From: Methylohalomonas lacus
GTDB taxonomy: Bacteria > Pseudomonadota > Gammaproteobacteria > Methylohalomonadales > Methylohalomonadaceae
Direction of reading: 5' to 3'
DNA: 64,000 nt
Assembly (NCBI RefSeq): GCF_024808875.1
Contig: NZ_JANUCT010000016.1
Coordinates: 1 to 64,000 of the forward strand
A program made the position numbers and the translations under genes. How positions within the stretch are numbered: the first letter of the stretch is position 1; every line of letters begins with the position of its first letter. Below, one piece after another: positions 1 through 64,000 of this stretch. The notes under the pieces are model-generated. The model did no database searches, was not told the DNA's origin, and was given only the letters and a program-made list of their open reading frames with translations.

Positions 1-90
1 GGACCGATTGAATGGCCGTCCCCGCAAAGTACTTGATGCGCAAACACCATTCGAAGCCTTTAATGAACTGTTGCGTTAGAATCTAGAGAC
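1..90 (+). mobile_element. Right end of an IS30-family insertion sequence (truncated by window edge)
   Basis: The window opens inside the last codons of an IS30-type transposase. The stop codon is followed at once by GAATCTAGA, which resembles the terminal inverted repeat of IS30-family elements, where the repeat typically overlaps the 3' end of the transposase gene. The DNA after it (about 90-170) is much more AT-rich than the rest of the window, so the exact element boundary and target duplication cannot be fixed without the left end, which lies outside. Confidence 0.6.
2..79 (+). CDS. IS30-family transposase, C-terminal fragment
   Basis: The frame open from the window edge reads DRLNGRPRKVLDAQTPFEAF and then NELLR before TAG. 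The motif LNxRPRKxLxxxTPxExF is the characteristic C-terminal tail of IS30-family DDE transposases. Only 25 residues are inside the window, so the catalytic domain cannot be inspected. Whether the element is intact upstream is unknown. Confidence 0.75.
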   Translation, partial: DRLNGRPRKVLDAQTPFEAFNELLR

Positions 91-222
91 CAACTAAAAT
101 TAATTTCATTAAAACATAAATCTAAAGGTTTATCTTATTGATTCTTAATGCATCCTATTTCAATAATTCTTAGAAACTACATATTCACCAGGATCTCCAG
201 CGAGTCCCCAGTAGATTCAGGG

Positions 223-1668
223 CTATTTAGTCCAGAACATCGGCGTGAAAATCACCAGCAGGGTAAAGATTTCCAGCCGCCCCAGCAGCATGGCAAATGT
301 ACACACCCAGGTCGAGAAATCGCTGAGACTGGTGAATGTCGTACCGACGTTGCCCAGGCCCGGCCCCAGGTTATTCATGCAACTGGCAATTGCGCCATAG
401 GCCGTGACCATATCCACACCATCCGCAAGCAGGACCAACATCAGTCCGACAAAAATAATTACATAGGCAGAGATAAACCCTCGAACGGCGTTGATAATCT
501 CTGGCTGTACAACACGATTGCCGATCTTGAGCGGTCTCACAATTCTCGGATGAACCAACATCCTGATCTGGCGCATGGATTCCCGGAACAGGATTAATAT
601 GCGGATAATCTTCATGCCGCCAGCTGTCGAGCCAGCACAACCGCCGAAGAAGCTGATAAATATCAGTAACACCGGCATCCCGGCAGGCCACAGGTTGAAG
701 TCATCAATGCCATACCCGGTGCTGGTAATCACCGAAACAACCTCGAATGCTGCCAGACGCATGGCATGATTGGCGTCATCAGTATAACCATAGCTATAAA
801 GGAAGACGGCAATCATAACCGCCAAGGTCATCGCGATACTTACAAAGGTACGGGTTTGCGTGTCGGCCACATAGCGTAATGGGTTCCAGGAACGCCAGAC
901 CAGGTAATGGATACTGAAGCTGATACCCCCAAGCAGCATGAAAACAATAGCAATGCTTTCTATCAGCGGGCTATCGAAGTAACCAATACTCGCATCATGG
1001 TTGGAGAAGCCGCCTGTAGAGACAGTGGTAAAGCTGTGCGCTATGGCGTCAAAGAGCGACATACCTGCATACCAATAGGCCAGTGCGCAAAGCACCGTCA
1101 TGCCGATATAGAGGGTAATCAGGAACTGGGCCGTATGCGCGATCCGCGGGGTCAGTTTTTCATCCTTGACTGGCCCGGGTGTTTCCGCCTTGTAGAGCTG
1201 CATACCGCCCACGCCCAGCATTGGCAGTATGGCCACGGCGAAAACGATTACACCAATACCGCCATACCACTGTAACTGCTGGCGGTAGAGTTGCAGGGAT
1301 AAAGGCAGTGAATCCAGTCCCGACATGACCGTTGCGCCGGTAGTGGTAAAACCGGATACGGCCTCAAAGACCGCATCTGTAACACTCAGGTGGGCACCGA
1401 GGACCAGCGGCAGTGCTCCCAGGCCTCCGAGCACTACCCAGAACAGGGAAACGATCAGGAATCCGTCACGTCCCCTGAGATTTTCGATGCTGGTGCGATT
1501 AAATCCCCATAGAATCACCCCTGCACCGGCCAGGAGCAACAGACTCTCGATAAAGTGTATAGCCTCGCCATCGTCCACTGCCAAGGAGACAAAGACGTTC
1601 GGCAGCAAGGTCGCGCTGAAAAGCAGCAGGCACAGGCCGAGTATGTAAGCAATCGCCCGATAATTCAT
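223..1668 (-). CDS. trkH: TrkH-type potassium uptake membrane subunit
   Basis: K+ translocating subunit of the Trk system, an inner-membrane protein that works with the cytoplasmic NAD-binding TrkA (not in this window). The 481 residues match the family length (E. coli TrkH 483). The four selectivity-filter loops are visible: TTTGAT at about 108-113, STGGFS at 217-222, TSTGYG at 315-320 and NLGPGLGN at 433-440, each between hydrophobic segments. GGCAGSTAGG at about 342-351 is another family signature. The Shine-Dalgarno sequence before the ATG is poor. The gene stands alone between the IS end and a CDF transporter on the same strand. Confidence 0.95.
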   Translation of the reverse strand: MNYRAIAYILGLCLLLFSATLLPNVFVSLAVDDGEAIHFIESLLLLAGAGVILWGFNRTSIENLRGRDGFLIVSLFWVVLGGLGALPLVLGAHLSVTDAVFEAVSGFTTTGATVMSGLDSLPLSLQLYRQQLQWYGGIGVIVFAVAILPMLGVGGMQLYKAETPGPVKDEKLTPRIAHTAQFLITLYIGMTVLCALAYWYAGMSLFDAIAHSFTTVSTGGFSNHDASIGYFDSPLIESIAIVFMLLGGISFSIHYLVWRSWNPLRYVADTQTRTFVSIAMTLAVMIAVFLYSYGYTDDANHAMRLAAFEVVSVITSTGYGIDDFNLWPAGMPVLLIFISFFGGCAGSTAGGMKIIRILILFRESMRQIRMLVHPRIVRPLKIGNRVVQPEIINAVRGFISAYVIIFVGLMLVLLADGVDMVTAYGAIASCMNNLGPGLGNVGTTFTSLSDFSTWVCTFAMLLGRLEIFTLLVIFTPMFWTK

Positions 1669-1972
1669 ACTTTATGATAACTTGATTTTTTGTGCGCCGC
1701 ACATATACGGAACGAATTATCAGGACTATCGATATAGTGATGTATGAGGCACGGAAGATGTGCGCTCGAATCCCGTTACTCGACTACGCTGCACGTTCTG
1801 TGAACGACGATGTCGAGAGCAGACAGACGCCGTAACTAACTGTTTGGTTTATATTTATTGATTTACCCCGGCTTGCCTCATAATACCGGGACCGGTGATT
1901 CGAGCCATCAATTGAATCTCTCCCTGTACTCCCCTTACTGCGGTTGAGCCTCTTGATGCTACAGGCCATGTT
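1669..1972. other. Intergenic region without a recognisable gene
   Basis: About 300 bases between trkH and the CDF transporter gene. A 61-codon frame on the minus strand has no recognisable product and no family features, and I do not call it. The trkH promoter should lie near 1670-1740, where AT-rich hexamers such as TATATG occur on the minus strand, but no well-spaced -35/-10 pair stands out. Confidence 0.5.
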
Positions 1973-2584
1973 TCATGCCTCGCGCAGTTCCGATCGAGCC
2001 GATGCCAGCACCCGTATTGAGGAACGCAGGAAGAATGAGGCAAGACAGATAGCAACCAGTAAATCGGGCCATGCCGCTTCGGTCAGCCAGACCGCACCGG
2101 CTGCAACAAAAACCGACACATTGGCCACAATATCATTGCGGGAGCACTCCCAGACCGAGCTCATATTGACATCGTCGCCCCTGTGCCGCCATAGCAATGC
2201 CAGGCAGGTACTATTGGCAATAAGCGCTACCACACTGAACAGGCCCATTAACTCGAATACTGGCACACTGGGTTCGATCAGCCTGTAAATGATCTGACCC
2301 CATACGGCGAGCGCCGCGAGCAGAATAAGCATGCCCTTGAACAGGGCTACACGGGCCTTGCTTCGCATACCCAAACTGACTGCATACAGGCTGAATGCAT
2401 AGGTTAAAGCATCGCCGAGGTTATCAAGACTGTCCGAAAGCAGGGCGCTGGAATCGGCATAAAGGGCAGCTGTAAGAATAACCATGAACATCACTGCATT
2501 GATGACCAGGACTATTCTCAACGTCCCGCTTTGACGTTGTTGAAGCTGCTTCAGATCGTCTGTGTTATGACAACAGTCGCTCAT
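1973..2584 (-). CDS. Short cation diffusion facilitator (CDF) family transporter
   Basis: Predicted inner-membrane divalent metal cation/proton antiporter. The 203 residues hold the transmembrane domain, with the acidic helix LLSDSLDNLGDAL (Asp51, Asp54, Asp58) that corresponds to the metal-binding helix 2 of CDF proteins, and a later helix with NDIVANVSVF. The N terminus carries a Cys pair (SDCCHN), a possible metal-sensing feature. The protein ends soon after the last membrane helix, so the cytoplasmic C-terminal dimerisation domain of classical CDF proteins (about 300 residues) is absent. Substrate is unknown; Zn, Co or Ni are all possible. A 9-bp-arm palindrome sits just upstream. Confidence 0.8.
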   Translation of the reverse strand: MSDCCHNTDDLKQLQQRQSGTLRIVLVINAVMFMVILTAALYADSSALLSDSLDNLGDALTYAFSLYAVSLGMRSKARVALFKGMLILLAALAVWGQIIYRLIEPSVPVFELMGLFSVVALIANSTCLALLWRHRGDDVNMSSVWECSRNDIVANVSVFVAAGAVWLTEAAWPDLLVAICLASFFLRSSIRVLASARSELREA

Positions 2585-2623
2585 GATTTTTTACAAGGAT
2601 TGAATGGAGTACATAATTTTTAA

Positions 2624-2644
2624 GTTGGTGGTTGCACCACCAAC
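2624..2644. promoter_or_regulatory. Perfect 9-bp inverted repeat upstream of the CDF gene
   Basis: GTTGGTGGT-TGC-ACCACCAAC is a perfect inverted repeat with a 3-base loop, about 40 bases upstream of the CDF start codon (minus strand). It is flanked by AT-rich DNA. It could be a metalloregulator operator or a terminator for the pqiC-side transcript: read on the minus strand the hairpin is followed by TTAAAAATTATG, an imperfect U-tract. Function is inferred only. Confidence 0.4.
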
Positions 2645-2852
2645 GTTTCTTTCAGTATCTGCGAAGTCGTCAAAACATAACTTGATAGGATCTGTTGAAT
2701 TACAATTTTTGACCGGACAAAAAAACCGCTCGTCCCCTTATAGAGGGAAGATCTATTTCCAACCTGTTCCCTTGGCCTGTAACACCGTATACGGGCTTCA
2801 CCGGCTTGCTGATAAATTGTTTTCCGGCATGACCCACTAACACTTATGACTA

Positions 2853-3482
2853 TTAGTTTGACTCTGCCTTGAGCGCCTGGATTTCCCTGTTTATTTCCCC
2901 GATCGTTTTGCGCCAACCCTGCGCCAGGCTCTTGACCAGTGCTTCATATCCATCCTCTGACTGAGGTATCCGTTCAAAAAAGTTCTGACCAGTCAGGTAA
3001 TTGTTTTGCGTGTCACGTAGTGACCAACGGCCGGAGATAACCGCAACGCCATCAAAGCGACCATGGAATTCATCGATCTCGACCGTTAGAAAGAAAGTAT
3101 CGCCGGCAGCATCATCGCCATGCCCGCGGCCGCTAATAAAGCGATAGCCTGGGTATTGCTGCAACAGCTCATCGCGCAACTGACGTCGCAATTGTTCGGC
3201 AAGCGAGCCCGCCCAGCGATGACCGTATGCGGACTCCATACGATACTCGCTGGTCTGATAGCTGATACCCGGCGCGGCCAGGTAGTCTGCCGTGTTGACT
3301 GTTATCTCGACAAACAGTGGCTCGGCATCGGTCTCCTGTGTAACCTTTGTAGCTGCAGGCAGTGTGTAGTGCTGCACCTCAACCGGTTTGTTCGCACAAC
3401 CCGCCAATAGTAGTGCCAGCAGGGCGACGACAAAACCGGCCGGCCATGAGATTGCGCGAACATCCTTCCGCTGTGGATACAT
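2853..3482 (-). CDS. pqiC: PqiC-like outer-membrane lipoprotein (ABC-type transport auxiliary, DUF330)
   Basis: Third component of the Pqi inter-membrane lipid transport system, thought to anchor the PqiB tunnel at the outer membrane. The 209 residues start with a basic segment, a hydrophobic stretch and the lipobox LLAGC, so the mature lipoprotein should begin at that Cys. The rest matches the PqiC/YmbA fold (VEVQHYTLPA near the N terminus, AEQLRRQLRDEL in the middle). The ATG is preceded by AGGAG. It lies 13 bases downstream of pqiB in the same direction. Confidence 0.85.
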   Translation of the reverse strand: MYPQRKDVRAISWPAGFVVALLALLLAGCANKPVEVQHYTLPAATKVTQETDAEPLFVEITVNTADYLAAPGISYQTSEYRMESAYGHRWAGSLAEQLRRQLRDELLQQYPGYRFISGRGHGDDAAGDTFFLTVEIDEFHGRFDGVAVISGRWSLRDTQNNYLTGQNFFERIPQSEDGYEALVKSLAQGWRKTIGEINREIQALKAESN

Positions 3483-3495
3483 GTGTGACTCCTGT

Positions 3496-5148
3496 TCAAT
3501 CCCCGGGCGATGCTTTCGGCTGCGGATCTTCCTCGGGCAGTTTGTTGAAGATCAGCGCGTTAGGTTGCTTGTTCAGGGTTTCAACAAACGGCTGGAAGTC
3601 GTTCATCATTGTCTGCAGCTGTTTCAATGTATCTGTAAGTATCTCATATGCCGGCGCACCGGGTTTGGCACCATCCAGGGTTTCATTGATCTCATCCAGC
3701 GTGCTGCGTATATCGCCCGGCAATGCCTGCATATCCTCGCTCTCAAGCAGGTCGCTGATCTGGCTGCTCAGCTCGCGCAGATCTTTCAGCATCGCCTCCG
3801 AAGTACCGAGATTCGAATCCAGTTTTTCTATCAACGCCTCGATTTCGAGATTATTAATCTTGTCCATGAATTGCGACAGCCGCTGGTCCAGCTGGCTCAA
3901 TCTTGAAGGCACGCTGGGGAAAACCGGTTTGTCGACAAACTCGCTGATCTCCATTGCCGTGGCATCTGCGTAAAAGCCGATATCGACGAACGAGGAGCCG
4001 GTCAGGAAATTACCGGTTTTCAGCGAGGCGCGCAGGCCATTGGCGAATAGTCGCTGGTAACGCTGACGCCATTCGACCAGTTCATCCTCGTCCATGAAGG
4101 GATCCAGACGTTGCGGCTCGATTCGGATCAGTACCGGTATCTTGATGTCAGACAGGGTCTTGACCCGTTCCGGCGTAAATTCGTAGGGCACATCGATGAC
4201 GGTGCCGATGCGCACACCGCGGTATTCCACCGCCGCATCGGGACTGAGACTACGCACCGTATCATCGACCAGCATCACATATTCGAGATACTTATCGAAG
4301 CTCGCCTGGTAGGCGCTGTTTTCACTGTCGTAAAGCGTGAACACGCTTGATTCACCAACCGGATCACCCGGCGGCAGGTCCTCCGGTACACCGAAAGTGA
4401 TGCCACCACCGATAACCGATTCCAGTGTGCCCATATCTACCTGCATGCCGCCAGCATTGAGTTCCAGAGACACCCCGGAAGCCGACCAGAAACGCGTGTT
4501 CTCGGTCACAAGATCGCGGTACTTGTCGTCGATAAATATGCGGTAATGCATCTGCCGATCATCCATCTTGAAATCGGCGGATTCTATCCGGCCGACATCG
4601 AAACCACTGTAGATGACCGGATCACCGACACTCAGCCGATCCGCATTTTCGCTATGCAGCTTTACGCGCAGCCCATCCTTATGCATTTTCGCGATCGGCG
4701 GTTCTTCTAGCACTTCAAAGCGCCGTTGCGTCTGCTCTTCCTGACCGGGCATCAGTTCAATATAGGCCCCCGACCAGAGCGTGCCCAGGCCACTGATGCC
4801 CTCGCGGCCGATACGCGGTTTGACCACCCAGAAACGCGTATCGCTTTTTAACAGGCGTTCGCTGTCCTTGTTCATCTGTGCCGTAATAATCACGTGACCG
4901 TGATCATCGGACAGGCGCATCGATTCGACCTTGCCGACTTCGACATTGCGCGCCTTGATCAGTGTCTTGCCGGCCTGGATACCATCCGCAGAGTTCATTT
5001 CCAGTATGACCCGGGGACCGGTCGTCGATATATTGTAGTAAACCATCCAGCCGCCGATAGCGATCGCGATAATCGGCACAATCCAGATGGATGACAAAGC
5101 GCGCCGGCGTGGCTTCTTCTTCGCCTGTGTCAGGTCGGTATCACTCAT
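3496..5148 (-). CDS. pqiB: PqiB, MCE-domain lipid transport protein
   Basis: Periplasm-spanning MCE protein that forms a hexameric tunnel for phospholipid passage between the membranes. The 550 residues agree with E. coli PqiB (546). One N-terminal membrane anchor (about 20-40, SSIWIVPIIAIAIGGW) is followed by three MCE repeats, recognisable at GPRVILEMNSADGIQAGKT, LRVKLHSENADRLSVGDPV and the third near VEYRGVRIGTV. A long C-terminal helical segment (after about 405) forms the needle in characterised homologues. Its ATG follows the pqiA stop directly (TGAATG), which indicates translational coupling. Confidence 0.93.
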   Translation of the reverse strand: MSDTDLTQAKKKPRRRALSSIWIVPIIAIAIGGWMVYYNISTTGPRVILEMNSADGIQAGKTLIKARNVEVGKVESMRLSDDHGHVIITAQMNKDSERLLKSDTRFWVVKPRIGREGISGLGTLWSGAYIELMPGQEEQTQRRFEVLEEPPIAKMHKDGLRVKLHSENADRLSVGDPVIYSGFDVGRIESADFKMDDRQMHYRIFIDDKYRDLVTENTRFWSASGVSLELNAGGMQVDMGTLESVIGGGITFGVPEDLPPGDPVGESSVFTLYDSENSAYQASFDKYLEYVMLVDDTVRSLSPDAAVEYRGVRIGTVIDVPYEFTPERVKTLSDIKIPVLIRIEPQRLDPFMDEDELVEWRQRYQRLFANGLRASLKTGNFLTGSSFVDIGFYADATAMEISEFVDKPVFPSVPSRLSQLDQRLSQFMDKINNLEIEALIEKLDSNLGTSEAMLKDLRELSSQISDLLESEDMQALPGDIRSTLDEINETLDGAKPGAPAYEILTDTLKQLQTMMNDFQPFVETLNKQPNALIFNKLPEEDPQPKASPGD

Positions 5149-6420
5149 TCAGCCCTGTTCCGCGGTTGCTGTTGACTGTTTTTCGGCCATCCATAACAGA
5201 CGTGCGTCAAACTGCATGGCCGCGATCATGGTAATGATCACGACGGCTGCAAACGGCAGGATGCCTGGACCGGGTGAGACGGACATCAGGACACCCGCCT
5301 GGATCAGGGCCGCCAGTATCGCTACCACAAAAACATCAATCATCGACCAGCGGCCGATAAAATGCGTGATCCGGTACAGGCGGATCTGAATCCCGGGCTT
5401 CAGCGTTTGCGCCCGCCGCGCCACCCAGCACAGCCAGCCCAGTGCCAGCAATTTGGCTATCGGTATGACAATGCTGGCAACGAAAATGATCACGGCAATC
5501 GGCAAAGAACCGGTTTCGGCCAGATGCAGGATACCGCCGATGATTGTCTGCGGCGTAGTTGCGCCAAAACTGACCGTATTCATTATCGGCAGCACCATGG
5601 CCGGAACATACAACACGGCACCCGTAAGCAACAGTGCCCAGGTACGCTCCAGCGTTGCCGTCGCCGGCAACCGGGTGTGTTCGCCGCAGCGTGGACACTT
5701 GTCCTGGCCCGCCGCCGGTATCGGGAAGGTACATAGCTCGCAACCGGTTATGCCCTGTTCGCCCGCGTTGACACCGGCCTGCAGATGCGCCGGCAGCGAC
5801 GGCTCACCGGCCAAGGCAAACCAGAGACGGTCACTGTCGATACTGGTCACCGTTTTCAGCAACAGACCGACGAAAATGCAAAACGCCCAGAAAGATGGAC
5901 CAAAGGCGATGTCGGCCATGCTGGCCACCTTGCTCATGCTCACCAGCACGCCGATCAGGAACACGTCCGCCATCATCCATGGATGCAGACGCATGACCAG
6001 CCGCGCCAGCGACCGGTGCCAGGCATTCACCTCGCGAAAGGCGATCTTCATGTAAATAAAGCTGACTCCGGCCAGAAACAATGCCGGGAAAACGAGAATC
6101 GCCAGCACCACGACCAGCGCCAGCAGTAACTCGCTGTCATAGAACAGCATGCTGGCGGTTTCCGCCACGGCGATTTGCTGTTGCACGCCCTGGATCTCGA
6201 AACTCGCGAATGTGAAAGGCAATGCAAACAGCAGCATCAACAGGGCGGCGCTGGCGTAGGCCAGTACCTGCTGTACCGAATCCGGCACGCGGCGCACCAG
6301 CGTATGCCGACAACGCGGACACTCGGCGCCTTCACCGGGCCGCAGACGCGGCAGGCCGACGACCAGCTCGCACTCGGGACAGACCCGCAGCCGGCGTGGC
6401 CGACGGGATACTGATGTCAT
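5149..6420 (-). CDS. pqiA: PqiA, inner-membrane partner of PqiB
   Basis: Integral inner-membrane protein that feeds lipids to the PqiB tunnel. The 423 residues show the family's duplicated layout: two zinc-ribbon modules (Cys14, Cys17, Cys34, Cys37; then CELC and CPRC near residues 226-243), each followed by about four membrane helices. The gene is immediately upstream of pqiB. The start codon has only a weak Shine-Dalgarno sequence and the gap to the preceding gene is 57 bases, so it is probably expressed with that gene. Confidence 0.93.
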   Translation of the reverse strand: MTSVSRRPRRLRVCPECELVVGLPRLRPGEGAECPRCRHTLVRRVPDSVQQVLAYASAALLMLLFALPFTFASFEIQGVQQQIAVAETASMLFYDSELLLALVVVLAILVFPALFLAGVSFIYMKIAFREVNAWHRSLARLVMRLHPWMMADVFLIGVLVSMSKVASMADIAFGPSFWAFCIFVGLLLKTVTSIDSDRLWFALAGEPSLPAHLQAGVNAGEQGITGCELCTFPIPAAGQDKCPRCGEHTRLPATATLERTWALLLTGAVLYVPAMVLPIMNTVSFGATTPQTIIGGILHLAETGSLPIAVIIFVASIVIPIAKLLALGWLCWVARRAQTLKPGIQIRLYRITHFIGRWSMIDVFVVAILAALIQAGVLMSVSPGPGILPFAAVVIITMIAAMQFDARLLWMAEKQSTATAEQG

Positions 6421-6477
6421 GGCAGCACTTGGACACTTGGCATCGAAAGTCCAGGACGCGAGATCATTACCCCGAAC

Positions 6478-7101
6478 TCAGTCGCCGTCCTTGAGGTAAC
6501 TGGCGAACATCTTTTGGAATTCCTCCTGGTTGACTTCCTCGTCACCCACTTCCATGGTCAGACGTTTCTCGACGCACTTCATGACCATGTCATTGAGATT
6601 GCGGATCAGGTTGATCGACATGGGCACCGTGCGCAGGTCACTGATTGCCAGACCGACCTCGCCGGATTTGGTCTCCACTTCCTTGAGCAGCACCACGGGC
6701 AGGAAATGATGTTCCATCATCAGCTGGTAGCCCCGATAGATGCTGCCGACGAAGTTGATGAGGTTCTCGCCGTACTGGTTCTGGGCAGCCATCAGGGCGC
6801 CGTGTCGGGTCTTACCCAGATCGATGGGTAAATCACAGTGCTCGAGACCGGAAAAAGTCATGCTTTCCCACTCCCGGTCGCCGGCCTTGCCAGCGGTCAC
6901 GACACCCAGCAGACCGCTTTCCCAGCACGGTTGCAGCTGGCTGACGGTCATACCGGCGAGCATGCCCTGGTCGCGCAGCGCCAGCTTGCCCTTTTCGAAG
7001 TAAAGCTGGCCCAGCATGGGCTTGTCCTTCTTGATATGCAGCACAAAGAGCTCGCCCAGGCCCTGAGCGTAGAGCATACGGACGGTATCGGCTAAGGCCA
7101 T
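6478..7101 (-). CDS. Uncharacterised 207-residue cytoplasmic protein upstream of pqiABC
   Basis: I do not recognise a family with confidence. The N-terminal third contains GQLYFEKGKLALRDQG, a pattern (glycine, hydrophobic, FxxGxL) reminiscent of DUF4388/PATAN-type domains found in bacterial signalling proteins. The rest is mixed helix/strand with an acidic C terminus and no membrane segment. A GAGG sits at good distance from the ATG. It precedes pqiA on the same strand (57-base gap) and is divergent from a Ser/Thr kinase, so a signalling adaptor role is possible but only inferred. Confidence 0.75.
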   Translation of the reverse strand: MALADTVRMLYAQGLGELFVLHIKKDKPMLGQLYFEKGKLALRDQGMLAGMTVSQLQPCWESGLLGVVTAGKAGDREWESMTFSGLEHCDLPIDLGKTRHGALMAAQNQYGENLINFVGSIYRGYQLMMEHHFLPVVLLKEVETKSGEVGLAISDLRTVPMSINLIRNLNDMVMKCVEKRLTMEVGDEEVNQEEFQKMFASYLKDGD

Positions 7102-7127
7102 CGAACTGCCTCAATAAAATGAGTGAC

Positions 7128-7157
7128 TTGACTTGAATAATGGCAGTTTAACATTAT
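7128..7157 (+). promoter_or_regulatory. Candidate sigma-70 promoter for the Ser/Thr kinase gene
   Basis: TTGACT (7128-7133) and CATTAT (7152-7157) are separated by 18 bases on the plus strand, in the 230-base divergent region. The -35 matches the consensus at five of six positions and the -10 at four of six. The implied leader of roughly 170 bases is long, so this is a tentative call. Confidence 0.3.
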
Positions 7158-7331
7158 CGCTGGAAGCATCGGCACGTATTGTGCGGTGCATCCAGGCTGC
7201 ACGGGCACCCTGTGGACGTGTCAAATCGGCACATACGCTGACCGACACAAGACTGGTGACCGGCACCACGGCCGGGGTAATATGCCGCTTGGCCAATGAC
7301 GGCGCCACAGAATCATTCATAACTGCATGCC

Positions 7332-9227
7332 ATGACCGAATCGCATCCACAAGGCGTCCTCGAGGCCGGCTACGAACTGCTCTGGTACCGCATCGGCCGG
7401 GTGCTCGGACGTGGCGCGTTCGGCATCACCTACCTGGCCGAGGATATCAACCTGCACCGGCCGGTAGCCATCAAGGAATTCTTTCCCAGCCAGCACTGCA
7501 CGCGCGTCGGCAGCACCGAGATCAAGCCGCTGTCGGATGAGTCCGCCGAGGACTTCGGCTGGGCGATGGAGCGTTTTCTGAGCGAGGCGCGCACGCTGGC
7601 GCAGTTCGAGCACCCGAACATCATCCGGGTCATCAACGTGTTCGAGCGCAACGGCACCGCCTACATGGTGATGCACTATGAAAGCGGCGTCAGCCTGTCG
7701 GCCCTGCTCAAGCGTCGCCGTACCCTGAACGAACGCGAGCTGGCCAAGATCACGCTGCCGATCCTGGACGGTCTCGAGAAGGTCCACGCCAGCGGCTTCA
7801 TCCACCGCGACATCAAGCCGTCCAACATCTATATCCGCGAGGGCGGCAGCCCGGTGCTGCTCGACTTTGGTTCGGCACGCCAGTCGATGCAGGAATATAC
7901 CCAGACCCTGACCAGCCTGGTCTCGCCCGGCTATGCACCGATCGAGCAGTACACCAGCAAGGGGGAACGCCAGGGCCCATGGACCGATATCTACGGCATG
8001 GCCGCCACCCTCTACCGCGCGGTCACGGGCCTGGTACCGCCGTCGGCCATCGATCGCAGCGAGGCATTGTCCGACGGCAAGGCCGACTTCATGACCAGCG
8101 CCCGTGAGCTGGTACGCGAACCTTACGGCGACCCGTTTCTCGCCGCCATCGACCATGCACTGGCTTTTCGCATCGAGGATCGGCCACAGAACATCACCGA
8201 CTGGCGCGCCGAATTCGGCTTCGATGGCCACGAAATGGACACCCAGCCGGAATACTACGGCGTACCGCCGCAGGCCGGGGCAGGAACCGGCGACCGCCAG
8301 ACCCGTCAGACTGGTACCCACACCGAGCCACTGGAACAGGCCGATGCAACCGCCGCGGACGATGCGATCTTCAATGTGGCCGGTGAAACCCGTACCGTGG
8401 TCAGCGCAGCCAGTGAGCCCGAGCCTGAGGAGGCGGCCACCGTCGTCCATTCGTCAGCACGCGGCCCCGGTACCGATTACCGCCGCAACGCCTACCTGGC
8501 TGCCGCCGTGGTCGTGCTGACGATCGTCGCCGGCCTGCTCTGGCTGCGCGCGAGCAGTGACGCGGACAGCCCCCTGAGTATCGATAACACCGTCGCCAAT
8601 AACGTCATCAACGGCAGTACTAAGGTCGACGAAGAAACCGCCAGCGCAGAAGATACGGGTGCATTGACCTCGACAGTGGTCAGTGACGATCTGAATGAAG
8701 ATGAACTGGTGCAGGCCCTGCTCGACGGCGCCCGCGCCGACCTCGACGCCATGCGGCTAACCACGCCGGCGGATCGCAACGCCTACGACAAGTTCCTCGC
8801 CGTGCAGTCAATCGACCCGGACAACCAGGCCGCCGAACGCGGCATCGAGGCCATCTACAACCGTTACGTGCAGCTGGCGCAACAGGCGGCACAGGACAAC
8901 GATTTCGACCGCGCCAGTGTCATGCTCGACCGCGCCGGCCAGGTCAAGCCGGATGCGCCGGGCCTGATGCGTGCCCGGGTGGCCCTGGAACAGCGCCGCA
9001 CCCAGACGCGGATGCAGTCGTTATCCGAATCCATGAACCCGGCTGCGAACAACAGTGACACAGATAATGTCGCGGCAAACCAGAATGTCGACAACAATAC
9101 GCCCAGCGGGAATATGGCGCCCGAAGAACAGCAGGACGTTCAGGCCGAGCCCGGTTTTCTCAGCAAACCGATCAACACGGTGCGCGGCTGGTTCAGTAAC
9201 GACGACGAACCGCCACCGCAGCAATAA
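7332..9227 (+). CDS. Membrane-anchored Hanks-type serine/threonine protein kinase
   Basis: The N-terminal kinase domain (about 14-290) has all the core motifs: glycine loop GRGAFG (26-31), Lys48 in VAIKEFFP, Glu85 of helix C, HRDIKPSN (158-165) and DFG (178-180), so it should be active. A low-complexity acidic linker leads to one transmembrane segment (about 386-405). The extracytoplasmic part of about 225 residues is helical, resembles TPR-like repeats and ends in a disordered Gln/Asn/Pro-rich tail. The periplasmic part could sense envelope state; the targets are unknown. The divergent neighbour (6478-7101) is a candidate partner by position only. Confidence 0.9.
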   Translation: MTESHPQGVLEAGYELLWYRIGRVLGRGAFGITYLAEDINLHRPVAIKEFFPSQHCTRVGSTEIKPLSDESAEDFGWAMERFLSEARTLAQFEHPNIIRVINVFERNGTAYMVMHYESGVSLSALLKRRRTLNERELAKITLPILDGLEKVHASGFIHRDIKPSNIYIREGGSPVLLDFGSARQSMQEYTQTLTSLVSPGYAPIEQYTSKGERQGPWTDIYGMAATLYRAVTGLVPPSAIDRSEALSDGKADFMTSARELVREPYGDPFLAAIDHALAFRIEDRPQNITDWRAEFGFDGHEMDTQPEYYGVPPQAGAGTGDRQTRQTGTHTEPLEQADATAADDAIFNVAGETRTVVSAASEPEPEEAATVVHSSARGPGTDYRRNAYLAAAVVVLTIVAGLLWLRASSDADSPLSIDNTVANNVINGSTKVDEETASAEDTGALTSTVVSDDLNEDELVQALLDGARADLDAMRLTTPADRNAYDKFLAVQSIDPDNQAAERGIEAIYNRYVQLAQQAAQDNDFDRASVMLDRAGQVKPDAPGLMRARVALEQRRTQTRMQSLSESMNPAANNSDTDNVAANQNVDNNTPSGNMAPEEQQDVQAEPGFLSKPINTVRGWFSNDDEPPPQQ

Positions 9228-9244
9228 GTCGAGACCAGCACCTG

Positions 9245-10717
9245 TCAGGCGTGTCGCAGCACGGCGCCATCGATATCATGAACGGCGCGTTTGCCAACAT
9301 GCGGCTCCCGCCATTTGGCATAGCTGAAGTCGGAACAGATCGCCCGCGGCATCAGCAATACCGCCTGGAGAAAATCCTGCAATTCCCGGACTCCGTAGAT
9401 CGTCACCGTAAAGCCCCAGTCATCCAGTCGTTCAACCAAGCGGCGTACACCCGGCGTCGACCAGTCCAATGCAAAACGATTCACACCCCAGTCGCACAGG
9501 CGATCGAGTATGTTCTCGGCCAGCTGGCCACCGTTACCGATCAACGGTGCCAGAAAATCAACCGGGGTTTCGATGATCGCACCGGGCTGCGTTTCCGCCA
9601 GCTGGCGAAACTGGGCTTCGCCCAGGTCCTCCATATCGACATGGAACCAGAGATCGCTGCTGTCTATGCCGGCCGTCTGCAACAGTCGCAACAGGCTCCG
9701 GTTGCAGGCCAGGTCGGCGCCGAGGTTAACCTTGATACCGCGATCCGCCTGGCGCAACTGCTGCAGACAGGTCTGCAGTAGTGCCGACGATTGCGCGGGG
9801 CCATTCGCATGTCTAACGTCCGGCGACTGGTCATTCATGTAGCGGTCGGTCAGCACGCTCAGGTCCGCCCAGCGGATGTTCGACTCAAGAAACTGCGTCA
9901 GAGCCGCCTCGCTGCTGACGCCATCCCAGACAAACTGGATATGGCGCGGTATTGCCTTTTTCGGAATCAATTCGGTCAGATCGTAGACGTTGCCCTGGAC
10001 GGCATTGGCCGGCATCTGTTCCGGACGTTGCTGAAACAGCGTACCGGCATGCAGCAACAGGATCGCTTTGCCCGGGTCATGGGCGGCGACGGCCTCGAGA
10101 ATCTGCGGCTGGTTGTCGACCATGGCGAACGGCCGGTAGCCACAGGCACGAAAGTGTTCAATGCCGGCGAGCTTGGCGGCAATGACATCGTCGCTATCCG
10201 CCGCTTCGCGCATAAACAGTAGATCACTGGTGAACTGCACGCGGTACTCGCGCCCCAGCTTATTCAGCGAACACAGTGTTTCCTCACGCAGATGTTCCGG
10301 CCGTGCGGTATTCAGGCCGACATGAGTATGCGGTTGCAGCTGGAACCAGCGGATCACGTCCATCACGCCGGGAAACGGCCGGTGTGCCTCAAGCACGGCG
10401 GCCATTGACCAGCGGTGCCGGTTATACCAGGCCTGAATAGCGGCAAAATGATCGGCCGGCACACCCAATGACCGCAGCCCGGCCTCGAGCTCGGCCACGC
10501 TGAAACTCATATCGGTAATGCGGCAGGCGGAGAAGAAACCGGTATTGTGATTGCGGTCATAAGCCTGCAGCAGATACAGCAGCATGTAGCGGCTGTCGAG
10601 AATCGTACCGTCGATATCGAATAGTATCAGCAGGTCATCCTGCGCAAATGCCGTCCGGCTCCTTTCATAGTGGCCGGCCAGCGCCTGCATCCAGTTTTGT
10701 ATGGCCACGTTTTGCAT
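9245..10717 (-). CDS. Two-domain protein: N-terminal HAD hydrolase fused to a C-terminal TIM-barrel-like domain
   Basis: Residues about 25-240 form a HAD-superfamily phosphatase domain: motif I is LILFDIDGTILDSR, a threonine-type motif II appears in VGLNTARPEHL, and motif IV may be AMVDNQP. After about residue 255 a second domain begins (HIQFVWDGVSSEAALTQFL, then GIKVNLGADL, LWFHVDMEDL, AIIETPVDFL and RFALDWSTPG). Its alternating strand/helix pattern suggests a TIM barrel distantly like the DUF2181/menorin or GDPD groups. That assignment is inference. The ATG is preceded by GAGGTG. The gene converges with the kinase gene, separated by 17 bases. Confidence 0.75.
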   Translation of the reverse strand: MQNVAIQNWMQALAGHYERSRTAFAQDDLLILFDIDGTILDSRYMLLYLLQAYDRNHNTGFFSACRITDMSFSVAELEAGLRSLGVPADHFAAIQAWYNRHRWSMAAVLEAHRPFPGVMDVIRWFQLQPHTHVGLNTARPEHLREETLCSLNKLGREYRVQFTSDLLFMREAADSDDVIAAKLAGIEHFRACGYRPFAMVDNQPQILEAVAAHDPGKAILLLHAGTLFQQRPEQMPANAVQGNVYDLTELIPKKAIPRHIQFVWDGVSSEAALTQFLESNIRWADLSVLTDRYMNDQSPDVRHANGPAQSSALLQTCLQQLRQADRGIKVNLGADLACNRSLLRLLQTAGIDSSDLWFHVDMEDLGEAQFRQLAETQPGAIIETPVDFLAPLIGNGGQLAENILDRLCDWGVNRFALDWSTPGVRRLVERLDDWGFTVTIYGVRELQDFLQAVLLMPRAICSDFSYAKWREPHVGKRAVHDIDGAVLRHA

Positions 10718-10800
10718 ACCTTGTCACCTCGCACGTCATTCATCATTAGCGGGCGACAAGCCTAGCCTGTTCGTGTGACCTGGCGATGACGGGCGGAAAA

Positions 10801-11451
10801 TCAGGCGGGCGTCGGCTCCTGGCGCAGACGTTCGATATTGCGGCGGCCGTGCTTGTTCAGCCAGGGTTCACCGTCGGCGGCGTAGCAGGCGGGGCTGACG
10901 CCGAGATCCTCGGCGAGGAAATGCTCGAGGATATGGATCGCCTGGTCGCGCCAGTCGTCCCAGGCCACAGCCACACCGCCAAGGATGATGTCTTCCCGCC
11001 ACAGGCGCCAGGCGTTCTGCCGGAACAGGTAATAATCGTGCGCCAATCCGGCCAGATCGGCCGCCCGCACGATACGCGCCTCGCGCGAGGAGCAAGCGGC
11101 ACCACACCGGGTGGCGAGGATCGCCGCCTGAACGGCGTCGATAATTGACGCGGCGATGCCGTAATCATTCAGCACGCGCGCGGCAAGCCGCGCCGAATAG
11201 GCTTCCTTGGAGTCATAGCCCTGCAACTCATGATCGTACTGATAACCGGCATCGTGAAACAGCAACGCGCCATAGACGATCTCCGGCTGGACGGCGAGAT
11301 CCGCATCGCGACAGCGCTCGATAAGCGTGCGACTGGCTGCCAGCGTTTCCATGACATGACTGAAGTTGTGGTACGGCAGACGGGTGTCATAAAGCAGCGC
11401 CGCGGCATGCTCGAGGCCCGGGTTACGTACCATATCCACTTCATAGCTCAT
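10801..11451 (-). CDS. HD-superfamily predicted metal-dependent phosphohydrolase
   Basis: Cytoplasmic HD-fold protein of the COG4339-like group. Metal ligands are visible as the first His in LPYHNFSHV and as HD in LLFHDAGYQYD, with a downstream Asp in VRAADLAGL. The open frame extends 33 codons further upstream, but I start at MSYEVDMV because GAGGA lies 6 bases before that ATG and the upstream extension is Cys-rich and unlike the family. That gives 216 residues. The substrate is unknown; nucleotides are the usual guess for HD proteins. Confidence 0.82.
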   Translation of the reverse strand: MSYEVDMVRNPGLEHAAALLYDTRLPYHNFSHVMETLAASRTLIERCRDADLAVQPEIVYGALLFHDAGYQYDHELQGYDSKEAYSARLAARVLNDYGIAASIIDAVQAAILATRCGAACSSREARIVRAADLAGLAHDYYLFRQNAWRLWREDIILGGVAVAWDDWRDQAIHILEHFLAEDLGVSPACYAADGEPWLNKHGRRNIERLRQEPTPA

Positions 11452-11620
11452 GCAGCATCCTCGTGACTCCCCGGCGCAACGCGTGTGAATAAGCAATATA
11501 GCGATGTGGCCGGCGCCTGCAAACCCTGGAAGCACATCACACCGTGCCACGGCCTGGCGAGATGGACCCGGAGCAGCTATTCTGGTCTAATTGACGCGGC
11601 GCAGCATGGACGGAGCAATC

Positions 11621-12655
11621 ATGGCCACGAAGAGCGACAGCAAAAGCCTTAACCTCGCCTTGCAGGGCGGCGGTTCCCATGGTGCCTATACCTGGGGCGT
11701 GCTCGACCGGTTGCTGGCGGAGCCGACACTGAAGATCGACGGTATCAGTGGCACCAGCTCCGGGGCGATGAACGCCGTGGTCATGGCCGACGGCCTGCTG
11801 CGCGGCGGTCGTGATGGCGCCCGCCAGGCACTGCGCGAATTCTGGGAACAGGTGGCGAGCATGTTCAGCGACCTGTTCCAGCCCACCGCGCAGCTGTCCG
11901 ACTGGCTGATGTTCGAAACCGGTGCGCCGCTCTCGCTGCAGTCGTATCTGGCCCTGACACAGGCCTTCTCGCCTTACCAGCTTAACCCGATGGATCACAA
12001 TCCCCTGCGCCAGCTGCTGGAGGAGATGATCGACTTCGGCCGCCTGCGTCGTAATCGTTCGCTGAAACTGTTCATCGGTGCCACTCAGGTGCGCACTGGC
12101 AAGCTCAAGCTGTTTCGGGAGAAGGAACTTAGCGTCGATGCGCTGCTGGCCTCGGCATGCCTGCCCTCGTTACACCATGCCATCACCATCGACGGCGAGG
12201 CCTACTGGGATGGCGGTTATGCCGGCAACCCGCCGATTTTCCCGCTCATCTTCGACTGCAAGACCAGCGACGTGATGATCGTCATCGTCCAGCCGCTGGC
12301 GCGGCCGGAACTGCCGACCACCGCCGAAGCCATACGCATGCGCGCGGCGGAGCTGAGTTTCAATACCGCCTTCCTGCGGGAAATGCGCGCGATTGCCTTT
12401 TCCAAAGACCAGATCAAGCAGGACTTGCTACCGCTGGGTCGGCTGGAACGCCAGCTCAGCCGGCTGAACGTGCACCTGGTGCAAAACGAGGCGATGATGC
12501 AGCAACTGGATCCGAGCAGCGCCTACCAAAGCCCGCCGGCATTCATCGAGGAGCTCTATCAGGAGGGTTATGCCAGCTGCGAGGCCTGGCTGGACAATAA
12601 TCGCCAGCACATCGGCACCCAATCGTCGGTCAATCTGAGCGAGCTGTTTTGCTGA
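11621..12655 (+). CDS. Patatin-like phospholipase
   Basis: Predicted serine lipid acyl hydrolase with a Ser-Asp dyad. The oxyanion motif GGGSHGAYTWG is near the N terminus, the nucleophile lies in GTSSGAMNA and the catalytic Asp in DGGYAGNP. I start at MATKSDS because GGAG precedes it by 5 bases; a frame 10 codons longer exists. The protein has no signal peptide, so it is probably cytosolic or delivered by a contact-dependent route. It ends directly at a repeat block shared with the convergent tupC gene. Confidence 0.88.
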   Translation: MATKSDSKSLNLALQGGGSHGAYTWGVLDRLLAEPTLKIDGISGTSSGAMNAVVMADGLLRGGRDGARQALREFWEQVASMFSDLFQPTAQLSDWLMFETGAPLSLQSYLALTQAFSPYQLNPMDHNPLRQLLEEMIDFGRLRRNRSLKLFIGATQVRTGKLKLFREKELSVDALLASACLPSLHHAITIDGEAYWDGGYAGNPPIFPLIFDCKTSDVMIVIVQPLARPELPTTAEAIRMRAAELSFNTAFLREMRAIAFSKDQIKQDLLPLGRLERQLSRLNVHLVQNEAMMQQLDPSSAYQSPPAFIEELYQEGYASCEAWLDNNRQHIGTQSSVNLSELFC

Positions 12656-12895
12656 ACTGGTGACTGGTGACTGGTGACTAAAATAGCGTGATCGGCCCTG
12701 TCTCGATGCCAAGGAAAATTAAAATTCAATAATTCCTTAACCAACGCTGTTCGCGGCGAGGTCGCCGCTCCTACGATCATGCGACAATTCCCCCGATAAT
12801 CGCGATACTGACGCTGGAAGGTTCGCGGATGGCAATCCGCTCCCACAGAAACCGACTTGCCATTCACCAATCACGAATCACCAGTCACCAGTCAA
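12656..12895. repeat. Composite intergenic repeat: inverted heptad arms flanking two REP-like units
   Basis: The left arm (12656-12679) is three exact ACTGGTG units plus ACTA. The right arm (12864-12895) reads CACCAAT CACGAAT CACCAGT CACCAGT, an inverted version of the same heptad. Between them lie two 25-bp REP-like units in direct orientation, 12750-12774 and 12822-12846. Both begin TTCGCGG, end CCGCTCcYAC with one variable base, and contain a small GCGG/CCGC hairpin. The left arm touches the patatin stop codon and the right arm supplies the tupC stop codon, so the block may act as a bidirectional terminator. Confidence 0.75.
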
Positions 12896-13902
12896 AACAC
12901 CTTCACCGCCGATGACTTGAAACTGACGGTGATCTCGTCACCGAGGTGGCAGTCGAGATCGCGCAACGCCGCCCGCGTGATCAGGACCTGGAAGTTCTCA
13001 CCGGCCTGCACGGTTACATTCACCAGACCACCCTGCTCGTGCAGGCTGGTAATGCGACCGATGAAATGATTGCGCATGCTCGAATCCAGCGTCTGGCGTG
13101 ACAGCACGATCTGGTTGGCCTCGACCGCGGCATGCGCGCCGGCACTGGTCTCTTCGGGAATGGCGATGTTGATCTTGTTGGTGCGAAACAACTGTGCAGC
13201 CTGATCGACCTGGCCCTGGAAATGATTGATCAGCGAACTCGGCGCGACGCGACCCTCGAACAACGTCACCACCTTGTCGGCCAGGGCACTGGCGCGCAGC
13301 TGATCGTGACTGCTCATGACAATCGTCTGCGAGCGGTTCTCGCGAATGACGCCGACCAGCTGCTCGAACTCGGCGACGATGCTTTTATCCAGGTAGGTAA
13401 ACGGCTCATCGAACAGCAGCACTTCCGGATCCAGCACCAGTGCCCGGGCGATCGCCACCTTCTGGCCTTCACCGCCGGACAGATCGCGTGCCGGCCGATC
13501 GGCGAGCCGGTCGAGCCCCAGCTGTTCCATCACCGACTGCGCCAGCACGCGCCGCTTGGCCGCCGGCGTGCCGCGCAGCTTCAGGCCAAGCTCGACGTTG
13601 GCGGCAACCGTGTCATGCAATAAGTAGGGATTCTGCGGTACCAGGCCGACGCGGCGGCGATAGTCGCGCAGTCGCTTGCCGTTAACCGGCGCACCCTGGT
13701 ACAGCAACTCGCCGCCGGTTGGCGCATGCAGGAACGCCAGCAGACCGAGCAGCGTACTCTTGCCAGAGCCGTTCGGCCCGACCAGGACCGTGACGCGATT
13801 CGCCGGAATGTCGAGGCGATTGATGCTGAGCGCTTCGCCAGCAGTGCCCGGGTAGGTAAAACCGACATCCGTGAGTGCATAGGCGACACTGGGGTTGAGC
13901 AT
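12892..13902 (-). CDS. tupC: Tungstate/molybdate-type ABC transporter ATP-binding protein with C-terminal TOBE-like domain
   Basis: ATPase of an oxyanion importer. The ABC domain shows Walker A GPNGSGKST, Q-loop VPQNPYLL, signature LSGGEGQ, Walker B VLLFDEPF and the switch His in SSHDQ. The last third (after about 255: IVLSRQTLDSS, GRITSLHEQGGLVNV, then an LGDEITVSFKS end) is a TOBE/Mop-like oxyanion-binding domain. It lies 2 bases after tupB. The gene symbol rests on the pairing with a TupB-like permease; molybdate or WtpC-type specificity cannot be excluded. The stop codon is formed by the adjoining repeat. Confidence 0.85.
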   Translation of the reverse strand: MLNPSVAYALTDVGFTYPGTAGEALSINRLDIPANRVTVLVGPNGSGKSTLLGLLAFLHAPTGGELLYQGAPVNGKRLRDYRRRVGLVPQNPYLLHDTVAANVELGLKLRGTPAAKRRVLAQSVMEQLGLDRLADRPARDLSGGEGQKVAIARALVLDPEVLLFDEPFTYLDKSIVAEFEQLVGVIRENRSQTIVMSSHDQLRASALADKVVTLFEGRVAPSSLINHFQGQVDQAAQLFRTNKINIAIPEETSAGAHAAVEANQIVLSRQTLDSSMRNHFIGRITSLHEQGGLVNVTVQAGENFQVLITRAALRDLDCHLGDEITVSFKSSAVKVF

Positions 13903-13904
13903 GA

Positions 13905-14594
13905 TCAGGCGTGCCTCTGGAAGCGCGACAGTAATGCATTGGCGGTAAAGGCCACGGCCAGCAGGACGATGCCCAGCGCCAGCGCGAATTCGAATTCACC
14001 CTTGCTGGTTTCCAGGGCGATGGCCGTGGTCATCGTCCGCGTGTAGCCCTCGATGTTGCCACCCAGCATCATCGCCACGCCGACTTCGCCGATGGCGCGG
14101 CCGAAGCCCATGACGATTGCAGCGAGGAAACCGAAGCGCACCTCGCGCAGGTAGATCCACGCCTGCTGCCAGCCAGTGGCGCCAAGTGATCGGCAGGTCA
14201 GCGCCAGTCGCGGGTCGGCACCATTGACCGCCGCGATCGACAGATTCCAGATGATCGGCACGATCAGAATGCACTGACCGATGACCATGGCCGTGGGCGT
14301 GAACAACAGGCCCCAATCGCCGGCCGGCCCGCGACGGCTGAGCATGCCGTAGAGGATCAGGCCCACCACCACGGTCGGCAGGGCCATGAGCGTGTTGAGC
14401 GAATGCTGCAGAAAATCCTTGCCGGGGAAACGCGTCAGACCCACCAGCAAACCCAGCGGCACACTGATAACGGCCGCGGCCAGGGTTGCCAGCAGGGAGA
14501 TGAATATCGAGGTCCAGACGACCTGATAGACTTCGATATCCAGACTGATAATAAGGTTGAAGGCTGCAGCCAGTGCCTGCAGAAAGAAGTCCAT
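13905..14594 (-). CDS. tupB: Tungstate-type ABC transporter permease
   Basis: Inner-membrane permease of 229 residues with about five hydrophobic segments. The coupling motif that docks to the ATPase is visible as AIVMGFGRAIGEVGVAMMLGGNI, the EAA loop form typical of TupB-like proteins. AGGA precedes the ATG by 8 bases. A TupA-like periplasmic binding protein normally accompanies these two genes, but the next gene upstream is an unrelated lipoprotein. The binding protein must be encoded elsewhere or be missing. Confidence 0.85.
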   Translation of the reverse strand: MDFFLQALAAAFNLIISLDIEVYQVVWTSIFISLLATLAAAVISVPLGLLVGLTRFPGKDFLQHSLNTLMALPTVVVGLILYGMLSRRGPAGDWGLLFTPTAMVIGQCILIVPIIWNLSIAAVNGADPRLALTCRSLGATGWQQAWIYLREVRFGFLAAIVMGFGRAIGEVGVAMMLGGNIEGYTRTMTTAIALETSKGEFEFALALGIVLLAVAFTANALLSRFQRHA

Positions 14595-14697
14595 ATCAGG
14601 TTATCCTGCCGGGATTACACTTTGATTGAGCATGCGCGCCGCTGTCGACTTATGTTCACGCCTGCATATAGCCGGCGCCTGTCAGCAACAGCGCTGC

Positions 14698-14725
14698 ATC
14701 ATAAACCAATTCACACCGCTACAAA
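14698..14725 (-). promoter_or_regulatory. Candidate promoter for tupBC
   Basis: Read on the minus strand, TTTGTA and TATGAT are separated by 16 bases, about 100 bases before tupB. The -10 matches consensus at five of six positions; the -35 is weak. The 148-base gap shows no clear ModE-type operator. Confidence 0.28.
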
Positions 14726-14742
14726 CAGTCGCCCGGCCAACT

Positions 14743-16278
14743 TTATTCAGGGCTGAAATAGCGTTGGATCAGAAACGGCTCGTCGAAATGGCGCTTGCCG
14801 ACGAACGCCGTGGCATGCGTACCCCACTGCCGCATCGCGCCCGGTTCCGGCACACCCATGGGCCACAGCAGCCAGCGTTCAAGGCGTTCGCTACCGGGCA
14901 CCAGGCCGCGCTCGTCGAACAGGCTGCGGCGCCGCTCCGACACCGCCGTTGCCAGACTGCGCAGCTCGTAGTAATCCGCGGTCACATAACCGACGCCGGA
15001 CACATCGGCGGCGACCGCCGTGATCTGTTGCAGGTAATGACTGCCAGTCGCCAGGCGAATGCGCACGCGCTGATCGTCGCCGGGCTGCGGCGCGGCGGCC
15101 GGGGTGATCAGCGGTTCCTGCCAGGGACCGCCGCGCTCGCGCGGCTCGAGGCGCGGGCCCGGAAACGCCATGTGATAACAGCCGCAGTTGTGCATGGCAT
15201 CGTACATCAGCACCTGGCCGTCCGGCGCCAGCGTCACGCGCCAGGTCACACCGTCGAGATGGCCGCCGAGCAGATCCAGCGGCCCGGTTTTCGGCCGTGC
15301 CGGCAACCAGATAACGTAATTCAACTGCAGCAGGACGTCGCCGCGCCAGCGGGTGTACGACAGTTTCTCGTAAACGATCGGCTGCGTGGTCACGATTTCG
15401 ATCCGGCCGTCGCGCCAGACCGGCCGGCCGATGCGATCCGCCGGGGTCGCGGTATCGATGCGCCAGACCGGCGCATGGCGGGCGAACAGACGTTCACGCT
15501 GCATCGCCGTCGGCTGCGGAATACCGAGCGCGTCGCGTGGCAGTTCGGCGATCGCTGCCGGGCGCGGCGTCACCGGCACGTAGTCGATCAGTTCACCGCT
15601 GGTGCTGTGGTCGGGGCGGGCGAAGCGCGCCCGTGTCTCGGCATGCAGGTTGCCGACACCGACCGAGACCGCCAGCGCGGTCAGCGGGTACAGCCCCAGC
15701 ACGCGCTGGTAATCCTGGTAGGCATCCGCCACCCGGGTGCGGTCGCGCAACAGGACCAGATTCTGCTCGGCGGCGCGATCCGTGGCCAGCAGGTGATCAC
15801 CACAGTCGGCAAGCCGGGCGGCGGCGGTATGGCGATCGGCCACGCCCAGTGCCTGCCAGGTCGCCGGTCGCGGCGGCAGGTTGGCCAGTTCCACCACCTC
15901 CGCCGTGGCCGCCAGCGCGCGCAAGCGCGCCAGCCAGTCGGGCCGCTGCGCCGCTGTGAGCTCGTCACGAAATGAGGCCAGCAGGCGATTGACGCGCAGG
16001 TGCGGGAAGCCGGCGATGCGTGCCGCCTGGGCGTCCGCCACGCCAGCGCGATCCACTGCCCGGTCAAAATCCGCGTAGAACTGCAGGCAGGCGGCGGTCT
16101 CGCCGCCCGACTCACGCGGCACCGGCTGCCAGGCGGCACAACCGGCGAGCAGCGCCATGAGCGCTGTGACCAACAGTAGCCGGCGCAGCTGACGCGGCGC
16201 CAAACCGGCCGGCAACAGCACGGTAGTTAAACGGTGGCGGAAAATCGTATAATCGACATCCATTTTCGGCGTAGTCAT
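14743..16278 (-). CDS. Uncharacterised large lipoprotein
   Basis: About 500 residues with a signal sequence ending in the lipobox LLAGC, so it should be a periplasmic-face lipoprotein. No recognised domain; the sequence is rich in Arg, Ala and Trp. It contains MHNCGCYHM, a Cys/His cluster that could bind metal. The coordinates use the first ATG, but this puts 33 residues before the hydrophobic core and overlaps the perfect TATAAT of the miaB promoter. A GTG at 16221 would give a normal 29-residue lipoprotein signal and may be the true start. Divergent from miaB. Confidence 0.7.
   Translation of the reverse strand: MTTPKMDVDYTIFRHRLTTVLLPAGLAPRQLRRLLLVTALMALLAGCAAWQPVPRESGGETAACLQFYADFDRAVDRAGVADAQAARIAGFPHLRVNRLLASFRDELTAAQRPDWLARLRALAATAEVVELANLPPRPATWQALGVADRHTAAARLADCGDHLLATDRAAEQNLVLLRDRTRVADAYQDYQRVLGLYPLTALAVSVGVGNLHAETRARFARPDHSTSGELIDYVPVTPRPAAIAELPRDALGIPQPTAMQRERLFARHAPVWRIDTATPADRIGRPVWRDGRIEIVTTQPIVYEKLSYTRWRGDVLLQLNYVIWLPARPKTGPLDLLGGHLDGVTWRVTLAPDGQVLMYDAMHNCGCYHMAFPGPRLEPRERGGPWQEPLITPAAAPQPGDDQRVRIRLATGSHYLQQITAVAADVSGVGYVTADYYELRSLATAVSERRRSLFDERGLVPGSERLERWLLWPMGVPEPGAMRQWGTHATAFVGKRHFDEPFLIQRYFSPE
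16248..16253 (+). promoter_or_regulatory. Candidate -10 box for miaB
   Basis: A perfect TATAAT lies about 38 bases upstream of the miaB GTG. The -35 is poor (GTTAAA at 16-base spacing). It sits inside the 5' part of the longest reading frame of the divergent lipoprotein gene, which argues for a later start of that gene. Confidence 0.4.
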
Positions 16279-16290
16279 TAAAGAGAGCGC

Positions 16291-17658
16291 GTGAGTACCA
16301 AGCTATACCTGAAAACCTACGGTTGCCAGATGAACGAGTACGATTCCGCCCGCATGCGCGACGTGCTGGCCGAATCGCACCAGTTGACCGAGACCGACGA
16401 CCCGGCCGAGGCCGGCGTCATCCTGCTGAACACCTGCTCGATCCGGGAAAAGGCCCAGGAGAAGGTATTCTCGCAGCTCGGCCAGTGGAAACGCTGGAAG
16501 GACGAGAACCCGGACCTGATCATCGGCGTCGGCGGCTGCGTCGCCTCGCAGGAGGGTGACAGCATCGTCAAGCGGGCGCCGTTCGTCGACCTGGTGTTCG
16601 GCCCGCAGACCCTGCACCGGCTGCCGCAGATGATCGACGCCGCACGCCGCACGCGCAAGCCGCAGGTGGACATCAGCTTCCCGGAAATCGAGAAGTTCGA
16701 CCACCTGCCGGAACCGCGCGCCGTGGGCCCGACCGCGTTCGTATCGATCATGGAAGGCTGCAGCAAGTACTGCTCCTACTGCGTGGTACCGTACACGCGC
16801 GGCGAGGAAGTCAGCCGGCCGTTCGACGACGTCATCACCGAGATCGTCGAGCTCGCCGACCAGGGTGTACGCGAGGTCAACCTGCTCGGCCAGAACGTCA
16901 ACGCCTACCACGGGCCGACCCACGACGGCGGTTATGTCGACTTTGCCGATCTCATCGAATACGTTGCTGCCGTGGACGGCATCGACCGCATCCGTTACAC
17001 CACCTCGCACCCGACCGAATTCAGCGACAAGCTGATTGATGTCTACGCGCGCGTACCGGAACTGGTCAGCCACCTGCACCTGCCGATCCAGCACGGCTCG
17101 GATCGCATCCTGGCGCTGATGAAACGCGGCCACACGACGCTGGAATACAAGCAGAAGATGCGCCGCCTGCGGCAGATTCGCCCGGACATCAGCCTGTCCT
17201 CGGACTTCATCGTCGGTTTCCCCGGTGAAACCGACAGCGACTTCGAGGCGATGATGAACCTGATTGCCGAGGTCGGCTACGATCACTCGTTCAGCTTCAT
17301 CTACAGCCGCCGGCCGGGCACGCCGGCAGCCAGTTTTGCCGACGACGTGCCGCTGGAAGTGAAAAAACAGCGCCTGCAGTTGCTGCAGAACCGCATTACC
17401 CAGCAGGCCACCGCCATCAGCGAGGCCATGGTCGGCAGCACCCAGCGGGTGCTGGTCGAGGGGCCGTCGCGCCGCGACGCCAGCGAGATCTGCGGCCGCA
17501 CGGAAAATAACCGTGTGGTCAACTTCGCCGGTCACGCCGATCTCGCCGGCCAGTTCGTCGACGTGCGCATCACCCGGGCGCTAAGCAACTCCCTGCGTGG
17601 CGAGATCGCGGCACACACCGATGTCGCCGGCGAACGCGACAGCGTTGCCCTCGCCTGA
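16291..17658 (+). CDS. miaB: tRNA-2-methylthio-N6-dimethylallyladenosine synthase
   Basis: Radical-SAM methylthiotransferase that modifies A37 of tRNAs reading UNN codons. The 455 residues carry the N-terminal cluster cysteines ([32 protein letters not shown]), the radical-SAM motif CSKYCSYC, and a C-terminal TRAM domain (from about 380). The start is GTG with an AGAG-type ribosome site. It opens a plus-strand run with ybeZ, ybeY and corC, the usual arrangement in this class. Confidence 0.97.
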
Positions 17659-17702
17659 CGCACGCCCACAACCCATCCGCCTGCCATGACGTATTCGCGC
17701 CC

Positions 17703-18719
17703 TTGAACCAGTCCGACACCACAGCCGCACAACCGCACAGTATCGACATCATCCTCGAGCCAGCCGACAACGAACGCCTGGCCAACCTGTGCGGGCCACT
17801 GGATCAGCACCTGCGCCAGCTCGAACGGCGCCTGGGTGTGGAAATCAACAACCGCGCCAACAGCTTTCGCATTATCGGCGCGCCGGCGGCGCTGACCCTG
17901 GCCGAGCGCGTCCTGCGCGAACTCTACGACACCAGCGCGACGGAGATACTGTCGCCGGCGCGCGTGCACCTATTCTTGCAGACCGCCGGCAACGATGCGG
18001 CGACCGCGCCGGCGGAAGACAGCCAGGAGGTCAGCATCAAGACCCGTGCCGGCCAGGTGCGCGGTCGTGGCCCGAACCAGCGCCAGTACCTGCACAATAT
18101 CAGTCACCATGACGTCAATTTCGGCATCGGCCCGGCCGGTACCGGCAAGACCTACCTGGCGGTGGCCTGTGCCGTGGCCGCACTCGAAACCGACCGCGCG
18201 CGACGCATCATCCTGGTGCGACCGGCAGTGGAAGCCGGCGAGCGGCTCGGCTTTCTGCCCGGCGACATGGTTGCCAAGGTCGATCCGTACCTGCGGCCGC
18301 TGTACGACGCGCTGTATGAAATGCTCGGCTTTGAGCGCGTTGCCAAGTACATCGAACGCAACGTCATCGAGGTCGCGCCGCTGGCGTTCATGCGTGGCCG
18401 TACGCTGAACGAATCGTTCTGTATCCTCGACGAGGCACAGAACACCACCATTGAACAGATGAAGATGTTTCTGACCCGTATCGGCTTCGGCTCGACGGCG
18501 GTGGTCACCGGCGACATCACCCAGATCGATCTGCCGCGCGGCAAACAGTCCGGCCTGCGTCACGTCATCGACATACTCCGCGACGAGGACGGCATCAGCT
18601 TTACGTTTTTCAACTCCAAAGACGTGGTTCGGCATCCGCTGGTATCACGCATACTCGATGCCTATGAGCGCCATGACAATGGCCGGCAGGCGGACGATGA
18701 CGACAGCACGCGGCACTGA
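17703..18719 (+). CDS. ybeZ: PhoH-family ATPase YbeZ
   Basis: PhoH-like ATPase, a partner of the endonuclease YbeY in RNA metabolism. Walker A GPAGTGKT and Walker B CILDEAQN are clear, preceded by a KH-like N-terminal region of about 100 residues. The 338 residues fit the family. The start is a TTG without strong Shine-Dalgarno; the only nearby ATG is out of frame and closes at once. ybeY follows 9 bases after the stop. Confidence 0.95.
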   Translation: MNQSDTTAAQPHSIDIILEPADNERLANLCGPLDQHLRQLERRLGVEINNRANSFRIIGAPAALTLAERVLRELYDTSATEILSPARVHLFLQTAGNDAATAPAEDSQEVSIKTRAGQVRGRGPNQRQYLHNISHHDVNFGIGPAGTGKTYLAVACAVAALETDRARRIILVRPAVEAGERLGFLPGDMVAKVDPYLRPLYDALYEMLGFERVAKYIERNVIEVAPLAFMRGRTLNESFCILDEAQNTTIEQMKMFLTRIGFGSTAVVTGDITQIDLPRGKQSGLRHVIDILRDEDGISFTFFNSKDVVRHPLVSRILDAYERHDNGRQADDDDSTRH

Positions 18720-18728
18720 GGCCGGCGT

Positions 18729-19190
18729 ATGAGCGTCGACATCACCATCCAGTTCGTTACCCGCAAGCCATACGTGCCGCGCGCAACCGATATCCGTCGC
18801 TGGATTGCCGCGGCCGTGACCGACCGCGAGGCGACTGAACTGACCGTACGCATAGTGGCCGAAGATGAAGGCGCGCAGTTGAATCAGGCCTGGCGCGGCA
18901 GGGATGGCCCTACCAATGTGCTGTCATTCCCGTGTCACGGCCTGGAAACAATCGCGCCCGCACTGCTGGGGGATATTGTCGTCTGTGCGCCGGTGGTGGC
19001 GCGCGAGGCCGATGAGCAGGGCAAGTCGCTGGCCGCGCACTGGGCGCACATGCTGATACACGGCACCCTGCATCTGCGCGGCTACGATCACCAGACCCCG
19101 GCACAAGCCGAAGTCATGGAACAACTGGAAACCGACATCCTGCGGAATTTCGGCTATGCTGATCCGTATCGGCTGCCAACGCCCCACTAA
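18729..19190 (+). CDS. ybeY: Endoribonuclease YbeY (16S rRNA maturation, RNA quality control)
   Basis: Single-strand-specific, zinc-dependent endoribonuclease needed for 16S rRNA 3'-end processing and ribosome quality control. The family signature HGTLHLRGYDH supplies the three zinc-binding histidines. DGPTNVLSFP is the second conserved block. The 153 residues are the expected size. It follows ybeZ directly, as in most gammaproteobacteria. Confidence 0.97.
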   Translation: MSVDITIQFVTRKPYVPRATDIRRWIAAAVTDREATELTVRIVAEDEGAQLNQAWRGRDGPTNVLSFPCHGLETIAPALLGDIVVCAPVVAREADEQGKSLAAHWAHMLIHGTLHLRGYDHQTPAQAEVMEQLETDILRNFGYADPYRLPTPH

Positions 19191-19250
19191 TTCACCCGGC
19201 GACGGTAGCGCCGGCAACCACAACCCCTTTCACCAGTAAGATAATCACTC

Positions 19251-20156
19251 ATGAAGGATCGACCTAGTAGTCAAACCACGTCCACCCCCATCAGTTCCAA
19301 TGGCAGCCGGCGTTCCTGGCTGCAACGCCTGAACCGGCTGATCAGCAACGAACCCCACGATCGCGAATCCCTGATAGAACTGCTGCGCGAGTCCGAGGAG
19401 CGCAATATTCTCGATCCCGATTCGCTTGCCATGATCGAGGGCGCACTGCTGGTCTCCGAGCTACAGGTGCGCGACATCATGATCCCGCGCATCCAGATCA
19501 GTGTCGTCCGTGAAGACGATGACCTCGGCAATATCCTTGCCAGCGTCATCGAATCAGGCCATTCGCGCTTTCCGGTCATCGGCGACGACAGCAATGAGGT
19601 TGTTGGTATCCTGCTGGCCAAGGACCTGCTTGCCTATACCGCCGATCAGGACAATACCAGCTTCGCCATCAAGGACATCATGCGACCGGCCGTGTTCGTG
19701 CCGGAAAGCAAGCGCCTGAACGTGTTATTGCGCGAGTTCCGCGCCAGCAAGAACCATATGGCCATCGTCGTCGACGAGTACAGTAACGTCGCCGGTCTGA
19801 TCACGATCGAGGATGTCATCGAGGAAATCGTCGGCAACATCGAGGACGAACACGACATCGATGAAGAGGATTACATCCGCCAGCACGGCCATAACCGCTA
19901 TACCGTACAGGCGATGACACCGATCGAGGAGTTCAACGAGTACTTCGAAACCGACTTCAGTGATGACGAGTACGACACCATTGGCGGCCTGATACTGAAT
20001 GCCTTCGGCCACCTGCCACAACGCGGCGAGACCATTGACTACGGTGGTTTCAGTATCAAGGTGCTGCGTGCCGATCGTCGCCGCATCCATCTGCTGCGCG
20101 TCATCCAGCAGGAACAACTGGCGGCCGATGTCGCGCCAGATGGCGACGAGCAATAA
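19251..20156 (+). CDS. corC: CorC/YbeX CBS-domain protein
   Basis: Cytosolic HlyC/CorC-family protein linked to magnesium/cobalt homeostasis and, as YbeX, to ribosome metabolism. Two CBS domains occupy about 65-190 (RDIMIPRIQI opens the first, IKDIMRPAVFVPE the second; VDEYSNVAGLITIEDVIEEIVG closes the pair, given here as a long family signature broken by no gap), followed by the acidic linker and the C-terminal CorC/HlyC transporter-associated domain (YTVQAMTPIEEF onward). It sits between ybeY and lnt, the standard position. Confidence 0.94.
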   Translation: MKDRPSSQTTSTPISSNGSRRSWLQRLNRLISNEPHDRESLIELLRESEERNILDPDSLAMIEGALLVSELQVRDIMIPRIQISVVREDDDLGNILASVIESGHSRFPVIGDDSNEVVGILLAKDLLAYTADQDNTSFAIKDIMRPAVFVPESKRLNVLLREFRASKNHMAIVVDEYSNVAGLITIEDVIEEIVGNIEDEHDIDEEDYIRQHGHNRYTVQAMTPIEEFNEYFETDFSDDEYDTIGGLILNAFGHLPQRGETIDYGGFSIKVLRADRRRIHLLRVIQQEQLAADVAPDGDEQ

Positions 20157-20223
20157 TCGACAATCGCAATCGAGGCCAGAAAACGGCTAACCGCCTGCTG
20201 CGTCTCTCCGCTACCATGACGTC

Positions 20224-21735
20224 ATGCTAGACAAGCTTCGCATCCCGCCGGTCCTGCTTGACCTGGCGACCCTGCTCGCCGGCCTGGGCGTGCCGCTGGC
20301 ATTCGCGCCATTCGAACACGGCACCCTGGTTTATCCGGCCCTGGTCGTATTACTGGCCAGCTGGCAGACCGGCACACCCGGGCGTGCTTTCTGGCGCGGC
20401 TACCTGTTCGGCTTCGGCCTGTTCGGTTTCGGCGTCTACTGGCTGCACATCAGTATCAACCTGTTCGGTGGCGTCAACATGGTGCTGGCGCTGGCGGCCA
20501 CCTACCTGCTGGTCGCCTTCCTGGCGCTGTACCCGGCACTGGTCGGCTGGCTCCTGCGGCGCTTCTTCAGTCACCGCCCGGCGATCGCGCTGCTGCTCGC
20601 AGCGCCGGCATTGTGGGTACTGGCGGAATGGCTGCGCTCGTGGCTGTTCACCGGCTTCCCCTGGCTGAACCTCGGCTATTCCCAGCTCGACCTGCCGCTG
20701 GCCGGGTTCATGCCGTTGCTCGGCGTCTATGGTGTCAGCTGGCTGGTGGTTCTGCTGGCCGGCCTGCTGACCCTGACGGTTCTGCGCACTTCATGGCAAC
20801 GCCGCACTGCGGCCATCGCGGCCGGCGTGGCCCTCGTGCTGCTGGCCGCCGCCGTCAACGAACGCCGCTGGACCAGTGCGCAGGGCGAGCCCCTGCAGGC
20901 GGCGCTGGTCCAGGGGGCCGTTCCGCAGGCACTGAAGTGGAAGTCGGAACAGCTGCAGAACACCATGCGCCTGTACCGCGACCTGAGCGCACCGCACTGG
21001 CAACAGGCGGACCTGATCATCTGGCCGGAAACGGCGATACCGGCGTTTGCCCACCAGATCGACGATTACCTGGAACTGCTGCGCGAACAGTCCCGGGTAA
21101 CGGACACGCCACTGGTGCTGGGGCTGGCGACCCGCGAGGCGGGACAACAGGACTATCACAACAGCATTCTCAGCATCGGCCATCATGAAGACGTCTATCA
21201 CAAGCGCCACCTGGTGCCGTTCGGCGAATACCTGCCGTTAAAGGCATTGCTGGATCCATTGCTGTCATTCCTGCAAATTCCGATGTCCGATTTCACCCCG
21301 GGTACGGCGGACAGACCACTACTGGAACTGGGCACACTCACCGCGGGCGTTTCGATCTGTTACGAGGACGTCTTCGGCGAGCAAGTGATTCAGGCCCTGC
21401 CCGAGGCCGGCGTGCTGATCAACATCAGCAACGACGCCTGGTTCGGTGATTCCATCGCCCCGCACCAGCACCTGCAGATGGCCCGCGCCCGGGCGCTGGA
21501 AAGCGGCCGTTACATGCTGCGCGCGACCAATACCGGTATCAGTGCGATCATCGATGAACGCGGCCGCATCAAACAGCGCTCGCCGCAGTTCGAGCCGGAC
21601 GCGCTGATAGCCGAAATGCGACTTTTTTCCGGCCTGACCCCTTATGCCCGCTTCGGCAATGGCGTTATCATCATCATCTGCCTGCTGTCGCTGGGTGTGG
21701 CGCTATGGCTGATGGTATCCGGCAGGAAACAATAA
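20224..21735 (+). CDS. lnt: Apolipoprotein N-acyltransferase
   Basis: Inner-membrane enzyme that adds the third acyl chain to the N-terminal Cys of lipoproteins. The N-terminal half is hydrophobic with about six membrane helices; the C-terminal nitrilase domain bears the Glu in WPETAIPAF, the Lys after LVPFGEYLPLK-type context and the Cys in SICYEDVFGE. The 503 residues are typical. A final membrane helix ends the protein. It serves the lipoproteins found in this window (PqiC, PilP and the 511-residue protein). Confidence 0.96.
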   Translation: MLDKLRIPPVLLDLATLLAGLGVPLAFAPFEHGTLVYPALVVLLASWQTGTPGRAFWRGYLFGFGLFGFGVYWLHISINLFGGVNMVLALAATYLLVAFLALYPALVGWLLRRFFSHRPAIALLLAAPALWVLAEWLRSWLFTGFPWLNLGYSQLDLPLAGFMPLLGVYGVSWLVVLLAGLLTLTVLRTSWQRRTAAIAAGVALVLLAAAVNERRWTSAQGEPLQAALVQGAVPQALKWKSEQLQNTMRLYRDLSAPHWQQADLIIWPETAIPAFAHQIDDYLELLREQSRVTDTPLVLGLATREAGQQDYHNSILSIGHHEDVYHKRHLVPFGEYLPLKALLDPLLSFLQIPMSDFTPGTADRPLLELGTLTAGVSICYEDVFGEQVIQALPEAGVLINISNDAWFGDSIAPHQHLQMARARALESGRYMLRATNTGISAIIDERGRIKQRSPQFEPDALIAEMRLFSGLTPYARFGNGVIIIICLLSLGVALWLMVSGRKQ

Positions 21736-21752
21736 CGTCAGGAGAAACGGTC

Positions 21753-21971
21753 ATGAACATATTGCGTGTTATCGGTGTGCTGCTGATCATCGCCGGTGCT
21801 GTCGGCCTTGCCTATGGCCAGTTCAGCTACACAGAGGAAACCCACAATGCCGACCTCGGCCCGATCGAGTTCCAGGTCGAGGACAAGGAAACCATCAACG
21901 TGCCGACCTGGGCGGGGCTGGGCGCCGTCGGGCTGGGCGTCATTCTGCTGGTGGTGCCCGGCAGAAAATAG
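21753..21971 (+). CDS. Small two-helix membrane protein (DUF3185-like)
   Basis: A 72-residue protein with an N-terminal helix (ILRVIGVLLIIAGAVGLAYG), a short charged periplasmic-type loop with EETHNADLGPIEF, and a C-terminal helix rich in Gly and Val. AGGAG is 7 bases before the ATG, so this start is well supported. It follows lnt by 17 bases and may be co-transcribed. The function is unknown; similar small proteins are widespread in proteobacteria. Confidence 0.75.
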   Translation: MNILRVIGVLLIIAGAVGLAYGQFSYTEETHNADLGPIEFQVEDKETINVPTWAGLGAVGLGVILLVVPGRK

Positions 21972-22269
21972 CCACTTGGCCGGCCTTTCGGCCCGTGTCG
22001 GCGGCAATAAAAGATTAGGTGATTCCGCTGATATCAGTTATTCTGCGTGGGTGTTTGTAGTGAGCGCAGCCCGGTCTGCGCGCTGAGGAACCCGGTTTCT
22101 ATCCCGTATCGAGTCCGCTGACGCCCCTGATTCACGCGTCCACCTCCCGCAAACCCGTCGTGATCCCGCCCTGCTGTTACCCGGGCCGGACGCGATCCCA
22201 ATGATCAAAATATTGACTGCCTGGACCGGTGTCGCGCCAAGGCGCGAACAGGCGGATTCAGGAGTTACT
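21972..22269. other. Leader/intergenic region before rhlE
   Basis: Almost 300 bases without a convincing gene. It holds a small hairpin (GCGCAG at 22064-22069 with CTGCGC at 22076-22081) followed by a C-rich stretch. A long 5' leader is common for cold-inducible DEAD-box helicase genes, but no specific motif proves that here. The reading frame of rhlE extends into the region, yet the AGGAG lies at the downstream start. Confidence 0.4.
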
Positions 22270-23562
<1,293 letters not shown>

Positions 23563-23610
23563 TGACAGCACCCAAGTCTGCCAACACGCTAAAGAATTGA
23601 GAGGAAAACG

Positions 23611-23877
23611 ATGCTGAAGATTTACGTCGGCAACCTGCCACCGGAAGCCACGCAGGAAGAAGTCAGTGCGCTGTTCGCCAACCATGGCCGGGTGCGCTCG
23701 ATCGATGTCGCCAAGGATATTTTTTCCGGCAAGTGCCGCGGTTTCGGTTTTGTCGAGATGGAAGGTCATGAAGCCCGTGCTGCTATCAACGCACTGAATG
23801 GCTATTCACTGCACGGCAACAACCTGCGCGTAAACCAGGAGCGGCCAAAGAACCAGCGCGGTGGCCGCCGCCGGTAA
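23611..23877 (+). CDS. RRM-domain RNA-binding protein
   Basis: An 88-residue protein made of a single RNA-recognition motif: RNP2 is IYVGNLP and RNP1 is CRGFGFVEM, followed by a basic tail (QRGGRRR). Such small bacterial RRM proteins bind RNA and are often cold-induced. It is 48 bases downstream of rhlE and probably shares its RNA-related role. Shine-Dalgarno GAGAGGA precedes the ATG. Confidence 0.92.
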   Translation: MLKIYVGNLPPEATQEEVSALFANHGRVRSIDVAKDIFSGKCRGFGFVEMEGHEARAAINALNGYSLHGNNLRVNQERPKNQRGGRRR

Positions 23878-23888
23878 TCATCTTTATA

Positions 23889-23917
23889 CCGGCACGGCGG
23901 CCGCCGCCCCGTGCCGG
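23889..23917 (+). terminator. Hairpin downstream of the RRM gene
   Basis: CCGGCACGG and CCGTGCCGG form a 9-bp perfect stem around a GC-rich loop just after the RRM stop codon. The bases that follow are CCTCATTCTG, not a T-run, so termination may need Rho or be weak. Confidence 0.45.
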
Positions 23918-24030
23918 CCTCATTCTGCCCTTATCCCGATGCCGCTGCCGGCGCTATTCGACGCTCCCGGCAAAAAGCAGTAACCTGAAGTGCAAATCTG
24001 ACTGTATCGGCTTGATGCCGGCAATCGCGT

Positions 24031-25614
24031 ATGTCGACGCCTGTCAAAACCGCACCCCTGTTGTTTTTTCCGCGCACCTGTCGGCCGGTTTTCATCGCCG
24101 CGTCCATCATTATCTTCCTGTTCATCCTTTATGGCACCCTGTTCACGGCTGCAGCCGAGCAGCAGTTCCAGACTTTGCAGGAAAGTATCACGGCCTATCT
24201 GGGCTGGTACTACATACTGACGGTAACCACGTTACTGGGTATTGTACTGTGGCTGATGTTCTCGCGTTACGGGGCCATCCGCATCGGCAGGCCCGGTGAG
24301 CAGCCCCGCTTTTCCCTGCTGGCCTGGTTTTCGATGCTATTCTCGGCAGGCATGGGGATCGGCCTGCTGTTCTGGTCGATTGCCGAACCCATCAAGCATT
24401 ACCAGTCACCGCCAACGGCCGACCCCGCCACTGCCGCGGCGATCGAAGAAGCAATGCAGTACAGCTTCTTCCACTGGGGACTGCATGCCTGGGCCATCTA
24501 CGTATTCGTGGCGCTGGCGCTGGCCTATTTCGGTTTTCGCCACGGACTGCCGCTGTCCATCCGCTCGACGCTGTATCCCCTGATCGGCGAACGCATCTAC
24601 GGGCCCATCGGCCATGTTGTCGATACATTCGCCGTTTTCGGCACCCTATTCGGCGTCGCCACTTCTCTGGGACTGGGCGCCATTCAGGTCAATGCCGGTC
24701 TGCATTACATGTTCGATATACCGCAGAGCAGTCTTGTACAGATTCTCCTGATCAGCATCATTACCGCGCTGGCCACCCTATCGGTGGTGCTTGGTTTGCA
24801 CCGCGGCATCATGCGATTGAGCCTGTTCAATATCACCATGGCAGCACTACTGCTGGCATTCATGCTGTTTATCGGCCCGACGCTTTATATACTGAACCTG
24901 TTCCTCGAAAGCAGCGGCCGCTATCTTCAGCAGCTTGTATTCATGAGTTTTCGCACCGGGGTAACCGATAACAGTGAATGGACGGGCGACTGGACGGTGT
25001 TTTACTGGGGCTGGTGGCTTGCCTGGTCACCATTTGTCGGCATGTTCATCGCCCGGGTCTCACGCGGCCGTACCATCCGCGAATTCATCTGCGGAGCACT
25101 GCTGGCACCAACCGTAGTGGGTTGCTTCTGGATTGCGGTATTCGGCGGTACCGCCATCAACCTGGAAGTAGGCGGTGCCGGAATTGGTGAAGCCGTCGAT
25201 CAGGGCGTGGAGATGGCGCTATACGCCACCCTGAATGAACTGCCGTGGGCCAACGTTACCGCATTGCTGGCGACGATCGTCATCGTGACATTTTTTGTAA
25301 CATCATCCGACTCCGGCAGCCTGGTCATTGACATGCTCACCGCCGGCGGCGATCCCAACCCGCCCAAGTCGCAGCGGGTCTTCTGGGCCATACTTGAAGG
25401 CGTTGTCGCCGCCATACTGCTGATTACCGGCGGTCTGGCTGCGCTGCAAACCGCGGCAATTGCCTCGGCATTGCCATTCAGCCTGGTGATCCTGCTGATG
25501 GTCGTCAGTCTCATCAGGGCCCTGCGTGTCGAGCCATTGTCCCACGAGGACGAACCCGCCGCACCCGACATCGAGGCCGTCCACGAGACGCCGGACTATG
25601 AACGTTATGACTGA
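24031..25614 (+). CDS. BCCT-family transporter (betaine/choline/carnitine type)
   Basis: Secondary transporter for quaternary ammonium compounds. The 527 residues hold about 12 membrane helices; the sodium/substrate-site stretch GMGIGLLFWSIAEP, the aromatic segment FYWGWWLAWSPFVGMFIARV and the late VTSSDSGSLVIDML match the family. The C-terminal cytoplasmic tail is short (about 40 residues, acidic), unlike the long tail of E. coli BetT (677 residues), which points to a BetU/BetP-sized protein. It probably imports an osmoprotectant. Exact substrate cannot be told. Confidence 0.92.
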   Translation: MSTPVKTAPLLFFPRTCRPVFIAASIIIFLFILYGTLFTAAAEQQFQTLQESITAYLGWYYILTVTTLLGIVLWLMFSRYGAIRIGRPGEQPRFSLLAWFSMLFSAGMGIGLLFWSIAEPIKHYQSPPTADPATAAAIEEAMQYSFFHWGLHAWAIYVFVALALAYFGFRHGLPLSIRSTLYPLIGERIYGPIGHVVDTFAVFGTLFGVATSLGLGAIQVNAGLHYMFDIPQSSLVQILLISIITALATLSVVLGLHRGIMRLSLFNITMAALLLAFMLFIGPTLYILNLFLESSGRYLQQLVFMSFRTGVTDNSEWTGDWTVFYWGWWLAWSPFVGMFIARVSRGRTIREFICGALLAPTVVGCFWIAVFGGTAINLEVGGAGIGEAVDQGVEMALYATLNELPWANVTALLATIVIVTFFVTSSDSGSLVIDMLTAGGDPNPPKSQRVFWAILEGVVAAILLITGGLAALQTAAIASALPFSLVILLMVVSLIRALRVEPLSHEDEPAAPDIEAVHETPDYERYD

Positions 25615-25645
25615 CAAACCTCCCGTATAGCGATCTGTCAGTCGC

Positions 25646-26579
25646 TCATTCAGCATCCTGCCGCGGCCGGGCAAGCCACTCCAGCAGCAACACCAGCGCC
25701 ACGCCGACGACTGCCAGTCCCAGCGCCAGCAGTTCATAACCGCTCCAGGTCTGGGGCCAGACCGGCGTGGTCATGATCAGCTTCTCCTTGCCGGCCACCT
25801 GCTCATAAACGCGCGACTGGTACGGCCAGATGACCCATAGGGAAGCCGTCAGCAGACCGATGATGGCGGCCAGGGTTGTCTGATAATAATGACGCAGCAA
25901 CCAGACCAGCGCACGGCTGAAGGCAATCAGACCGGCCAGCGCGCCGAGAATAAACGGTATCAGCACGGTCAGGTTAAAACTGCCGATCGCGGCGAATACG
26001 GTACTGTACTTTTTCAGCATCAGCAGAATGAACGATCCGGAGATTCCCGGCAGCAGCATGGCGCTAATCGCCAGCGCACCGCTGATAAAGATAAACCAGG
26101 CGCTGTCCGGGGTTTCAGCGGGCACCAGGTTGAACAGCCACAACCCCGCCAGCGTCGCCGCGACGAGGGCCAGCCAGTCGGCCATGGCATGGTCGAACTG
26201 GCGCACCAGGATCACGATGGAGCCGCTGATGAGGCCGAAAAAGAAACCATAGACCGGCGCCGGGTAGTGATCGATCAGGTAGGGCAGCGGTACGACACGG
26301 GTGAAAAACAGCAGGGCGGCGAAGATGCCGAGCAGTAACGGGATAACGAAGCCGAAATGTGGACGGCCAACCGCCGTACGCCAGTCGAACTGCAGCAGCC
26401 CCTGCAGCCAGGCATAATCGAACGAACGTATTGCTTCGAGGAACTGCTGATAGATGCCGAGAATCAGTGCCATGGTACCGCCGCTGACGCCCGGCACGAC
26501 GTCGGCTGATCCCATGCAAAAACCCTTGGCGAAGACCAGGCCACGCTGTCGCCAGCCGCGCGGCGAAGTCCCGGACGAG

Positions 26580-26587
<8 letters not shown>
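25646..26587 (-). CDS. DUF368 membrane protein, predicted polyprenyl-phosphate transporter
   Basis: Integral membrane protein of 313 residues. The family signature [20 protein letters not shown] is at the N terminus, and a mirrored motif ([14 protein letters not shown]) occurs in the second half, reflecting the internal repeat. DUF368 proteins (PopT) have been shown in other bacteria to recycle undecaprenyl phosphate across the cytoplasmic membrane; I transfer that role by family. It overlaps the 3' end of hemE by 8 bases and converges with the BCCT gene. Confidence 0.88.
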
Positions 26588-27641
<1,054 letters not shown>

Positions 27642-27690
27642 TAACGGGCCGCCTCTATACCGGCAGCAATTGAAGTATATAAAGGCTTTG

Positions 27691-27780
27691 CGTCACTCGT
27701 TCCTCGTTGCTCGTCCCTCGAATTGCCGCATCTGTCGAATCGATACGCCCCGAGGAACGAGTGACGAGTGACGAGGAACG
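27691..27780. repeat. Inverted heptad repeat between hemE and gltD
   Basis: The left arm (27691-27720) consists of CGTNNCT heptads with variable dinucleotides CA, TC, TG and CC. The right arm (27751-27780) is the inverted form with AG/AC-type units (NN on the complement: TC, CA, CA, TC). Arms pair at 23 of 30 positions and all mismatches fall on the variable dinucleotides. The 30-base spacer is unique. The right arm ends 6 bases from the gltD stop codon. It can form a long imperfect hairpin and may stop transcription after gltBD. Confidence 0.75.
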
Positions 27781-27786
27781 CTCCAA

Positions 27787-33757
<5,971 letters not shown>

Positions 33758-33814
33758 AGTCAGCTCAGGAAAATGGGTTGAAGGCCGGAGTACCAATTAG
33801 ACAAAAGGTTGGAA

Positions 33815-33843
33815 ATTATAGTGCCCGCGGCCATTGCTGTCAC
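33815..33843 (-). promoter_or_regulatory. Strong sigma-70 promoter for gltBD
   Basis: On the minus strand GTGACA (33838-33843) and TATAAT (33815-33820) are separated by exactly 17 bases; matches are five of six and six of six. The predicted start of transcription is near 33808, giving a leader of about 50 bases to the gltB ATG at 33757. Confidence 0.7.
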
Positions 33844-34100
33844 GGTTTTGCCCGGCTTTTTTCGCTGGTATCACCGTCTTGCGATTTTCAGAACAAATAC
33901 CAGCATATTCAGAGAAGTTACCACCGTGGCAAGTCCTGAAATATTCCAGACCGGATTGTGGCCGGTACGGAAACAGTGTAATTCCTGCCAGTTCCCGATA
34001 CCGCTAATTGCTGTCGCGCAGCGCCAGATGAATCAGCCCGAGACCGATCAGCAGGTACAGGCCCGAACAGAAGACGATACCGAAGGGCGCTTCGCCAGGA
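33844..34100. other. Region between dgt and the gltB promoter
   Basis: Together with the gltB leader and promoter this makes a 340-base stretch without a firm gene. Besides the promoter it contains a possible tiny membrane-peptide frame (34004-34126, listed separately). The remaining bases up to about 34000 show no coding pattern or repeat that I can support. Confidence 0.4.
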
Positions 34101-34126
34101 TCAGCGAATCGGCTGCACCGGGTCAA
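34004..34126 (-). CDS. Possible tiny single-helix membrane peptide overlapping the end of dgt
   Basis: A 40-codon frame begins at a TTG inside the last codons of dgt and ends at TAG. It encodes a short polar start with EAPFGIVF, then a hydrophobic helix [17 protein letters not shown] and a charged end RDSN. The composition is that of a real single-pass peptide, and its overlap with dgt would allow coupling. There is no Shine-Dalgarno sequence and no family I recognise, so the call is weak. Confidence 0.25.
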
Positions 34127-35252
34127 CCAGGCGCTGATACTCGGCGATGGCGAAACGATCGGTCATGCCGGCGATGTAGTCAGCCACGGCGCGTGCCCGG
34201 CCGGGTTCGCCGTGGCTGGCCTCGCGCGCCCGGATCTGCTGTTGCAGGGCACGCGGCAACAGGCCCGGCTTGCCGAAATAGGTCTCGAACAGCGTCGTGA
34301 TGATGGTTTGCGCCTTGTGCGACATGCGCTGGACACGGTAATCGAAATACAGGTACTCGCGCAGGAAGCGTTTCAGCGCCAGGTTACGGCCACGCATGGT
34401 TTCGGACAGCGCCAGCAGCGGTCCGCCGGCCTGGCGCACGGCATCGATATCCGCCGGCGCAGCCGCGGCAATACGCGTGCGGCTGGTTTCGACGAGATCG
34501 CTGACCAGAGTGTTGATCATGCGCCGGATCACCTCGTGCACCAGGCGCCGATGTTCGAGCGCCGGCCAGCGTTCGTGCACCTCGTTATAGGCGTCGGCGA
34601 ACAAGTCCACCGTACACAGTTCGTCGACGCTGATCAGGCCGGCACGCAGGCCGTCATCGACATCATGATTGTTGTAGGCGATCTCGTCGGCGATATTGGC
34701 CAGCTGGGCTTCCAGGCCCGGCTGACTGCCGTCGAGAAAGCGCAGGCCGACGCCGCCAAGCTCGGCGGCAATGTCGCGATCGCAGTGCTTGAGCACGCCC
34801 TCACGGGTTTCGAAAGTGAGATTCAGGCCGTCAAACTCGGCGTACTTCTCCTCCAGCTTGTCGACGACGCGCAGTGACTGCAGGTTATGCTCGAAGCCGC
34901 CAAAGTCGCGCATGCAGGTGTTCAGTGCATCCTGACCGGCATGGCCGAACGGCGTGTGACCGAGATCGTGGGCCAGGCTGATCGCCTCGGTCAGATCCTC
35001 GTCCAGTTGCAGCGCGCGGGCGATCGTGCGACCGATCTGCGCCACCTCGATGGAATGCGTCAGCCGGGTGCGAAACATGTCGCCCTCGTGGTTCACGAAC
35101 ACCTGGGTCTTGTATTCCAGCCGCCGGAATGCCGACGAATGTACGATGCGATCGCGGTCGCGCTGGTAGGGGCTGCGGTATTCGGATTCCGTTTCCGGGT
35201 AGCTACGGCCACGGCTGGTTGCGGCGCGGGCGGCGTAGGCAGCAGGCATCAT
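34101..35252 (-). CDS. dgt: Deoxyguanosinetriphosphate triphosphohydrolase-like protein
   Basis: HD-domain dNTPase of the Dgt family, which controls dNTP pools. Metal-binding motifs are visible: His in [15 protein letters not shown] in [11 protein letters not shown], and a later Asp in [10 protein letters not shown]. The N-terminal block [20 protein letters not shown] is diagnostic. The 383 residues fit the shorter type-2 class. It follows aroB by 8 bases on the same strand, so it is likely co-transcribed with aroKB. Confidence 0.93.
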
Positions 35253-35260
35253 GGCAACAT

Positions 35261-36355
35261 TCAGGCCGGTTGCGCAGTCCGGCAGAAGTGCTCGAGCGTG
35301 GCAGCGAGCGCGTCATCGGCGTAATCCCCGGTCACCACCGCCGCGCCCAGGGCCTCGAGCAGGATCAGATAAACCTGACCATCGCGGGCCTTCTTGTCGA
35401 CCGCCATGTGCCGGCGGAACAGTTCCGGGGTCATGATCGCCGGCGGCTGCACCGGCAAACCGGTTGCCGTCAGCAGCTGCGCGATACGCTCGACGACGCC
35501 CGGCTCGATCCAGCCCAGCCGGGCCGACAGATCGGCCGCCATGAGCATGCCGGTGGCCACCGCTTCGCCGTGCAGCCAGTCGTGGTAGTTGAGGCCGGTC
35601 TCGATCGCGTGACCGAACGTGTGACCGAGATTGAGCAGGGCCCGCTGGCCGGATTCACGCTCGTCGGCGGCAACGACTGCCGCCTTGTGGCGGCAGGACT
35701 GTTCGATGGCATGGGTCAGCGCCGCGGTATCGTGGTTGCGCAACGCGGTCATATTCTGTTCCAGCCAGGTGTAGAACCCGGCGTCACGGATCAGACCGTA
35801 CTTGATGACCTCGGCCAGGCCCGCCGCCAGTTCGCGATCCGGCAGGGTTCCCAGTACGTCGGTATCGGCGATAACAGCGCGCGGCTGGTGGAACGCGCCG
35901 ATCATGTTCTTGCCCAGCGCGTGATTAACGGCGGTCTTGCCGCCCACCGAAGAATCAACCTGCGCCAGCAGGGTGGTCGGGATCTGGATGTAGGCGACAC
36001 CGCGCTGGTAACAGGCGGCAGCGAAGCCGGTCATGTCACCGATGACACCGCCGCCGAGCGCTATCAGCGTGCAGTTGCGGCCGAAACCCTGCTCCAGCAA
36101 GACACTGAGAATCTTTTCCAGCGTCTGCAGGTTCTTGGTTGACTCGCCGTCGGGCAATACCAGCGTCTCGACCTGGTAATCGGTCAGCGCCGCCGTAACC
36201 GCATCCAGATACAGCGGTGCAACAGTTTCATTACTGACCACGAGCACCTGGCGACCGGCCAGGTGCGGCATCAACAGTTCAGCCTGGCGCAACAGCCCGC
36301 TGCCGATGTGGATCGGGTAGCTGCGTTCGGCAAGTTCAACCTGAAGCGTTTTCAT
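35261..36355 (-). CDS. aroB: 3-dehydroquinate synthase
   Basis: Second enzyme of the shikimate pathway, NAD- and Zn-dependent. The 364 residues include the NAD-binding [14 protein letters not shown], the active-site stretch [21 protein letters not shown], and zinc ligands in [12 protein letters not shown]. It lies 11 bases downstream of aroK, the standard aroKB pair. Confidence 0.97.
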
Positions 36356-36366
36356 GACTGGACAGT

Positions 36367-36918
36367 TTACGTGGTCTGCAGCCGCCTGCAGATATTATTG
36401 ACGGTGCGCCGCACTGTAAGGCGGTCGGTATCGATAATCAAATCAGCCAGCTCCTGATACAGGGGCTCACGCTCGGCCAGTATTGCCTGGATACGCGCCA
36501 GCCGGTCGCCGTTCTGCAGCAACGGCCGTTGGCTGTCACGCTCGGTACGCGCCAGCAACTGTTCCGGTTCGGCACGCAGGTAGACGACAAAACCGCGCGT
36601 GCGCAAACAGGCACGATTGTCGGCATTCAATACCGCACCGCCGCCGGTTGCCAGAACCACACCCGGCAAGGCGGTCAGTTCGTCGATGACCTGCTGTTCG
36701 CGCCGCCGGAAACCGGCCTCACCCTCGATATCGAAGATCAGCGGGATATCGACACCGGTACGTGCCTCGATGGCATCATCGCTGTCATGAAATTCAAGCT
36801 TGAGGCGCCGGGCCAGTTGCCGGCCGATGGTCGACTTGCCGACGCCCATCGGCCCGATCAGAAAGACATTACCGGGAGCGGGAGCGGGAGCGCTGGGATC
36901 TGTGACGGTTGCCGACAT
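36367..36918 (-). CDS. aroK: Shikimate kinase
   Basis: Phosphorylates shikimate at O3. The Walker A motif GPMGVGKST and the shikimate-binding Asp in FHDSDDAIEARTG are present, with the GGGAVL glycine motif. The frame is open to 36978, but that region contains a terminator, so I start at MSATVTDP with AAGGA upstream. This yields 183 residues with a short Ala/Pro-rich N-terminal extension. Confidence 0.95.
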   Translation of the reverse strand: MSATVTDPSAPAPAPGNVFLIGPMGVGKSTIGRQLARRLKLEFHDSDDAIEARTGVDIPLIFDIEGEAGFRRREQQVIDELTALPGVVLATGGGAVLNADNRACLRTRGFVVYLRAEPEQLLARTERDSQRPLLQNGDRLARIQAILAEREPLYQELADLIIDTDRLTVRRTVNNICRRLQTT

Positions 36919-36952
36919 ACATGTTCCTTGCGTTAACCGCCGCTCGGCCAAC

Positions 36953-36983
36953 AAAAAACGGCGTGCCCGTGGGGACACGCCGT
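36953..36983 (-). terminator. Rho-independent terminator after pilQ
   Basis: On the minus strand the 11-bp stem ACGGCGTGTCC / GGGCACGCCGT (one G-T pair) with loop CCAC is followed by a run of T. It lies between the pilQ stop codon and aroK and separates the pil operon from aroKB-dgt. Confidence 0.85.
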
Positions 36984-37027
36984 ATTGTAAAGTGTGTCGG
37001 CTACGACAGGTAGTCGCTGCCGGTGCT

Positions 37028-39151
37028 CTAGATATTGACGCTCTCGTCCATGATCTTCGGCGTCACGAAAATCAGCAGCTCGGTTCGGTCACTCGACACG
37101 GACGTATTCCGGAACAGGAATCCGAGATACGGCAGGTCACCAAAGAACGGCACGCGCTCGGACTCCTGCCGGTCGCTCTGGGTATAAATGCCGCCCAGAA
37201 CTACCGTCTCGCCGTTATCGACCAGCACCTGCGTGGTCACCGAACGCGTATCGATTGGCGGCACACCCAGCACTTCGGGGCTGCCGCGCGTATCCTGGTT
37301 GACCTCCAGATCCAGCAGAATGCGGTCATCCGGTGTGATCTGTGGCGTGACGCGCAGACTCAGGACCGCCTTCTTGAATGACACCGATGTCGCGCCGCTG
37401 GACGAGGCTTCCTGGTAGGGAATCTCGACACCGGATTCGATCACGGCCTCGCGCTGATTGGCGGTAATCACGCGCGGACTGGAAATATCCTCGCCGCGGC
37501 CCTCGGCCAGTGCCGCCGAAAGTTCCAGCTGCAGCAGGTAGGAGCCGATCTTGCCGACCGCCAATCCCAAAGCAGCGCTGGGATTCGCCACCGGCAGGTC
37601 GACGATGAAGTTTTCCAGGTCATCGGTATGGAAAGCGGTGTTGCCGTTGAAATTGGTATCACCCTCGATCTTGCCGCCAATGATTGTACGCGGGTTGGTG
37701 GCAGCGTTGCGACTGTACCCGAATTTCACACCCAGATCCTTGGCGAAGCTTTCGTCGGCATTGACGATGCGCGACTCGATCAGGACTTGGCGAACCGGGA
37801 CGTCGAGCTTGACCACCATCTCGCGGATTGCCTGCAGACTGCTGCCGGTATCCTGGACGATGAGTGTATTGGTGCGTTCGTCCACGGTCACGTTGCCGCG
37901 TTCCGACAGCAGGTTGTTGGCCTCGGCCTTCATCAGGCTGGCGAGATCGCCGGCCTTGGCATAGTTGACCTGAATGAATTCAGTGCGCAATGGCTCCAGA
38001 TCCTGGATCTGTTGCTCGGCTTCCAGCTCCAGCTTCTCGCGTGCAGCGATCTCTTCCTGCGGCGCTACCATGATGACGTTACCGTCCTGGCGCATGCCCA
38101 GGCCCTTAGACTTGAGGATGATGTCCAGCGCCTGATCCCAGGGCACATTTTTAAGTCGCAGGGTGACATTGCCGCCGACCGAGTCACTGGCAACCATATT
38201 CAGGCCGGTAAAATCGGCGATCAGCTGCAATACCGCTCGCACCTCGATGTTCTGGAAGTTCAGCGACAGCCGTTCGCCGGTGTAGCCGAACTCGTCCTTC
38301 TTCTTTTCTTCCCGCTCGGCCTCGCTCAATGGCTTGAGCTCTACCGTGAAAGCACCGCCCGACTGGTAGGCCAGATGGTCGAACTCGCCACTGGCTGCCT
38401 TGATTTCCATGCGCACGCCGTTACCGCGTGTTTGTGTATCGATAATGCTAACGGGGGTGGCAAAGTCGATCACGTCCAGGCGCCGGTCAAGATGTTCCGG
38501 CAGACGGGTATCGAGAAAGTCGACCACAACCTTTTCACCCTGCTTGTTCATGTCGACACCGACTGACGGATCGGACAGTTGCACGATCACGCGACCTTCA
38601 CCCTGCTCACCGCGACGGAAATCGATATTCTCGATACGACCACTGGCACTGCCCGACTCTGTTCGCGCGGCAATCTCCTTGCTGGTCGACTGTGCCCGGC
38701 TGGGCGCACTTACACCACGGCCTTCGAGCGCAACGATTACGTTATTGCCTTCGCGGCGCAGCTTGTAGGGTACCGAGTCGTTCAGGTTGATCACGACACG
38801 GGTACGCCCGGAGGCCTCGACCGTCGATACGCTGTGTGCCATGCCGACACCGATATTCGTGGTTTTCTCCTGCAGGTTCAGCTGTGTGTCGGGAAAATCC
38901 AGCGCAATACGGGCCGGGTTGTCGGTCGTAAAGTGCGTTGGCTCTTCACTCAGCGGTTCGGACAATTGGAGCTTAACCTCCACCTTGTCGCCCGGCAGGC
39001 TCGTGTAACTCACGTCATCGAGCGTGCGCGCATGCACCTGAGCGCCAACACTGAGCAAGGTGCACGCGACCAGCAAGCGCCGCAGCCAGCTTTCCCATGC
39101 CGCAGACGATCGCGTCATCATATGGCCCGTTTTCATGATAACTATCCCCAT
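37028..39151 (-). CDS. pilQ: Type IV pilus secretin PilQ
   Basis: Outer-membrane channel through which the type IV pilus passes. The 707 residues have a signal sequence (hydrophobic RRLLVACTLLSVGAQVHA), two AMIN domains, an STN/N0 domain (about 300-360), an N1-type domain and the C-terminal secretin core with VPFFGDLPYLGFLFR near its end. The ATG lies 5 bases after the pilP stop, with GAGGGG in the pilP tail acting as ribosome site; a second ATG 5 codons later is possible. A terminator follows the gene. Confidence 0.96.
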   Translation of the reverse strand: MGIVIMKTGHMMTRSSAAWESWLRRLLVACTLLSVGAQVHARTLDDVSYTSLPGDKVEVKLQLSEPLSEEPTHFTTDNPARIALDFPDTQLNLQEKTTNIGVGMAHSVSTVEASGRTRVVINLNDSVPYKLRREGNNVIVALEGRGVSAPSRAQSTSKEIAARTESGSASGRIENIDFRRGEQGEGRVIVQLSDPSVGVDMNKQGEKVVVDFLDTRLPEHLDRRLDVIDFATPVSIIDTQTRGNGVRMEIKAASGEFDHLAYQSGGAFTVELKPLSEAEREEKKKDEFGYTGERLSLNFQNIEVRAVLQLIADFTGLNMVASDSVGGNVTLRLKNVPWDQALDIILKSKGLGMRQDGNVIMVAPQEEIAAREKLELEAEQQIQDLEPLRTEFIQVNYAKAGDLASLMKAEANNLLSERGNVTVDERTNTLIVQDTGSSLQAIREMVVKLDVPVRQVLIESRIVNADESFAKDLGVKFGYSRNAATNPRTIIGGKIEGDTNFNGNTAFHTDDLENFIVDLPVANPSAALGLAVGKIGSYLLQLELSAALAEGRGEDISSPRVITANQREAVIESGVEIPYQEASSSGATSVSFKKAVLSLRVTPQITPDDRILLDLEVNQDTRGSPEVLGVPPIDTRSVTTQVLVDNGETVVLGGIYTQSDRQESERVPFFGDLPYLGFLFRNTSVSSDRTELLIFVTPKIMDESVNI

Positions 39152-39156
39152 CGGGT

Positions 39157-39735
39157 TTACCCCTCGTCAGACAATGCGATGGCCGCTTCACGTTCCTGCC
39201 AACGACCCTGGCTGTCCTTGATTATTTCTCGTAGTTCTATGTGATCTTCGTAAATATTGGTGATTTTGCCGATGTTACGTCCCATGTAATTACCGACGGC
39301 AACCCGGTGGACGACACCGTCCGGGTCACGCACGATGGCCCACAGATCATCGCCATCTTCCAGCGTACCCACCATGTCCAGGCTGTCGAGTTCAAACTGC
39401 TCCAGCTCCTCGCGATTGCGATGGTGTATTTCCCGTGCCATCGCTTCGGTCAGACCGGCATCGTCGCCCTCGCCTTCGGGCTCCGGATCCTTCTTGTAAA
39501 ACAGTTTGAACGGATTGCGTGCGCCTTCCTCTCCCGACTGGTAGGCATAAGCCTCATACGGCCTGATCTCCGGCAGCGGTTCGATACGACCACCGGGACG
39601 CGCGAGTACCTCCTGCGCGTAGCTTTCCAGATCGCTCATGTCGCGCGATACGCAGCCGCCCAGCAACAGACAAGCCAGGCTTAGCGAAAGGGTCAGCTTA
39701 ACGCCGGCGCCTGTTTTTAGCCTTGGGCTTGTCAT
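39157..39735 (-). CDS. pilP: Type IV pilus assembly lipoprotein PilP
   Basis: Inner-membrane-anchored lipoprotein that links the PilNO complex to the secretin PilQ. The lipobox is LLGGC, after a short basic start and a hydrophobic core. The C-terminal beta domain contains the typical LVGTLEDG-like block (here MVGTLEDGDDLWAIV). I start at MTSPRLKTG, which overlaps the end of pilO by 38 bases and has GAGG upstream; the frame extends 16 codons further. Confidence 0.94.
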   Translation of the reverse strand: MTSPRLKTGAGVKLTLSLSLACLLLGGCVSRDMSDLESYAQEVLARPGGRIEPLPEIRPYEAYAYQSGEEGARNPFKLFYKKDPEPEGEGDDAGLTEAMAREIHHRNREELEQFELDSLDMVGTLEDGDDLWAIVRDPDGVVHRVAVGNYMGRNIGKITNIYEDHIELREIIKDSQGRWQEREAAIALSDEG

Positions 39736-40321
39736 CCTGAATTTCCTCTTCTTCCAGCGCTCGGTAAGTCTTGGCCACGGCATTCATTGTCAACTCGTCA
39801 TCATTACCGCGACTGATGGCCACATTATGCGTTGTGACAATGCGCGGCAGGGCAGCGATACCACTGACAAATTCGCCGAACTGATGGTAGTCACCAACCA
39901 CACGGATTTCGATCGGCAGTTCGGCGTAGAATTCGGACGGGATTTCGTCGCCGGGCTTGAACAATTCGAATTCCAGTCCGGCCGCCAGCCCGGTTTGCGA
40001 GATGTCGACCAACAGGCCGGCCACCTCGGTCTGGTTCGGCAGCTGCCGCAACATGTCACCGAACGACTCTTCCATCTCCGTCATCTGCTGCTTCAGGGCA
40101 TCCAGGTTGGCGGCTTTCTTCTGCTTGGTCTCGAAGGTCTGGCGCAGCTCCTGCTCGCGGGCCTCGGCGGCGGCCAGTTCTTCCTGCTGTTCACTGATAT
40201 CGTAATGGTAGGTGGCGTAACCGATGACCGCACAGACCACCAGGATGACCACGACCTTCGCCGGCCACGGCCAGCCGCCGATATTATTGATATCGAGGTT
40301 TTTGTACTCGTCGAGGTTCAT
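39698..40321 (-). CDS. pilO: Type IV pilus inner-membrane protein PilO
   Basis: Forms a heterodimer with PilN in the inner-membrane alignment complex. The 207 residues have a short cytoplasmic start (NLDEYKNLDINNIGGWPW), one membrane helix, a coiled coil (about 50-90) and the ferredoxin-like periplasmic domain. It overlaps pilN by 4 bases (ATGA) and pilP by 38 bases, consistent with coupled translation. Confidence 0.95.
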   Translation of the reverse strand: MNLDEYKNLDINNIGGWPWPAKVVVILVVCAVIGYATYHYDISEQQEELAAAEAREQELRQTFETKQKKAANLDALKQQMTEMEESFGDMLRQLPNQTEVAGLLVDISQTGLAAGLEFELFKPGDEIPSEFYAELPIEIRVVGDYHQFGEFVSGIAALPRIVTTHNVAISRGNDDELTMNAVAKTYRALEEEEIQDDKPKAKNRRRR

Positions 40322-40889
40322 GCCTCTTCCTCTTCGCCATCGGCCTTCGGTATCACCTGGTCAAAGCGCAGGGTAAAGTTGCTGATACGCAGGCCCTCGG
40401 CGGTCTCCGCCTGAATGATGTCGAGCTTCGGGTTCTCAAGCCAATCCGAGCTTTCCAGGTTGCGCATGAAAGATGACACACGGGCATTCGACTGGGCGGC
40501 ACCGTTGATGGTGATATTGGCCCCCTCCTGCTTGACGCTGGTCAGACTGACGCCTTCCGGCAGGCTGCGCACCATTTCGTCAAACAGGCGCACGATCAAC
40601 GGCCGGTTGGTCTGCAATTGTTCAATCGCGCGCATGCGTGCCAGCAGGCGTTCCTTCTCGCGCTCAAGCGTTTCGATTTCCTTGATGCGCTCATCGAGCT
40701 GGCTGATCTGCTGCTCGAGAAACTGGTTACGGGTGTTTTTCTGGTAGTCGATCTTCTCGCTATAGAAAAAGTGGAAGCCATACCAGATGACCAGCGTCGC
40801 CGCGGCGGCGATGCCGAGCAAGCCGAAGAATTCGTTCTGCTGATGTTTGCGACGCTCCTGGCGCCAGGGGAGTAGATTGATCCGTGCCA

Positions 40890-40890
<1 letters not shown>
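40318..40890 (-). CDS. pilN: Type IV pilus inner-membrane protein PilN
   Basis: Bitopic protein that binds PilM through its N-terminal motif INLLPWR, visible here at residues 4-10. It is followed by one membrane helix (about 22-42), a coiled coil and a periplasmic ferredoxin-like domain. The start overlaps the pilM stop (TGATG). The 190 residues are typical. Confidence 0.95.
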
Positions 40891-42002
<1,112 letters not shown>

Positions 42003-42018
42003 TTAACTGTTTATTGCG

Positions 42019-42047
42019 ACTATAGCCAAGCGAAACTTAAAAAACAA
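42019..42047 (-). promoter_or_regulatory. Candidate promoter of pilMNOPQ
   Basis: On the minus strand TTGTTT (42042-42047) and TATAGT (42019-42024) are separated by 17 bases, in an AT-rich 190-base gap between pilM and the divergent PBP1a gene. The implied leader is about 60 bases. Confidence 0.5.
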
Positions 42048-42141
42048 ATACTTTTTGCCGTTTCTTCAACGAAATACGCAAAAATGATAAGTAATTCACT
42101 CAATTTCCAAATGTAGTGACAAACAACGCCAAAACCACAAT

Positions 42142-44664
42142 ATGTTGAGATTTGCCTTTAATGCCCTGCTGGGCCTGATACTGCTCGGCGCTGCCGGTGC
42201 TGCCATCGTTGCCTTGTATATTGTCCCTCAATTGCCCGAGATCGAGCAGTTGCGCGACGTCGAATTGCAGGTGCCGCTACGCGTTTACAGCCATGATAGT
42301 TCGCTTATCGCCGAATTCGGTGAAATGCGTCGCAGTCCTGTCGATGTCGAAGATATACCGCCGCGCTTCATTCAGGCCTTCCTGGCTGCCGAGGACGATC
42401 GCTTCTTCGAACACCCGGGGGTCGACTGGCAGGGCATACTGCGCGCGGCGATCGAGCTGGTGCGCACCGGTGAAAAGACCCAGGGTGGCAGCACGATCAC
42501 CATGCAGGTCGCACGCAACTTCTTTCTCAGCCGCGAGAAGTCCTACCTGCGCAAGATCAACGAGATCTTCCTGGCACTGAAGATGGAGCGCGAGCTCAGC
42601 AAGCAGGAAATCCTCGAACTGTATCTAAACAAGATCTACCTCGGTCAGCGTGCCTACGGCATCGCCGCCGCCGCCCGCGTTTACTACGGCAGCGACGTCA
42701 ACGAACTGACGCTGGACCAGATGGCCTTGATCGCCGGGCTGCCGAAGGCACCGTCGACCACCAATCCGGTCACCAGCCCGGAACGCGCGCGCGATCGCCG
42801 CACCTACGTGCTCAATCGCATGAAGCAGCTCGGCTACATCGACGCGCACGAATACGGCGAAGCGGTAAACATGCCGGTTGCCGTCCAGCTGCACGGTACC
42901 CGGACCGAGTTGAATGCGCCATATGTCGCCGAAATGGTACGCAAGTACATGATCGAGACCTACGGCGAGGAGGAGACCTACACCGGCGGTTATCGCGTCT
43001 ACACCACCCTCCGCGACGAACAACAGACCGCCGCCAACCAGGCGTTGCGGCAGGCCCTGCTCGACTACGATCGCCGCCATGGCTATCGCGGTCCGGAACA
43101 CAACCACGAACTGCCGGCCGACGGCGACGCTGACGACTGGCGCGCACTGCTCGACAACTACTCGACGCTGGGCGGCCTGAAGCCGGCACTGGTCACTGAT
43201 GTCGGTGAGAAATCGCTCAGTGTTTACGTGAAGGATGTCGGTGCCGTCGACATCGGCTGGGACGGTATGGCCTGGGCACAACCGTACAAGACCGAAAACT
43301 GGCGTGGCGCCAAGCCGGAAACCGCAGCCGATGTGGCCAGTGCCGGCGACATCGTGCGTGTGGTCGCAGCACAAGCGGCCAGCAGCGAAGAATCCACCAC
43401 GGCAGAGAGCGATACCAGCGAACCACCGGAGCAGCAATGGCGCCTCAGTCAGTTGCCGGCGGTGGAGGGCGCACTGGTGTCGCTGGATCCGAGCGATGGC
43501 GCGACGCTGGCCCTGACCGGCGGCTTCGATTTCGAGCGCAGCAAGTTCAACCGCGTCACCCAGGCACGGCGGCAGCCCGGCTCCAGTTTCAAACCGTTCA
43601 TCTACTCGGCTGCCCTGGCCAAGGGCTATACGCCGGCCAGCCTGATCAATGACGCACCGATCATGTTCGCCGACACCAGCATCGACGACGAGTGGCGGCC
43701 GAAAAACTACAGCGGCAAGAGCTACGGCCCGACGCGCATGCGCGAGGCATTAATCCACTCGCGCAACCTGGTCTCTATTCGGCTGCTGCACGCCGTCGGC
43801 CTGCCGTTCGCGCTGGAACACATGCGGCGGTTCGGTTTCGACACCGAAAAACTGCCGGCCAACCTGTCGCTGGCCCTGGGCAGCGGCGGTGTGACACCGT
43901 ACGAGCTGGCGCGCGGCTACAGCGTATTCGCCAACGGTGGCTTCCTGGTACAACCCTATTTCATCGACCACATCGAACGCTACGACGAAGGCGAGGTATA
44001 CGCGGCCGAACCGTTGCTGGCCTGCAATGAATGCGAAACCGACAATGTCACGGAGCGAACGGAAGAGGTTGAGGACGCCGCGGCCGGGGCCGATGATCCG
44101 GCCGCGGTGCTCCAGGCCGGGGCCGGGCTGACGCCATTGCCGCCGGCCCTGGATCGCTTCGCGCCGCGGACCCTGGACGCGCAGAATGCCTGGCTGATCA
44201 GCTCGATGACCCGTGACGTCGTGCGCCGCGGTACCGGCGCACGCGCCTATCGCGAACTCGGCCGCGACGATCTGTCCGGCAAGACCGGCACCACCAACGA
44301 CCAGCGCGACGCCTGGTTTGCCGGCTTCAACCGCGACATCGTCACCGTCGTCTGGGTTGGTTTCGACCAGTTCCAGCCGCTTGGCAACCGCGAAACCGGT
44401 GCCAGCGCGGCGCTGCCGATGTGGATCGACCACATGCGGGTGGTGCTGGAGGGCCACGACGAGGCCATCCTGCCGCGCCCGGACGGGCTGGTAAACGCAC
44501 GCATCGATCCGGACACCGGCAAGCTGGCGCGCGCCGACAACCCGGACGCCGTTTTCGAGATATTCCCGGCCGACAACGTGCCCAGTGAATACAGTCGCAG
44601 CCAACGGTCCGACAGCTACCGTGGCGGCGACGGAGACGGGGAATACTCGGATCAATTGTTCTAG
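42142..44664 (+). CDS. mrcA: Penicillin-binding protein 1A, bifunctional
   Basis: Peptidoglycan glycosyltransferase and DD-transpeptidase anchored in the inner membrane. One membrane helix (about 5-28) precedes the GT51 domain, with catalytic Glu in AAEDDRFFEHPG and the GGSTITMQVARN block. An OB-like insertion (about 310-420) is followed by the transpeptidase: SSFK (nucleophile), SRN and KTGTT. The 840 residues match E. coli PBP1a (850). An acidic stretch near residue 640 is an insertion of low complexity. Divergent from pilM, a widely conserved arrangement. Confidence 0.96.
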   Translation: MLRFAFNALLGLILLGAAGAAIVALYIVPQLPEIEQLRDVELQVPLRVYSHDSSLIAEFGEMRRSPVDVEDIPPRFIQAFLAAEDDRFFEHPGVDWQGILRAAIELVRTGEKTQGGSTITMQVARNFFLSREKSYLRKINEIFLALKMERELSKQEILELYLNKIYLGQRAYGIAAAARVYYGSDVNELTLDQMALIAGLPKAPSTTNPVTSPERARDRRTYVLNRMKQLGYIDAHEYGEAVNMPVAVQLHGTRTELNAPYVAEMVRKYMIETYGEEETYTGGYRVYTTLRDEQQTAANQALRQALLDYDRRHGYRGPEHNHELPADGDADDWRALLDNYSTLGGLKPALVTDVGEKSLSVYVKDVGAVDIGWDGMAWAQPYKTENWRGAKPETAADVASAGDIVRVVAAQAASSEESTTAESDTSEPPEQQWRLSQLPAVEGALVSLDPSDGATLALTGGFDFERSKFNRVTQARRQPGSSFKPFIYSAALAKGYTPASLINDAPIMFADTSIDDEWRPKNYSGKSYGPTRMREALIHSRNLVSIRLLHAVGLPFALEHMRRFGFDTEKLPANLSLALGSGGVTPYELARGYSVFANGGFLVQPYFIDHIERYDEGEVYAAEPLLACNECETDNVTERTEEVEDAAAGADDPAAVLQAGAGLTPLPPALDRFAPRTLDAQNAWLISSMTRDVVRRGTGARAYRELGRDDLSGKTGTTNDQRDAWFAGFNRDIVTVVWVGFDQFQPLGNRETGASAALPMWIDHMRVVLEGHDEAILPRPDGLVNARIDPDTGKLARADNPDAVFEIFPADNVPSEYSRSQRSDSYRGGDGDGEYSDQLF

Positions 44665-44679
44665 CAGCAGACTATCGCC

Positions 44680-45300
44680 ATGAGCGCACGCGCAAAATTC
44701 GTCCGCCAGGAACTGGCCCAACTCGCCGCCCGGCTGGTGGCCGTCGATGGCGTCAACGATTACCTGGTCGCCAAGCGCAAGGCCGCCGAGCGTATGGGCG
44801 TCAACAGCCGCCAGCAACTGCCCAGCAACCAGGAAATCGAGCAGGCGCTGACCGACTACCAGCGCCTGTTCCAAAGCGAATCGCAACCGGCACTGCTGGC
44901 CGAGCAGCGGCGGCTGGCGGCCCGGGCGCTGGAACTGTTCGCTGCCTACAAGCCCCGGCTGGCCGGCCCGGCGGCCGACGGCACCGCCGGCAGGCACAGC
45001 GAGGTCCAGCTGCATCTGTATGCCGACGCCATCGAGGACATCGCCGTGGAACTGATCGATCGCCAGATCCCCTACGAAAACTGCGAGCGTCGCGTGCGCC
45101 TCAATGCCGCCACGGTCAACCAGTATCCGGCCTATCGCTTTCTCGCTGAAGGCCATCCCGTGGTCCTCATCGTCTTTCCGCTTAAGGATCGCAACCAGTC
45201 GCCACTGAGCCCGACCGACGGCCGTACCATGCAACGGCTGAATCTGCACGAACTGCGCCAGCTACTCGACGCCAGCCAACCGCACGACAACGACGCCTGA
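44680..45300 (+). CDS. Uncharacterised 206-residue protein between PBP1a and PriA
   Basis: I do not recognise the family. The protein is largely helical and charged, without membrane segments. The first 60 residues (QELAQLAARLVAVDGV, then VAKRKAAERMGV) and the block HSEVQLHLYADAIEDIAVEL look conserved in character; similar proteins are sometimes labelled nucleotidyltransferase in this lineage, but I see no GS...D motif that proves it. It starts 15 bases after the mrcA stop and ends 10 bases before priA, so it is probably in an operon with them. Confidence 0.75.
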   Translation: MSARAKFVRQELAQLAARLVAVDGVNDYLVAKRKAAERMGVNSRQQLPSNQEIEQALTDYQRLFQSESQPALLAEQRRLAARALELFAAYKPRLAGPAADGTAGRHSEVQLHLYADAIEDIAVELIDRQIPYENCERRVRLNAATVNQYPAYRFLAEGHPVVLIVFPLKDRNQSPLSPTDGRTMQRLNLHELRQLLDASQPHDNDA

Positions 45301-45310
45301 ACGGCCTGCC

Positions 45311-47512
45311 ATGCAATCGAGCCAGCGTTACCTGCACATTGCGGTGGCGACACCGCTGCGCCGCACGTTCAGTTACCTGCCACCAACCGGCATCGCCGAC
45401 GAACAGCTGCAACCCGGACAGCGGCTGTGGGTTCCATTCGGTCGCCAGCGCCGGGTCGGCATGCTGCTTGGACTCAGTGACCACACCGACGTCGCCGCCG
45501 CCAAACTGAAACCCGTCCAGGGTCTGATCGACGACACGCCGCTGTTCACCGGCGCCCAGCTCGATCTGCTGAAGTGGGCGAGCGATTACTACCAGCATCC
45601 CATCGGCGAGGTCATTGCCACCTGCCTGCCGGCGGAACTGCGCCACGGCAAGGCCGCGACCATCAGTGCGACCTACGGCTGGCAGTACGCCGCCGGCGAC
45701 CCGGCACGCCGGCCGGACCGGCGCGCACCGCGCCAGGCCGAGCTGCTGGCCTTGTTCGAGCAACAACCGGAAGCCGTGCTTACCGCCAGCGATCTCAGCG
45801 CCGCCGGCCACGACAACTGCCACGGTCCGCTCAGGGCACTGGCCGAGCGCGGCTGGATCCGGCGCGCGCGCGTTGACGCGCCGCAAGCGGCGCCGGCCGA
45901 ACTGGAAACGCCGCTGCCGCTGAACGCTGCACAACAGGTGGCACTGGAGGCGATCAGCGCGTCGCTGGGCGGCTACCGGACACACCTGCTCGACGGCGTA
46001 ACCGGCAGCGGCAAGACCGAAGTCTACCTGCAGTCGGTGGCCGAAGTGCTGGCACGCGGCCAGCAGGCGCTGATCCTGTTGCCCGAGATCGGCCTGACAC
46101 CGCAGCTGGTGCGCCGTTTCGAGCGCCGCTTCGGCACACGGCTGGGCGTGCTGCACTCCGGCCTGACCGATAGCGACCGCGCCAATACCTGGCTGCGCGC
46201 GCGTGCCGGCGAAGTCGATGTCGTGCTCGGCACGCGTTCGGCGGTATGGACGCCGCTGGCCCACCCCGGTCTGATCATCGTCGACGAAGAGCACGATCTC
46301 TCCTACAAGCAGCAGGACGGTTTCCGTTATCACGCCCGCGACGTCGCCATCATGCGCGGTCACCGCGAATCGCTGCCGGTCGTGCTGGGTTCGGCGACGC
46401 CGGCGCTGGAATCACTGCACAATGCCGACCAGGATCGCTACACCCACCTGTCACTGCCGCAGCGCGCCGGCAGTGCGCGCTCACCCGCCGTGCATGTGCT
46501 CGACATTCGCCAGAGCCACATGCACGGCGCCATCGCCGATCGCTTCATGAACATGCTGCGTGACAACCTCGCCGCCGGTCGCCAGTCATTGCTGTTTCTC
46601 AACCGCCGCGGCTACGCCCCGGTGGTCATGTGTCACGACTGCGGCTGGAAAGCCGAGTGCCGGCGTTGCGAAACGACCATGACCTACCACCACGGCCGCG
46701 CGCGGCTGGCCTGCCATCACTGCGGCCGCGAGCAGCCGCGGCCGTCAACCTGTCCCGACTGCCAGGGGACGCTGATCGAGGTCGGTCACGGCACCGAACG
46801 GCTGGAAGAAACGCTGGCCAAACAGCTGCCGGACGCACGCATCATCCGCATCGACCGCGACAGCACGCGCGGCCGTGGCAATCTCGAAGCGCTGCTCGAA
46901 TCCGCCCACGGCGGCGCTGCCGACATCCTCGTCGGCACGCAGATGCTGGCCAAGGGCCATCATTTCCCGGGCGTGTCGCTGGTCGGCATCCTCGAGGCCG
47001 ACGGCGGCCTGTTCAGCAGTGACTTCCGCGCGCTGGAACACCTGGCACAGCTGATCGTTCAGGTCAGTGGCCGCGCCGGCCGCGCCGAACATCCGGGCGA
47101 GGTTGTCATCCAGACACATCATCCCGAGCACGCGCTGCTGCGCACACTGACCGAGCACGGCTACGGTGCGTTTGCCCAGGCGGCTTTGCGCGAACGTGAA
47201 CAGCTCGAACTACCGCCGTACAGTTACCTGGCACTGCTACGCGCCGAAGCCAAGCAACTACAACACGTCAGCCAGTTTCTCGAGCAGGCACGCGACTGCC
47301 TGCCACGGCAGGCCGAGGTTTACGCCCTCGGACCGGTGCCGGCACCACGGCCGCGGCGCGCCGGATTTCAGCGCCAGCAACTACTGCTACAGGCCGGCGA
47401 TCGAACACACCTGCGCCGCATCCTTGGCAACTGGCTGCAGGATGTCGAACAACTCACGAGCAGCAAAAAGGTACGCTGGTCGATCGACGTCGATCCGCAG
47501 GAGCTCGGATGA
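45311..47512 (+). CDS. priA: Primosomal replication restart helicase PriA
   Basis: 3'-to-5' superfamily 2 helicase that reloads the replisome at stalled forks. The 733 residues include the N-terminal 3'-DNA-binding domain, Walker A GVTGSGKTEVYL, motif II DEEHD, the zinc cluster cysteines (CHDCGWKAECRRC, then CHHCG and CPDC) and the helicase C domain with GRAGRAEHPGEV. The size agrees with E. coli PriA (732). A heptad hairpin begins 8 bases after the stop. Confidence 0.97.
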   Translation: MQSSQRYLHIAVATPLRRTFSYLPPTGIADEQLQPGQRLWVPFGRQRRVGMLLGLSDHTDVAAAKLKPVQGLIDDTPLFTGAQLDLLKWASDYYQHPIGEVIATCLPAELRHGKAATISATYGWQYAAGDPARRPDRRAPRQAELLALFEQQPEAVLTASDLSAAGHDNCHGPLRALAERGWIRRARVDAPQAAPAELETPLPLNAAQQVALEAISASLGGYRTHLLDGVTGSGKTEVYLQSVAEVLARGQQALILLPEIGLTPQLVRRFERRFGTRLGVLHSGLTDSDRANTWLRARAGEVDVVLGTRSAVWTPLAHPGLIIVDEEHDLSYKQQDGFRYHARDVAIMRGHRESLPVVLGSATPALESLHNADQDRYTHLSLPQRAGSARSPAVHVLDIRQSHMHGAIADRFMNMLRDNLAAGRQSLLFLNRRGYAPVVMCHDCGWKAECRRCETTMTYHHGRARLACHHCGREQPRPSTCPDCQGTLIEVGHGTERLEETLAKQLPDARIIRIDRDSTRGRGNLEALLESAHGGAADILVGTQMLAKGHHFPGVSLVGILEADGGLFSSDFRALEHLAQLIVQVSGRAGRAEHPGEVVIQTHHPEHALLRTLTEHGYGAFAQAALREREQLELPPYSYLALLRAEAKQLQHVSQFLEQARDCLPRQAEVYALGPVPAPRPRRAGFQRQQLLLQAGDRTHLRRILGNWLQDVEQLTSSKKVRWSIDVDPQELG

Positions 47513-47520
47513 TTGATAAA

Positions 47521-47669
47521 CGTTCCTCGTCACTCGTCGCTCGTTCCTCGTAAAAACGCGGACAAGCGACGTCCTTGCTGTGATAACTGCCCCTGGCCCG
47601 GAGACGAATCTTCCACGGGAACTATTCTGCCCCGAACCTAATATCGAGGCACGAGGAACGAGGAACGAG
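47521..47669. repeat. Inverted heptad repeat between priA and argS
   Basis: The left arm (47521-47551) is CGTNNCT repeated with NN = TC, CA, CG, TC, then CGT. The right arm (47645-47669) is the inverted form, AGGNACG units. The 93-base spacer is unique and GC-rich. This is the same heptad family as the block at 27691-27780. It starts just after the priA stop and ends about 48 bases before the argS ATG. Confidence 0.72.
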
Positions 47670-47716
47670 TTAGACCTTCTCGCTCCCACGGCAAGAGAGT
47701 ATGATTGCGCCTTTTT

Positions 47717-49402
47717 ATGAAACAGCATATCAATCAACTCGTGACCCAGGCGCTGGAACGGCTGGCTGCTGGCGGCAGCCTGACTTTGCCTGCCGATCTG
47801 ACGGTGCAGATCGAGCGTACGCGCACACGCGAACACGGTGACTTCGCCAGCAATGCGGCCATGATCCTGGCCAAGCCGGCCGGCATGAAACCACGCGACC
47901 TGGCCGCGCAAATCGTCGAACAGCTACCGACCTCGGAGCAGGTCGCACGGGTCGAAATCGCCGGGCCCGGTTTCATCAATTTCTTTCTGACGCCGGCCGC
48001 CTACCAGGCGCTGGTGCCACTCATCATCGAATCCGGCGCCGCCTACGGCCGCTCGGATCAGTACCGCGATACACCGGTGATGGTCGAGTTCGTCTCCGCC
48101 AACCCGACCGGCCCCTTGCATATCGGCCACGGCCGCGGCGCCGCCGTCGGCGACTGCCTATGCCGGCTGCTGGCGGCCAATGGCTACCCGGTGACGCGCG
48201 AGTTTTATTACAACGACGCCGGCCAGCAGATCAACAACCTGGCCCTGTCGGTACAAGCCCGCGCCCGTGGTGTGACACCGGACGATCCTGACTGGCCCGC
48301 CGATGGCTATCGTGGCGAATACATCAGCGACGTCGCCCGCGCCTACATGCAGGGCGAGAGCGTGCACGCCGAGGACCGCGACATTAGCGCTGCCGCCGAT
48401 GCCGAAGATCTTGAGGCCATTCGCGCGTTCGCTGTCGCCTATTTGCGGCGCGAGCAGGATGCCGACCTGAAGGCGTTCGCCGTGCACTTCGACAACTACT
48501 ATCTGGAATCATCGCTGTACGACGACGGCCGGGTTGAACAGACGGTCGCGCAACTGATCGCCAGCGGCCACACCTACGAGCAGGACGACGCGCTGTGGCT
48601 GCGCACCACTGACTTTGGCGACGACAAGGACCGCGTCATGCGCAAGTCCGACGGCAGTTATACCTATTTCCTGCCGGACGTGGCCTATCACGTCTACAAG
48701 TGGCAGCGTGGTTTCAGACGCGTAATCAACGAGCAGGGCGCCGATCATCACTCCACTATCACCCGGGTGCGCGCCGGTCTGCAGGCATTGGACATCGGTA
48801 TTCCGGAACACTGGCCGGAATACGTGCTGCATCAGATGGTCACGGTCATGCGCAGCGGCGAGGAAGTCAAAATATCCAAGCGCGCCGGTTCCTATGTAAC
48901 GCTGCGCGATTTGATCGACGAAGTCGGCTGTGACGCCACGCGCTATTTTCTGGTGGCACGCAAGTCCGACTCGCAACTGACCTTCGATATCGATCTGGCC
49001 AAGTCGCAATCCAACGACAACCCGGTCTACTACATCCAGTATGCCCACGCGCGCATCTGCAGCGTCTTCCGGCAGCTGGCCGAGCGCGAGCTGGCGTATG
49101 ACCAGACGCGTGGACTGGCTGCCGTTGAGCGCCTCGACAGCGCCGAGGAACAGACTCTGCTAGTCAGCCTGTCGCGTTACCCCGAGGTCATCGAGGCGGC
49201 CGCCAACACGCTGGAACCGCATCTGCTTGCCTATTATCTACGTGACCTGGCGGGTGAGTTTCATGTTTACTATAACTCGCAGCAGTTCCTGGTCGACGAC
49301 GCGTCGCTGCGCGATGCCCGCCTGAGCCTGGCCAGTGCGGTACGTCAGGTACTCGGCAACGGTCTGGAACTGTTGGGCGTCTCAGCCCCGGAAAGCATGT
49401 AA
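47717..49402 (+). CDS. argS: Arginyl-tRNA synthetase
   Basis: Class I synthetase that charges tRNA-Arg. The HIGH motif appears in [13 protein letters not shown], the KMSK-equivalent is VKISKRAG, as usual for the bacterial ArgRS subgroup, and the N-terminal Add-1 and C-terminal DALR domains are in place. I start at ATG (MKQHINQLV) rather than the TTG 12 bases earlier. No Shine-Dalgarno is visible, but a TATGAT box lies only 13 bases upstream, so a very short leader is possible. Confidence 0.96.
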
Positions 49403-50053
49403 ATGGCACGTGATTACAAAAACCGCTCGAGTCGCAAGAACGGCGGCAGCCGCGTTGCCGGCCTGGTGACATTTATCGCCGGCCTGGTCACCGGTCTATG
49501 CGTGGCGATCGGCTTCGTGCTGGTCAAAGGCCTGCCCGATTTGCTGTCGACAAACGACAAGCAGCAACCCGTGGTAATAACCACGGCACCCGGCAAGGAC
49601 GAGCGCCAGAAAGGCACGGAACAATCCTCGGAACAGGCTGCGAAAAAGACCGCCGACAGTGCGCCGCCGTCACCCCGGTTCGACTTCTACACCATCCTGC
49701 CGGAAATGGAAGTCAGCGTACCGGAATGGGAAAGCGAAACCAGTGAACGCGGCGGCGACGAAAACACCGCCGCCGAAACCGGTCCCGTCAGCAGCCCGGA
49801 TGAGGCAGAAAGCTACATCCTGCAGATCGGCTCCTTCCGCGAGCCGGACGAAGCCGAGCGCGTCAAGGCCCAGCTCGCCATGCTGGGCATCACCACCGAG
49901 GTCCAGCGGGTGGTCATCGATGGCGGCGATGTCTGGCACCGTGTTCGTGCCGGCCCTTACGACAAGGCTGACGAACTCAAGCAGACGCGCCAGCGCCTTA
50001 TCGAAAACGATATTGATTTCATGCTGCTACGGCTGAAACAGGACACCGGCTGA
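49403..50053 (+). CDS. SPOR-domain, FtsN-like membrane protein
   Basis: Bitopic inner-membrane protein whose C-terminal SPOR domain binds denuded septal peptidoglycan. A basic cytoplasmic start (RDYKNRSSRKNGG) precedes one membrane helix (about 20-45), a low-complexity periplasmic linker and the SPOR domain (about 130-210: SYILQIGSFREPDEAERVK through WHRVRAGPY). It follows argS with no gap. It is a plausible FtsN or a paralogue; the short size (216) leaves the choice open. Confidence 0.9.
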   Translation: MARDYKNRSSRKNGGSRVAGLVTFIAGLVTGLCVAIGFVLVKGLPDLLSTNDKQQPVVITTAPGKDERQKGTEQSSEQAAKKTADSAPPSPRFDFYTILPEMEVSVPEWESETSERGGDENTAAETGPVSSPDEAESYILQIGSFREPDEAERVKAQLAMLGITTEVQRVVIDGGDVWHRVRAGPYDKADELKQTRQRLIENDIDFMLLRLKQDTG

Positions 50054-50061
50054 AGCGGGCA

Positions 50062-50087
50062 GGTAGCCGGGCCTCTCCCGGCGTACC
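50062..50087. terminator. Hairpin between the SPOR gene and tRNA-Gly
   Basis: GGTAGCCGGG and CCCGGCGTACC pair with one bulged G around the loop CCTCT, between the convergent SPOR gene and tRNA-Gly. There is no T-run on either side, so it is a candidate bidirectional terminator only. Confidence 0.4.
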
Positions 50088-50114
50088 GAATACACCGCCT
50101 GGCACAAGCTTGAC

Positions 50115-50188
50115 TGGAGCGGGTGATGGGAATCGAACCCACATTAAAGGCTTGGGAAGCCTCCGTTCTACCATTGAACTACACCCGC
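50115..50188 (-). tRNA. tRNA-Gly (anticodon CCC)
   Basis: A 74-base cloverleaf on the minus strand: acceptor GCGGGTG/CACCCGC with discriminator T and encoded CCA, D-arm TAGTTCAATGGTAGA, anticodon stem-loop GAGGC-TTCCCAA-GCCTT with CCC in the anticodon position, and T-loop GGTTCGATTCC. It reads GGG codons. Confidence 0.95.
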
Positions 50189-50204
50189 GGCGTTTCGACA
50201 CCTG

Positions 50205-50210
50205 ATTATA
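50205..50210 (-). promoter_or_regulatory. -10 box of tRNA-Gly
   Basis: A perfect TATAAT on the minus strand, about 17 bases before the mature tRNA 5' end. The -35 is poorly conserved. The predicted transcript start is near 50198. Confidence 0.5.
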
Positions 50211-50237
50211 CCTGTTCATGTGTCTGTGCACAGGACC

Positions 50238-50253
50238 TGTGAACCGGGTCACA
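50238..50253. promoter_or_regulatory. CRP/Vfr-type binding site (TGTGA-N6-TCACA)
   Basis: TGTGA-ACCGGG-TCACA is a perfect match to the palindromic consensus of cAMP receptor protein and the related Vfr; the symmetry extends one base further on each side plus a C/G pair. A TAATAT/TATAGT box at 50305-50313 would put the site about 71-74 bases upstream of transcription start for the receiver gene, a spacing used by class I CRP promoters. It also lies upstream of tRNA-Gly on the other strand. The link to either gene is inference. Confidence 0.6.
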
Positions 50254-50304
50254 GGACGTCACCCGGGCAGGCGCCGAGATGCTGGCGACGTCGTTGAATT
50301 AAGC

Positions 50305-50313
50305 TAATATAGT
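50305..50313 (+). promoter_or_regulatory. Candidate -10 region of the receiver/metallo-hydrolase operon
   Basis: The overlapping hexamers TAATAT (50305-50310) and TATAGT (50308-50313) lie in the only AT-rich part of the gap. No good -35 is found 16-18 bases upstream, as expected for an activator-dependent promoter. The leader would be about 135 bases. Confidence 0.4.
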
Positions 50314-50451
50314 TGCTTCTTTGGGGGGAAGCACACCGGAGCCTGACGGCGCCGGTGATGTGTATCAATTATCGTATTCAATAGCAGGCTGTTCGATCGG
50401 GCTTGATGCCCGGTCTATGCAACGGGAACTACGGAACTGGATAACACCGGC

Positions 50452-50826
50452 ATGAATCGCTCGAATCCCGTCGTGGTTGTGGTCGATGACAGTCCATCGG
50501 TCAAGTCGCTGTTCGAGCACAGTACCGCTAGTCTGGGCGTCGAGTTGAAAACGTTCAGCTCGGCCGCCAGTTCGCTGGCCTATCTGAACAGTCAGAAACC
50601 GGCCCTGCTGTTTCTCAACATCATCATGCCGGACAAGGATGGCCTGACTTTCCTGCGTGAACTGCGCGGTAATCCACTGCATGAAGATACTGCGGTGATT
50701 ATGATAAGCTCCAAGGATTACGCGCAGGATCGTCATGCCGCGTGGGAGCTAGGCGCACTGGAGTTCATATCCAAACCCATGCCCATGCAGGCGATTACTG
50801 AAGCCGTCAAAAAACATATCAGCTAA
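50452..50826 (+). CDS. Single-domain receiver protein lacking the phospho-acceptor Asp
   Basis: A 124-residue CheY-like protein. The acidic pair Asp12-Asp13 (VVDDSPSV), the Ser of MISS (86-87) and Lys108 in ISKP are all present, but the residue that should be the phosphorylated Asp is Asn56 (LLFLNIIMPDKDG). It therefore cannot be phosphorylated in the normal way and is best called a pseudo-receiver. It has no output domain. The next gene starts 21 bases later in the same direction, so the two are likely co-expressed. Confidence 0.9.
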   Translation: MNRSNPVVVVVDDSPSVKSLFEHSTASLGVELKTFSSAASSLAYLNSQKPALLFLNIIMPDKDGLTFLRELRGNPLHEDTAVIMISSKDYAQDRHAAWELGALEFISKPMPMQAITEAVKKHIS

Positions 50827-50847
50827 CCACGCAAGCCGACTGATCAG

Positions 50848-51759
50848 ATGAGCGAAGCCTATCTGCGTTTCTGGGGGGTACGCGGTTCGTACTCGGCCCC
50901 GTTTGCGTCGCATCTTGATGTCGGCGGCAATACATCCTGTGTTGAAATTCGTGCCGATGGCCACCTGCTGGTGTGTGATGCCGGCACCGGCATCATTCCC
51001 TTTGGCCAGCATTTAATGCAACAGGACGGCATTCGCGAAATGCTGGTCATCCTCACGCACTACCACTGGGATCACGTCTGTGGCCTGCCGTTTTTTCTGC
51101 CAGCCTTTGCCGAGGACTGGCGACTGAATTTCTTTGGTCCCGGTCAGAATGCCGGCGAGATCGAACGCCATGTATCAGCACAAATGCGGGCGCCCTATTT
51201 TCCGGTCAGCACCGACACCTGGCACGCCGCAGTGGATTACCTGCAACCGCCCGGCGGCAACCTGGAACACGGTCCCTTCCGGATCAGCTACCAGAACGTC
51301 CATCACCCGGGTATAACCTACGGCTATCGGATCAATCTCAATGGCAAGGTCATCGTTTACATTTCCGATAACGAATGCCTGTTTCTCAACAAGTCCATCG
51401 AACAGCGCTACCAGGAATTCAACAGCGAGGAACAGCGTTTATATGATTCGATGAAACGCGAGGAATACGACTCGGCGCTACAATTCATGCAGGGCGCCGA
51501 CATCCTCATACACGATGCCCAGTACACGCCGGAAGATTACGAGAAAAAACGCGGCTGGGGACATTCGTGCTACATCGACACGGTTAACTCCGCTATCGAC
51601 GCCGGAGTAGGGCAGCTGTACCTGTACCACCACGATCCGAATTACGACGATGAACGCATCAACGCGATTCACCAGGACTGCCTGCGCATCATCGCCGAAC
51701 GCCAGTCAGCGCTGGACTGTCATATAGCACGCGAAGGCCTGACACTGGACCTCGCCTGA
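50848..51759 (+). CDS. Metallo-beta-lactamase-fold hydrolase
   Basis: A 303-residue protein with the metal-binding motif THYHWDHVCG (HxHxDH), an N-terminal RFWGVRGSYSAP that opens the fold, and further ligands in NVHHPG and YISDNE. Layout and start resemble phosphodiesterase-type members such as PhnP and class III cyclic-nucleotide phosphodiesterases more than lactamases. The substrate cannot be told from sequence. It forms a two-gene unit with the pseudo-receiver upstream, which may regulate it by binding. Confidence 0.88.
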   Translation: MSEAYLRFWGVRGSYSAPFASHLDVGGNTSCVEIRADGHLLVCDAGTGIIPFGQHLMQQDGIREMLVILTHYHWDHVCGLPFFLPAFAEDWRLNFFGPGQNAGEIERHVSAQMRAPYFPVSTDTWHAAVDYLQPPGGNLEHGPFRISYQNVHHPGITYGYRINLNGKVIVYISDNECLFLNKSIEQRYQEFNSEEQRLYDSMKREEYDSALQFMQGADILIHDAQYTPEDYEKKRGWGHSCYIDTVNSAIDAGVGQLYLYHHDPNYDDERINAIHQDCLRIIAERQSALDCHIAREGLTLDLA

Positions 51760-51793
51760 AGCCCTTACAGCAACCCGACACCACACCGTCGTC

Positions 51794-51991
51794 ATGCAAA
51801 TACTGGTCAATGGAGAAACCACACCGCTGGCCGATCACAGCAGTCTCGCCGATCTGATTCGCGAACTGGGCCTGAGCGGCCGCCTGGCGGTCGAGGTCAA
51901 CCGAGAGATCGTGCCGCGCAGCCAATTCGAACGACATGTGCTGGAGGAGGGCGATCGCGTCGAGATCGTCAACGCCATCGGCGGCGGCTGA
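51794..51991 (+). CDS. thiS: Sulfur carrier protein ThiS
   Basis: A 65-residue ubiquitin-like protein that carries sulfur as a C-terminal thiocarboxylate for thiazole synthesis. It starts MQILVNGE and ends in the Gly-Gly tail (IGGG), which is adenylated and thiolated. thiG follows 48 bases later. No TPP riboswitch fits in the 34-base gap before it. Confidence 0.93.
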   Translation: MQILVNGETTPLADHSSLADLIRELGLSGRLAVEVNREIVPRSQFERHVLEEGDRVEIVNAIGGG

Positions 51992-52039
51992 CGCCGGGCC
52001 TGTTATAATGCCGTCTTTTTACCGCTATTGCCGTCTACC

Positions 52040-52846
52040 ATGACTGACACCGCCCGCAAACCGGACAACGCCGACGCCCTGATCATCGATGGCCATGCCT
52101 ATCACTCGCGCCTGCTGGTGGGCACCGGCAAGTACCGCGACCTGGAGCAGACCCGACTGGCAATCGAGGCCAGCGGCGCGGCGATCGTGACCGTCGCCAT
52201 CCGCCGCTCCAACATCGGCCAGAATCCCGATGAACCGAACCTGCTCGACGTCATCCCGCCCGAGCGCTACACCATCCTGCCGAACACCGCCGGCTGTTAT
52301 GACGCCGACAGCGCGGTGCGCACCTGCCGGCTGGCGCGCGAACTGCTCGACGGCCACAACCTGGTCAAGCTCGAGGTGCTCGGCGACGAGAAAACCCTGT
52401 ACCCGGACGTCGGTGCCACGCTCGAGGCCGCGGCAACGCTGATCGCCGACGGCTTCCGCGTCATGGTCTATACCAACGACGACCCGATCGTCGCCCGACG
52501 GCTGGAGGAACTCGGCTGCATTGCGGTCATGCCGCTGGCCGCGCCGATCGGCTCGGGGCTCGGCATCCGCAACCCCTACAACATCAAGACCATCATCGAC
52601 AACGCCAATGTCCCGATCCTGGTCGACGCCGGGGTCGGTACCGCCTCCGACGCCGCGATCGCCATGGAAATCGGCTGCGATGGCGTGCTCATGAACACGG
52701 CCATTGCCGAGGCGCGCGACCCGGTGCTCATGGCCGGCGCCATGCGCAAGGCGATCGAGGCCGGCCGCGAAGCCTTTCTCGCCGGCCGCATGCCGCGCCG
52801 CGCCTACGCCAGCGCGTCCTCGCCGATCGACGGCAGTTTTCTGTAA
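52040..52846 (+). CDS. thiG: Thiazole synthase
   Basis: Condenses deoxyxylulose phosphate, dehydroglycine and ThiS-thiocarboxylate to the thiazole of thiamine. The TIM-barrel protein (268 residues) shows [10 protein letters not shown], the loop [15 protein letters not shown], the Schiff-base Lys in LVKLEVLGD and the phosphate-binding [13 protein letters not shown] start at MTDTARKP; a TTG four codons earlier is possible. Confidence 0.96.
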
Positions 52847-52850
52847 CCCC

Positions 52851-53549
52851 GTGAGCGAGTCGCCGAAGCGTCTGATCCGCAGTTTCGTCCGCCGCGAGGG
52901 CCGCATGACCCGAGCCCAGGAGCAGGCATTCGAACGCTTCTGGCCGCACTACGGCGTCGAGTTCAGTTCCATACCGGTCAAGCCGCAGGATCTGTTCGAT
53001 CGCACCGCGCCGCTGACGCTGGACATCGGCCCGGGCATGGGCCTGACTACGGTCAGCCTGGCGGCGGTCCATCCCGAGCGCGACTACCTGGCCGTGGAGG
53101 TTCACCGACCGGGCATCGGCAGCCTGCTGCACCACGCCGGCCGCGCCGGTCTCACGAATCTGCGCGCACTCAGTCACGACGCCGTCGAGGTGATTCATGA
53201 CATGCTGTCGGACGCCAGCCTCGACCAGGTACTCATACTGTTTCCGGATCCGTGGCCGAAGAAACGCCACCATAAAAGACGCCTGCTGAACGCCGAATTC
53301 GCCCGGCTGCTGCGACCGAAGCTGAAGGCCCACGCGCTGGTTTACGTGGCTACCGACTGGCAGGATTATGCTGAGCAGATCCCGTCGCCGTTCGAGGACA
53401 ATGGCTACGTCAACCTGGCCGGTGCCGGGCGGGCATCGCCGCGGCCGCGCTGGCGGCCACTGACCAAGTTCGAACAACGCGGCCTCGGCCGCGGCCATTC
53501 AGTGCGCGATTTCGTTTTCTGTCGCAGCAACAGTGTCGGCACCGGCTAG
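52851..53549 (+). CDS. trmB: tRNA (guanine-N7-)-methyltransferase
   Basis: SAM-dependent enzyme that makes m7G46 in tRNA. The SAM loop is LDIGPGMGLTT and the catalytic/recognition block is LFPDPWPKKRHHKRRL. The start is GTG (SESPKRLIRSF) 5 bases after the thiG stop, which suggests coupling; the frame is open further upstream within thiG but that part is an antisense-like shadow. The last 51 bases overlap the convergent yrfG gene. Confidence 0.95.
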   Translation: MSESPKRLIRSFVRREGRMTRAQEQAFERFWPHYGVEFSSIPVKPQDLFDRTAPLTLDIGPGMGLTTVSLAAVHPERDYLAVEVHRPGIGSLLHHAGRAGLTNLRALSHDAVEVIHDMLSDASLDQVLILFPDPWPKKRHHKRRLLNAEFARLLRPKLKAHALVYVATDWQDYAEQIPSPFEDNGYVNLAGAGRASPRPRWRPLTKFEQRGLGRGHSVRDFVFCRSNSVGTG

Positions 53550-54194
53550 CAGTTCGCGGAAATCCGCCACCGCCGGGAAGTCGGCCGCGGCGCGCGGCGG
53601 CTGACGACTGTCCGGCTGGGCAATCGACAGCAGGTGGGCAATACCGAACGCGCGCGCCGTCATCAGCACCTGGTTGTTGTCATCGATCAGCAGCGTTTGC
53701 GGTGGCGTGAACGGTTGCTGCTGCTGCAACCGTGACCAGAACGCGGCGGCCTCCTTCGGCTCACCGAGCGCATGGGCCGAGACCAGTGCCTCGAAATGCC
53801 GCGCCAGATCGGTGCGCGCCAGCTTGTAATCGAGCACATCGGGATGCGCATTGGTCACCAGTATGCGCCGCTTGCCCATACGGCCGAGCGCCTCCAGAAA
53901 AATTTCCGCATGCGGGCGCAGACCGATGAGATGCTGCAGGTCATCCTTCAGGGACAACACGTCCAGCTCCAGCTCGCGTGACCAGAAGTCGAGACAGTAC
54001 CACGCCAGTGTCCCCTCAAGTTCACGAAACCTCGGCACCAGGATTTCGTGGGCTGCGGCCAGCGGCATGCCACGCTGTTCCGCCCAGCAGGCGGGCAGGT
54101 GTTGCTGCCAGAAATAATTATCGAAGTGCAGATCAAGGAGCGTGCCGTCCATATCGAGCAGCACGGTGTCGACGGCTGACCAGTCAAATGCCAT
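53499..54194 (-). CDS. yrfG: GMP/IMP nucleotidase of the HAD family (YrfG-like)
   Basis: HAD-superfamily 5'-nucleotidase for purine monophosphates. Motif I is LLDMDGTLLDL, motif II ILVTNAHPD, the motif III Lys is in LGEPKEAAAF and motif IV is LLIDDNNQV. AGAGGA precedes the ATG. The tail overlaps trmB by 51 bases on the opposite strand. cysQ lies divergent, which is a familiar association for yrfG. Confidence 0.93.
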   Translation of the reverse strand: MAFDWSAVDTVLLDMDGTLLDLHFDNYFWQQHLPACWAEQRGMPLAAAHEILVPRFRELEGTLAWYCLDFWSRELELDVLSLKDDLQHLIGLRPHAEIFLEALGRMGKRRILVTNAHPDVLDYKLARTDLARHFEALVSAHALGEPKEAAAFWSRLQQQQPFTPPQTLLIDDNNQVLMTARAFGIAHLLSIAQPDSRQPPRAAADFPAVADFRELLAGADTVAATENEIAH

Positions 54195-54250
54195 AAAGAT
54201 CCTCTGGGTCGACTACGGCGATACGTTTCGCCATGCCGCGGCGGGTCGCG

Positions 54251-54256
54251 TACAAT
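54251..54256 (+). promoter_or_regulatory. Candidate -10 box of cysQ
   Basis: TACAAT lies 15 bases before the cysQ ATG, so transcription would start about 8 bases before it, leaving almost no leader. The -35 (TTCGCC at 18-base spacing) is weak. Confidence 0.35.
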
Positions 54257-54270
54257 AATGGCCCTATATT

Positions 54271-55119
54271 ATGCCGAATCAAGCCAGCGAACACAGTCCG
54301 GACAGCGCACGGCAACCCGCCGCACTGCTCGCCGATGTCCGCCGCATCGCCTACGACGCGGCCGCCCGCATCCTCACGGTTTACGACACCGACTTTGCCG
54401 TCGAACACAAGGACGACCGCAGTCCGTTGACCGAGGCCGACATGGCCGCACACCAGAGCATCGTGCAGGGGCTTAAGGCGCTGACGCCGGATATTCCGAT
54501 CCTGTCAGAGGAATCGACCGCGATCGCCTACAGTACCCGGCGAGACTGGCGGCAATACTGGCTGGTCGATCCGCTCGACGGCACGCGCGAGTTCGTCAAA
54601 CGCAATGGCGAATTCACCGTCAATATCGCCCTGATCGACAATCACCTGTGCACGCTCGGCGTCGTACTGGTGCCGGTGACCGGCGTATGCTACTACGCGG
54701 CACGCGACTACGGCGCTTTCAAGGTGTCGCCCGGCCAGGAGGCCCGCGCCATCCACACGCGCCCGGCTCAGCCGGATAATCTTGCCATTGCCGGCAGCCG
54801 CTCACACGGCAGCGAGCAGTTCCAGTCCTTCCTGCAGCAGCTGGGCGAAGCAGAAGTTGTCACGGTCGGCAGTTCACTCAAATCCTGCCTGATAGCGGAA
54901 GGCGAGGTCGATCTGTACCCGCGTTTCGGTCCCACATCGGAGTGGGATACTGCAGCCTCACAATGCGTGGTCGAGCAGGCCGGCGGCCTGGTCACGGATA
55001 TGCAGCTACAGCCGCTGCGCTACAACACCAAGGACTCGCTTCTGAACCCGAGTTTTCTCGTTATCGGCGATCCGACATACGACTGGACCCCTTACCTCGG
55101 CCACTTAAACGCCGATTAG
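54271..55119 (+). CDS. cysQ: 3'(2'),5'-bisphosphate nucleotidase
   Basis: Magnesium-dependent phosphatase that removes PAP, a by-product of sulfate assimilation. The 282 residues contain the metal-binding Glu-Glu of LSEESTA, the signature VDPLDGTREFVKRNGEF and the second motif SEWDTAASQCVVEQAGG. No Shine-Dalgarno sequence is visible and the probable -10 box is close to the start, so a very short leader is likely. Confidence 0.94.
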   Translation: MPNQASEHSPDSARQPAALLADVRRIAYDAAARILTVYDTDFAVEHKDDRSPLTEADMAAHQSIVQGLKALTPDIPILSEESTAIAYSTRRDWRQYWLVDPLDGTREFVKRNGEFTVNIALIDNHLCTLGVVLVPVTGVCYYAARDYGAFKVSPGQEARAIHTRPAQPDNLAIAGSRSHGSEQFQSFLQQLGEAEVVTVGSSLKSCLIAEGEVDLYPRFGPTSEWDTAASQCVVEQAGGLVTDMQLQPLRYNTKDSLLNPSFLVIGDPTYDWTPYLGHLNAD

Positions 55120-55133
55120 TCCCGACCCGGGAC
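55119..55133. terminator. Small hairpin between cysQ and the diguanylate cyclase gene
   Basis: GTCCCG-ACC-CGGGAC is a perfect 6-bp stem in the 18-base gap between two convergent genes. It could serve both directions. No T-run. Confidence 0.35.
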
Positions 55134-55137
55134 AGTC

Positions 55138-56220
55138 TCAGTTCCCGTCAATATCGGCATAGGTCGTTACCTGATTACGACCCTGTCGCTTGCTGTAGTA
55201 AAGCGCTCGATCGGCAAGTTCGAGTATATCCTCGGGCGTATGCGAATCAACCGGGTAACTGGCCATGCCGATACTGACTGAAAGCGGCAATGTTTTCTTG
55301 GGCACCGAGAATTTCACGTCAGCGACCGCCTCATGAATACGTTCGCCGACTTCGCACGCCTGCTCGGCATCGGTCTCCGACAGGAAGACAATGAATTCAT
55401 CGCCGCCGTAACGCGCCAGAATATCGGTCTCGCGCAGATTGTGCTTGATGGTATCGGCCAGCGTTTGGAGCATTTTATCTCCCAGGTCATGACCATATTC
55501 GTCATTGACGACTTTCAGGTTGTCAGCATCGATCATCATCACGGTAAACGAGTGCGAATAACGCACCGCCTTCAGGATTTCGCGTGTTGATAACTTGTTA
55601 TAGGCGCGCTTGTTGAGCAGGCCGGTCATATCGTCAGTTTCCGACAGATGTTCGAACATCTGTCGGGCAAAGTGCAGGTCTGCCGACAGCATGGCGATCA
55701 GATATCCAACCAGCAGAAACGGCGCGAACTGGATCATCAACTGTGTGAAATCAGTCAGCGCGAATTCACGGGCGTTAAACGCCGGATAGCCCAGATACAG
55801 GTACAAGCAGGTGATGAGCGCAAACTCGAGCAGCGTGGTCATTTTGCCCAGCGTCAAACCACTGGTAATAATCACAAGCAGGTACAGATGCAGCAACGGG
55901 CTTTCATTACGGCCGGTATAAAGACAGACCCAGGTAATGAAAGCGATCATCACCCATGTTTCAATCGCGATCTTCCAGCGCGCATCAATCTCGCGAAAAT
56001 TGATATAACGAAAGAGCAGTACGAACGCGGCAAAGCTGACCATCGCGACAACGACCATGAACGGGTCGACGACCAGCGTGCCCGGCGCAATGAAATAGAG
56101 CAGAACAAGAATCAGCAACAGCCATTCAAGCTCGGCGACGCTGCGGGAAAAGCCCCTGAGCTCTACCTGCTCGACGCTGAAGAGTTCGGCAAGACGAAAC
56201 TTGTTGTCTGGCTGATTCAT
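55138..56220 (-). CDS. Membrane diguanylate cyclase (GGDEF)
   Basis: Makes cyclic di-GMP. The N-terminal half (about 30-195) holds roughly six membrane helices. The GGDEF domain (about 205-355) has an intact active site (RYGGDEFIVF) and an RxxD inhibitory site (RETD) exactly five residues before it, so the enzyme should be active and feedback-inhibited. No sensor domain other than the membrane part. Converges with cysQ. Confidence 0.93.
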   Translation of the reverse strand: MNQPDNKFRLAELFSVEQVELRGFSRSVAELEWLLLILVLLYFIAPGTLVVDPFMVVVAMVSFAAFVLLFRYINFREIDARWKIAIETWVMIAFITWVCLYTGRNESPLLHLYLLVIITSGLTLGKMTTLLEFALITCLYLYLGYPAFNAREFALTDFTQLMIQFAPFLLVGYLIAMLSADLHFARQMFEHLSETDDMTGLLNKRAYNKLSTREILKAVRYSHSFTVMMIDADNLKVVNDEYGHDLGDKMLQTLADTIKHNLRETDILARYGGDEFIVFLSETDAEQACEVGERIHEAVADVKFSVPKKTLPLSVSIGMASYPVDSHTPEDILELADRALYYSKRQGRNQVTTYADIDGN

Positions 56221-56528
56221 AAAAACAGCAAATTCCCCCGATATTCTTTTTTTAACTCAACAAAGCGCCCTGTTGACTGATGATGCTTTGCTGTATCGGC
56301 AAGGCTGTATAGATACGATTGTATTCATACATTAATGGAAACCGTGGGAACTGGCTAGGGAGATTGCGTTTAAATTTGACATAAAACACGTCCCCGGGCC
56401 GGAACACCGCAACATAAAACAGGCGAGATCCAGGGCGAGCGGCGGCGAGCACGCTGGGGGGCGGCATGGACTGGCGTACGGTGCCGAACACAATGGCGGA
56501 GAATTATTAAGGGATGATGGCTAAGGGA
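56221..56528. other. Region between the diguanylate cyclase gene and tRNA-Phe
   Basis: About 300 bases without a credible gene. It holds an AT-rich stretch next to the cyclase start and a small inverted repeat TCAACA-N8-TGTTGA (56257-56276), possibly part of the cyclase promoter region. The last 50 bases belong downstream of tRNA-Phe and show no T-rich terminator. Confidence 0.4.
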
Positions 56529-56604
56529 TGGTGGCCGGGGACAGAATCGAACTGCCGACACAGGGATTTTCAGTCCCCTGCTCTACCAACTGAGCTACCC
56601 GGCC
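56529..56604 (-). tRNA. tRNA-Phe (anticodon GAA)
   Basis: A 76-base cloverleaf on the minus strand: acceptor GGCCGGG/CCCGGCC with encoded ACCA end, D-arm TAGCTCAGTTGGTAGAGCA, anticodon loop CTGAAAA with GAA, and T-loop AGTTCGATTCT. It reads UUU and UUC. Confidence 0.97.
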
Positions 56605-56912
56605 AACTTTTACTACTCATGACGAATCCGGATTACGTGGCGCCCGGACTGAAAATGGATTTACAGCCCTGCCTACCCTGTCTCTACGCGACCCCGCTAC
56701 CCGGCCAAATTTTACTACTCATGACAGAATCCGGATTACGTGGCGCCCGGACTGAAAATGGATTTACAGTCCGGCCTACCCTGTTGCTGTGTGACCCCGC
56801 TACCCGGCCAAATTTTTATTTTGGATGGTTGTTCGGACATTTTGCTTATGCCCGGAACTGATAACGGAGTTTCAGCCCTGCCTACCCTGTCACTGCGCGA
56901 CCCTGCCACACC
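56605..56912 (-). repeat. Three tandem ~103-bp repeats carrying decayed tRNA-Phe 5' halves
   Basis: Directly upstream of tRNA-Phe (in its direction of transcription) a unit of about 103 bases is repeated: CCCGGCCA recurs at 56598, 56700 and 56803, and the inner block GCCTACCCTGT at three matching places; the third copy is more diverged. In tRNA sense each unit starts GGCCGGGTAGC, like the tRNA, then has tRNA-like GTAGAG and CTGTAAATCC with extra bases. Each also contains a CCGGACTGAAAAT-type imperfect palindrome, best preserved at 56747-56774. No protein frame is credible here. Confidence 0.75.
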
Positions 56913-57038
56913 GAACAGGTGTTTTTTCTGATACTGCGGGCGGGGCGGGCGATGCGAAGGGCGTATTAAAGCCATCGACGGCGCGTCCGTCAAGCCATAA
57001 CCGACCCGGATTGCCAATTTTCAGCCATGGCCGGCGTT
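56913..57038. other. Spacer between the tRNA-derived repeats and yggX
   Basis: No gene or repeat is recognised. A short T-run (GTTTTTTCTG near 56921) follows the repeats, with a GC-rich stretch after it. Confidence 0.35.
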
Positions 57039-57317
57039 TTACTGTTCCGATTCGGGCGGCACGTAGCCTTCCGGCGCGGCCGATCCTTCACCGAAGAAGA
57101 ATTTTTCCATTTCCTGTTCGAGGAAGGCACGGGCCTTCGGCTCGATCGGCGTCAGCCGGTTTTCGTTGATCAGCATGGTCTGGTGGTTGAGCCACTCGTT
57201 CCAGGCTTCCTTGGAAACGTTTTCATAGATCCGCTTGCCGAGCTCGCCCGGATACGGCTGGCGTTCCAGACCCTCGGCCTGTTTACCCAGTTTTACGCAA
57301 TGCACCATGTGCGCCAT
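57039..57317 (-). CDS. yggX: Iron-trafficking / oxidative damage protection protein YggX
   Basis: Small cytosolic protein that protects iron-sulfur clusters from oxidants. The 92 residues contain the conserved Cys (VHCVKL), the block [18 protein letters not shown] and [15 protein letters not shown] precedes the first ATG by 7 bases. Its start lies inside the 3' end of mutY (35-base overlap), the usual mutY-yggX pair, which couples repair of oxidised bases with cluster protection. Confidence 0.96.
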
Positions 57318-58386
57318 CTTGATTCTCCTGTTGTTGCGTCTGCAGCGATGCCAGCAGAGACCGTATCGGTGCCGGCAGGCCCAGCCTCAACGCCGCATCC
57401 AGGCTGTACCAGTCTCCGGATGCAGCGTCGGCAACCCGTCGCGGGCGCCGGATTACGGCCTGTAGCGGCACGAGCTGCAGGCGAAAGTGTGTAAATGCAT
57501 GTTCGATCGGCGCCAGCGGTTCCGCCGTCCCGGTCAGCCCGTATCCCGCCAGCCAGTCGCGGCAGCTTGCTTCGTCCGGCCATTCCGGCAGGCACCAGAG
57601 GCCGCCCCAGATGCCGGTCGGCGCGCGCCGGGTCAGCATAATCTTGCCGGCGTTGTTCCAGAGTACGGCGAACACCCGTCGGCGCTGCGGCTTTTGTCGC
57701 TGTGGCCGGGCGCCCGGATAGTCCCCGACCCGGCCAGCGGCATACGCCTGGCAATCACCGGCCAGCGGGCAGGTCTCGCAACCCGGCCGGCGGCGCGTAC
57801 AGACGGTCGCGCCGAGGTCCATGATCGCCTGGGTATAGGCCGCCACGTCGCGTTGTGGCGTCTCCTGCTCGGCCAGTGTCCACAACTGCCGCGCCACCGC
57901 GGTCTCGCCCGGCCAACCGGGCACGGCATGATACCGTGCCAGCACGCGTTTCACATTACCGTCGAGTATCGCTTCCGGCTGACCGTCGGTCTGCGCCACG
58001 ATCGCCGCCGCCGTCGAGCGGCCGATACCGGGCAGGGTTTCCAGCGGCGCCCGCTGTGTCGGCAACCGGCCGCGGTGCTCGTCGCGGACGAGCCGCGCTG
58101 CCCGGTGCAGGTTACGGGCACGGGCGTAATAACCGAGCCCGCTCCAGTGTGCCAGTACATCATCCAGCGGCGCATCGGCCAGTGCCCTGACGCTCGGAAA
58201 GGCGCGCATGAACCGCTGAAAGTAGGGGATCACGGTCGCCACCTGGGTCTGCTGCAGCATGATCTCGGCGACCCAGACGCGATAGGCGATGCGGTTGCGC
58301 GAACCGCTGCGCCGCTGCCAGGGCAGATCATGGCGGCCATGCCGTTTTGCCCAGCGTAACAGCCGGGGCGCTATGGCGGCGGTCAT
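57283..58386 (-). CDS. mutY: Adenine DNA glycosylase MutY
   Basis: Removes adenine mispaired with 8-oxoguanine. The helix-hairpin-helix ([15 protein letters not shown]), catalytic Glu in [13 protein letters not shown], Asp in [13 protein letters not shown], and the [4Fe-4S] cysteines C-x6-C-x2-C-x5-C ([17 protein letters not shown]) are all present; a MutT-like 8-oxoG-recognition domain follows. I start at MTAAIAPRL, which overlaps the preceding stop as ATGA; the frame is open 43 codons further but that part lies in the preceding gene. Confidence 0.96.
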
Positions 58387-58979
58387 TCGGGTATCTGCTC
58401 GCGCGTCAGTTGCTCGATGTTGAGTACGGTGCGTTCGGCTTCCTCGCGCATGCGCCTTTTCATCATCCATGTGCCGATCACCGGCGGCACCCAGAAATCC
58501 GGTTCGAGAGTGCATTGAAACGTCACCCGGGTACCACCATTGACGGCGCTAACCCGCCACACCGATTCACCGTAACGGTAATCGCTCGGCCCCGGGACGA
58601 TGCGGGTGTGTACGCTGGTGTCGCTTTCGATGATATCTTCGACCATGGTGGCCTCGAAACAGAAAAACCAGACACAGGTTTCGGTGACCAGCCGCCGGCG
58701 GATACCGGCGTCGTGCTCGAGTTCGCTGCTGTCGGTGATGGTACGGCTGATGCGCGTCAGCCGATCGTAGTCGGTGACGATGGCGTAAACCGCCGCCGGA
58801 TCGCTGTCGATGCGCATGCTGAGGTCGAGCCGGTAGCGGCCGTTGTCATACACGACCTCGGCGTCTTCCACCGTTCCGGCCTGGACGTCTGCTGACAGCA
58901 GCGCCAGGCCGGCCAGCAACAGGCCGCTGGCCGTCGCAGCACTAGAAACCGAGCGCGTCCTTGAGCTTGTCGCCGGCAC
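58383..58979 (-). CDS. SRPBCC/START-like secreted protein
   Basis: Predicted periplasmic protein of the polyketide-cyclase/START superfamily: a signal peptide (hydrophobic SGLLLAGLALLS, likely cut after VQA), then a helix-grip domain with IDSDPAAVYAIVTDYDRLTRI and the closing GTRVTFQCTLEPDFWVP. The start is uncertain; the best candidate is GTG at 58979, inside the end of the AsmA gene, and a TTG at 58919 is an alternative. It is coupled to mutY through an ATGA overlap. Ligand is unknown, probably a lipid or hydrophobic compound. Confidence 0.78.
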   Translation of the reverse strand: MPATSSRTRSVSSAATASGLLLAGLALLSADVQAGTVEDAEVVYDNGRYRLDLSMRIDSDPAAVYAIVTDYDRLTRISRTITDSSELEHDAGIRRRLVTETCVWFFCFEATMVEDIIESDTSVHTRIVPGPSDYRYGESVWRVSAVNGGTRVTFQCTLEPDFWVPPVIGTWMMKRRMREEAERTVLNIEQLTREQIPE

Positions 58980-61389
58980 CTTCACCGAGCTCTTCTTCCA
59001 GCTTCTTCTTGATCTTTTCCTCGGCCTTTTCGGTCTGTTCATCAATCGCCTTGTCGACCTTGGCCTTGACCAGCCCCTGGAAGTCGGGCTTGCAGCCGGG
59101 CTCGGCAAACGTGCCCTGGCAGCGCACCGGCACGGTATAGCCGCCGACCGCATCCAGACCTTCACCGCCCTGGCCCTTGGTGGTCTTCGCCACACTCGCC
59201 TTGACCGTGTAGTCGATCGCTTCACTGACCAGGCTGGCCTCGCCGGCACCGGCGACACGCAACGCCGGCGACTTGGCGCTGAGATCATCGTTTTTGATCA
59301 CGCCATCCTTGATGTTCAGCGTCGCGGTCATCTCCGAGAAGTCGGTCTGTTCCGATTCCGGCACTTCCTTGAGGCTCTGGCCCTCGAGGACAGCGTTGGC
59401 CTGGCGCAGGATATGGCCCAGATTGATGCCCTTGTAGGCACCGTTCTTGAACAGCAAGTCGGCGGTACCGCCAAGGGTCTTCTTCATGGCCTCGGCGTCG
59501 CCACCGCGGGCATTGAGATCGGCGTTGATATCGGCTGTACCGGTCAGCTTGGCGTCACCGGTCATGTCGTCGAGCAACGGCTCGATGTTGACCCCAGCCA
59601 GCTTGGTGGTGAACTGTACACGCGGCTGTTCGCCGGTAGCATTGAGATTCACCGCGCCATCGTAACTGCCGTCATACAGCTTGGCGTTGACCGGCGACAG
59701 GGCGATAACACCATTCTGGGCATTCAGCGCCAGGCTGACATCGCTCAGCTTCGCCTTGTTGATAGTCAGCTGACCGATTTTCAGATTGCCCTTTATGTCC
59801 AGGGCCCGCAGCGTCTCCAGCGGCAACTCGGCGGCCGCGCCCGCGCCCGCGGTCTCCGGAGTCGCCGGCGCCTCTTCCTCGCCCTCGGCCGGCGGCGGCA
59901 GGTAGCGGTCGGCGTTGATCTGATCAATATTCAGATCGAAACGCAGCGCCTGGTTGGCAATGTTGGCGATACTCAAGCTGCCGTTGGCCTTGGTATCATC
60001 CAGCGTCAGGCTCAGGTTGCTCAGGCTGACGCTGTTGGCCGTGCCGGCGTAGTCGCTTTCCAGCGCCAGTTTTGTCAGCACCTTCTCGTCGGCAGTCCTG
60101 GGCGGCTCGATGGCCAGCTCCTGCATCAGCTTGCGCGGATTGAACTCGGCCAGTTGCAGCTTGCCGTTGTAGCTCGGCTGGTTGAGCAGGTTCTTGGCGC
60201 TGACCATCAGCCTGGCATCAAGACCGAGGCCACTGATATCGAACTGGCCGTTGACGGCCGGGTTGTCGGTATCAGTCTGCGCGGCATTCAGTTCGCCGGC
60301 CAGCTCGGCCCCGAGCAGGGCAACTTCCAGCTCCGAGATCTGCGCGGTGCCGGCATTGGCATCGGCATCGAAGTTGGCATTCAGGCTGAACTCGGCCGGC
60401 TTGTCTTCCAGCTGCGCGGCCAGTTCGCCCTGGTCGAGCGCCTTCAAAAGCGCGGGCAGGCTGTCGCCGGAAATGCGGAAGAAGCCTTTAAGTCCCGGCA
60501 CCCGGCGGTCGATATTCTGCGCCTCTATGTCCCCTTCGACGCGCGTGTTCAGCGCGGTCAGTGACAGGGCTCGCACACTGGCACTATTGTTTTTCAGATC
60601 CGCGGCAAGGGTATCGGCACTCAGGTCAATCGTGGCGTTGCCACCGGGCAGCTGCGGCCCCTCAAGGTTGGACTCCAGTGTCAGCGGTGCCAGCTGGTAC
60701 TGCTGTTGCTCCAGGTCATAGCTGACCGTACCGGCCAGAGCCAGTGTTCCCTTGAGTTCCGGATCGCTGGCCTCGAAAGCCAGGTCCAGATCGATATCGA
60801 TCGGTTCGCCCGGCTTCAGTGCGCCGGTCTCTAGATTCAGATCCTCGATGAGATAACGCTGATCGTTCTGTTTATCAACCCAGCTGACACGACTGTCGCT
60901 GATATCCAGGCCACCGACGGCCAGGCCCGCGAGTGCCAGGCCTGATTGCTCATCGCTTTGCGGCTCGGCCGGCGCCTGTTCGGCTGCCTTGATCAAGTCA
61001 TCCCAGTTCGTGCGTCCCTGCGCATCGCGGGCGAGATTGGCATCCAGCCGATCGATGATCACAGTGCCCATCTCGATTTCCTTGCGCAAAAGCGGCAACA
61101 GCTTGACCCGAACCTCGATGCCCTCGGCCTGCACCATGGGCGCTTCACCGAAGCCCTCGGCATTGCTGAACACCAGCTTGCCGGTGGTCACACCGAGCCA
61201 GGGAAACACGGTGATACTGAGATCGCCAGGAATTTGCAGGTCGCGACCGGTCTGTTTTTTTACCAGTGCGGCAATATCATCCTTGTAATCATTCGGATCG
61301 ACATACATCGGAATAATGACTGCGGCGGCGGCGATAACAACCACCAGCACACCGATAAGGCCGAGCAGGATTTTCAGCAGTCCTTTCAT
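58942..61389 (-). CDS. AsmA-family inner-membrane protein
   Basis: Large repeat-beta-groove-like protein anchored by one N-terminal helix (KGLLKILLGLIGVLVVVI), with most of the 815 residues in the periplasm. The AsmA N-terminal block (YKDDIAALVKKQTGRDL, LSITVFPWLGV) and the C-terminal AsmA domain (LLFKNGAYKGINLGHIL, TLNIKDGVIKNDDL) are clear. AsmA-like proteins influence lipid transport to the outer membrane. I use the ATG with AGGTGA upstream; a GTG three codons earlier is possible. Its 3' end overlaps the next gene. Confidence 0.9.
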   Translation of the reverse strand: MKGLLKILLGLIGVLVVVIAAAAVIIPMYVDPNDYKDDIAALVKKQTGRDLQIPGDLSITVFPWLGVTTGKLVFSNAEGFGEAPMVQAEGIEVRVKLLPLLRKEIEMGTVIIDRLDANLARDAQGRTNWDDLIKAAEQAPAEPQSDEQSGLALAGLAVGGLDISDSRVSWVDKQNDQRYLIEDLNLETGALKPGEPIDIDLDLAFEASDPELKGTLALAGTVSYDLEQQQYQLAPLTLESNLEGPQLPGGNATIDLSADTLAADLKNNSASVRALSLTALNTRVEGDIEAQNIDRRVPGLKGFFRISGDSLPALLKALDQGELAAQLEDKPAEFSLNANFDADANAGTAQISELEVALLGAELAGELNAAQTDTDNPAVNGQFDISGLGLDARLMVSAKNLLNQPSYNGKLQLAEFNPRKLMQELAIEPPRTADEKVLTKLALESDYAGTANSVSLSNLSLTLDDTKANGSLSIANIANQALRFDLNIDQINADRYLPPPAEGEEEAPATPETAGAGAAAELPLETLRALDIKGNLKIGQLTINKAKLSDVSLALNAQNGVIALSPVNAKLYDGSYDGAVNLNATGEQPRVQFTTKLAGVNIEPLLDDMTGDAKLTGTADINADLNARGGDAEAMKKTLGGTADLLFKNGAYKGINLGHILRQANAVLEGQSLKEVPESEQTDFSEMTATLNIKDGVIKNDDLSAKSPALRVAGAGEASLVSEAIDYTVKASVAKTTKGQGGEGLDAVGGYTVPVRCQGTFAEPGCKPDFQGLVKAKVDKAIDEQTEKAEEKIKKKLEEELGEGAGDKLKDALGF

Positions 61390-61415
61390 GAAAGTCACCT
61401 AGTCTGGAAAATTCA

Positions 61416-62816
61416 TCATGTCGTGTTTTGCAGACGCTCGCGCGCCCGCCGGGCTGCGGCGCGCACCTGGTCCGGTGCCGTTCCACCGGGATGACGTCGC
61501 GCTGCCACTGAAGCTTCCAGCGACAGCTGATCGAAAATATCCTCGTCGATGGCACTACAGTACTGGCGCAGTTCCGCCAGCGGCAGATCGACGAGATCCT
61601 TGCCGGCGGCCAGTGCGTGGCTGACGATCTGGCCGACGATGGCATGAGCGTCGCGGAACGCGATGCCCTTTTCCACCAGATAGTCCGCCAGGTCGGTGGC
61701 CGTCGCCAGACCGCGACGCGCGGCCTCACGCATGGCGTCCGGCTTGACGGTAATGGCCGGGATCAGGGCGGCGTAGATCTTGACGCTGGCACGCACGGTA
61801 TCGATCGCGTCAAACAGCGGTTCCTTGTCTTCCTGGTTATCGCGGTTATAGGCCAGCGGCTGGGCTTTCATCAGCGTGAGCAACGCCATCAGGTCTCCAT
61901 ACACCCGACCGGTTTTACCGCGCACAAGTTCCGGGATATCCGGATTCTTTTTCTGCGGCATGATCGACGATCCGGTGCAGAAAGCATCGTCGATGTCGAT
62001 GAAACCGAACTGCTGCGACATCCACAACACCAGCTCTTCCGACATGCGCGACAGGTGCATCATGATAAGCGACGCACAGCTGGAAAATTCAATGGCGAAG
62101 TCACGATCGCTGACCGCGTCCAGCGAGTTCTCGCAGATACCGTCGAAGCCGAGCTGTTCGGCACTGTCGTAACGATCAATCGGGAAGCGCGTACCGGCGA
62201 GTGCCGCCGCGCCCAGTGGCGAGACGTTCATGCGCCGGCGACAGTCGACCAGCCGGCTGCGGTCGCGATACAGCATCTCGAACCAGGCCAGCATGTGGTG
62301 GCCGAAGCTGACCGGCTGGGCGGTCTGCAGGTGCGTGAAGCCGGGAATGATCGTGTCGGCCTCACGCTCGGCGACGTCGACGAGCGCCGTCATCATCCGG
62401 TCCAGGTCGACCGTCAGTTCATCGATCTCGTTGCGCAGGTACAGGCGTATATCGGTGGCGATCTGGTCGTTGCGCGAGCGGCCGGTGTGCAGTTTCTTGC
62501 CGACATCGCCGATACGCTCGGCCAGCCGTGCCTCAATATTCATGTGCACGTCCTCGAGCGCGTTGCTCCAGGCGAATTCACCGCGGGCAATGTCGGTGCC
62601 TATATCCTTCAGGCCCTTGATGATCTGGTCGCGCTCCGCCTCGGTCAGCGTGCCCACCCGGGCCAGCATGGTCACGTGGGCGATGGAGCCGTCGATGTCG
62701 CAGGCCGCCAGGCGCTTGTCAAAGTCGACCGAGGCGGTGAATTCTTCGACGAGTTCGTCGGTGGAGGCGCTGAAACGGCCACCCCACAGCTTGCCGGATT
62801 CCGAGAAGGCGCTCAT
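61416..62816 (-). CDS. argH: Argininosuccinate lyase
   Basis: Last step of arginine synthesis, splitting argininosuccinate into arginine and fumarate. The signature [12 protein letters not shown] is present, with [10 protein letters not shown] at the N terminus and HTGRSRNDQ for substrate binding. The 466 residues agree with the family. I start at MSAFSESG; the frame extends 19 codons upstream into the divergent promoter. Ends 26 bases before the AsmA gene. Confidence 0.97.
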
Positions 62817-62835
62817 GCTGGCATCATTCGAGTGT

Positions 62836-62863
62836 TTGAGAATTGAACAGGGACTAGTATAAC
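62836..62863 (+). promoter_or_regulatory. Promoter of algZ (with overlapping -10 for argH)
   Basis: On the plus strand TTGAGA (62836-62841) and TATAAC (62858-62863) are 16 bases apart, each five of six to consensus. On the minus strand TATACT (62856-62861) occupies almost the same bases and could be the argH -10, though its -35 is weak. The two divergent genes may therefore compete for RNA polymerase. Confidence 0.5.
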
Positions 62864-62881
62864 CCAGACCCATGAGCCTAC

Positions 62882-62909
62882 GCTGCCCGGTGGATCACAA
62901 TCGGGCAGC
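62882..62909 (+). promoter_or_regulatory. Stem-loop in the algZ leader
   Basis: GCTGCCCG and CGGGCAGC form a perfect 8-bp stem around a 12-base loop, between the algZ promoter and the start codon. No T-run follows. It could be a regulatory hairpin in the leader; the role is unknown. Confidence 0.4.
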
Positions 62910-62945
62910 CGGCCCGGTGTCGCTAACGGAATAACAACAACCGCC

Positions 62946-64000
62946 ATGACCCGTCCGAGCCGCCAGTACAGCGCTTTCCTGCCGGATTTCTGCGGCGTGC
63001 GCATGGCTGTCGCCGTCATCCTCATCGCCGAGCTGCTGGCCATCGTGCTGACGCTGGCGGACCTGGCCGTCCACGGCAACGCCTTCGAGACACTGGCACT
63101 GAATTCGCTGTTCATCCAGTGGGTGGCGCTTGGCTGTATCGCCATCCTGTGCCTGCTGCGCGACCGGCTGAACCGGCTGCCCGACGTCTGGAGCACGGCG
63201 CTAAGCTACCTGGTCATGCTCGCGGTGACGCTGGCGGTCACCGAAATCGCCTGGTGGCTGCTGTACATGCTGCCGGGCGAGCGGGCGCTGCTGGAGACCG
63301 GCCATGGCCTGTTTCTGAGCCGCTGTCTCGGCATCAGCGCCATCGTCTCGGCGCTGGCACTGCGCTATTTCTACGTCCAGCACCAGTGGCGTCAGCACGT
63401 CCGGTCCGAGGCCGAGGCGCGGCTGCAGGCGCTACAGGCCCGCATCCGGCCACACTTCCTGTTCAACTGCATGAACACGATCGCCAGCCTGACCCGGCGC
63501 GAACCGTTGCTGGCCGAACAGGCGATCGAGGACCTGGCCGACCTGTTCCGGCTCAACCTGCAGGAATCCAAGCCCTGGGTGACCGTGGCCGAGGAGCTCG
63601 ACCTGTGCCAGCGTTACCTGCGCATCGAGCAACTGCGCCTCGGCCAGCGCCTGCGCCTTGAGTGGGACATCGACGCGCTGCCGGCGGACGCCTGCATTCC
63701 GGCGCTGGTGCTCCAGCCGCTGCTGGAAAACGCCGTTTACCATGGCATCGAACCACAGCCGAACGGCGGCTGCATCCAGATCCGCGGCACCTGCACAGCC
63801 GGCCGCTTGAGCATCACGGTCGACAACCCGGTGCCGACCCAGCGCAGCAACCACTCAGGCAACCAGATGGCCCAGGAAAACACCCGCCAACGCCTGACCA
63901 GCGCCTTCGCCGAGCGCGGCCGGCTGACCAGTGAACAGCAAGACGGCCGCTACCGCACCCACGTTGTCTTTCCGGAGGTCTACGAACCGTGCGCATCCTG
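62946..64000 (+). CDS. algZ: LytS/AlgZ-type sensor histidine kinase (3' end at window edge)
   Basis: Inner-membrane histidine kinase of the LytS class, usual partner of AlgR. The N-terminal part has about four membrane helices; the H-box is RPHFLFNCMNTI, and the ATPase N-box is LQPLLENAVYHG followed by ITVDNPVP. 351 complete codons are inside the window and the last two bases TG are probably the start of TGA, so the gene appears complete but for one base. The position downstream of argH matches that in pseudomonads. Confidence 0.9.
   Translation, partial: MTRPSRQYSAFLPDFCGVRMAVAVILIAELLAIVLTLADLAVHGNAFETLALNSLFIQWVALGCIAILCLLRDRLNRLPDVWSTALSYLVMLAVTLAVTEIAWWLLYMLPGERALLETGHGLFLSRCLGISAIVSALALRYFYVQHQWRQHVRSEAEARLQALQARIRPHFLFNCMNTIASLTRREPLLAEQAIEDLADLFRLNLQESKPWVTVAEELDLCQRYLRIEQLRLGQRLRLEWDIDALPADACIPALVLQPLLENAVYHGIEPQPNGGCIQIRGTCTAGRLSITVDNPVPTQRSNHSGNQMAQENTRQRLTSAFAERGRLTSEQQDGRYRTHVVFPEVYEPCAS
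63989..64000 (+). CDS. algR: LytTR response regulator AlgR, first four codons only
   Basis: GTGCGCATCCTG reads MRIL, the canonical start of AlgR, and overlaps the algZ end. GGAGG lies about 10 bases before it. Everything else is beyond the window, so the call rests on start context and gene order. Confidence 0.55.

Follow-up and report, generated by a model that had tools for sequence, protein, structure and literature searches.

The window analyzed here is a 64,000-nt stretch of the Methylohalomonas lacus genome (contig NZ_JANUCT010000016.1, positions 1 to 64,000). Between positions 50452 and 51759, it carries two genes on the forward strand. The first encodes a receiver domain and nothing else (Pfam Response_reg, PF00072; 76.6 bits versus a cut-off of 30.2). 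The second, which starts after an intergenic gap of 21 bases, is intact and encodes a hydrolase of the MBL fold that matches Lactamase_B_2 (PF12706; 49.9 bits) and Lactamase_B in Pfam. Both the coordinates and the Pfam matches confirm the gene pair described in an initial annotation of this DNA. Upstream of the receiver gene, in divergent orientation, there is a tRNA-Gly(CCC) gene, absent from the initial annotation, with its own TATAAT at 50205-50210. The features of the locus are as follows:

50115-50188, minus strand: tRNA-Gly(CCC), divergent, a synteny marker of the locus (ARAGORN, Rfam); 22 of the 25 close homologue loci that were scanned carry it close to the pair
50238-50253, no strand: TGTGAACCGGGTCACA, CRP/Vfr-type palindrome with a predicted centre at −71.5 (exact match; equal spacing in locus L021 only)
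50305-50310, plus strand: −10 element TAATAT, the window version of the family element TT(A/G)GTGTANNNT (aligned homologous upstream regions)
50317-50451, plus strand: predicted leader, ~135 nt (start inferred from the −10 element)
50452-50826, plus strand: stand-alone pseudo-receiver gene, 124 aa (Pfam PF00072)
50617-50619, plus strand: Asn56 codon (AAC), phosphorylation-site position (alignment)
50848-51759, plus strand: MBL-fold hydrolase gene, 303 aa, predicted phosphodiesterase (Pfam, NCBIfam, and phmmer matches; structure neighbours; AlphaFold2 model)
51058-51075, plus strand: HYHWDH metal-binding motif, H71 to H76 (alignments; H71, H73, D75, and H76 invariant)

The predicted leader does not match any known RNA element in Rfam, and a promoter scan of the stretch returned neither a consensus −35/−10 pair nor a terminator. 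A second small palindrome, CTGTGCACAG, is located at 50224-50233, flanked by the tRNA promoter on one side and the CRP-type site on the other. Elsewhere in the window, downstream of tRNA-Phe(GAA) (56529-56604), imperfect direct repeats with CTACCCGGCCAA...GGATTACGTGGCGCCCGGACTGAAAATGGATTTACAG lie in the region 56600-56950 and resemble a duplicated 3′ end of this tRNA gene together with its flank.

The receiver and MBL genes form a conserved unit

Homologues of the MBL gene were detected at E ≤ 1e-25 in 40 of 369 sampled gammaproteobacterial genomes. In all close homologue loci, which come from diverse gammaproteobacteria and were assembled from relatives and a species-genome scan, a receiver gene is located immediately 5′ of the MBL gene. 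The pair is a conserved unit, usually found beside tRNA-Gly(CCC). The question posed by the initial annotation, whether the two genes are neighbours in relatives, is thus answered in the affirmative by the close homologues and also by Rec-MBL fusions. One pair, 67% identical, comes from a contig whose title assigns it to a Klebsiella pneumoniae metagenome-assembled genome (MAG); the contig looks mislabelled, since the pair is otherwise found in uncultured gammaproteobacteria.

Distant MBL homologues include single proteins with the receiver placed before (L084-L087) or after (L089) the MBL domain. L088 has an MBL-receiver-GAF arrangement, and its receiver lacks the Lys and has Glu where the phosphosite would be; L090 and L093 are MBL-GAF proteins in which the stretch between the two domains matches a receiver weakly or not at all. 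Some distant homologues are unpaired. Rec-MBL fusions are common in other classes of the phylum, where they carry Asp. In fused proteins from gammaproteobacteria and other classes, the Asp, the acidic pair, the Thr/Ser, and the Lys are kept, nearly all scored fusions being canonical, and the linker between the domains is very short. Histidine kinase (HisKA/HATPase) genes adjoin three fused copies (L101, L102, and L103). An AlphaFold model of a fused Rec-MBL protein, built from four sequences, reached a pTM of 0.66 and was too uncertain for the interface to be read. Two MBL relatives from other classes that are not fused, L116 and L120, directly adjoin HDOD-domain genes, a second recurrent partner of the MBL family.

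A CRP-type palindrome occupies a candidate class I position

The sequence at 50238-50253 is an exact TGTGA-N6-TCACA palindrome that ends 51 bases 5′ of TAATAT. Of 45 homologous upstream regions, 18 carried the strict form of the family element to which TAATAT belongs, compared to 0.29 in shuffles. The transcript would be expected to start at ~50317, which places the palindrome centre at −71.5, one of the four positions (−61.5, −71.5, −82.5, and −92.5) that we took as the class I CRP register upstream of a −10 element. The perfect palindrome, the AT-rich −10 region, and the class I-compatible spacing pointed out in the initial annotation were therefore all recovered, the start site on which the spacing depends being a predicted one.

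The 2.76-Mb genome contains only three exact copies of the palindrome, about as many as base composition predicts, and presence of the motif alone is therefore not significant. The other two copies are also intergenic; one (L031) lies upstream of a gene for a PAS sensor protein next to siroheme synthase, and one (L030) just downstream of an antiporter-like gene. When one mismatch was allowed, simple pattern counts, on which any enrichment of CRP sites rests, yielded 36 sites in the genome versus 24 for a reversed control.

A second locus, L021, whose MBL protein is 66% identical to that of the window, carries CGTGACGTGGGTCACA, likewise 51 bases from the −10 element; chance would account for 0.0005 such loci among the other 20. 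Of the 20 other promoters aligned on the common −10 element, the remaining 19 have no similar site there, among them that of L016, the sister of L021. TGTGATGTAGTTCACA in L017 and L024 was left out of this count because it lies on the far side of tRNA-Gly from the pair. The idea that the palindrome is a regulatory element conserved across the family was therefore rejected, and the initial annotation fails on its own criterion, conservation of the palindrome in relatives.

These counts lend weight to a reading, independent of the others considered below, in which the palindrome matches by chance or is part of the nearby tRNA-Gly promoter, and transcription of the pair proceeds from the common −10 element without CRP. 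We consider its chances serious, if somewhat short of even. The identical spacing in L021 speaks against it, as does the position of the palindrome relative to the tRNA-Gly promoter, about −47.5, which is not a usual CRP register, compared to −71.5 for the pair. The genome also encodes a true CRP (the L033 protein) with the matching recognition helix CSREMVGR, as well as an FNR. Since the site recurs in L021 only and a CRP is encoded, CRP control is plausible for the window genome without being general to the family, and the CRP link is the weaker part of the account; the promoter alignments are best read as CRP control added in few lineages.

Cyclases are encoded as well. Class III cyclases are present in 32 of 32 genomes with the pair or a fusion versus 206 of 337 others (Fisher p = 7e-7), an association in which phylogeny and genome size are uncontrolled confounders. 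The window genome encodes five class III cyclase domains, and the presence of CRP and cyclases is in line with the cAMP-linked unit suggested in the initial annotation. Class I adenylate cyclase was considered as the linked cyclase and rejected, being found in just 15 of the 32 unit-bearing genomes and absent from this one. Among the pair-bearing genomes, many have recurring cyclase frames of ~305 aa, and at L046 a class III cyclase-FHA protein is encoded beside a PP2C phosphatase gene.

The MBL protein is a predicted cyclic-nucleotide phosphodiesterase

The THYHWDH motif and the other metal ligands of the MBL protein are intact. Residues T70-HYHWDH76 fit the [T/S]HXHXDH motif by which atypical class-II phosphodiesterases, Rv1339 and its relatives, are defined (PMC9293780); among these enzymes, YhfI prefers cAMP and cGMP (PMC9117128). 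The protein combines this motif with the PF12706 MBL fold, as YhfI and Rv1339 do, the motif being common to RNase Z and not exclusive to atypical class-II phosphodiesterases. In structure comparisons, the AlphaFold2 model (pLDDT of 86) was closest to YhfI (Z = 23.8; about 21% sequence identity) and to the RNase Z enzyme ZiPD (Z = 23.7), followed by PhnP, yeast PDE1, and Apyc1. The protein carries metal ligands as found in the YhfI/RNase Z/Apyc1 branch of phosphodiesterases and is read as a zinc enzyme that probably cuts cyclic nucleotides. The proposal that the enzyme hydrolyzes cyclic nucleotides thus remains plausible for what is a predicted phosphodiesterase.

The same split Rec-MBL unit could instead act on another phosphodiester or phosphoester, such as RNA, 2′,3′-cyclic nucleotides, or a PhnP-type substrate; in that case the pseudo-receiver would remain the partner of the enzyme, and any connection to cAMP would be incidental. 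The near tie between ZiPD and YhfI is consistent with this alternative, as are the best NCBIfam match, RNase Z (TIGR02651, 73 bits), and the presence of a PhnP-family diphosphatase and an arylsulfatase among the MBL relatives. The RNase Z match, however, is far below its cut-off of 292.95 bits. The cyclic-nucleotide reading has a shortfall of its own: the match to the cyclic nucleotide-degrading phosphodiesterase family NF041851 (40.3 bits) is also far below its cut-off of 400, and the substrate is a candidate one. The phmmer alignment to Escherichia coli ZiPD breaks at ZiPD residues 153-217, which we take to be the region carrying the tRNA-binding exosite arm of RNase Z, the arm itself being compared only through this break. 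The RNase Z score, the alignment break, and the co-occurrence of cyclases in all unit-bearing genomes speak against a different substrate, which we rate as less likely than not but with a real share of the probability.

The receiver has lost its phosphorylation site and is maintained

In the receiver of the window, Asn56 replaces the phosphorylatable Asp, while Asp12, Asp13, Ser86, and Lys108 are retained. The protein is therefore an aspartate-less pseudo-receiver and not a canonical phosphorylatable response regulator. The complete canonical set is present in relatives such as L002-L005, L022, and L068. The description of the receiver as non-phosphorylatable is thus correct for Asn56 but applies to a derived state only, since relatives of the lineage keep the Asp.

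Among paired loci, the phosphosite is Asp, Asn, or Ser. When these states were placed on a tree built from the MBL proteins only, five changes were required, compared to a mean of 20.3 for shuffled states. The Asn receivers of L023 and L025 are nested in an Asp group, separate from the large Asn/Ser group that contains the window. Two Asp receivers, L063 and L068, fall inside the Asn/Ser group; because their placement is weak, the order of the changes is unsure. Rec-MBL fusions outside the class have intact phosphorylation residues, and the pseudo-receiver is therefore, as judged from the alignments and the tree, the derived state, the Asp having changed to Asn or Ser at least twice. Since working switches in one-protein form exist elsewhere, the window lineage seems to have retained the partnership after the loss of the switch.

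For close pairs, dN/dS was 0.04-0.23 for Asn and Ser receivers and about 0.08-0.13 for Asp receivers. This similarity argues that the pseudo-receiver is maintained and the pair is under purifying selection; a decaying pseudogene was rejected on the same grounds.

DISCUSSION

Our preferred reading, to which we assign a probability of roughly 0.4, is that the locus encodes a response regulator in two pieces, with an MBL cyclic-nucleotide phosphodiesterase as the output, in which phospho-control has been lost and CRP control is a candidate replacement in this genome. The two genes would descend, by a split, from a response regulator whose output is an MBL-fold phosphodiesterase; the substrate would most likely be a cyclic mononucleotide, for example cAMP or cGMP. 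Relatives have a phosphorylatable receiver; outside the class, it forms one chain with the enzyme, and at some loci a histidine kinase is encoded alongside. With the change of Asp to Asn in the window lineage, the receiver would no longer be able to accept a phosphoryl group and may have been retained as a protein partner that fixes the hydrolase in one, probably active, state. Control would then shift to the amount of the pair that is made, and cAMP-CRP bound at −71.5 would switch the operon on, resulting in feedback on cAMP. As for the state of the enzyme, a locked-inactive receiver is chemically as reasonable as a locked-active one because Asn removes the negative charge. The observations on which the reading draws are the pairing, the fusions, the kinase neighbours of some fused copies, an Asp that is ancestral and was lost repeatedly, purifying selection, the fold, the metal ligands, the presence of CRP and cyclases, and the promoter spacing; contact between the two proteins, the active state, the substrate, the direction of control, and activation by CRP are inferred.

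A 2025 review calls the activation and inactivation of bacterial pseudo-receivers a mystery and also considers possible mechanisms, including action via protein contacts alone (PMC12632262). That possibility and the constraint on the receiver after phosphosite loss would suit a FrzS-like scaffold or localiser that places the hydrolase at another partner without an allosteric effect on catalysis, but we regard this as improbable, since the very short linker of fused Rec-MBL proteins suggests direct domain-to-domain control, even if split forms could still scaffold.

The MBL protein resembles the atypical class-II phosphodiesterases B. subtilis YhfI, M. tuberculosis Rv1339, and C. glutamicum CpdA in its fold, its motif, and its place on the RNase Z-like branch. 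Those enzymes, however, were described without a receiver partner, and the activity of the window protein is a predicted one. In Dictyostelium, a receiver controls a cAMP phosphodiesterase, RegA, via a phosphorelay (PMC11988041), but RegA combines both domains in one chain, its class I catalytic domain is unrelated, and its phosphosite is intact. The Bacteroidota protein PorX is a response regulator with a zinc phosphodiesterase output, which acts on cyclic and linear oligoadenylates (PMC11320123); its output domain belongs to the alkaline phosphatase superfamily, is fused to the receiver, and the protein is phosphorylatable. Dictyostelium GbpA and GbpB are MBL-type cyclic-nucleotide phosphodiesterases under a regulatory domain (PMC11988041), but they are regulated by cyclic-nucleotide-binding domains and have no receivers. 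Pseudo-receivers FrzS, NblR, WhiI, and CmrT share a receiver fold that lacks the phosphorylatable Asp or works independently of phosphorylation (PMC12632262); the reviewed examples are parts of larger proteins with DNA-binding or other domains, whereas the receiver of the window stands alone beside an enzyme gene.

The statement in the initial annotation that no described system has this composition should therefore be narrowed. Rec-MBL proteins, though uncharacterised, are widespread, and RegA and PorX are known cases of phosphodiesterases that are controlled by a receiver and use other catalytic domains. Our search, which lacked most subscription journals, found no paper on Rec-MBL response regulators or on HDOD-MBL pairs, and a prior description is possible.

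The receiver-MBL family offers a natural series, from fused Asp through split Asp and split Asn to split Ser receivers, with the same enzyme as a readout. If cAMP is the substrate, a receiver-linked phosphodiesterase would join bacterial cAMP signalling. The most far-reaching version, in which an MBL cyclic-nucleotide phosphodiesterase is receiver-controlled, the pseudo-receiver has become a permanent regulatory subunit in several lineages, and regulation has moved to cAMP-CRP transcription, is unlikely to hold in every part. If true, it would be a bacterial counterpart of RegA made from other parts, in which a phospho-switch turned into a constitutive subunit, with all steps preserved in living species.
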